From: an uncultured Rhodospira sp.
Lineage (GTDB): Bacteria > Pseudomonadota > Alphaproteobacteria > Rhodospirillales > Rhodospirillaceae
Length of the DNA: 35,519 bases
Assembly: GCF_937138205.1 (NCBI RefSeq)
Contig: NZ_CAKZOT010000054.1
Coordinates: 1-35,519 of the forward strand
Direction of reading: 5' to 3'
Below are positions 1 to 35,519 of this stretch, in pieces. The notes beneath the pieces were generated by a model. It did no database searches and was not told the DNA's origin. It was given only the letters and a program-made list of their open reading frames with translations. The position numbers and the translations under genes were made by a program. The stretch's first letter is position 1. Every line of letters begins with the position of its first letter.

Positions 1-9
1 CAACAGAGC

Positions 10-87
10 TTAATCTCCCAATCCGACTGTCTCAAAGTCGTTGACACGTTCCGCCTCGGGTGCCGTGGTATTCGTGGTCTCGGTCAT
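10..87 (-). CDS. 25-residue peptide, function unknown
   Basis: A very short frame whose peptide begins MTETTNTTAPEAER and ends FETVGLGD before a TAA stop. The start is favoured by an AAGGGGAC stretch about 8-14 bases upstream. It lies 79 bases downstream of another small gene on the same strand, so the two could share a transcript. The peptide is acidic with no membrane segment and no cysteine. No family is recognised. The size would suit a leader or precursor peptide, but no modifying enzyme is visible and the sequence continues beyond the window edge. It may not be a real gene. Confidence 0.35.
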   Translation of the reverse strand: MTETTNTTAPEAERVNDFETVGLGD

Positions 88-166
88 CGCTTTTGTCCCC
101 TTGTCAGGTTCGGGGTGGTGATCGGGCCGAGGCAGGTGTGCCAGCACCTCCCCGGCCGCTCGGGTA

Positions 167-355
167 TCAGGCTGCGGTGGGCTCGGCCTCGGGCGCCGGA
201 TAGAACCCCGGCTCCGCCGATGCGTCGGCCCCGTCGATGGACGCCACATAGGCGTTGCGGGCGTGTGCCTCGTTGGCCACGTCGATGTCGTGCGCGGCCA
301 CCACGGCGCCGATGGCTTGGTCGGTCGTGATGTCTCGCAGGTGATACAGGTTCAT
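167..355 (-). CDS. small hypothetical protein of the prophage left end
   Basis: A 62-residue acidic, alanine-rich protein starting MNLYHLRDITTDQ. The start at 355 is chosen because AAGGGAGG lies directly upstream at good spacing, whereas the longer frame begins in unlikely sequence. There is no membrane segment and no recognised domain. It is divergent from the XRE repressor gene at 503, and the shared 147-base gap holds an inverted repeat, so the repressor may control both directions. By position it belongs to the integrated element, perhaps as an early gene. Function unknown. Confidence 0.55.
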   Translation of the reverse strand: MNLYHLRDITTDQAIGAVVAAHDIDVANEAHARNAYVASIDGADASAEPGFYPAPEAEPTAA

Positions 356-447
356 GGCGGGCCTCCCTTGGTGTGCCTCGGTCGGTGGTTCCAGCACCGG
401 CCCGGGCGCCCGTCCGGCAGCCGCGCAACGCGGGCTTGCCCTAGGGC

Positions 448-498
448 GATGCCTGGAGTATCATCTTCCGCAGAACGAAAGTCAATACCTGAGGCATC
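448..498. promoter_or_regulatory. inverted-repeat operator candidate upstream of the XRE repressor gene
   Basis: GATGCCTGGAGTATC (448-462) faces AATACCTGAGGCATC (484-498), whose reverse complement is GATGCCTCAGGTATT, giving 11 of 15 matches. The pair sits between the divergent starts at 355 and 503 and ends four bases before the repressor ATG. It also overlaps that gene's GAGG ribosome-binding site. Autorepression by the XRE protein is the natural inference but is not shown by sequence alone. Confidence 0.4.
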
Positions 499-502
499 AT
501 CT

Positions 503-736
503 ATGTTCACCAGCGAACAGATGCGGGCGGCGCGGATGCTGGTTCGCTGGGAACAGCGCGATCTTGCCGAACGGTCTGGCGTGTCACTGCCCACCGTGAA
601 GCGGCTTGAAGCGAAGCCCGGCGCGGTGTCGGCTTATGACAGCACCCTCGCGGCCATCCGCTCCGCGCTGGAGTCGGCCGGCGTCGAGTTCATTGACGCC
701 AACGGCGGCGGGCCGGGTGTGCGGTTGCGGCGGTAG
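503..736 (+). CDS. XRE-family helix-turn-helix transcriptional regulator
   Basis: A 77-residue DNA-binding protein, the only plus-strand gene of the element. An XRE/Cro-type helix-turn-helix spans about residues 5-45, with the recognition segment near RSGVSLPTVKRLEAKPG. The tail GVEFIDANGGGPGVRLRR matches the C-terminus of a common family of small alphaproteobacterial XRE regulators. The ATG at 503 follows GAGG by eight bases; longer in-frame starts would add about 80 unlikely residues. It diverges from the small gene ending at 167 and converges on the gene at 761-1429. It is probably the element's repressor, autoregulated through the inverted repeat at 448-498. Confidence 0.8.
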   Translation: MFTSEQMRAARMLVRWEQRDLAERSGVSLPTVKRLEAKPGAVSAYDSTLAAIRSALESAGVEFIDANGGGPGVRLRR

Positions 737-747
737 CGATACGGCGC

Positions 748-763
748 GATACGCTGTATCTCA
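748..763. repeat. 16-bp direct repeat, copy 1, with GATAC-N3-GTATC palindromic core
   Basis: GATACGCTGTATCTCA. The first 13 bases are a palindrome with a three-base centre. The last three bases form the stop codon of the minus-strand gene 761-1429. A further GATAC half-site lies just upstream (739-743). The same 16 bases, with one change at the centre, occur at 1448-1463 in the same orientation. Confidence 0.6.
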
Positions 764-1429
764 GCCCGACACCCGGGCGCTTGCTTGGTCGGCCTGCTTC
801 TTCAGCGTGGCAAGGTGCCGCTCCTTGCCGGCCGGCAGTTCGCCAGCATCAACGATCCCACGCAGAAACTTCTTGTCGCGCGGCTGGAAGATCACGGGCG
901 AGTCCAGACAGGCTTGCGCCGTCGCTACCGGGTCGGTGTCTGGTGGCGGTTCCTGATTGCGCGCCGCTTCAAGCCGGTTCTTCAACCCCCGCTCCAGCGC
1001 CTTTGCGTGGCGGTTCGCAGTCTTGGTCATTTCGTCGGCTTGTTTTGCGGTGATCCGCTTTGCCGTCAGGTCGGCCGTTACCGCTTGGCTCAGCTCGAAC
1101 ACCATAGTGTGGTCGGCGTTGTCGTTGAGCGCTTCATGCAGCCGAACAGACCGCGGCCGGGCGTCTTCCGTAGCAGGGTCAGCATCGTCCACGGCGGCAC
1201 CCTCGACCACGGCCAGCCGGCGGGCCATATCCGCAATCGCCGTCTCGACAGCATCCAGGCGGCCCAGGGCGGGCGCCTGTATCTCAGCCTGTATCGCGCC
1301 CGTATCGTCCAGGACGGCGGCGAGGCGGTCCGCAACGGCAGGGTCGCCTCGCAGCGCGGCAGCGATCCGCCGGATAAGCGGATGGTGCCGATGATCGGCG
1401 CGGACGGAACATGCGGGGGTGGCTGGCAT
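761..1429 (-). CDS. hypothetical prophage protein, largely helical
   Basis: A 222-residue protein starting MPATPACSVRADHR. The start at 1429 is supported by GAGAGGGCG upstream; the frame is open further, but that extension runs through operator-like repeats and a terminator. Predicted mostly alpha-helical, with a probable coiled coil near residues 45-80 and a charged, lysine-rich C-terminal half containing RDKKFLRGI. No domain is recognised. It has its own upstream region, separated from the late operon by a terminator, and is bracketed by 16-bp direct repeats (748-763, 1448-1463). It could be a regulated early gene or a cargo gene of the element. A third TGTATCTCA motif lies inside it at 1278-1286. 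Confidence 0.6.
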   Translation of the reverse strand: MPATPACSVRADHRHHPLIRRIAAALRGDPAVADRLAAVLDDTGAIQAEIQAPALGRLDAVETAIADMARRLAVVEGAAVDDADPATEDARPRSVRLHEALNDNADHTMVFELSQAVTADLTAKRITAKQADEMTKTANRHAKALERGLKNRLEAARNQEPPPDTDPVATAQACLDSPVIFQPRDKKFLRGIVDAGELPAGKERHLATLKKQADQASARVSG

Positions 1430-1447
1430 CGGCGCGCCCTCTCGTGG

Positions 1448-1463
1448 GATACGGTGTATCTCA
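1448..1463. repeat. 16-bp direct repeat, copy 2, in the upstream region of gene 761-1429
   Basis: GATACGGTGTATCTCA, identical to 748-763 except at the central base. It lies 18 bases upstream of the chosen start at 1429. Together with flanking bases it forms a wider palindrome, GGGATAC...GTATCCC, ending near 1472. Its position fits an operator. The direct orientation on both sides of one gene would also fit a recombination cassette. Confidence 0.55.
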
Positions 1464-1595
1464 CTGTATCCCAACCGACGCGCCATAGCAAGCCCGCCGC
1501 AGGCGCGGGCCGGCGGGGCGGCGGGTGCCTGCCAATTCGCCCGTTCTGGGGAACTGCTAAGCCTTTGATTTCGTTGATCACCCAAACGGGGGAAC

Positions 1596-1630
1596 AATGA
1601 AAACAAGGGGTTGCTGAGATAGCAACCCCC
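1596..1630 (-). terminator. rho-independent terminator closing the late operon
   Basis: On the minus strand GGGGTTGCT, loop ATCTC, AGCAACCCC is followed by TTGTTTT. The nine-pair stem is perfect. It lies 14 bases past the stop of the gene ending at 1644, so it should end the structural-gene transcript and insulate the gene at 761-1429. Confidence 0.85.
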
Positions 1631-1643
1631 TGCGCGGCCTCGG

Positions 1644-2108
1644 TCACGCAACCCGGTGCGTGACCGGGATCCCCTGGGCCGCCGCTGCTGCGGCCACGGT
1701 GTCGAAGGTTTGTTCGTCGATCGTCAACGTGGCGCGCCGGTCGCCGTCCGCGTCCGGCTCAGCCTCCGCCGCGACCTGGCGCAGATGGTCGAGAATGGCC
1801 GCGCCGCCGGCGGCATCGCCGTGCTTTGCCAACTGCCGCGCCATCCACCGTAGGTGGCGGTCGATGAAGATTCCCGCCGCCGCCATCGAATCATTCAGAT
1901 CCGCGCGGGCGTCGTCTTGGGCGCCCGGGTCGCTGGCGGCGCAGGCATCGAGCGTGGCCCAGGCCTGAATCAGGTCATCGCGCAAGGCGCGCGCGACCTT
2001 GGCTTTGTTGGGATGCTTTGCCGCGATGTCGTCCAGAATTTCGACCGTCGAGTGTGGCGCCCCCAGGGTGGCGTCGGCGGGTCGGATGGGGTTCGTGGTG
2101 GTGTTCAT
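1644..2108 (-). CDS. hypothetical prophage protein, last gene of the late operon
   Basis: A 154-residue, alanine- and aspartate-rich helical protein starting MNTTTNPIRPADATLG. Its ATG overlaps the stop of the preceding gene by four bases (ATGA), typical of translational coupling. No membrane segment, no signal peptide and no recognised domain. The central part contains a conserved-looking RHLRWMARQLAKHGD helix. It is followed at once by the terminator at 1596-1630. Being last after the tape-measure cluster, it could act in head or tail completion, but nothing in its sequence shows this. Confidence 0.65.
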   Translation of the reverse strand: MNTTTNPIRPADATLGAPHSTVEILDDIAAKHPNKAKVARALRDDLIQAWATLDACAASDPGAQDDARADLNDSMAAAGIFIDRHLRWMARQLAKHGDAAGGAAILDHLRQVAAEAEPDADGDRRATLTIDEQTFDTVAAAAAAQGIPVTHRVA

Positions 2109-2458
2109 GTCGTGAGTCCTTCCAGGTCCGTTTCGATGTCGTCACTGTCCAACCGGGGAAGTCGCCCGGCGTCAAGGTCTCGGGCAAGCTCGTCAAGGCG
2201 GCGCGTGACCCGCCGATCCTCGCGACGCAACACCTTCTCTATCTGCCAGACAGCCTTTCGCTCAAAGGTTTTGCGTTGATTCCGGGGCGCGCCCTGCGCC
2301 AGGAGCCCGGCCAGGTGTTCGTCGACCCTCTCGCGCAGGCGTCGACGATTCTCCTCGATGCGGGCGCGATGGGCCTCGCGGAACTCGGCCACCTTCCGCC
2401 GGCCGACCTCGATAGACCGCGCGGTGTCTTCGTCAATGCCGGCCAGGTGCTGCATCAC
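2105..2458 (-). CDS. hypothetical charged helical prophage protein
   Basis: A 117-residue protein that is almost wholly charged alpha-helix, with arginine- and glutamate-rich stretches such as EENRRRLRERVDEHL and a lysine/arginine segment near residues 60-95. It overlaps the genes on both sides by four bases (ATGA at each end), so it is part of a tightly coupled block with 1644-2108 and 2455-3147. No family is recognised. A coiled-coil structural or chaperone-like role is possible but not demonstrable. Confidence 0.65.
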   Translation of the reverse strand: MMQHLAGIDEDTARSIEVGRRKVAEFREAHRARIEENRRRLRERVDEHLAGLLAQGAPRNQRKTFERKAVWQIEKVLRREDRRVTRRLDELARDLDAGRLPRLDSDDIETDLEGLTT

Positions 2459-3147
2459 GCGGCCACCAGATCCAGCGCATCGGCCGGGACGTCCAACGGC
2501 GGCAACGGCGCGGGCGGGTCGAAGTCCAGCCCACGCTCGTCATGATAGGCGCGAATTTCGGCCTCGGTCGCGGCGCGGTCAGGATACGGCCCCAGGCTGC
2601 CCTGGACGATCCCGTCCGCCCGGATGACGGTGGCCTCCATGTCGCCCCCGACGAAAAGCGCGCTCATCCACTTACGAGCGTGCTTCTGCTGGACGACGCA
2701 CAGCTTCCGCCACTGCTCCGGCGTGAAGCGGGGCAGGAAATCGCGCTTGCCCAGCGTCGGCGCCAGATAGACGCCGGGACCATAAGTGTATTGGTCCACC
2801 GAGCCATCCTCGTGGCGGGTCACACGCACCACCCGTGGCCCCTCGGGCGCCCATCGGAACAGGGTCGCCTCGGCCGTTCCGCCCCATGCATAACTGTCCG
2901 GGGGCTCGTAGTCCTGCAAAAACGCGGTGACCGCTTGGATCGCCGCATCCTGCGAGTCGGCCGCCCGCACCAGGGCGTCGACGGCCCCCCCCGCCCACGT
3001 CGCGCCGCGCGTGGTCGCGGCCATGTGCAAATGCGGGCACACCCACACCTTGCGGGTGAACGCCACGGGCGCCGGGCCGATGTAGGCGACAGTGTCGGAG
3101 ACGACGAAGATTTCATCTTCTGTCAAGTGGAAATTCGCAACGCTCAT
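2455..3147 (-). CDS. phage protein with a probable Ntn-hydrolase (proteasome/HslV-like) fold
   Basis: A 230-residue protein starting MSVANFHLTEDEIFVVSDT at 3147; the ATG overlaps the tape-measure stop by four bases. The N-terminal pattern is an SDT strand, then AFTRKVWVCPHLHMAATTRG, a helix (about residues 50-70), and later VGGDMEATVIRADGIVQG. It resembles the strand-helix order of HslV/proteasome-type Ntn hydrolases. The usual N-terminal Thr/Ser/Cys nucleophile is not at residue 2, so activity may need processing at an internal residue or may be absent. Its place after the tape measure suggests a virion or assembly role. The fold assignment is pattern recognition only. Confidence 0.55.
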   Translation of the reverse strand: MSVANFHLTEDEIFVVSDTVAYIGPAPVAFTRKVWVCPHLHMAATTRGATWAGGAVDALVRAADSQDAAIQAVTAFLQDYEPPDSYAWGGTAEATLFRWAPEGPRVVRVTRHEDGSVDQYTYGPGVYLAPTLGKRDFLPRFTPEQWRKLCVVQQKHARKWMSALFVGGDMEATVIRADGIVQGSLGPYPDRAATEAEIRAYHDERGLDFDPPAPLPPLDVPADALDLVAA

Positions 3148-5180
3148 CGCGTGAACTCCTGCAGGTCGGCGGTCATTTCGGGATCGTCCAACTCGGTGGC
3201 GTCGGTCGTGAACTCGACGGCGGGGCCGGCCATCTTCGAGAATGCCTGTTCGCTCGCCCGCTGCATCGCCTGAAACGCGGGGTCCGCGTCCCGCAGCGCA
3301 ACGGTGATGCGCCGCTGCGCCTCCACCGTGGGCTCGATGCCCTCGGCGCGCAGAAGCCGCATGGCGTGGTTCAGGGACTCGACCTCGTCCCGATACGCTT
3401 CGACGTCCGTTCGCCCGCGATCCGACCATTTACTCACCAGGCTAACAGCGGCGTCGATGCCCCTCGCCCGAGCGCGCTCGGCGTCCTGTAGAGCCTTCAT
3501 GCTGCGCTTCGCGTGGTCCGCCGCGTCGCCCGTCTTCGCCAGCGCCTCGGCGAGTTCCCGATCGACGGCAGCCTGTAGCTTCGCGATCGCCGCCGCGTCG
3601 GCGCCGGCGGCGGCGGCGCGGTCGAGAAGGTCCATGCGCTCCGCGTACTTCTGATTTGCCCGCTCGATGGGGGTCATGAGGTCGGTTTGAAGTTGCTCGA
3701 AGGCCGCGAGCGCTTCCGTATTCTCGCGTTGCCGGGCTGTTTCCTCGGCCTTTTTCTTCGCCATTTCTTCAGATTTCTGGCCGAACCGCTCGACATCGTC
3801 GGCGATCATCTCGTAGAGACGTCGCTGCTTCTCCAGCCGGGCAATTTCCTCCGCGTTGGCGCCAAAGGACACGGAAGAACCCCCGAAGAGGTTGACACCG
3901 GTGCCGAACACGCCACCCGCCGTTCCGGCCTTCAAATCCGCGATTTGTCTGTCAATGTCGGCAATCGCATTTTCCGTCGTCTTCGCCATGCCGGCCGTCG
4001 CGCGATCCAGCCACAGCGCCGCGTCGTGAAGCGCGGCGGCGATGCCCTGAGACAACCCGAGCCCTTCGTCGAGTTTAGCGAGAAATCTATCCCAGGCTGT
4101 GTCAAGCGTGTAGGACGCACGCTCGATCGTCATTGGCATTCTGTCAAACATTTCGTCGGCTTTGCCGGCCGCGCGCGACAGGGCCTGGAACACGCGTTCC
4201 CCGGTCAACTCGCCCGCCGCGCCCATCGCGCGCAGCTCGCCTGTTGTCACGCCGAGTTCGGCGGCCAATGCCTGCGCGAGAACCGGCATATTCTCCATGA
4301 TCGATCGCAGTTCATCGCCCTGAAGGCGGCCAGACGCGAGACCCTGGCCCAACTGAATACTCGCGGCCGTGATTTCCTGAACAGACGTGCCGCCCGCGAC
4401 GCCAAGTTTCTGCACAGTCTCGACCAATTGCGCGACTTCCTTGTCCGTCGCGCCGATTTGCGCCGCCGCGATCTTGAACCGCGTGAATTGCCCAGCCGAC
4501 GCGGCGAGTTCGACACCTGTCGTCAACGCGGTTTGGTACAGATCCTCATAGACTTCCTTGGCGCGGGTCATGTCGCCGATGGATGCGTTCAACTTGCCCA
4601 CGCTCGCAGTATATTCGTCGCCAGCCCTGGCGATCGCCGACGCCGCCAGGCCCGCGCCCACGGTGACGACGCCGAGGGCGATGCCCACCGGTCCCAGGGA
4701 CCGTGCAACGCTCTCAATCGGCCCCGGAAGCCGAGCGAGCGCGCCCCCGAACGCATCGACCCCCCCGCGCGCGCGGCCCGCCGCGCGGCCGGCCTCGTCG
4801 TGTTGCTGCGACAGGCGGCGAACGGATTCACGGTGGCGCTGGAGGGCGGTCGTATAACGATCGATGTTATGCGCACCATGCCGCACAGCCTGGCTGTACA
4901 ACCGCTCGTGGCGCGCCAGTTGTTCCTTCGCGCGCAACAGGGGATCGTGTTGCCGTGTAAAGCGCTCCAGCTGCTTTTGATGCTGCGAGGTGATGCGAAT
5001 GGTTTCGCGCTGGCTGGCGCCCTGCTGGCGATACGCTTGATCGAGGCCCGTCGTGCGTCGAATGAGATTCAGCGTCGCGCGCTCGGAAGAGCCCAGGCGT
5101 GCCTCGAGCCCATTCAATGCGGTGATGGCGCCGCGCGCGTCGATTTCGATGGTTGCGGTGTGGCGACTCGTCCTGGCCAT
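3144..5180 (-). CDS. phage tail tape-measure protein
   Basis: A 678-residue protein that would set tail length and line the tail tube. The N-terminal ~150 residues are helical and charged. A glycine/alanine-rich hydrophobic stretch (PVGIALGVVTVGAGLAA, about residues 165-185) is followed by the conserved tape-measure domain, including ASGRLQGDELRSIMENMPVL and GELTGERVFQALSRA (about residues 195-400). The rest is coiled coil. The start at 5180 has GAGAGGA upstream. For a tape measure it is of modest length. It is the only clear tail gene in the element; no major tail or assembly-chaperone gene precedes it, which is unusual. Confidence 0.88.
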   Translation of the reverse strand: MARTSRHTATIEIDARGAITALNGLEARLGSSERATLNLIRRTTGLDQAYRQQGASQRETIRITSQHQKQLERFTRQHDPLLRAKEQLARHERLYSQAVRHGAHNIDRYTTALQRHRESVRRLSQQHDEAGRAAGRARGGVDAFGGALARLPGPIESVARSLGPVGIALGVVTVGAGLAASAIARAGDEYTASVGKLNASIGDMTRAKEVYEDLYQTALTTGVELAASAGQFTRFKIAAAQIGATDKEVAQLVETVQKLGVAGGTSVQEITAASIQLGQGLASGRLQGDELRSIMENMPVLAQALAAELGVTTGELRAMGAAGELTGERVFQALSRAAGKADEMFDRMPMTIERASYTLDTAWDRFLAKLDEGLGLSQGIAAALHDAALWLDRATAGMAKTTENAIADIDRQIADLKAGTAGGVFGTGVNLFGGSSVSFGANAEEIARLEKQRRLYEMIADDVERFGQKSEEMAKKKAEETARQRENTEALAAFEQLQTDLMTPIERANQKYAERMDLLDRAAAAGADAAAIAKLQAAVDRELAEALAKTGDAADHAKRSMKALQDAERARARGIDAAVSLVSKWSDRGRTDVEAYRDEVESLNHAMRLLRAEGIEPTVEAQRRITVALRDADPAFQAMQRASEQAFSKMAGPAVEFTTDATELDDPEMTADLQEFTR

Positions 5181-5324
5181 GGGGTCCTCTCGGAAAGGGG
5201 GTGGGGCCGGCCCGCTCTACCGGGGGAAGCAAGACGGGCCGGCCCGCACTTTGGGCGATTTGCCGGAGATAAGCGCCGTCGCCCGGCGGCCTTGGCGTGG
5301 GCCACCACCCCCACGCCAATCTGA
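5181..5324. other. non-coding gap with two inverted repeats upstream of the tape-measure gene
   Basis: The self-complementary 12-mer GGGCCGGCCCGC occurs at 5204-5215 and 5236-5247 and could pair into a hairpin. TTGGCGTGGG (5292-5301) pairs perfectly with CCCACGCCAA (5310-5319). Neither is followed by a T-run on the minus strand, so they are not classical terminators. They could attenuate or stabilise the message between the structural genes and the tape measure. Confidence 0.5.
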
Positions 5325-5663
5325 TCACTGCGACAACCTATAGATCACGGGGCCATTCGCGTAAGAAGCGCACACAAGTCTGTATTCAACGCCTTGCTCC
5401 GGTTCATTCAGCACCACTGAAATTGGACTGGACCAATGGTGATGATCGCCCGCGGTCGTCCGGGCGGGGGCCAACACGCGATGCCAGGTCGCCCCACCGT
5501 CGAAGGTCCGTTCCAGGCGGACACGGGCACCGAACACGCCCCCCAGCGTCACGTTGAAATCGCCATGAAGTTCGACCGACGCGCTGGTGCCGGGCGCGGT
5601 GAACGTTCCCTCAACCGGAGAAACGCGGCCAAGTTCGCGTGAAGCGCCACTCGGACGGCCCAT
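5325..5663 (-). CDS. small beta-rich phage structural protein, family not certain
   Basis: A 112-residue protein starting MGRPSGASRELGRVSPVEG at 5663; the longer frame would add an arginine-rich artefact overlapping the next gene. It appears to be a beta-sandwich, with alternating hydrophobic strands such as ARVRLERTFDGGATWHRV and VEYRLVCASYANGPVIYR. The segment FDGGATW recalls Asp-box-like loops of virion beta proteins. It lies 11 bases after the DUF2190 gene and upstream of the tape measure, so a tail, neck or decoration role is likely. If the element has a tail-tube protein this is the only positional candidate, but the sequence does not prove it. Confidence 0.6.
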   Translation of the reverse strand: MGRPSGASRELGRVSPVEGTFTAPGTSASVELHGDFNVTLGGVFGARVRLERTFDGGATWHRVLAPARTTAGDHHHWSSPISVVLNEPEQGVEYRLVCASYANGPVIYRLSQ

Positions 5664-5674
5664 GACACCCTCCC

Positions 5675-6025
5675 CTACGCGGCGGCAGCGGTCGCCACGC
5701 CGTCCAAGCGCACCGCAACCGTGGTGTCGCCGTTTCCGGCGGCGGTGACGGCGGTTCCGACGGGATAGTGCCCCGAGTCGGGAAGCACCACCTGGCCCGG
5801 GTCGATATCCCACGACACGGCCGCGCCTTGGGCGATGACTTCGGTGGACAATTTCGGCAGGGTGAAGACCCCGCGCGTCTGAAGGTTCACGTCCTTGGTG
5901 GCGTCGGCGTCGGTGAGCGCAACGCCAGCGATGGCGCCGACAATCACCAGGTCACCGGAAGAGACGCCTCCGGACGGGGCAGCGACGGTCACAATGTCGC
6001 CCTGTTGCAAGAAGTTCGTGGCCAT
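5675..6025 (-). CDS. DUF2190-family capsid-associated protein
   Basis: A 116-residue protein starting MATNFLQQGDIVTVAAPSGG. The pattern GDIVTV, then VSSGDLVIVGAIAGVALTDA, GVFTLPKLSTEVIAQGAAVSW and a C-terminal alanine run match DUF2190, a small beta-rich family encoded beside phage capsid genes and thought to act as a capsid decoration or fibre protein. Spacing to the upstream gene (stop at 6029) is three bases, indicating one operon. Length and order (capsid, gpW-like, DUF2190) fit the family. Confidence 0.8.
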   Translation of the reverse strand: MATNFLQQGDIVTVAAPSGGVSSGDLVIVGAIAGVALTDADATKDVNLQTRGVFTLPKLSTEVIAQGAAVSWDIDPGQVVLPDSGHYPVGTAVTAAGNGDTTVAVRLDGVATAAAA

Positions 6026-6028
6026 GGG

Positions 6029-6238
6029 TCAAAGTCCTTTCGTCGAGGAAATCACGATCTTGGAGACGCGCGAAGAAGAACCGATCCGCTCATTGAGACG
6101 CGCCAAGGCATCCAGCATGTCCCGCTGCGAGCGGTAGACAATGCTTTTGCCATCCGGGTTCGTGACTTCGCGGATCCCGGAGTCAATCGCAACTTGGAGC
6201 GCGTCCCGACGGGCGATCAGTTCCTCTTGCGTCGCCAT
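6029..6238 (-). CDS. gpW-like head-tail joining protein
   Basis: A 69-residue protein starting MATQEELIARRDALQVAIDSG. A short N-terminal helix, a hairpin (EVTNPDGKSIVYRS) and a second helix (DMLDALARLNERIG) reproduce the gpW layout. In lambda, gpW sits in the portal vertex after packaging and lets the tail attach. Here it lies four bases after the capsid gene, not between terminase and portal as in lambda. The short length and charged helices agree with the family. Confidence is moderate because such small proteins diverge quickly. Confidence 0.65.
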   Translation of the reverse strand: MATQEELIARRDALQVAIDSGIREVTNPDGKSIVYRSQRDMLDALARLNERIGSSSRVSKIVISSTKGL

Positions 6239-6242
6239 GAAA

Positions 6243-8078
6243 TTATGCTCCGGTGTTCAGGTACCAGCCGCGCCAGTCAATGACGCCACACCCGAAATCC
6301 AGGCCGGCGCGGACCTTCACGGCGCGAGTATCAAAATCAACCTCGGTACTGATTTGCGGCCCATCGGCGCCGTTGACGTAGCCATAGACCACGCACGGCA
6401 CCTGGGCCGGATCGGCGGCAATGTGCCAGCGGTTACTACTCACATGCGGGCTCACCACCAGTTCGAACGCCCCGGACCAGGGGTTCACGTTGGACGCCTG
6501 GGCCGGCGTGATTGTGGCCAGCAATTGCCGCGCTTTCACCTCCGACCCGATCCCGCAGACCAGATAGCGCGGCTGAACGTTGATCGGCAGGCCATCAAGC
6601 CCGGTCATGCCGCGCAAGGCCTTCACGCCCAGCCCGACAGCATCCACACCGATGGCGGCGGCCGACGATGCCTTGTTGCTGCGCGTCGCGGCGGTGCTGA
6701 ACATCGTCACACCGTCGCTCAGGGTCGGGCCATCGGTCGCCAGCAGCGCAAAGACAGTCGCGTCCTCGAAGGCGGCGGTGCGCGTGGCGATCAGCCCTGA
6801 AAAGTCGGAAAGCGCGCTCAGGTCATCGTTCAGCAGGGCGCGACGGCCGATCACGATCCCGGTTGCGTACTCGGTCGCGGTGACCGTTTCCTTGTTTTCG
6901 GAAATCGTGCCGTATCGGGTTTCTCCGCCTTCCTCGACCTCATGGAAGGTGGGGAAATCCCCGACGCGGAGGAACTTGTGCGCCTTGAAGTCGCTGAAAG
7001 ACCGGCGGGCCGCGATGCTGCGATAGGCCGGGGCGGCGGCGGTGTACTGGGCCAGCAGCGACTTGTTGGCAGCGTCGGCCAGCAGCGACGGAAAATCGCT
7101 GGACGAATGCGCGCCCAAGGCGCGGGTCAACAGGGCCTCGCGGTCGAAGCGGTTGACGCGCTCGCCACGAGCGGACAGCAACTCGGCGACCATGTCCAAC
7201 GGACGATAGGACCGATACTGAGTCGCCTGCCCCTCGGCCTTGCACAGCGGCGTCATGTTCGCGGCCAGGGCATCGGCCATGCTGCGGCGGATCAGATCCG
7301 GGTCGGTGTAGTCAGCCCCGCCTTCGACGCGAGCCGGGCGGTTGTCCACAGGCGCGGAACGCTTCGCCATGGCTTCGAACGCGGCCCGGCGGGCATCGTC
7401 GGCCGTGGCGTTGTTGTCGATCAGCGCGTCAATGCTGCCCTGATCCATGCCGGCCAGACGGCCAATGGAGCGGATTTCGCGGTTCACGTCGGCGCGGTTC
7501 ATGGCCGTGCCGGGGTCGGCGGTGGTCTCGGGCGCCGGGTTGTCAGCCGGCGCGATGGTCTGATCGTCCATAGTGATCTCCTGTGATCGGACGGTTGCGC
7601 CGGGGTCCACTCCCAGCGGGGCAAAAGACAGTTCGCGCGGCGTCCATTTCGTCGCGCGGTAGACGGGCACCCCGTCACGGGCGCCGGCCCTGGTCCAGGT
7701 CTCGACGCTGTAACCAAGCGACACGCCCCGAACGGATCCGGCCTCGATCTTGTCGATCAGGCGTGTGGCTTCGTCGGACCCGTCGAAACGCACCGTGCAA
7801 ATGATCCGGTCCCCCTCGACGCGGGCCGACGCCACAGACCCGACAGAGGCATCCCAAGCGTTGCGATGCCCCAACAGGGCCGGCCCCTCGACGAACCGGC
7901 TCAGGTCGGCGCCGCCGGCATCAAGCTCTTCGATCCACCGACTCCGCGTGCCGTCGGGTGCGGGCGCCGGCCGAACAGCCGGGGCAGGCCCGGACAGGGC
8001 GACAGCGCCGACGGTGCGGGCCTCGCGGTCCAGGGTGCTGGCCCGGCCCAGGGCGCGGGTATGCATGTCATGCGTCAT
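6243..8078 (-). CDS. prohead serine protease / major capsid fusion protein
   Basis: A 611-residue protein joining two functions. Residues about 10-165 form an HK97-type (S78) prohead protease, with likely catalytic His71 in ALLGHRNAW and Ser120 in VRGVSLGY. Residues about 190-250 are a charged, scaffold-like helix. Residues about 280-611 are the major capsid protein (SFSDFKAHKFLRVGDFPTF and a C-terminal GVIDWRGWYLNTG). The start at 8078 overlaps the portal stop by 11 bases. The protease presumably cuts the scaffold region and frees the capsid subunit during head maturation. Fusions of this kind are known in proteobacterial prophages, usually beside a lambda-type portal. Confidence 0.9.
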   Translation of the reverse strand: MTHDMHTRALGRASTLDREARTVGAVALSGPAPAVRPAPAPDGTRSRWIEELDAGGADLSRFVEGPALLGHRNAWDASVGSVASARVEGDRIICTVRFDGSDEATRLIDKIEAGSVRGVSLGYSVETWTRAGARDGVPVYRATKWTPRELSFAPLGVDPGATVRSQEITMDDQTIAPADNPAPETTADPGTAMNRADVNREIRSIGRLAGMDQGSIDALIDNNATADDARRAAFEAMAKRSAPVDNRPARVEGGADYTDPDLIRRSMADALAANMTPLCKAEGQATQYRSYRPLDMVAELLSARGERVNRFDREALLTRALGAHSSSDFPSLLADAANKSLLAQYTAAAPAYRSIAARRSFSDFKAHKFLRVGDFPTFHEVEEGGETRYGTISENKETVTATEYATGIVIGRRALLNDDLSALSDFSGLIATRTAAFEDATVFALLATDGPTLSDGVTMFSTAATRSNKASSAAAIGVDAVGLGVKALRGMTGLDGLPINVQPRYLVCGIGSEVKARQLLATITPAQASNVNPWSGAFELVVSPHVSSNRWHIAADPAQVPCVVYGYVNGADGPQISTEVDFDTRAVKVRAGLDFGCGVIDWRGWYLNTGA

Positions 8079-9522
8079 TGGTGGCGGGCTCCGGCGCGGT
8101 GCTGGTGGTGGTGCCGAACGACAGCCCCAGGCGGGCCTCGCGGGCGCGTTCGGCAGCGATCTCAGCGTCAAGCCGCTCGGGGTCGTATCCGCGTTCCGTC
8201 ACGGCCTGAGTACGCGACTTGAGGCCGGCAGTGATGGCGATGATTTCGGCCTCCGCGTCCTTCTTGGGGTCCACCCAATCGAGCTTCGGCGGCAGCCATT
8301 CGACACGATGGAACGGCGCGGGATCGTCGGCGTACCCGGGCAGCAGACCGGCCACGGCGGCGGCTTCGATGAAGCGGTCGAACACGGGCCGGCAGAAGCG
8401 GAACGCGACCACATTGTGTTGCCAGTGCTCCAGCTTGCGCCGAAACTCGACCATGCCGGCGCGGATGCTGCTGTAGTTCACGCCGCTCAAGTCGCCGGTA
8501 AGCATCTCGTAAGGGATACCAAGGCCAGCAGCGACGGCGCGCAAGTGCGAACGGGTGAAATCCGCGAACGCGGTGTCCGGGCGCGGGTCGAACCATTCCA
8601 GATTGGTTCCGGGCGGCAAGTTCAGGATCGTGCCCGGCTCCATGCCGGCGGTCAGGGTGTTGCCGTCGCGGTCTCCGCTGAGGCCGGCGGCGTTGCCCTC
8701 GGCATCCGTCAGGGCGCCCATGACCAGCGCGCTAACCTTGGCCCTGACCAGCGCGGCGTCGGCGTGCTGGTCCAAATCGTGCAACTTCAGCAGGACGGGA
8801 GCGAACCACGACAACCCGCGAAGCTGGCCCGGCTCCATCGCATGAAACAGGTGCGCCACGTCATCGGCCGGGATGCGGATCGGCGTGAACGCCTTGTCGA
8901 AGGGTGCACGCGGATCGTCCGGCCGACGCGGCAAGACGTGGTAGGCAGCAACCCGGCCCAGGTCGTCCAGTTCGACGCCAGCGCGCACACGCGCGGCCGG
9001 GCCGATCAGCGGAAATTCGTATGGAACTTGATCGGGATGAATCAGCCGGAGACGCATCAAGCCCGGCGCGGCGGGATCGTGGAAGATGTGACAGAAGGAC
9101 TCGCCGGCCTCAACCATTTGTCGACAAGCCATCGCCTGAAGCGCGTAGAAGTCGCCCATGCCGTCGAAGTCGGCGCGGTCCACCCATTCCGACCACAGTT
9201 CGTGGATGCGCTCGCGCACGGACGGGTCCGGGTGCTGCGAACTCGGCTTGATGCCTGGACCAACGATGTTGGCGACCAGCGCGCCGACAGCAGCGGCGGC
9301 GTGCGCGTTGTTGCGGCAGACATGCGCCGCTCGGGCGGCCACGGTGCGGCCCTGGCCCGCAATCTCACCAGTCAGTGAGCGAGACACGACAGGCGCCCCG
9401 TCCCAGCGCCGGCCGCGCGCGGCGGCGTCGAGGGAACGTGTGCGTGTACGGGCGCTGGCGGGCGCGAACAGTCGCCTAATCTGCTGAAACAATAGGCAAA
9501 CCCCCGGCATAGTTGCCCACAT
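8068..9522 (-). CDS. phage portal protein, lambda family
   Basis: A 484-residue protein forming the dodecameric DNA entry channel at the capsid vertex. Typical segments are NNAHAAAAVGALVANIVGPG near the N-terminus, GESFCHIFHD, RLRLIHPDQVPYEFP, and the C-terminal AGLGIPYEMLTGDLSGVNYS followed by RRKLEHWQHNVV. The start is uncertain: ATG at 9522 or 9510, neither with a strong ribosome-binding site. Only 24 bases separate it from the terminase stop, and short ATTAGGC/CCTATT repeats lie around the start (about 9474-9545). The order terminase, portal, protease-capsid is standard. Confidence 0.92.
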   Translation of the reverse strand: MWATMPGVCLLFQQIRRLFAPASARTRTRSLDAAARGRRWDGAPVVSRSLTGEIAGQGRTVAARAAHVCRNNAHAAAAVGALVANIVGPGIKPSSQHPDPSVRERIHELWSEWVDRADFDGMGDFYALQAMACRQMVEAGESFCHIFHDPAAPGLMRLRLIHPDQVPYEFPLIGPAARVRAGVELDDLGRVAAYHVLPRRPDDPRAPFDKAFTPIRIPADDVAHLFHAMEPGQLRGLSWFAPVLLKLHDLDQHADAALVRAKVSALVMGALTDAEGNAAGLSGDRDGNTLTAGMEPGTILNLPPGTNLEWFDPRPDTAFADFTRSHLRAVAAGLGIPYEMLTGDLSGVNYSSIRAGMVEFRRKLEHWQHNVVAFRFCRPVFDRFIEAAAVAGLLPGYADDPAPFHRVEWLPPKLDWVDPKKDAEAEIIAITAGLKSRTQAVTERGYDPERLDAEIAAERAREARLGLSFGTTTSTAPEPATNDA

Positions 9523-9546
9523 AATAGGCCGTTGCCTAATCCGTGG

Positions 9547-11391
9547 TCAACCAGAAACCCATGCGGAACGGACGACTGGCGCCTTCCTCGGCGCCGGCCT
9601 CGATGCACCGTCATCGCCTGGACGGCGCGGCATCGCAGACCGCATTGCAGCGGCCTCGCGCTCCAGACTGAGGCCAGACGCCTTCAATCCCTCAAGCGCC
9701 GCGTGCGCATATACAAAGGTGTCCAGGGCCTCGTTGCGCCCTCCCGGCAGATACCATTCGCGCACGGGCCGGCCTCGGCTGTACCGGGTGCGGACCCGCT
9801 CCGCCGTCAACTGCTTGAAGTATTCCTCGGTCAACGTGTCGGCAAAATGGATGCACCCTGGCCCGGCCTCGCTGATGCGCAGGCGGGCGGCCAGCGCGTC
9901 TTTGCCGGCGTCCACATTGACGATATAGAGCGGCACCTTGCCCTTGTTGTTCTTTGACGGTCGCCGGGGCCAGAGCGGCGCGCCTGTCCGGCTCACGCCC
10001 TTGATGGCCCAGCGCCGGGCCGGTTGCCGGGTGCGGCAATAATCGTAGACGGCCAGCGTGTTCGCCCCGCCGGAGTCGATGGCAACGGCGCGGATCGGCA
10101 GCGGTGCAACGTCTTGCGTCGGGTGTTGGAAGGTGCGGCCCAGGTGTTCGTCGAGTGTCGCCCACAAGGCCGGCGTGTTCGGGTCACCTGCCAGAACCAC
10201 ATGCTCCATGACCCATGCCTCTTCGGCGGCACCCCAGCCGATCAGGGTGCATTCCAGCCGGTCGGGCTGCACGTCCACACCGCACGTCAGCACCAGCACA
10301 CCATCGGGCACCATGCCATCACCCGTGGGCATCGGCTCGGCGCGCTCCATCAACGCGGAATCGCCCATCGGCTCGCCTGCTACATCCTCCCACGTCTCGC
10401 CAAGGCGGGTGTTCGTCCACACCTGCAGGCGCGTCGGGTCTTTCTTGACGCGCTCATGCTCCAACGCGATTTCGGCCCAGGTGGCCCAGGGTGAATAGAG
10501 GCCGGACAGGTGGAAACCGGCGGTCTTGCCGTCGCCTTCGGCGGTCGCCGTCCATTTGCCAGCAGCGAGCAAGGCCGGCTTGCGGTGTTCCTCGTGCACG
10601 CCACCGCATGACGGGCAGGCAAAATAGGCTTGGTCACGGCGCCGATCAGGCCAGCGGATGTCGGCCCAGGTAATCGGGTTGAACGCGCCGCAGTGATCGC
10701 ACGGCACCTCGAAAATGCGCTGGTCCGATTCCAGATAGGCGGCCTCGATGCGCGACAGCCCTTTCAGCGTCGGTGTGGACACCATCAGGATTTTGCGCCG
10801 CCCTCGGAACGTCGCGGTGCGCTGCACGGCCAGGTCAACGGGATCGCCTTCGCCGTCCGCGTCACCGGGGAAGCCGTCCACCTCGTCAAGAAACAGATAC
10901 CGGGCCGGCGTAGAGCGCAGGGACGCGGCGGAATTGGCGCCCGTCAGGATCAGTTCGCCGGCAGGGAAGGCCTTGCGGAACATACTATTGCCGGCCTCGC
11001 GGCTTCGCGGCGCCACGACAAGGTCACGCAAGGCCGGGGTCGCGGCGATCATCGGGTCAAGGCGCGTGACGGTATTCCGCTTGGCCATGTCAAGAGACGG
11101 TTGCACCAGCATCATGAGGCCGGGTGCGTGGTGGATGGCATACGCAACCCAATTCAAGCCGGCCTCGGTTCCGCCGACTTGCGCGCCCTTGATGAAAATA
11201 ATCCGCTCGGTCGGGTCGGACGGGCTCAGGCAATCCATGATGCTGCGCAGGTACGGCGTCCGGTCGGTGCGCCACCGGCCTGGTTCGGCGGCCGTCGCCG
11301 GCAAGCGGCGGTGCTGGTCCGCCCATTCCGAGACTGTCAGGCGCGGTGCAGGTCGGAGACCATCGCGGCGAGCGGCATCAACGCGACTCAT
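9547..11391 (-). CDS. phage terminase large subunit, GpA family
   Basis: A 614-residue packaging motor and nuclease. The N-terminal ATPase has a Walker A-like loop GAQVGGTE (residues 69-76) and Walker B YLFLDEVD (about 165-172). Two CxxC pairs (Cys231/234 and Cys259/262) could bind zinc. The C-terminal half contains LTCGVDVQPDRLECTLIGWG and AVAIDSGGANTLAVYDYC, with acidic residues expected of the RNase H-like nuclease. The start MSRVDAARRDG at 11391 overlaps the small-subunit stop by 14 bases. GpA-type terminases usually go with lambda-type portals, as here. Confidence 0.95.
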   Translation of the reverse strand: MSRVDAARRDGLRPAPRLTVSEWADQHRRLPATAAEPGRWRTDRTPYLRSIMDCLSPSDPTERIIFIKGAQVGGTEAGLNWVAYAIHHAPGLMMLVQPSLDMAKRNTVTRLDPMIAATPALRDLVVAPRSREAGNSMFRKAFPAGELILTGANSAASLRSTPARYLFLDEVDGFPGDADGEGDPVDLAVQRTATFRGRRKILMVSTPTLKGLSRIEAAYLESDQRIFEVPCDHCGAFNPITWADIRWPDRRRDQAYFACPSCGGVHEEHRKPALLAAGKWTATAEGDGKTAGFHLSGLYSPWATWAEIALEHERVKKDPTRLQVWTNTRLGETWEDVAGEPMGDSALMERAEPMPTGDGMVPDGVLVLTCGVDVQPDRLECTLIGWGAAEEAWVMEHVVLAGDPNTPALWATLDEHLGRTFQHPTQDVAPLPIRAVAIDSGGANTLAVYDYCRTRQPARRWAIKGVSRTGAPLWPRRPSKNNKGKVPLYIVNVDAGKDALAARLRISEAGPGCIHFADTLTEEYFKQLTAERVRTRYSRGRPVREWYLPGGRNEALDTFVYAHAALEGLKASGLSLEREAAAMRSAMPRRPGDDGASRPAPRKAPVVRSAWVSG

Positions 11392-11983
11392 TGCCGGCCC
11401 CCAGGGTTTCCAGCGGCGTGTCGGCCAGCCATTCCAGGTGGTCGTCAACCTCTCTCTGAAGCGCGACAAACACGGCGTGTTCATCGGCCTGCAACTCGGC
11501 GGCCAGGATCGGCGCAATGCGATGAACCCAAGACTGCCAGCTATCCCGCTCGGCCCGGCCGCGCGCGAATTGCTCCCGGTCCACCAGCTCGGCGTCGATC
11601 AGCCGGCCTCGGGCGCGGTCGTATTCCAGCGCCGCGCGGCGGGCCTTGGTCCATTCGTGGACGCGCTTGGCCTCCAGATAGTCGCCGTCCGGGATGGCGG
11701 TGTCGGGATCCGCGACGTTAGCGGGCGGGGTGTCGGGCAGGGGTGAACGATTCGTTCCCCCCTCGGGCACGGACGGCGCCGGGCCGGATCGGCGTTGCGC
11801 CCGGACTTGCGCCGGGTCCAAGGTGCGGCTCATCCAGTCCAGGGCGGCGGCAACGGCAACCTGCTTGCCATCGGGGCACAGAGGCAAGCCGCGCTTCACC
11901 AGTTGCGTGATCCTGCCCCTGGACAGACCGACGCGCTCGGCAAACTGCGATTTGCTCTCAAATTCAGGGACTTCGCCCGCCAT
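11378..11983 (-). CDS. phage terminase small subunit, Nu1-like
   Basis: A 201-residue DNA-recognition subunit. An N-terminal winged helix-turn-helix (SKSQFAERVGLSRGRITQLV, residues about 11-30) continues into LDWMSRTLDP. A long helix, about residues 95-150, is rich in arginine and glutamate (ALEYDRARGRLIDAELVDRE) and resembles DUF1441/Nu1 proteins. The C-terminus (EVDDHLEWLADTPLE) probably contacts the large subunit. It overlaps the large-subunit start by 14 bases. A 137-base gap without a gene lies upstream, so late transcription may begin there, although no promoter is clear. Confidence 0.85.
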   Translation of the reverse strand: MAGEVPEFESKSQFAERVGLSRGRITQLVKRGLPLCPDGKQVAVAAALDWMSRTLDPAQVRAQRRSGPAPSVPEGGTNRSPLPDTPPANVADPDTAIPDGDYLEAKRVHEWTKARRAALEYDRARGRLIDAELVDREQFARGRAERDSWQSWVHRIAPILAAELQADEHAVFVALQREVDDHLEWLADTPLETLGAGNESR

Positions 11984-12120
11984 CTTGATTGCCTATTTGG
12001 TGGGCGACCAAGGCCAGTTTAGCCTAAATTCTGGGCAGGCGCTAGGTCGCCGCCGGGGCCGGAGCAGACCCGCGGGCGGCGCCCCCCGGAAGGACCCTGG
12101 CGCGACCGGCCCGCAAGGCG

Positions 12121-12759
12121 TCACTCGGGCGGGTCCGCGCTGACCGCACCGAGGTCCCAGAGCGGTATCGCGCCGTCCATCGGCCGCCGACGCACCGTCA
12201 ACCGAGCGCCGGTCCCCGTCTGCACGGTTGCCGTGTCGTCCGTCACCGCGACAAGGCGCGCCCCGTTGAGTAGCAGCAGAAGGCCGGCGCGGTCGTACCG
12301 TGCGGCGGGTGCCCGGGGGCAGGCGCCAAAGACGTCCAGCGTTGTCCAGCCCAAGCCCGACAGCGCCGGTCCCCAGGCGGACGCCAGCGCCGCGGCGTCG
12401 GCCTGGACCTGCCCCCATCGCGATGGGCTGAACCCCACGGGCGGCGCCATGGTGGCAACGCGGTCCAGCCCCTCCCGCCACGCCTCTGGCATTTCGGCCG
12501 CGCCGGTGGGCGCGTGGTCGGGCGCCGGGTCCGGCTCAGCGTGGTCGGGCACCCCGGACGCCGCCTCGATCAGCGGGATGATGCCCCGCGCGTAGACCCG
12601 CAATCGCGCGTACAGCATCCCGGTGACCGGTGTCGCCGACACGATGACCAAGCGGCCGTCGCGGACACGCAGCTCAACACCGGCTGCCTCGGCCTCCTCG
12701 ATCACCGCGCGCGCCTCCTCTGGCGTCGGCAGCGGCAGCGAGTATTCGGTCGCGGTCAT
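12121..12759 (-). CDS. hypothetical prophage protein with a TubC_N-like N-terminus
   Basis: A 212-residue protein. Residues about 10-45 (PTPEEARAVIEEAEAAGVEL, then a basic strand and DGRLVIVS) look like the short helix-hairpin TubC_N docking module, which also occurs at the start of some phage replication proteins. The rest is low in recognisable motifs, with a basic C-terminal strand region (GARLTVRRRPMDG). It overlaps the preceding gene by four bases (ATGA), so it belongs to the early replication block. It may act in replication or as a small accessory factor. Function not established. Confidence 0.6.
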   Translation of the reverse strand: MTATEYSLPLPTPEEARAVIEEAEAAGVELRVRDGRLVIVSATPVTGMLYARLRVYARGIIPLIEAASGVPDHAEPDPAPDHAPTGAAEMPEAWREGLDRVATMAPPVGFSPSRWGQVQADAAALASAWGPALSGLGWTTLDVFGACPRAPAARYDRAGLLLLLNGARLVAVTDDTATVQTGTGARLTVRRRPMDGAIPLWDLGAVSADPPE

Positions 12760-13208
12760 CGCCCGCCCTCCGCCTTCCGCGCCGCGAGGCGCGCCCGGCC
12801 AGCGATGACCACGCGGCGCATCCTCTCATCGGCCACGGTCGCCACCACCTCCGCCGGGCGCGGCGGGTACCGGCACCCGAGCCGCACCCGCCGGCCGGCC
12901 AGCGCCAGCAGGTCGGCCGGCAGATCGGCCAGCGCCTCCACCAGTGTCGCGCCGTACGCGCGCGGCTCGACCCCATGCGGCAGCCCGAGCGCGGCGACGA
13001 TGCGCCCGGCCTCGATCTCGGCCGCCCCGGCGGCGGCCGGCGTCAGGGCCGCGTCCACCTCGGCGGCGACGGCGAGGCATGTGTCACGATCCACCGGCGG
13101 ATCCTCCGCCGGCCGCCAGGATTCGAGCCTTGCCGCATCCATAGATGGCATCCAGGCACTCGGCAGTCCTGGCGGTGTGGCGGTCGTGGCGGGCAGGTCG
13201 TGCGGCAT
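12756..13208 (-). CDS. hypothetical prophage protein of the replication block
   Basis: A helical protein of up to 150 residues. Starts are possible at 13208, 13151 or 13142 (MDAARLESW); all overlap the upstream gene, by 125, 68 or 59 bases. The core (ALADLPADLLALAGRRVRLG, then CRYPPRPAEVVATVADERMR) resembles small phage proteins placed between a DUF1376 replication gene and later genes, some of which have been proposed as helicase loaders. No Walker motif is present. It ends in a four-base overlap with the next gene. Confidence 0.6.
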   Translation of the reverse strand: MPHDLPATTATPPGLPSAWMPSMDAARLESWRPAEDPPVDRDTCLAVAAEVDAALTPAAAGAAEIEAGRIVAALGLPHGVEPRAYGATLVEALADLPADLLALAGRRVRLGCRYPPRPAEVVATVADERMRRVVIAGRARLAARKAEGGR

Positions 13209-14061
13209 GGGACGGTCCTCCTGCTGGGGTGGGGGTGACGGGGGCGGCGAGGGACTCGACGATGGCGCGGGTCAGGTATCGCAGCCTGGCCGGCGGACCC
13301 TCGCCGGCGGCGGCGCGGCGGGCGCCGATTCTGGCGGCGACGATGCGCGCAGTATCGGCATCGGCGCCCAAGGCGAGCCACTGGCGGGCGTGGGCGATGT
13401 CGAGGTCATCAGGTAGGTTGGCGTAGGGGCACCCTCCCTCGGTGAGGCCGGCCCGGGCCGCAGTGAGGAGCGCGACGGCGGCCACGATCTCCGGGCGAGG
13501 CGGGGGCACGACGGCGGCGATGTCAGAGCGCACCGGTGGACTCGGCACGACCGCCTCGTCCGGCGCAGCAGCGGCAGCAGCCTCGCGCGCGTCATCAGCA
13601 CTATGGCTGCTGCTATACGACTCTCTCTCTATATGGACTCTGGACTCTGGACTCTGGCCTGCTTCAAGCCCCTCGCCGGCTATGTCGTTGTTTTCGTTGC
13701 GTTTCGGTCTTTTTTCAGCGGATTTTTCTCCGCCTTTCGCGCCGTTTTTCCGGCGTTTTTCTCCCGTTTTTTGGCTCGGGGGGCTTTCACGGTCGAACCG
13801 CCTATTACTTAGGTGCTCGCCGTCGTCAGTAATATAGAGTTTGTCCGCGACCAATAGTCTGTCGCGTATGATCTTCCAGCGGCGCGTCGAACAGCCGCAT
13901 ACTCTGGCGATGTATTGGGGGTCATCTGGGATGGGGTGGGCGCGGTCATACAGCAGGTCTAGGACTATACTGTACGCGCCCTTCTCCTCCAGTGACAACT
14001 CCATCGTGCCTGCGATGAAATCGCCACCATACCGTTTGTACCACGGGCGGCCGGCGGTCAT
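13084..14061 (-). CDS. DUF1376-family phage replication protein
   Basis: A 325-residue protein with the typical opening PWYKRYGGDFIAGTMELSLE and AYSIVLDLLYD, a winged-helix domain over residues 1-90, then the basic linker RRKNGAKGGEKSAEKRPKRN seen in this family (YdaU-like, phage replication/O-like proteins). The C-terminal half is alanine- and proline-rich. The start at 14061 follows the AlpA-like gene by 12 bases and has GGGGCGGAG upstream. It presumably recognises the element's origin or recruits host helicase, by analogy with family members. A period-7 TGGACTC repeat and a CT run lie in the coding region (13621-13657). Confidence 0.8.
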   Translation of the reverse strand: MTAGRPWYKRYGGDFIAGTMELSLEEKGAYSIVLDLLYDRAHPIPDDPQYIARVCGCSTRRWKIIRDRLLVADKLYITDDGEHLSNRRFDRESPPSQKTGEKRRKNGAKGGEKSAEKRPKRNENNDIAGEGLEAGQSPESRVHIERESYSSSHSADDAREAAAAAAPDEAVVPSPPVRSDIAAVVPPPRPEIVAAVALLTAARAGLTEGGCPYANLPDDLDIAHARQWLALGADADTARIVAARIGARRAAAGEGPPARLRYLTRAIVESLAAPVTPTPAGGPSHAARPARHDRHTARTAECLDAIYGCGKARILAAGGGSAGGS

Positions 14062-14073
14062 GGACTCCGCCCC

Positions 14074-14340
14074 TCACGCCGCGCTATCGGCGGGGGCCGA
14101 CCCGACCCGGGCCGGGGGCAGGGAGGCGGTCAGGCGCCGCATGGACTCCACCACCACCAGGGTCCGCGTCCCGACCTTGCGGGCATCGAGATGCCCGGCC
14201 TCGATGAACTCATAGACGGTGGTCTTGCCCACGCCGAGTAGTTGCATGGCGGCGGGAATACTGACCATGATCGGCTCCATGGTCACGATGGCCGGGAGCA
14301 TGGTATCGGCCACGACGGCCTCGCAGTTCGTCTTTTGCAT
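14074..14340 (-). CDS. AlpA-like excisionase / regulator (MerR-type helix-turn-helix)
   Basis: An 88-residue protein starting MQKTNCEAVVADTMLP at 14340, with GGAG nine bases upstream. Residues about 30-75 are an excisionase-type winged helix (VSIPAAMQLLGVGKTTVYEF, then a wing with RKVGTRTLVV). Such proteins direct integrase toward excision or activate element genes. A longer frame exists but would cross two terminators. It is the first gene after the integrase on the same strand, in the classical int-xis order, and leads into the replication gene 12 bases later. Confidence 0.8.
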   Translation of the reverse strand: MQKTNCEAVVADTMLPAIVTMEPIMVSIPAAMQLLGVGKTTVYEFIEAGHLDARKVGTRTLVVVESMRRLTASLPPARVGSAPADSAA

Positions 14341-14356
14341 TTTTTGATCTCCGCAT

Positions 14357-14388
14357 AAAAAAACGCCCGAGACCTTGGGGTCTGGGCG
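14357..14388 (-). terminator. rho-independent terminator between integrase and AlpA-like gene
   Basis: On the minus strand CGCCCAGACC, loop CCAA, GGTCTCGGGCG is followed by TTTTTTT. It lies only 17 bases upstream of the AlpA-like start, so integrase transcription is largely ended here unless antitermination occurs. Confidence 0.8.
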
Positions 14389-14441
14389 TCGTGGTGACGT
14401 GGATACTGTGATGGGATGCACGGGGACTGCGCCGCGCGCAC

Positions 14442-14473
14442 AAAAAAACCCGCGCGGCGGATCTCCGGCGGGG
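14442..14473 (-). terminator. second terminator-like hairpin between integrase and AlpA-like gene
   Basis: On the minus strand a GC-rich inverted repeat (CCCGC...GCGGG) is followed by TTTTTTT. With the hairpin at 14357-14388 it forms a tandem pair about 55 bases apart. The stem is less regular than the first one. Confidence 0.55.
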
Positions 14474-14601
14474 TGATGGGGTCTGGCCGTCGACTCGACG
14501 GCGCGCCGTGGGCGCAATTCCAGAGCCGAGTCTGTCAATATCTGGCAGGGGGTCCCGTGTCAACCTCAGAGTCGCGCACGGTCGCGTGCGGCGAGGCTTT
14601 T

Positions 14602-15828
14602 TTACGACCCCGGTCGAACCATGGAGACGACCGTATCACCGTGATCGGCCGACGTCACATAGGCGGCCCAAGTGTCCATCAAAAGACGCCGCCTGTCGAG
14701 CAGGTCTCCGCGCTGATATGCGGCCACCACCTTGTTGCCCTGTGTGTGCGCCAGCGCGGCTTCGCATACTTCATGCGGCGTGCTGGTCTGCTCGGCGGCC
14801 CAGGTCCGGAATGTGGACCGGAATCCGTGCGGCGTGATGTCCTCCCGGCCCATGCGCTTCAGCGTCATCTTCATCGCCATGTTGCTCAGCGGCCGGCCGG
14901 CCTTTTGGCCGGGGAACACATGCGGACAGATCCGCACGGCCGCCATCTTGCGCAGCAGCGCCAGCGCGGGCGCGGACAGGGGCACCCGGTGTTCGGCGCC
15001 GGCCTTCATCCTCTCGCCCGGTATGGTCCAGGTCTCGGCGGCCAGGTCGATTTCATCCCAGCGCGCCCCCAGCACTTCACCCGTCCGGCCAGCGGTCAGT
15101 ATGGCAAATTCCAGGGCGCGGGCGCCCATGCCGTCGGCGGCCTGGATGTGCGGCCACAGGGCGGGCATGTCGCGGTAGGGCAGCGATGCGTGGCCTTCGA
15201 CGCGCCGCACCTTGCTCTTGGCCGGCAGGGTCAGGGCCAGGTGGCCTTTCCACCGCGCAGGGTTTTCCCCGTCACGCCAACCGCGCGCCTTCGCATAGTC
15301 CAGGACCGATTCGATCCGTCCGCGCACCCGGGATGCCGTCTCAGGCTTCGACGTCCAGATCGGCGTCAGGCACTGCAGGACCTGCTCGGTCGTCACGGCG
15401 TCAACGGGCATTTCGCCGATCACCGGGTCCGCGTATGTGGCCAGGGTGGCACTCCACTGAGCCGCGTGCTTGTCATTACGCCAGCCGGCGCGCTTCGCCT
15501 CGACGTATTCCACACGCGCCGCGCCGAATGTGGGTACGGCCGGCCCCGCGTTGATGGGTAGCGCGCGGCGAGCCTCGATGGGGTCCGTGCCAGCGGCCAC
15601 CAGCGCGCGGGCCTCGCGGGCGCGTTCGCGGGCCTCCGCCAGGCGCAGCACGGACGCGGGACCGAGCCCCATGTCGCGACGGCGGCCCGCGAGACTGAAT
15701 CGATAGATCCACGTCTTCCCGCCGGTTTTGGTGATTTGCAGGTACAGGCCCTCGCCGTCGGCGTACAGGCCCGGCTCCATCAGCGTCTGCACCTGGCGAG
15801 CGGTGAGCCCCTTGGCCCTCTTCGGCAT
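14602..15828 (-). CDS. P4-type tyrosine integrase
   Basis: A 408-residue site-specific recombinase that would integrate and excise the element. The start MPKRAKGLTARQV at 15828 is chosen because the upstream extension is low-complexity. Residues 1-90 are the DUF4102-type arm-binding domain (GLYADGEGLYLQI). The catalytic set is Arg248 (TAGRTGEVLG), Lys275, His334-x-x-Arg337 (HGFRSTFRTW), His361 and nucleophile Tyr371 (AAYQRGDLL), all present. It lies 207 bases from tRNA-Ser and points away from it, the usual layout when the 3' end of the tRNA gene is the attachment site. Confidence 0.95.
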   Translation of the reverse strand: MPKRAKGLTARQVQTLMEPGLYADGEGLYLQITKTGGKTWIYRFSLAGRRRDMGLGPASVLRLAEARERAREARALVAAGTDPIEARRALPINAGPAVPTFGAARVEYVEAKRAGWRNDKHAAQWSATLATYADPVIGEMPVDAVTTEQVLQCLTPIWTSKPETASRVRGRIESVLDYAKARGWRDGENPARWKGHLALTLPAKSKVRRVEGHASLPYRDMPALWPHIQAADGMGARALEFAILTAGRTGEVLGARWDEIDLAAETWTIPGERMKAGAEHRVPLSAPALALLRKMAAVRICPHVFPGQKAGRPLSNMAMKMTLKRMGREDITPHGFRSTFRTWAAEQTSTPHEVCEAALAHTQGNKVVAAYQRGDLLDRRRLLMDTWAAYVTSADHGDTVVSMVRPGS

Positions 15829-15850
15829 GGCGGGCGGCCCCTTGGTCGCG

Positions 15851-15914
15851 GGATGATGGGTTGATGGGTACGGCAGGGCGCCGCCTCGCCCGCCCATCAA
15901 CGCACCCATCATCC
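15851..15914. promoter_or_regulatory. inverted repeat upstream of the integrase gene, possible arm or operator sites
   Basis: GGATGATGGGTTGATGGG (15851-15868) is mirrored by CCCATCAACGCACCCATCATCC (15893-15914), the second arm having a four-base insertion. It lies just upstream of the integrase start, between the gene and the tRNA attachment target. That position suits integrase arm-binding sites or autoregulation. Confidence 0.45.
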
Positions 15915-15953
15915 GGCACCGGCCTCCGGCGGTCAAGCACGGCCGCACACGGA

Positions 15954-15981
15954 AAACCCGGGGTCCGAAGGCCCCGGGTTT
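15954..15981. terminator. bidirectional terminator-like hairpin downstream of tRNA-Ser
   Basis: AAACCCGGGG (15954-15963) pairs perfectly with CCCCGGGTTT (15972-15981) around an eight-base loop. On the minus strand it lies 53 bases after the tRNA 3' end and runs into TTT. It could terminate the tRNA transcript before the integrase. Confidence 0.55.
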
Positions 15982-16034
15982 CTGCGGTTTTTGGGAGGCT
16001 TACGTTCGCCCACGGTCAGCGGCGAACAAGCATC

Positions 16035-16124
16035 TGGCGGAGGGGGTGGGATTCGAACCCACGGTACGGTTGCCCGTACTCCGGTTTTCGAGACCGGCCC
16101 GTTCGACCACTCCGGCACCCCTCC
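16035..16124 (-). tRNA. tRNA-Ser (anticodon CGA)
   Basis: On the minus strand the acceptor stem GGAGGGG pairs with CCCCTCC, followed by discriminator G and an encoded CCA. The anticodon stem CCGGT/ACCGG encloses loop CTCGAAA, giving anticodon CGA, which reads UCG. A long variable arm (GTACGGGCAACCGTAC) marks a class II tRNA, and the T-loop is GTTCGAATC. Total length is 90 bases with CCA. The phage-type integrase begins 207 bases downstream, so the 3' part of this gene is the probable attachment core and has been kept functional. Confidence 0.96.
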
Positions 16125-16227
16125 GCAGGCGAGCGACGGCTGGGCCGTGCGGGCCCGCCGTGCCGAACAGGACGGCGGTTCTAGCGCCTTTGGTGCCGCG
16201 TTGTAAAGCCTGTGTGTCGCCGCCCAA

Positions 16228-17973
16228 TCACACCGCCGCCGTAGACGACGACGCGGCCAAGGCAGCGATCTCGCGCACATAGACCGCCTCCAGCGCCCGA
16301 ACGGCCTCTGTGTCTTTGTACAGGCGGTCGCGGCGCTCCCGCACCAATGCGCGCATGTGGTCGCGCTCGTGCGGGTCACGCCCCAGGCGGGCGGCGATCG
16401 TTACGTAGTCATCCGTGTCCCGGGCGATCAGCGAGTCCATCTCCATCATGCGCAGCATGGCCATGGTGTGGCGGCCGCGCATGAACCGCCCCGGCAGGGT
16501 GACGGGCACGATCCCCTGGGCCAGCGCCTCCAGGGTCGTGTTGCCGCCGGACCAGCCGATCGAGTCCAGGAACACGTCACAGACGCCGCACAAACGCAGG
16601 AAGTCCTCCCACGGCTGCCAGGGCAGAAAGACCAGCGACCGTTCGGGGTCGAGGTCCCGCGCGGCAAACGCCGCCGCCAGCCGCGCGCGGAAACTCTCAT
16701 TGGCCGCGAGCGCCGTCTGATGCTGGATGAAGACGAACCGGGCGTCCGGCACGGCCTTGGCGATGCGGGCGAACAGGTCATCCTGATCCGGCAGGTACTT
16801 CTGCAGTGCCTGGCAGCACAGGTAGACGGGGACGTCCGCCGGCAGCCCAAAGGCCGCCCGCCGGCCGTCCTGTCGCTCGTTTGGCACATAGTATATGCCC
16901 AGCCGGGGCAGAGGCACGAGGCGTTCGGTGTAGTGTGCCTCGGCCCCTCCCGGCTCCATCGCCGCCGACGTCAACATGACGTCGACCGTCGGCAGGCCGG
17001 TGGTGACCGGATGACCCCACGAGACACACTGCAGCGGCGCCAGCCGGCAGGCGGCCAGAACAAAACTGCGCGGCGTCATGCCAAGGTCGGGGAAGACAAC
17101 GACGTCGGGCGCGTCCTCGCGGATGCGGCCGGCGGCGGCCACAATCGAGTCCGCGCGCAGGTCCCGGAACACGTCGGACCGCCGGGCAAAGGTCTCGGTG
17201 GAGGCATCACGCTTGCCCCCCACCGCGTAGGTGTAGACCTCGAACCGCTCGCGGTCCTGCTGGATCACCCAGTGTCCGAACAGAAGCGCGATGGTGTGCG
17301 ACCAGAAGTGCTCGGAGACATAGCCGACGCGCAGCCTGCGGCCGTCGGGCGGGCGCGGCGGCGGACAGGGCGTCACCAGGTCGGGGCGCCGCACGGCCAC
17401 GGCCCGGTGAACGAAGCGTCCCCACAGGGCCTGAAGCGCGCGGTCGTCCTCGCCCTGGTAGGAGAGCATGAAGTTGGTGCCGAGCCCGATGCCCTGCAGC
17501 GCCCGCGCCGCCTGCTCCGGTGTGTCAAGCGGGGTTGCGGCGAGCATTCCCAGCCCAGCCGTGAACCGCTCGCGCCACATCGGGAGCTCGGCCGTGGTGC
17601 GGTAGACGCGGGGCAGCAGGCGGCCGCCGGTCCACCGTGCACGCACGTCGCCGGGGTCCCCGATCAACAGGGCGTGATAGGCCTCGTAGGCCGCATGATG
17701 ATCACCACTGGCCTCCAGCGCCTGGGCCAGGGCGCGCTGGTGCGGCACGGTGTCGGGTTCCAGGCGGAGCGCGGCGCGAAACGCCGGGACGGCCTCGGCC
17801 GCGCGGCCCTGACGCAACAACGCCTGCCCCAACAGATGATACGCGACCGCCGTTTCGGGCGCCGCGTCCAGGACGGCCCGGGCCAGGGTCTCGGCCCGGC
17901 CCGGGTCGTTCCGGTCGAGGGCGTGCCGAGCCTCGGCCAGGGCCGCGGCGTGGTCATCCGCTGAGGCGCTCAT
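16228..17973 (-). CDS. TPR-containing O-GlcNAc transferase-like (GT41/SPINDLY-type) glycosyltransferase
   Basis: A 581-residue cytoplasmic protein starting MSASADDHAAALAEAR. TPR helices span about residues 8-105 (AVAYHLLGQALLRQGRAAEA is a canonical repeat). The catalytic region begins at RRLRVGYVSEHFWSHTIALL (about 230) and contains the nucleotide-sugar segment SIGWSGGNTTLEALAQGIVP, then LPGRFMRGRHTMAML. This matches the C-terminal domain of OGT/SPINDLY enzymes. Bacterial members modify proteins or surface structures; the substrate here is unknown. It starts 48 bases after trpB2 on the same strand and could be co-transcribed with it. Confidence 0.85.
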   Translation of the reverse strand: MSASADDHAAALAEARHALDRNDPGRAETLARAVLDAAPETAVAYHLLGQALLRQGRAAEAVPAFRAALRLEPDTVPHQRALAQALEASGDHHAAYEAYHALLIGDPGDVRARWTGGRLLPRVYRTTAELPMWRERFTAGLGMLAATPLDTPEQAARALQGIGLGTNFMLSYQGEDDRALQALWGRFVHRAVAVRRPDLVTPCPPPRPPDGRRLRVGYVSEHFWSHTIALLFGHWVIQQDRERFEVYTYAVGGKRDASTETFARRSDVFRDLRADSIVAAAGRIREDAPDVVVFPDLGMTPRSFVLAACRLAPLQCVSWGHPVTTGLPTVDVMLTSAAMEPGGAEAHYTERLVPLPRLGIYYVPNERQDGRRAAFGLPADVPVYLCCQALQKYLPDQDDLFARIAKAVPDARFVFIQHQTALAANESFRARLAAAFAARDLDPERSLVFLPWQPWEDFLRLCGVCDVFLDSIGWSGGNTTLEALAQGIVPVTLPGRFMRGRHTMAMLRMMEMDSLIARDTDDYVTIAARLGRDPHERDHMRALVRERRDRLYKDTEAVRALEAVYVREIAALAASSSTAAV

Positions 17974-18020
17974 CGGGGCTGACCCTGCGGTTGAGCCATG
18001 TCGGCCGCCCGCTCCGATCG

Positions 18021-19382
18021 TCAGACCGCCACCTTGGGCAACTCCGCCAGCGAGGCCTGCAATGCGGCGTCGTCGAACGGCGTATCGGTCATCTTGCCGG
18101 CGAAGTAGTCGGTGTACGCCTGCATGTCGAAGTGGCCGTGCCCGGACAGGTTGAACAGGATGGTCTCGGCCTTGCCCTCGGCCTTGCAGCGCAGCGCCTC
18201 GTCGACCGTGGCCTTGACCGCGTGCGACGATTCCGGCGCCGGCACGATGCCCTCGTGGCGGGCGAACTGCACGGCGGCGGCGAAGCATTCGGTCTGCTGG
18301 TAGGCCCGTGCCTCCATCAGGCCGTGCTCCATCGCCGCGCTGACCATCGGCGCCATGCCGTGATAGCGCAGGCCGCCAGCGTGCGTCCCGGGCGGCATGA
18401 AGCCGGAGCCCAGGGTGTGCATCTTCATCAGCGGGGTCAACTTGCCGGTGTCGCCGAAGTCGTAGGCCATCGCCCCCTTGGTCAGGGTCGGGCACGAGGT
18501 CGGCTCCACACCGATGCAACGGATCGCCTTGCCCTTGATCTTCTCGCGCATGTACGGGAAGGCCAGCCCGGCGAAGTTGGAGCCGCCGCCGACGCAGCCG
18601 ATGACGATGTCCGGCTCGGCGTCGGCCATCTCCATCTGCAGCATGGCCTCCTCGCCGATCACCGTCTGGTGCAGGCAGACGTGATTGAGCACACTGCCCA
18701 GGGCGTACTTGGTATCGTCGCGCGTGGCGGCGATCTCGACCGCCTCGGAGATGGCGATGCCCAGCGAGCCGTTCGAGTCCGGGTTCTGCTCCAGGATGGC
18801 GCGGCCGGCCGCCGTGTTCGGCGACGGGCTGGGGATGCAGGTGGCGCCGTAGGTCTCCATCAGCGCCCGGCGGTAGGGCTTCTGGTTGTACGAGATGCGC
18901 ACCATGTAGACTTCGACCGTCACGCCGAACAGGCTGCCCGCGAACGCAAGCGAGCTGCCCCACTGCCCGGCGCCGGTCTCGGTCGACAGCTTGGTGACAC
19001 CTTCCTGTTGGTTATAAAACGCCTGGGCGACGGCGGTATTGGGCTTGTGGCTGCCGGCCGGGCTGACGCCCTCGTACTTGAAGAAGATCTTGGCCGGCGT
19101 ATCCAGGGCCTTTTCCAGGCGCCGCGCGCGGACCAGGGGCGACGGCCGCCACAGGCGATAGACCTCGCGCACCGGTTCGGGGATGTCGATCCAGCGCTCC
19201 TGACTGACCTCCTGCTCCAGCACGCCCATGGGGAACAGCGGCGCCAGATCGCCCGGCCCCATCGGCTGGCCGGTGCCGGGATGGATCGGCGGCGGCACCG
19301 GACCGGGCAGGTCGGCGGCCAGGTTGTACCAGGCCTTGGGCAGGCGGTCTTCGGTCAGCAGGTACTTGGTCGTGTCGCTCAT
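18021..19382 (-). CDS. TrpB2-type tryptophan synthase beta-like PLP enzyme
   Basis: A 453-residue pyridoxal-phosphate enzyme of the TrpB2 branch, longer than ordinary TrpB (about 400). Lys113 in GSHKPNTA should form the Schiff base, and GGGSN (265-269) holds the PLP phosphate. The catalytic Glu is expected in the preserved TETGAGQWG segment, and PAPESSHAV is also present. The enzyme joins indole and serine to give tryptophan. TrpB2 proteins often lack a TrpA partner, and none is near. The start MSDTTKYLL at 19382 is preferred to a longer arginine-rich extension. Confidence 0.92.
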
Positions 19383-19528
19383 CGCGGCGGGCTCCCCCTC
19401 GGATACGGGCCATCGGACCGCACTGTCCGGTCCGGCGGTCCGTTCTAACCGCCCGGCCCGCCGATGCAAAGGGGAAGCCGTGCCCGGCCGCGCCGCCTAT
19501 CAAATGCCCGGCGCCCTTTCGTCCGGCC

Positions 19529-21088
19529 TCATCCCCGTCCCCGCCGTCGGCCGCCCGTCTCCTCCACGGCGGTCGAACCGGCGCCGGCCAGGTTGATCTG
19601 CCGATAGCTGAGCGCCTCGGCCACGTGCACCCGCCCCACCCCGTCGCGACCGTCCAGGTCGGCCAGGGTGCGCGCCACGCGCAGCAGGCGGTGATAGGCC
19701 CGCGCGGAGAGGCGCAGGCGCTCCGCCGCCTCGGCCATCAGGTCGCGGCCGGGACCGTCGGGGCCGGCGATGCGTTCCAGGGCCTCGCCGGCGAGCAGGG
19801 CGTTGACCCGCGTGCCCTTGCCGTTGGCGCGCTCCATCTGCGCCTCGCGCGCCGCCCGCACCCGCGCCGCCACCGAAGCGGTCGGTTCCGCCGGCTTCGC
19901 CCCGCCCATGGCGAAGGGGTCGACAGGCGGCACCGTCACATGCAGGTCGATGCGGTCCAGCAGCGGCCCGGACAGGCGGTTGCGGTACTCCTGGCCGCAG
20001 CCGGGCGCCTTGTTGCAGGCCAGCGCCGGGTCGTCGAGATAACCGCACTTGCACGGGTTCATGGCCGCCACAAGCTGCACCCGCGCCGGATAGGTGACGT
20101 GGCCGTTGGCGCGGGCGATGCTGACCCGTCCGGTCTCCAGCGGCTGGCGCAACGCCTCCAGCGCGGGCCGGGAGAACTCCGGCAACTCGTCCAGGAACAG
20201 CACGCCGTTGTGGGCCAGACTGATCTCGCCCGGCCGCGCCCGCAGACCGCCGCCCACCAGCGCCGGCATACTGGCCGAGTGGTGCGGGTCGCGGAACGGC
20301 CGCCGGGTGATCAGGCGGCCTTCGCTCAGATGCCCGGCGACCGAGTGGATCATGGACACCTCCAGCGCCTCGTCCGGCGCCAGCGGCGGCAGCAGCCCCG
20401 GCAACCGCGCCGCCAGCATGGACTTCCCGGCGCCGGGCGGCCCGGTCATCAACAGGTTGTGACCGCCGGCGGCGGCGATCTCCAGGGCGCGACGCGCGCT
20501 CTCCTGGCCCTTGACGTCGGCGAGGTCCAGCTTCGGACCATCGTCCGCGCGCGCCTCCGGGCGCGGCCGGCCGAGCGTCTGGCTGCCCTTGAAGTGGTTG
20601 ATGAGTTCCAGCAGCCCGCCCGGCGCCAGCACCGAGACATCCCCGGCCCAGGCCGCCTCGCCGCCTTGCGGACCGGGGCAGATCAGGCCCTTTTCCGCGC
20701 GCACCGCCGACAGCGCCGCCGGCAGCACGCCGGCCACCGAGGCCAGGGACCCGTCCAGGCCCAGTTCGCCCAGGATGACGAAGCCGTCCATCTCCTCGAC
20801 GGGCAGCACACCCATGGCCGTCAGCAGGCCGCAGGCCACCGGCAGGTCGTAGTGGCTGCCCTCCTTCTGCAGGTCGGCCGGCGCCAGGTTGACGATGATG
20901 CGCTTGGGCGGCAGGGCGAGGCCGATGGCGGTCAGCGCGGCGCGCACCCGCTCGCGGCTTTCCGCCACCGCCTTGTCGGGCAGGCCAACGATGGTGAACG
21001 CCGGCAGGCCGCCGGTCAGCGAGACCTGCACCTGCACGTCCAGGACCTCGATGCCGGAAAAGGCGACGGTATGAACGCGGGCGACCAT
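19529..21088 (-). CDS. yifB: YifB/ComM-family AAA+ ATPase (Mg-chelatase-like)
   Basis: A 519-residue ATPase, full length for the family. The N-terminal domain (residues 1-165) is the ChlI-like S5-fold region, starting MVARVHTVAFSGIEVLDVQ. Walker A is TGPPGAGKS (215-223), Walker B GVLFLDELPEF (about 295-305). The C-terminal lid contains ARAYHRLLRVARTLADLDG. ComM is a hexameric helicase that promotes branch migration during natural transformation; a general role in recombination is inferred. Its first 48 codons and promoter are repeated upstream at 21892-22118, beyond a toxin-antitoxin pair, so the present 5' end may be a replacement. Confidence 0.93.
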   Translation of the reverse strand: MVARVHTVAFSGIEVLDVQVQVSLTGGLPAFTIVGLPDKAVAESRERVRAALTAIGLALPPKRIIVNLAPADLQKEGSHYDLPVACGLLTAMGVLPVEEMDGFVILGELGLDGSLASVAGVLPAALSAVRAEKGLICPGPQGGEAAWAGDVSVLAPGGLLELINHFKGSQTLGRPRPEARADDGPKLDLADVKGQESARRALEIAAAGGHNLLMTGPPGAGKSMLAARLPGLLPPLAPDEALEVSMIHSVAGHLSEGRLITRRPFRDPHHSASMPALVGGGLRARPGEISLAHNGVLFLDELPEFSRPALEALRQPLETGRVSIARANGHVTYPARVQLVAAMNPCKCGYLDDPALACNKAPGCGQEYRNRLSGPLLDRIDLHVTVPPVDPFAMGGAKPAEPTASVAARVRAAREAQMERANGKGTRVNALLAGEALERIAGPDGPGRDLMAEAAERLRLSARAYHRLLRVARTLADLDGRDGVGRVHVAEALSYRQINLAGAGSTAVEETGGRRRGRG

Positions 21089-21170
21089 GGGCGGGACAAC
21101 GGGCAGTTCAGGGCGGCCCGATCATAAAGCGCGAGCCGGGCCGGGCGGTACACGTTTTTTGTGGACACAG
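20945..21170. repeat. ~226-bp direct repeat, copy A: yifB 5' end and promoter region
   Basis: Copy A holds codons 1-48 of the intact yifB gene plus about 80 bases upstream, through GTTTTTTGTGGACACAG. It matches 21892-22118 in the same orientation with an offset of 947 bases at its start. The coding part differs at about two positions in 143; the upstream part differs more and has a one-base T-run difference. Confidence 0.9.
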
Positions 21171-21219
21171 CTTTCAGCGCTGGATGTCACGGCCATGCGA
21201 ACCGTGATACGGTGCACAT

Positions 21220-21510
21220 ATGACGCAGACGCTCACACCCGAACAACAGGCGCTGGTGCGCGATGTGCTGGCGCATGGCGGAGCAGCCTCCCAGGAGGAG
21301 GCCGTTACGCGTGCGCTGACGCTCCTGCGCGACCGCCTCCAGGCCGACGACGGTGAAACTGGCGCATGTCCCGACGAGGACATCGAGTCCGTCCGCCGCC
21401 GCGTTCGTGCCGGGTACGACGACATCGTCGCCGGCCGCCACTTCGAATCAACGGGGCGGTTCGAGGACGACATGGCGCGGTATGCAGAGCGCAAAGCGCA
21501 CTGGCGTTGA
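21220..21510 (+). CDS. ParD-like antitoxin
   Basis: A 96-residue acidic antitoxin starting MTQTLTPEQQALVRDVLAHG. The N-terminal part would be a DNA-binding domain (SQEEAVTRALTLLRDRL). The C-terminal tail, about residues 55-96 (SVRRRVRAGYDDIVAGRHFE), matches the toxin-wrapping region of ParD/CC2985-type antitoxins. The toxin gene begins three bases after the stop. The pair is divergent from yifB, and the start is preceded by CGTGATACGGTGCAC, a possible operator for autorepression. The module sits between two copies of the yifB 5' region, so it probably arrived as a mobile unit. Confidence 0.8.
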   Translation: MTQTLTPEQQALVRDVLAHGGAASQEEAVTRALTLLRDRLQADDGETGACPDEDIESVRRRVRAGYDDIVAGRHFESTGRFEDDMARYAERKAHWR

Positions 21511-21513
21511 TGA

Positions 21514-21888
21514 GTGCCCGGGTACCGACTGACAGAACGTGCCATTTTGGATCTCGACGAGATCTTCAAGACCTCGTTGGCGCGTTGGGGCGAGACTGTT
21601 GCGAGGCGTTATGTCTCGGACCTTTACGAGGCGTTTGCAAGAATCGCCGAGGACCCGCGCATCGGTCGGCCGCGCCGACAGAGGTGCGAGCCGTATCTAA
21701 TGATTCGCCGAAACCAGCATTTCATTTTGTATGAGACGTTTCGGGGCAGCGTCATCATCGTAACCCTTATACACACGCGCCGTGATGTCGAGGGCTTGGT
21801 TGAGGCTCTCGGCCAGGACCTCCAGTACCACGTCCTTGACGCACGGCGCGGGCTTTCCGACGGTGACAGCAGTCCCAACGGGCAGTGA
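21514..21888 (+). CDS. ParE/RelE-superfamily toxin
   Basis: A 124-residue toxin with a GTG start at 21514, three bases after the antitoxin stop. The body matches ParE: LTERAILDLDEIFKTSLARW, then EAFARIAEDPRIGRPRRQRC, MIRRNQHFILYETF and VIIVTLIHTRRDVEGL. ParE toxins poison DNA gyrase; whether this one targets gyrase or ribosomes is not certain from sequence. The last ~25 residues extend past the usual ParE end and stop four bases before the repeated yifB fragment. An out-of-frame ATG at 21510 is not used. Confidence 0.82.
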   Translation: MPGYRLTERAILDLDEIFKTSLARWGETVARRYVSDLYEAFARIAEDPRIGRPRRQRCEPYLMIRRNQHFILYETFRGSVIIVTLIHTRRDVEGLVEALGQDLQYHVLDARRGLSDGDSSPNGQ

Positions 21889-21891
21889 CTT

Positions 21892-22118
21892 CACCCGCTC
21901 GCGGCTTTCCGCCACCGCCTTGTCGGGCAGGCCGACGATGGTGAACGCCGGCAGCCCGCCGGTCAGCGAGACCTGCACCTGCACGTCCAGGACCTCGATG
22001 CCGGAAAAGGCGACGGTATGAACGCGGGCGACCATGGGCGGGACGGCGGGCAGTTCGTGGCGCCGCCATCATAAAACGCGAGCCGGGCGGGGCGGTACAC
22101 GTTTTTTTGTGGATACAG
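21892..22118. repeat. ~227-bp direct repeat, copy B: displaced yifB 5' end and promoter
   Basis: Copy B matches 20945-21170. It holds a start codon at 22035 and the first 48 yifB codons, then loses homology at the toxin side. It includes the same promoter-like GTGTACC and TGTGGATACAG upstream bases. It marks the outer boundary of the inserted toxin-antitoxin unit. Confidence 0.9.
21893..22035 (-). pseudogene. truncated duplicate of the yifB N-terminus (48 codons)
   Basis: On the minus strand this reads MVARVHTVAFSGIEVLDVQ and continues to AVAESRERV, identical at the protein level to residues 1-48 of the intact YifB. It then runs into unrelated sequence that is antisense to the ParE gene (the frame stays open to 21697). 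No ATPase domain follows, so it is a 5' remnant. If its promoter is still active it would make transcript antisense to the toxin gene, a possible side effect on toxin expression. Confidence 0.85.
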
Positions 22119-22163
22119 TATCCAGAGCGCAAAATGCATACCGCTGGCATATAGAAGAGCCCG

Positions 22164-22206
22164 CACACGAAGACGGCGGTGGGTCACCCCACCGCCGCTT
22201 CGTGTG
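22164..22206 (-). terminator. long hairpin downstream of katG
   Basis: CACACGAAGACGGCGGTGGG is mirrored by CCCACCGCCGCTTCGTGTG with a single bulged A and a four-base loop, about 19 pairs. It lies 17 bases past the katG stop. There is no T-run, so termination may rely on the hairpin alone or on Rho; it could also protect the mRNA 3' end. Confidence 0.6.
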
Positions 22207-22222
22207 ACGCCTCGCAACCCGA

Positions 22223-24889
<2,667 letters not shown>

Positions 24890-26875
24890 TCACGCGAATT
24901 CCAGGATCACCTGATCCACCGACAGGCTGTCGCCCGGCTGGGCGTGCACTTTGGCGACTGTGCCGTCGACCTCGGAGCGCAGGATGTTCTCCATCTTCAT
25001 GGCCTCGACGACGGCCAGGGCTTCGCCGCTCTTGACCTCCTGGCCCGGCTCGACGGCCACCGACACCAGCAACCCGGGCATCGGCGACAGCAGGAACTTC
25101 GACAGGTCCGGCGGCTGCTTCTTCGGCATCAGGGCGGCATAGCGCGCGGCCTCGGCGGTCATCACCACCGCGCGGTCGCTGGCCCCGGCGTGGAACAGCC
25201 GGTAGCTCACGCCCTCGCGGTCGATCTGCACCGATTCCGGATGGCCGTTGATCTCGCACGTGAACAACGACTGGCCAAGCCGCCAGCCGGTGCGGACCAC
25301 CATGGGCTCGTTGTCCACGACGACGCGGAAGCCGTCCTCCAACAGCGTGACCGTGACCGGGTGGTTGGTGTCGCCCAGCCGCACCACCCACTCGTCGCGC
25401 ACCCCTTTCTCGTGGCCCGGCATTTGGCCGCTGATGCGGGCATCGCGCTCGACGTGCTTGCGGTGCACACAGGCGGCGACGGCGACCAGGATGGTCGGGT
25501 CCTCCGGCGGCAGGTCGGAGAGATGGAAGCCGTCCGGGTACTCCTCGGGGATGAAGTTGGTGGTCAGCTCACCCTTGACGAAGCGCTCCTTGCCCATGAC
25601 CGAGGCCAGGAACGGGATGTTGTGCGACACGCCCCGGATGTAGAACGCATCCAGCGCCCGGCGCATGTGGCGGATGGCCAGTTCGCGCGTGCCGCCGTAG
25701 GCGATCAGCTTGGCGATCATCGGATCGTAGAACATGCTGATCTCGCCGCCTTCCATCACGCCGGTATCGACGCGCACCAGGCCGTCCTCTTCCGCCGGCG
25801 GCACGAAACGTGTCAGGCGGCCGATGGACGGCAGGAAGTTGCGGAACGGGTCCTCGGCGTAGATGCGGCTTTCGATCGCCCAGCCCTTGAAGCGGATGTC
25901 GTCCTGGGTCAGCGTCAGGGGCTCGCCCGCCGCGATGCGGATCATCCATTCCACCAGGTCAAGGCCGGTGACCATCTCCGTCACCGGGTGTTCGACCTGA
26001 AGGCGGGTGTTCATCTCCAGGAAATAGAAGTTGCGATCGGCGTCGACGATGAACTCGACCGTGCCGGCGCTCTTGTAGCCCACGGCCTGGGCCAGGGCGA
26101 CCGCCTGGGCGCCCATCTCGGCGCGCACCTCTTCCGTCAGGAAGGGGGACGGCGCCTCCTCGATCACCTTCTGGTGGCGACGCTGGATGGAGCATTCGCG
26201 CTCGCCGATGTGGATCGCGTTGGTACCGTCGGACAGCACCTGGATCTCGATGTGGCGCGGCTGCTGAATGAACTTCTCGATGAACACGCGATCATCGCCG
26301 AAGCTGGAGCGGGCCTCGTTGGCGGCGGAGACGAACCCCTCGCGGGCTGAGGCGGCGTCATGGGCCACGCGCATCCCCTTGCCGCCACCACCGGCCGAGG
26401 CCTTGATCATCACCGGAAAGCCGATCTCCTCGGCGATGCGCACCGCCTCCTTAGGGTCGTCGATGATGCCCATGAAGCCGGGCACGGTGTTGACCCCGGC
26501 CTCCTGTGCCAGCTTCTTGGAGGTGATCTTGTCGCCCATGGCCTCGATGGCGTGGGCGTCGGGGCCGATGAAGGCGATGCCGGCCTTGGTCAGGGCGCGC
26601 TGGAACGCCTTGTTCTCCGACAGAAAGCCGTAGCCGGGGTGAACCGCCTCGGCGCCGGTGTCCTTGCACGCCTGCACGATACGGTCGATCACCAGATAGC
26701 TCTCGGACGACGGCGCCGGCCCGATGTGCACGCGCTCGTCGGCGAGCTGGGTATGCAGGGCATCGGCGTCCGCGTCGGAGTACACGGCCACGGTTCGGAT
26801 TCCCATGCGGCGCGCGGTCTTGATGACGCGGCAGGCGATTTCGCCCCGGTTTGCGATCAGGATTGTCTTGAACAT
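24890..26875 (-). CDS. pccA: propionyl-CoA carboxylase alpha subunit (biotin carboxylase + biotin carrier)
   Basis: A 661-residue protein that carboxylates biotin with ATP and bicarbonate and carries it to PccB, giving methylmalonyl-CoA. The biotin carboxylase domain (residues 1-450) has FKTILIANRGEIACRVIKTA, the glycine-rich ATP loop KASAGGGGKGM, RECSIQRRHQKVIEEAPS and EMNTRLQVEHPVTE. A linker (BT) region follows. The biotinyl domain ends the protein with biotinylated Lys627 in VVEAMKMEN. Length and order fit PccA rather than the shorter AccC. It is on the same strand as pccB but 1.8 kb away, separated by an opposite-strand gene and a repeat array. Confidence 0.94.
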   Translation of the reverse strand: MFKTILIANRGEIACRVIKTARRMGIRTVAVYSDADADALHTQLADERVHIGPAPSSESYLVIDRIVQACKDTGAEAVHPGYGFLSENKAFQRALTKAGIAFIGPDAHAIEAMGDKITSKKLAQEAGVNTVPGFMGIIDDPKEAVRIAEEIGFPVMIKASAGGGGKGMRVAHDAASAREGFVSAANEARSSFGDDRVFIEKFIQQPRHIEIQVLSDGTNAIHIGERECSIQRRHQKVIEEAPSPFLTEEVRAEMGAQAVALAQAVGYKSAGTVEFIVDADRNFYFLEMNTRLQVEHPVTEMVTGLDLVEWMIRIAAGEPLTLTQDDIRFKGWAIESRIYAEDPFRNFLPSIGRLTRFVPPAEEDGLVRVDTGVMEGGEISMFYDPMIAKLIAYGGTRELAIRHMRRALDAFYIRGVSHNIPFLASVMGKERFVKGELTTNFIPEEYPDGFHLSDLPPEDPTILVAVAACVHRKHVERDARISGQMPGHEKGVRDEWVVRLGDTNHPVTVTLLEDGFRVVVDNEPMVVRTGWRLGQSLFTCEINGHPESVQIDREGVSYRLFHAGASDRAVVMTAEAARYAALMPKKQPPDLSKFLLSPMPGLLVSVAVEPGQEVKSGEALAVVEAMKMENILRSEVDGTVAKVHAQPGDSLSVDQVILEFA

Positions 26876-27008
26876 GGCGTGCCCTGGTCCTCGGTCGGTG
26901 AACGGTCGATCAGGCCGCGAGCCGTGGGCGATCCGCCCATGGCGCGCGCGGCCGACTCATGATTTGATGGTGGCGGAAGTACTGGCGCAACCGATCAGGA
27001 GAAAGCCC

Positions 27009-27395
27009 ATGGACCCCATCGACGCCGACCTGAACGACCTCTCGGGCGAGGTGGTGGACGCGGCCTTCCGTGTCCATTCGACGCTGGGGCCGGGGCTGAT
27101 GGAGGGGGTTTATGAAACCTGCCTCGCGTACGAACTCGACAAGCGGCGTGTGCCCTATGTCCGCCAACTTGAGGTTCCCGTCCGGTATGATGGCCTGCGC
27201 CTGGAAACCGGGTTCCGGGTCGATTTGTTTGTCGGGAACCGGTTGATCGTGGAACTCAAGGCGGTCGAATCCATCGCGAAGGTGCACAAAGCCCAGCTTC
27301 TGACGTACATGAAGTTGATGGATCAACGGCTTGGACTGCTCATCAACTTCAACGTCCATCTCATTCGCGACGGCATTGCTCGGCTGGCCTTGTGA
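27009..27395 (+). CDS. GxxExxY protein (PD-(D/E)XK nuclease-like)
   Basis: A 128-residue protein starting MDPIDADLNDLSGEVVDAAF at 27009, with AGGAG seven bases upstream. The signature Gly-x-x-Glu-x-x-Tyr is in GPGLMEGVYETCL. A nuclease-like core follows: FRVDLFVGNRLIVELKAVES, with Asp and Glu-x-Lys in the PD-(D/E)XK arrangement. The family is related to restriction-type nucleases, but its biological role is unknown. It lies on the opposite strand between pccA and pccB and directly adjoins a 189-bp tandem array of palindromic units. Similar repeats are recalled next to, or translated into, members of this family, so the two may form one unit (inference). Confidence 0.88.
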   Translation: MDPIDADLNDLSGEVVDAAFRVHSTLGPGLMEGVYETCLAYELDKRRVPYVRQLEVPVRYDGLRLETGFRVDLFVGNRLIVELKAVESIAKVHKAQLLTYMKLMDQRLGLLINFNVHLIRDGIARLAL

Positions 27396-27411
27396 TGCCG
27401 ACGGCGACCGT

Positions 27412-28641
27412 GAAAATCCCAGATCATTCTTGAGCCCACTCTCACGGCCGCGTCCGACCGCCCCGTCGGGGGGCGGGCCGCTCTGTGTCCTTTGTGTCTC
27501 TGTGGTGGTCTTTTCCGCGAGGGACCGAGAATTCACCACGGAGACACAGAGATCACAGAGCGCGCGGCTTTCCATCGCCGGGACATCATGCCCCGGCAAC
27601 GACCGCACCATGAGATCCCCGGGTCCATCCTCAAGGCAGGATCCGACCGCCACGGCCGGGTGCTGGCCGCTCTGTGTCCTTTGTGTCTCTGTGGTGGTCT
27701 TTTCCGCGAGGGACCGAGAATTCACCACGGAGACACAGAGATCACAGAGCGAGCGGCATCCCATCGCCGGGACATCATGACCCGGCAACGACCGCACCAT
27801 GAGATCCCCTGTTCCATCCTCACGGCCGCGTCCGCTCGCCCCGGCTGGGCGCGGGCCGCTCTGTGTCCTTTGTGTCTCTGTGGTGGTCTTTTTCGCGAGG
27901 GACCGAGGATTCACCACGGAGACACAGAGATCACAGAGCGAGCGGCATCCCATCGCCGGGACATCATGACCCGGCAACGACCGCACCATGAGATCCCCTG
28001 TTCCATCCTCACGGCCGCGTCCGCTCGCCCCGGCTGGGCGCGGGCCGCTCTGTGTCCTTTGTGTCTCTGTGGTGGTCTTTTCCGCGAGGCCCCGAGAATT
28101 CACCACGGAGACACAGAGATCACAGAGCGAGCGGCCTTCCATCGCCGGGACATCATGACCCTGCGACGCCCGCACCCCAAGATCCCAGGTACGACCCTCA
28201 CGGCTGAGTCCGACCGCCCCGTCCGGACGCGGGCCGCTCTGTGTCCTTTGTGTCTCTGTGGTGGACGTTTCCGCGAGAGACCGAGAATTCACCACGGAGA
28301 CACAGAGATCACAGAGCGAGCGGCCTTCCATCGCCGGGACATCATGACCCTGCGACGCCCGCACCCCAAGATCCCAGGTACGACCCTCACGGCCGAGTCC
28401 GACCGCCCCGGCTGGGCGCAGGCCGCTCTGTGTCCTTCGTGTCTCTGTGGTGCAGTCTTCCGCAGAGGCCGTGAGAGGCACCACAGAGACACGGAGATCA
28501 CAGAGCGAGCGGCATCCCATCGCCGGGACATCATGCCCCGGCAACGACCGCACCATGAGATCCCCGGTTCCATCCTCACAGCCGAGTCCGACCGCCACGG
28601 CCGGGCGCGGGCCGCTCTGTGTCCTTTGTGTCTCTGTGGTG
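27412..28641. repeat. 189-bp tandem repeat array with internal palindromes
   Basis: The 27-base arm CTCTGTGTCCTTTGTGTC... starts at 27481, 27670, 27859, 28048, 28237, 28426 and 28615, always exactly 189 bases apart: six full units plus partial ends. In each full unit this arm faces a near-complementary arm (first unit 27534-27560, ending GAGATCACAGAG) across a ~26-base loop around CCGCGAG, making an ~80-bp imperfect palindrome. The remaining ~109 bases include GACATCATG and CCTCACGGCCG. Units 3 and 4 are almost identical. Because 189 is divisible by three, long spurious frames run through both strands. The array fills the gap between the GxxExxY gene and pccB. Confidence 0.97.
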
Positions 28642-28685
28642 AAATGAATCATCGGGCGTCGCGCCATTCAGACTCCTGCCCCCCC

Positions 28686-30218
<1,533 letters not shown>

Positions 30219-30409
30219 GATCGCTGGTCCCTGTCGATGAAGAGGCGGCGTCGGTGGCGGTCGTGGTGGCGTCCGCCGGCTGGGCGGACGGCGCCAGAGC
30301 CGCGCGCCGCCGATGACTGTGCGGTGCAGTAAGAAATATAGATGCGCCGCAGCACCGGCAAGAGCAAGTCTGTTCTCCCGGGCCTTCACCAGGACGGCGG
30401 CTGGGCTGC

Positions 30410-32293
30410 CTACCGGCCGGGGCGCGGCGTGAGCACCCGCCAAGCGGGAAACGTCACCGTGGCCGCCGTCCCTTGATCCAGAGCGCTGTCCAGGGTCAGG
30501 GTCCCGCCGTGAAGCTCCATCAGACGGGCGGTCAGGGGCAGGCCAAGGCCCACCCCACCGGTGCGACGGACATACGCGGGTTCGGCCTGCCCGAAGGGCG
30601 TCATCAGCGCGTCCAGCGCCGAAGGCTCGATACCGACGCCGGTATCGGTCACCACGAGCGACAGGCCGCCGTCATCCTCCAGGCGGCTCGACACGCTGAC
30701 GGTTCCGCCGGCCCGCGTGAACTTCACCGCGTTGGAGACCAGGTTGGCGAGGATCTGGCGCACGCGACGGCCGTCCGCGCGCAGCATCGGCGTGGCCTCG
30801 GGAATGTCGACGGAGACGGCCACGCCCCCTCGGTCCGCCAGGGGACGCGCCATGGTCAGGCAGGCGTCGCAGACCTCGCGGACATCCATCGGTCCTTCGA
30901 CCAGCACGACCTGGTCGGCTTCGATGGCGGACAGATCCAGGACATCGTTGATCAGGTCGAGCAGGTGCTCGCCGGCGCCCTTGATGAACCGCAGGTACTC
31001 CGGCGTGCGCGCCCCGGAAGGATCGGCCAGGGCAGGCTCCAGCAAGGTCGAGGAGAATCCGATAATCGAGTTGAGTGGCGTTCGCAGCTCATGGCTCATG
31101 TTGGCCAGGAACTCGGACTTGGCCCGGTTCGCCGCCTCGGCCTCGTTGCGCGCCTGGATCAGCGACTGTTCCAGGCGTTTCCGGTCATCGATGTCCGTGT
31201 TCGTGCCCACCATGCGCGTCGGCTCGCCGGCCTCGGTCCAGGCCACCGGCCGGCCCCGCCCCAGCACCCACAGCCATGTGCCGTCCTGGCGCTGCAACCG
31301 AAATTCCGTCGCGAAGGACTCGCCGGCCCTCAGGCTGTGTTCGATCGCCTCCGCCGCCGGCCCGCGATCCTCCGGGTGCATCAGGTCGACCCAGGCCTGG
31401 AAGGTCACCGGAAAGGCGTTTTCCTCATAGCCGAGCATCGTATAGCAGCGGGCATTCCACAGGCCCGTGCCGGCCACGATGTCCCAATCCCAGATCCCGT
31501 CATTCGCCGCGTCGAGCGCCAGACGGAGCCGTTCCTCACTCCGCGCCAGCGCGTTCTCGGCGAGCCTGCGGTCGGTGATATCGACCATGACGGTCAGGGC
31601 AAGAGTGCGCGCCTTTGTCTTGACGAGCTCCCCGTAGAACAACCCCGAGAGGATCTGCCCGTCCTTGCGGCGCAGGCGCAGTTCGGTGGCCGCGATGGTC
31701 CCCCGGGCGCGCAGTTGCTTGGCCGCCGCCGCCTGGGTTTCGCCATCGAGGAAAAGGTTCAGGTCGGTGCTGGTCCGCCCGATCACCTCATCGCGCGCAT
31801 AGCCGGTGACGGACAGGAAGGCATCGTTGACATCCAGGAAGGTGCGATCGTCCAGGGACGTCAGCGCCATGGGGGCCGGATTGTTGCGGAACAGGCTCTC
31901 GAACCACGTTTCGGCTTCGACCGAGGCGGTCACGTCTCTGTACAGGTTGACGATGCAGGGCTCGGCGTCCCACACCGCTGTCCAGGTGCGGCCCCGGGCA
32001 TGGATCCGGCGACCGTCGGCCGCGATCAGCGGCAAGGCGTGCTCGACCCGGCCGGTGGCGACCGTCTCCGTGAGGATCGCGTCCACCTCGGTCCCAAGGC
32101 TGTCGGGATGCAGATCGCGCACCCGCATGGCCCGACAGGCTTCGGGTGCATACCCGAGCACCCGACAGGCGGCGCCGTTGACGTGGCGGATTCGGCCGTC
32201 TGTCGCTCCAACGACCACCACGTCCTCGAGGGAGTCGACCAGGGTCCTGAAGCTGGTCGCATCGCTCTCCGTGCGGGTTTCAGTGTTCGCCAT
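30410..32293 (-). CDS. three-PAS hybrid-type sensor histidine kinase without receiver
   Basis: A 627-residue soluble kinase; no membrane segment is seen. The start [14 protein letters not shown] at 32293 has GGAG upstream; an earlier ATG at 32344 is possible. PAS domains span about residues 12-125, 128-245 and 253-375 (the third is PAS_3-like: [16 protein letters not shown]-type pattern). A dimerisation helix carries phospho-acceptor His401 in [15 protein letters not shown]. The ATPase domain shows the N box [21 protein letters not shown] and GGVGLGLP. It ends without a receiver domain, and no response regulator gene is adjacent, so its partner lies elsewhere. The sensed signal is unknown. 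Confidence 0.9.
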
Positions 32294-32655
32294 CCGAGCG
32301 ACTCCGCCACATCCCTTCTGTCGGCACGCCACCCATCGCGGCATGACATTTGGCGGCAGTGAGATACCAACCGCAATCTCGACCCAATAAAACGTGGACA
32401 CCGGGACGCACCGCACGAAAAGGTGCATCTCAGGTGACGATAGAGTCGGCCATGACGTTTGGCTGCTTTCCCTTTGATCCAGGAAAGGGCGGCCAGCGTT
32501 TCACTTCCCTCGTTGCAAGACCGTATCCGGACGGGCGCGACAACGCCAGTCAAAATCATGCAAGGGTTTTGGGAGATGGCCATCACCCAAAGGATTGGCA
32601 GGATCAAGACCGCCCCCCAAAGACGGCCCCCAACACCCGCCGGCCGCCCAGGCCG
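32294..32655. other. 362-base intergenic region between chemoreceptor and histidine kinase
   Basis: No gene supported. It holds the presumed kinase promoter region (minus strand, an AT-rich ACGTTTTATTGGG patch near 32385-32397) and the 3' region of the chemoreceptor gene. Short repeats are seen (GACCGCCCCCC and GACGGCCCCC near 32609-32633) but no clear terminator hairpin with a T-run. Confidence 0.5.
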
Positions 32656-34644
32656 CTACGCCACGCTCCTCAGCGAGGCCCGGCGCACCTGGGCGACGTC
32701 GATGTCATACTCCCGATCGAAGGCGACATGCACACCACCCTCGGTGATGTCGACCACACGGCCATCCCAGGACACGGACGAGGTTTCCGCCGCGATCGAC
32801 ACCCGCGCCCCCACGCGCAGCGACCCGACATCCCCGAGCCGCGCACCGCCGGCCGATATGTCCAGGAGCTGCGCGTTCACGGTGCGGCCGGTATCGCGCA
32901 CCAGCACCCGTGCCGAGACCCGGATCCGCTCATGCCGGCGCCGGTTGGTCTCGTCGGTCGACGTGCGAACGGCCTCGACCACCGCCGACGTCAGGGCCGT
33001 CACGGCGGCGGCCACATCCGCCGACGCCGTCATCAGCTGCTGGGACTTCTCCTCGGTGCTGCGGGCTTCGGCCGAGACCGTCTCGATCTGGCGCGCGACC
33101 TCCTGGGCGGCGTCCGAGGTCTCGCAGACGCTTCGGCTGATCTCCGCCGTGGCCTCGGCTTGGTTCTGCATCGCCTCGGCGATCGAGGCCGCCACGGTAT
33201 CGATGTCCGCCACCTTCTCCACCATCTGACGGACCGACTCCACGGACTCGCCGGTCACGGCGCTGACGGCGTGGATCTGCTCGGTGATCCGCTGGGTCAG
33301 CGCCGCCGTCTGATTGGCGAGGCCCTTGACCTCCTCGGCGACCACGGCGAAGCCCTTGCCGGCGTCGCCCGCGCGGGCCGCCTCGATACTGGCGTTCAGC
33401 GCAAGCAGGTTGGTTTTGGAGGCAATGGCCTGGATCAGGTCGGCGATCTCGGCGATCTGGTCGACCTCCTTGGTCATCGTCTCCAGGATCGTGCTGGTCT
33501 TGCCGCCCTGGTCGACGGCGACGCGGCTGACATCCGCCGCGCGGGTGACCTGGGTCGTGATTTCGGCGATCGAGGCGTTGAGTTCCTCGCCGGCCGCGGC
33601 CACGGTCTGGGCGCTGGCCAGGGCCTGGTTCGAGGCGGCGGCGACGCTGGCGGCATTGTGCGAGACCGTCTGCGCGCCGGTGGCCATGGTCGCGGCATCA
33701 TTGCGCATGGCGTCGGTGTGCTGGGCGACCTTGTCCACGGCGGCGCGCGATTCCGCTTCGACATGGTCGGCCATGGCCTTCAGCGCCTCCGTTCGCTGAC
33801 GCTTGGCCTGCCGCTGCAGTTCGTCCTGCTCCTGCCGCGCGAAGGCCAGATGCGCGCGCACCGCGTTCAGAAGGAACGTGACGCGGGTGAATTCCTGGAT
33901 GGGCGACGGACGGACCACGGCGTCGAAGTCCTGCACCGTGAACCGATCCAGGTGGCCCTGGATCTCGTCGAGCGGCTTGCGGATCCCGGCGGACACCCCG
34001 ATCACGGACACCAGGGCGACCACCGCCGCCATGGCGAGAAGCAGGGTCGAGACCATCATCAGGGACCCGCCGGGCGCGGCTGACAGGACCGCCAGGACCT
34101 GCGCGGCCATCACGGCCATCACCAGGACGAACCCGACCACCGCGCGGTTGCGGACGCTGCGGCTCCAGCGCACCACGCGACCGACGAGCGAGTCGTCGAT
34201 CACCTGCCCCTCGCGCACGATGGTCCGCCCCGCCGTGCCCGCGTTGATGGCCGCGTACAACCGCCCGGCGGCGTCCACGTCCGCCCGGCTGGGCTTGGTG
34301 CGCACCGAGACGTAGCCGGTCACGGCGCCGTTCTCGAGCTCGGGCGTGACGTTGGCGCGCACCCAGTAGTGATCGCCGTTCTTGGCCCTGTTCTTGACCA
34401 GCCCCTCCCACGGAAGCCCCCGCTGGATCGTCGCCCACATGTCGGCGAAGGCGGCCGGCGGCATGTCGGGATGCCGGATCAGATTGTGCGGCCTGCCGAT
34501 CAGTTCCTCGCGGGTGAACCCGGAAATCGTGACGAAGTCGTCGTTGACGAAGGTGATCTTGCCCTTCAGGTCGGTGCGCGAGACGATGCACCGATCGGGC
34601 GGAAAGTCGATCTCCTTGTTCGTGACGGGTTCGTTGATCCGCAT
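32656..34644 (-). CDS. Aer-like PAS chemoreceptor (MCP) with C-terminal PilZ domain
   Basis: A 662-residue membrane receptor starting [18 protein letters not shown], with GGAAGAGGG upstream. Residues 20-120 are an Aer-type PAS domain ([33 protein letters not shown]). Two transmembrane helices (about 168-189 and 194-220) are separated by a very short loop. A HAMP-like segment and long coiled coil follow, with the conserved signalling tip around [20 protein letters not shown] (408-427). The C-terminal PilZ domain (about 568-662) has RRRHERIRV and DISAGG (595-600), the RxxxR and D/NxSxxG c-di-GMP motifs. It probably senses redox or energy state and passes it to CheA/CheW, with c-di-GMP modulation. 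Confidence 0.93.
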
Positions 34645-35025
34645 GGTCGTGCCCTCTTCCCCTCCGCCGGCCCGACGGGTGCGTTGTGGCGCGCGGTTCG
34701 CGCGCGTCACGGGACGGTCCCGTCCGTCGAGCCCATTGATCCTGGCGCCCCCCGGCGCCCACCGTACCCCTCCGCCGCCCAGCCCGTGCACGGACCCGGC
34801 AGCCCTTTCAACAGGATAGCGGTGTCCACGCGCCGCAGCCATGAGAAAGCACACCGCAGGCGCCGGCCGGCTGTTGGCGTGCGCGGCCGTCGCCCCGGCG
34901 GTGACGGCGCGCGGGACAGGCCCCATATGGAAGGGATCCAGATCAATGCGCGGCCGGGATCGACGCGCCCAGGCTGGAGGTGAGCCGGCGCGGCTGTGCG
35001 CGCCGGCGCGAGGGAGGACGCGGCC
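34645..35025. other. 381-base divergent intergenic region
   Basis: It lies between the chemoreceptor start (minus) and the small membrane protein (plus), so it should contain promoters for both. No convincing gene is seen; a short plus frame near 34841 has a signal-peptide-like start but no supporting feature. Composition is GC-rich with scattered proline/arginine-coding shadows. Confidence 0.5.
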
Positions 35026-35274
35026 ATGCCCCTGACACCGCACGAACGCAACGCCATCGCCTTCGTGGCCAGGCACGTCGCCTACGGCCTGACGGGGGCC
35101 GTGGTGTTCGGCGTCGGCCTGCTGTGGACCGATGTCGGCGGTCTCGGCACCCTGGCCCTGAACTCGGAGCAGTGGGCACTGAACCTGCTGCTGCTGTTCG
35201 CCGGGTTGTTCGTCACCTTCGGCGGCGTCGCCATCGGCGTGGGCGTGATGACGCTCGGCGAGGACAAGTACTGA
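35026..35274 (+). CDS. small two-helix membrane protein, hypothetical
   Basis: An 82-residue protein starting [20 protein letters not shown], with AGGGAGG upstream at good spacing. Two hydrophobic helices are predicted, about residues 20-40 ([20 protein letters not shown]) and 50-75 ([20 protein letters not shown]), with an acidic tail GEDKY. It would sit in the inner membrane as a hairpin. No family name can be given with certainty. It is divergent from the chemoreceptor gene and followed by a repeat region. Confidence 0.7.
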
Positions 35275-35305
35275 CCGGGCGGGGCTGCCCTTCAGCGCGA
35301 GCGAA

Positions 35306-35519
35306 GTTCGCAATGACGAGTCATGGTCCTGTTCGCAGCCGTCGTAGCCGTCGTAGGGTGCGTCTGGAGGCGGCGACGCCGCCGACGACGCACCAGGTGG
35401 CCGCGACGGCCGCGAGGCGGTGCGTCGCCCGCCGCGTTCGCGGCGGTCAGACGCACCCTACGAGCTCGTCTTGCGACGAGGGTTCGCAATGACGAGTCAT
35501 GGTCCTGTTCGCAGCCGTC
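35306..35519. repeat. composite extragenic repeat: 38-bp direct repeats flanking a large palindrome
   Basis: A 38-base sequence (GTTCGCAATGACGAGTCATG..., 35306-35343) is repeated exactly at 35482-35519, ending at the window edge. Between them GTAGGGTGCGTCTG (35353-35366) pairs with CAGACGCACCCTAC (35448-35461), and inner ACGCACC/GGTGCGT arms also pair. The GTAGGGTGCG type of palindrome is a common intergenic repeat in proteobacteria. The array may continue past the window. Confidence 0.85.

Follow-up and report, generated by a model that had tools for sequence, protein, structure and literature searches.

Among the closest described counterparts of the locus analyzed here is the RAYT/REP/REPIN system (REPtron), in which, according to the relevant parts of two reports, inverted copies of a palindrome enclose an enzyme gene while many further copies are gene-less, enzyme and repeats covary with gene presence tracking repeat abundance, and tandem clusters (BIME) lie beside some of the enzyme genes (PMC2817692, PMC3116915). 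The rayt genes, which encode an HUH/Y1 transposase, are furthermore reported to be fast-evolving (part of PMC2817692). In the TIRYT/TIRtron system, as presented in part of PMC3733652, an HUH enzyme gene is located between long terminal inverted repeats (TIRs), some of which form repeat families, with GGGGWSAS as a shared TIR motif. Two further comparisons concern the intervening sequences (IVS) of 23S rRNA, where a stem in an rRNA helix surrounds a small ORF (S23p) that encodes a four-helix bundle and the element has been called selfish (part of PMC4990558), and the heptameric repeats of Xanthomonas and Nostoc, i.e., intergenic tandem heptamers including some inverted pairs, which have been read as G-quadruplex repeats (part of PMC4692102).

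The present analysis concerns a 35,519-nucleotide stretch of DNA from an uncultured Rhodospira sp. (hereafter the window), in which a gene of the GxxExxY family is followed by a tandem array of hairpins. The family is widespread, occurring in many bacterial phyla and in few archaea; no published function was found for it, and it is known here by name alone.

The window gene and its insertion site

The GxxExxY gene (positions 27009 to 27395, + strand) encodes a protein of 128 amino acids which, in profile searches, exceeds the curated cut-offs of both TIGR04256 (E 1.8e-41, 141.1 bits; cut-off 35 bits) and PF13366, PDDEXK_3 (E 1.1e-40, 139 bits; cut-off 22 bits), thereby confirming the GxxExxY nuclease-like gene of an initial annotation made from the sequence alone. 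It represents the only PF13366 match in the window genome. Residues E32, D72, E82, K84, Q96 and Y100, which we take to be PD-(D/E)XK-type residues with a putative catalytic role, are all present and are invariant or at least 90% conserved among 69 aligned sequences. An AlphaFold2 model of the protein (pLDDT 95.1) returned Cas4, the Holliday-junction resolvase Hjc and lambda exonuclease among its top PDB matches (E 0.006–0.05), a fold likeness that is suggestive only; in this predicted structure, with its weak E-values to the nearest folds, the PD-(D/E)XK-type residues and fold are intact. Compared with the copy in a sister species, the gene is under strong purifying selection (dN 0.066, dS 1.20, the latter near saturation). 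A search of the gene/array region for sigma-70 promoters found none (0.2 expected), while an Rfam gathering scan of the window returned no rRNA and, as the sole RNA family, a single tRNA away from the array.

The gene and array sit not in an rRNA helix but between two carboxylase-subunit genes, encoding a biotin carboxylase/propionyl-CoA carboxylase-type alpha subunit (24890 to 26875, - strand) and a carboxyl transferase subunit (28686 to 30218, - strand). At the orthologous site both gene and array are present in one sister species, and four congeners lack both. Alignment with the empty sites of these four stops at 26887–26906 and homology restarts at 28687–28692, placing the left insertion boundary at approximately 26888–26906. 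The 5' part of the inserted segment, delimited by the same alignment (26888 to 27008), has no arm left, and the window gene is not surrounded by a pair of inverted arms (flank score 8.0, i.e., background level). On the basis of these sequence comparisons, the window copy is classed as derived or worn, its upstream arm being absent and its downstream hairpins amplified.

The 189-bp tandem array

The array (27441 to 28641) consists of 6.4 units with a period of 189 as defined by TRF (90% matches, 0% indels, score 1847). The seven copies of a 27-base arm at steps of 189 bases, noted in the initial annotation, were recovered: copies of the CTCTGTG... 27-mer begin at every 189th base from 27481 to 28615, six of them identical and one, at 28426, bearing a single change. 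The six inverted partners of 29 nt follow the series 27534 + 189k; five of these are identical and the remaining one carries two changes. Each unit is thus composed of a 29-nt arm, a 26-nt loop, a 29-nt inverted arm and a 105-nt spacer. In the first unit, these are the '-' arm (CTCTGTG...GGTG, 27479 to 27507, - strand), the loop (27508 to 27533), the '+' arm (CACC...CACAGAG, 27534 to 27562, + strand) and the spacer leading to the next '-' arm (27563 to 27667). The '-' arm is repeated at 27668, 27857, 28046, 28235, 28424 and 28613, and the '+' arm at 27723, 27912, 28101, 28290 and 28479; the last '-' arm (28613 to 28641) lies near the right boundary of the insertion. The hairpin of about 80 bp postulated for each unit measures 84 nt. 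Using DNA folding parameters, the first (27479–27562) reaches -27.6 kcal/mol (z -6.6, with 0 of 200 shuffles equally stable) and that at 28424–28507 reaches -32.9 kcal/mol (z -7.9), a stability far beyond chance.

The array had been described as abutting the gene, and it is indeed the downstream neighbour, on that side only, but it starts 45 nt past the stop codon as delimited by TRF, the first arm following at 83 nt. The 3' flank of the gene (27396 to 27478) is homologous to the 105-nt array spacer (local alignment score 44, compared to a maximum of 34 in 300 shuffles).

Whole units differ (80–94% identity within the window array, 96–98% within the sister array, 69.5% between the two), although the window arms are near-identical. 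The sister species carries 3.3 copies, and a two-unit version with a step of 186 is present on contig 4 of the window genome. The period of 189 bp, originally presented as part of a general coupling of gene and repeat, was rejected as a universal feature, having been seen only in the window genus so far, and the array looks like a local amplification within this genus. As 189 is divisible by three, several reading frames run open through the array, and the resulting ORFs of 585 and 946 codons are very probably spurious. These open frames, together with arms read into N-terminal extensions (see below), constitute a warning for annotation.

GxxExxY genes are usually enclosed by inverted arms

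The basic element, of which the window holds a modified version, is an arm-gene-arm arrangement in which a GxxExxY gene lies between two inverted arms of approximately 25–30 nt, each consisting of three or four tandem ~7-mers with a period of 8–9 nt. Among the best 80 of 580 confirmed GxxExxY loci, which therefore do not form a random sample, 77 were assessed for enclosure (L175, L176 and L181 have flanks shorter than 120 nt), and 65 of these 77 lie inside matching inverted arms, reaching the 99th percentile of 732 control placements within the same locus, with 25 of them beating the control maximum. When flanks were crossed between these loci, the 99th percentile was reached in 54 of 457 combinations. 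Other ORFs of the same loci were enclosed in 8 of 706 cases (11 of 709 with three GxxExxY paralogues still included). The enclosed loci of this best-80 set carry 18 phylum labels, so that the view in the initial annotation that such repeats are frequent beside GxxExxY genes across phyla is borne out and exceeded; its statement that arms are translated into the N-termini of family members also holds, arms often being read in frame into N-terminal extensions. Among the twelve of the 77 loci that the flank measure does not class as enclosed are L161, from the genome richest in arms, and L127, one of the two from archaea. In a second sample, from the phylum of the window, 31 of 41 loci are enclosed (L058 and L113 being one locus, counted once).

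Only 23 of the best 80 loci have the strict arm motif at a distance of up to 1 kb from the gene, and the wider claim therefore rests on the motif-free test above. In the same best-80 set, arm density amounts to ~20 per 10 kb within 100 nt of the gene, compared to 0.04–0.73 per 10 kb beyond 1 kb. The converse, DNA-only search for two arms separated by 400 nt (interior 400–430, set from known elements) in 396 genomes, all from the phylum of an arm-rich genome, returned 14 places in 13 genomes (reversed control 0), and in 12 of the 14 the interior codes for GxxExxY (E <= 1e-30). Two of the places belong to G309, a genome whose GxxExxY gene was known beforehand; without them the count is 10 of 12.

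With the window protein as query, homologues were found in 8 of 72,556 plasmid records, in none of 50,697 phage records and at two loci in viral collections; three of the six plasmid loci tested (of the eight) are enclosed. Given the plasmid and phage counts, GxxExxY is hardly a fast-moving element, and phage or plasmid cargo was rejected as an explanation in view of its near absence from plasmid, phage and viral collections.

Dispersed palindromes and co-occurrence with the gene

Arms of the generic pattern are present in 36 of 46 gene-bearing genomes (drawn from 47 of the best 80 of 580 loci), with up to 266 arms per genome, compared to four in all for the reversed control; the genomes of the Acidobacteriota and Lacimicrobium copies of the gene are among those with many arms. 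Twenty palindromes of a single genome, picked for a '+' arm closely followed by a '-' arm, so that their orientation is no independent result, have loops of 3–21 nt and flanks that look unrelated by eye, and all are single rather than tandem. Inspection of this genome by eye also showed hairpins bordered on the outside by A-rich and T-rich stretches.

The enrichment of arms near the gene, proposed earlier as a check and here carried out in part, is evident not only from the densities given above but also between genomes: two or more arms are present in 43 of the 58 genomes that have the gene (E <= 0.001; 57 above the curated cut-off) versus 18 of the 241 gene-negative ones (Fisher 7e-25). As one family (f28, 74 of the 299 genomes) supplies most of this signal, stratified tests were performed, in which the association was retained both inside f28 (39 of 45 versus 14 of 29, p 5e-4) and outside it (4 of 13 versus 4 of 212, p 4e-4). 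Fifteen of the 58 gene-positive genomes hold fewer than two arms of the generic pattern, while one genome without a gene match (G161) holds 139, and some of the gene-negative, arm-bearing genomes are incomplete. Gene presence thus tracks arm abundance in an association that is strong but not obligate; regarding arrays that vary independently of the gene, which the initial annotation had regarded as evidence against its proposal, there is coupling overall, but arms also occur in genomes without a detected gene.

Covariation and change at orthologous sites

Arm similarity and protein similarity are correlated (Mantel test, rho 0.254, or 0.249 after GC control, p 0.001) across 55 of the 77 loci from the best 80 of 580, those left out having a score below 14, an arm longer than 60 nt or a pyrimidine-rich upstream arm; 'different phylum' groups were assigned from record titles, with proteobacterial classes kept apart. 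Against this Mantel result, arm type (CAC versus CGC) mapped on the protein tree requires 15 changes versus 17.3 in shuffles (54 of 300 as low), which is not significant. On the same tree of 81 proteins, of whose 78 inner branches two are starred, phylum labels require 42 changes (minimum 17, shuffled mean 52.9).

Presence/absence polymorphism at orthologous sites was found in the window genus and at a site in 20 species: one carries arm-gene-arm, and among the other 19 (drawn from the 22 remaining genomes of the genus to which these 20 species belong) six sites are empty, twelve hold gene-less palindromes and one holds other sequence. Comparison of filled and empty orthologous sites by eye yielded no clear target-site duplication, nor any clear excision product. 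The two arms of one palindrome are more alike than orthologous arms (16.1 versus 12.8 and 11.4, p 2.5e-4).

A probable palindrome-nuclease element and its alternatives

Enclosure, dispersal, co-occurrence, covariation, presence/absence at orthologous sites, purifying selection on the window gene and concerted arms are all demonstrated, and the window copy is probably, if far from certainly, a derived palindrome-nuclease element, belonging to a REPIN/RAYT-like system that employs a PD-(D/E)XK enzyme. Binding, cleavage and mobilization of the arms by the enzyme, as well as the direction of copying, are inferences. The likeliest mechanism resembles the action proposed for RAYT on REP/REPIN palindromes: once a palindrome has formed a hairpin or cruciform by extrusion, the PD-(D/E)XK protein would recognize arms of its own family and nick or resolve the structure, which would allow palindromes to spread, to be replaced or to have their symmetry repaired. 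The gene-less arm-loop-arm palindromes would represent dispersed derivatives of the arm-gene-arm element, intergenic arms persisting as tolerated hairpins. The window copy would have lost its upstream arm, and its downstream hairpin unit would have been amplified, probably via unequal recombination, to yield the 189-bp array with concerted evolution among its copies. Of the two roles suggested in the initial annotation, repeat-spreading is the best reading of the pairing, whereas genome defence finds no support, the Cas4 matches being weak and partial.

A serious, albeit rather unlikely, rival holds that the palindromes are primary (selfish or tolerated) and are spread by host processes or by another enzyme, with small genes colonizing harmless stem-enclosed loops, the nuclease homing into palindromes rather than mobilizing them. 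Its weight derives from the S23/IVP genes, which are housed in the same way: four were found among the 709 control ORFs, all four enclosed, using a profile first built from three enclosed ORFs (a profile from plasmid proteins alone finds the same four and no others), and all ten plasmid S23/IVP loci score 14–31.5, seven of them at least 23 (threshold 13, set on other genomes; the ten were chosen from the top rows of 35 matching records, and eight are cyanobacterial). Because this unrelated four-helix bundle shares the architecture, the GxxExxY enzyme may be tenant and not driver. In the Coxiella 23S rRNA IVS, moreover, a 28-bp stem surrounds the S23p ORF (part of PMC4990558). A GIY-YIG gene (MUG113/T5orf172, locus L174) lies inside CACAGAG arms, and both the many gene-less palindromes and the arm-rich genomes without the gene fit this explanation. 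Such arms house only one of eleven MUG113 loci, however, and GxxExxY occupies 12 of the 14 places found by arms first. Colonization also does not require the arm-protein covariation within GxxExxY, nor that arm letters and period differ between protein families, the period being 7 for S23/IVP (13 of 14 IVP arms, L295 left out) versus 8–9 for GxxExxY.

Extending the palindrome-nuclease reading, we tentatively propose, as a possibility of appreciable weight, a cross-phylum class of palindromes with short-tandem-repeat arms that are self-maintained or spread via unrelated enclosed proteins, i.e., GxxExxY and S23/IVP, each family having its own arm letters, with arms renewed in concert and some intergenic tandem repeats, perhaps including the cyanobacterial heptamers, being gene-less remains. 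If true, this would add a further route of bacterial repeat persistence beside DDE/HUH transposition and retro-elements.

It is improbable that the palindromes are instead hairpins serving the host (as bidirectional terminators, as RNase III sites or to stabilize mRNA), with the nuclease gene a minor hitch-hiker and the array a by-product of unequal crossing-over. Ten terminator-like sites lie in the window region, where shuffles predict 1.0, with nine of the ten falling on the + strand of the array, and the near-identity of the window arms while whole units drift, like the outer A-rich/T-rich stretches seen by eye in one genome, would fit a host function. The terminator-like stems, however, are consensus matches and as such no evidence for a function, and they form between the spacer and the start of an arm, not between two arms; whether an element is present differs freely from one congener to another; and the enclosure of 65 of 77 loci (from the best 80 of 580) and the gene-arm co-occurrence are left unexplained.

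Very improbable is the notion of ordinary REP elements mobilized by an HUH tyrosine transposase that is encoded at another genomic site, despite the same logic, similar sizes and the RAYT-like genes with other flanking TIRs (TIRYT) reported, including from Acidobacteria, in part of PMC3733652: the enclosed protein is PD-(D/E)XK and not HUH, none of ten non-focal arm pairs encloses a recognizable tyrosine transposase among ORFs judged by eye, and a GTAG/CGTC-type tag, as expected of REPs, lies no more than 10 nt outside an arm in one of 20 copies of one genome. An anti-phage defence or toxin unit with the array as memory or decoy, the least probable explanation of all, was rejected: in its favour are the nuclease fold and, from a PADLOC scan of the window protein alone, weak and partial Cas4 profile matches (best E 4.9e-4), but both flanking genes encode carboxylase subunits, the array repeats lack the unique spacers of CRISPR, and homologues number zero in phage records and two in viral collections.

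Comparison with known systems

No paper on arms around TIGR04256/PF13366 genes was found in the open-access papers searched, an earlier notice being possible in subscription papers or in NCBIfam/InterPro text, and the titles retrieved there with the arm letters were off topic among the matches listed; the pairing of palindrome and nuclease points to a type of mobile or self-maintaining repeat that has apparently gone undescribed. The 23S rRNA IVS resembles it in that the S23/IVP family, too, sits within tandem-repeat arms at non-rRNA sites in the examined loci, and differs in that dispersed palindromes with tandem arms are not described in the relevant part of PMC4990558. This housing links the repeats to the puzzle of the rRNA intervening sequences and perhaps to the unexplained heptamer repeats; the letters of the Xanthomonas and Nostoc heptamers differ from GxxExxY arms and by eye resemble some IVP arms (part of PMC4692102, whose main text makes no mention of S23 or four helix). 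The TIRtron shares the enzyme gene between inverted repeats, whereas CACAGAG and CTCTGTG as word starts are absent from the main text of PMC3733652.

The REPtron offers a parallel in enclosure, gene-less copies, covariation and tandem clusters. Its flanking arrangement is found at 65 of 77 GxxExxY loci (from the best 80 of 580 confirmed) and not at the window copy; the GxxExxY arms differ from RAYT/REP in being tandem 7-mers; and in contrast to the fast-evolving rayt genes, the window gene is conserved. The enclosing palindrome provides a concrete candidate substrate for a widespread protein family, and a common dispersed repeat family in turn gains a candidate enzyme. The enclosure seen in most of the loci examined also suggests that the REP-RAYT design emerged anew with an unrelated catalytic fold at its centre.

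Enclosure of GxxExxY genes by inverted arms

The coupling of GxxExxY genes with palindromic arms in many phyla, as proposed in the initial annotation, is borne out by a motif-free measure of inverted similarity between the 200 nt before and the 200 nt after a gene, a gene between two such arms being termed enclosed. Within the best 80 of 580 confirmed GxxExxY loci from a genome contig scan, 65 of 77 loci reached at least the 99th percentile of 732 same-locus control placements (25 exceeded the control maximum), compared with 11 of 709 other ORFs in the same loci, or 8 of 706 after removal of three GxxExxY paralogues; when up- and downstream flanks were crossed between loci, 54 of 457 combinations reached this percentile. 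The enclosed loci span 18 phylum labels and include one of the two archaeal loci, while 31 of 41 loci in another locus set, drawn from the window's phylum (one duplicate removed), and three of the six plasmid genes fetched were also enclosed.

Across the same best 80 loci, the density of arm regex matches per 10 kb is approximately 20 in the 100 nt on each side of the gene and 0.04-0.73 at distances above 1 kb; upstream, 13 against 3 are oriented one way, and downstream 12 against 4 the opposite way. The strict regex finds an arm within 1 kb of the gene at only 23 of the 80 loci, because lineages use different arm letters. Among 55 loci prefiltered for purine-rich upstream arms, 25 have an in-frame ATG 0-20 nt past the upstream arm, and the median distance from stop codon to downstream arm is 18 nt. 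As had also been anticipated, arms are translated into annotated N-termini, the extensions NHKDTK and TTEDTEGTE of relatives being arms read in frame. In-frame stops interrupt the gene at 5 of the 80 loci, which fits what decaying elements should show. At L044 (contig 274 of genome G256, positions 2-739), the end of one GxxExxY gene, a palindrome and a second arm-gene-arm copy follow one another as tandem remnants.

A DNA-only search of 396 genomes of another phylum for two arms separated by 400-430 nt, a length set from known elements, returned 14 places in 13 genomes, against none for the reversed pattern. A GxxExxY gene occupied the interior of 12 of these 14 places, or 10 of 12 without genome G309, which was already known as a gene carrier before the search; of the remaining two, one was an arm array and the other had no GxxExxY gene in its interior.

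Dispersed arms and their association with the gene

A generic arm pattern matched 36 of 46 gene-bearing genomes, with up to 266 arms, against four matches in total for the reversed control. Twenty copies from the arm-richest genome, selected for closely paired arms, have common arms of at least 26 nt and loops of 3-21 nt; by eye, an A-rich and T-rich extension continues beyond the arms, and the flanks appear unrelated. The GxxExxY gene of this genome (L161) is not enclosed by the motif-free measure. Among 299 genomes of the window's phylum, at least two arms were present in 43 of the 58 with the gene and 18 of the 241 without a gene match, the corresponding values being 39 of 45 and 14 of 29 inside the dominant family and 4 of 13 and 4 of 212 outside it. 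Fewer than two arms were found in 15 gene-positive genomes, and the association is strong, not obligate. Independent variation of repeats and gene, also considered in the initial annotation, was seen in part, arms occurring in genomes without a detected gene as well. One of these (G161) has 139 arms and no GxxExxY match, and an arm array with a step of approximately 206 nt occupies positions 5490-5926 of its contig 269 (L111).

Arm similarity correlates with protein similarity over the 55 loci (rho 0.254, p 0.001), as it does for pairs from different hand-assigned groups (rho 0.245, p 0.001) and with GC held constant (rho 0.249, p 0.001). Arms labelled CAC or CGC did not cluster significantly on the protein tree, which is poorly resolved, and this tells against a simple arm-protein code. 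Genome G137, from a genus in another family of the window's phylum, carries arm-gene-arm at an orthologous intergenic site where, of 19 other species (L239-L257), six have 9-28 nt, twelve a gene-less palindrome and one other sequence. Arm letters at this site vary by species, and paired arms tend to agree within species (mean arm-match score of 16.1 within a palindrome, versus 12.8 and 11.4 when orthologous arms are compared; p 2.5e-4), suggesting either repeated insertion there or arms that are renewed together; no clear target-site duplication was seen between its filled and empty forms.

Other enclosed genes

Four of the eight other enclosed ORFs encode 23S_rRNA_IVP (S23/IVP) four-helix-bundle proteins (Pfam E 2e-13 to 2e-39; L165:978-1337, L196:3260-3625, L186:8454-8783 and L140:6076-6471), and these four, all enclosed, account for every IVP ORF found in the control set with either of two profiles. 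All ten plasmid IVP genes fetched, of 35 records (L290-L299), were likewise enclosed, with scores of 14-31.5, seven of them at least 23; two lie between cas6 and cas4 and one between ribonucleotide reductase subunits. S23/IVP arms are mostly tandem 7-mers, with a period of 7 as against 8-9 for GxxExxY and with unlike letters. A fifth ORF, a DUF559 gene (L164:19221-19574), lies between the arms of a near-perfect 26-nt inverted pair, of unrelated letters, which stand 107 and 174 nt away from the gene. At L174:3252-4077, a GIY-YIG-type MUG113/T5orf172 gene lies inside CACAGAG arms exactly at the usual GxxExxY place; among the 11 MUG113 loci of the 46 genomes, such arms occur at only one, apparently this gene.

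The Coxiella 23S rRNA intervening sequence, a stem around an S23p ORF according to an extract of PMC4990558, provides a known precedent of this architecture for the S23/IVP family. The intergenic heptamer repeats of Xanthomonas and Nostoc, some of them inverted pairs (PMC4692102, in extract), resemble some S23/IVP arms and may share an origin with them. The S23/IVP case is better accounted for if palindromes came first, with genes as their tenants, than if an enzyme drives the palindromes; for the system as a whole, such tenancy is regarded as the less likely reading but a serious one.

The GxxExxY gene and array in the window

The only PF13366 match in a profile search of the window's genome is the GxxExxY gene at 27009-27395 (+), encoding 128 aa (TIGR04256 E 1.8e-41; PF13366 PDDEXK_3 E 1.1e-40). 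E32, D72, E-x-K 82-84 and Q96...Y100, which we take to be the residues expected of a RecB/Cas4-style PD-(D/E)XK nuclease, show no variation, or at least 90% conservation, across 69 aligned sequences and are intact in the window protein. The best PDB matches of its AlphaFold2 model (pLDDT 95.1) include Cas4 SSO0001, archaeal Hjc resolvase and lambda exonuclease, making this fold family plausible at scores that are not strong (Foldseek E 0.006-0.05).

The inserted segment is flanked by genes for a biotin carboxylase-type protein and a carboxyl transferase. The orthologous gene, together with a 3.3-copy array of the same 189-bp period, occupies the equivalent position in one of five congeners, the sister species G002; in the other four, the two homologous stretches at this site are 41-64 nt apart. 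Comparison of the gene in the two carriers gives dN 0.066 and a nearly saturated dS of 1.20, and the resulting dN/dS of approximately 0.055 indicates strong purifying selection; values for the neighbouring carboxylase are dN 0.045 and dS 0.413.

The array (27441-28641, downstream of the gene) has a 189-bp period without indels. The seven 27-base arms previously described at this spacing are present, although six of these CTCTGTG... arms are identical and one has one change; between them lie six inverted arms, of which five are identical and one has two changes. The units fold as expected, an arm pair giving a predicted hairpin of 84 nt with a folding energy of -27.6 kcal/mol and a z of -6.6. 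Similarity between whole units in the window is only 80-94%, so the near-identical arms are better kept than the rest. Units are 96-98% alike in G002 and 69.5% between the two carriers, and this greater likeness within carriers indicates concerted evolution through unequal exchange or conversion. Array and gene appear to have a common origin in one element, since the spacer is homologous to the gene's 3' flank (alignment score 44, against at most 34 for shuffles). Arms also match on four other contigs of this genome; of three examined, contig 4 has the array geometry twice, with a 186-base step, and contigs 51 and 91 single or few palindromes.

As 189 = 3 x 63, several frames are open across the array, and ORFs of 585 codons (26910-28667, -), without an NCBIfam match, and 946 codons (27492-30332, +) cross it; both are probably artefacts. 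Ten terminator-like sites against 1.0 expected in the window region, nine of them inside the array, point to termination as a possible role of the hairpins.

Comparison with known systems

In the open-access literature searched, the two papers that mention GxxExxY do not deal with repeats in the passages concerned, and the single one with PF13366 is, judged by title, on another subject; related work concerns RAYT/REP, TIRYT, IVS and heptamer repeats. Identity with RAYT was tested and rejected. As extracted from PMC2817692, RAYT-REP systems combine an enzyme gene between inverted palindromes, abundant cognate repeats, covariation and clusters beside some genes, each of which has a counterpart here. 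From this parallel we infer that the GxxExxY enzyme may drive the palindromes: it would recognise its own arms as hairpins or cruciforms and promote their copying, replacement or repair. In the window copy the enclosing upstream arm has been lost and the downstream hairpins amplified; this copy may therefore have ceased to be mobile as a whole, though its gene is still selected. Palindromes that house a cognate enzyme are already known; unlike the HUH transposase of RAYT-REP, the GxxExxY enzyme is a PD-(D/E)XK protein, and this unrelated enzyme, together with the arm design, is what the GxxExxY system is considered to add.
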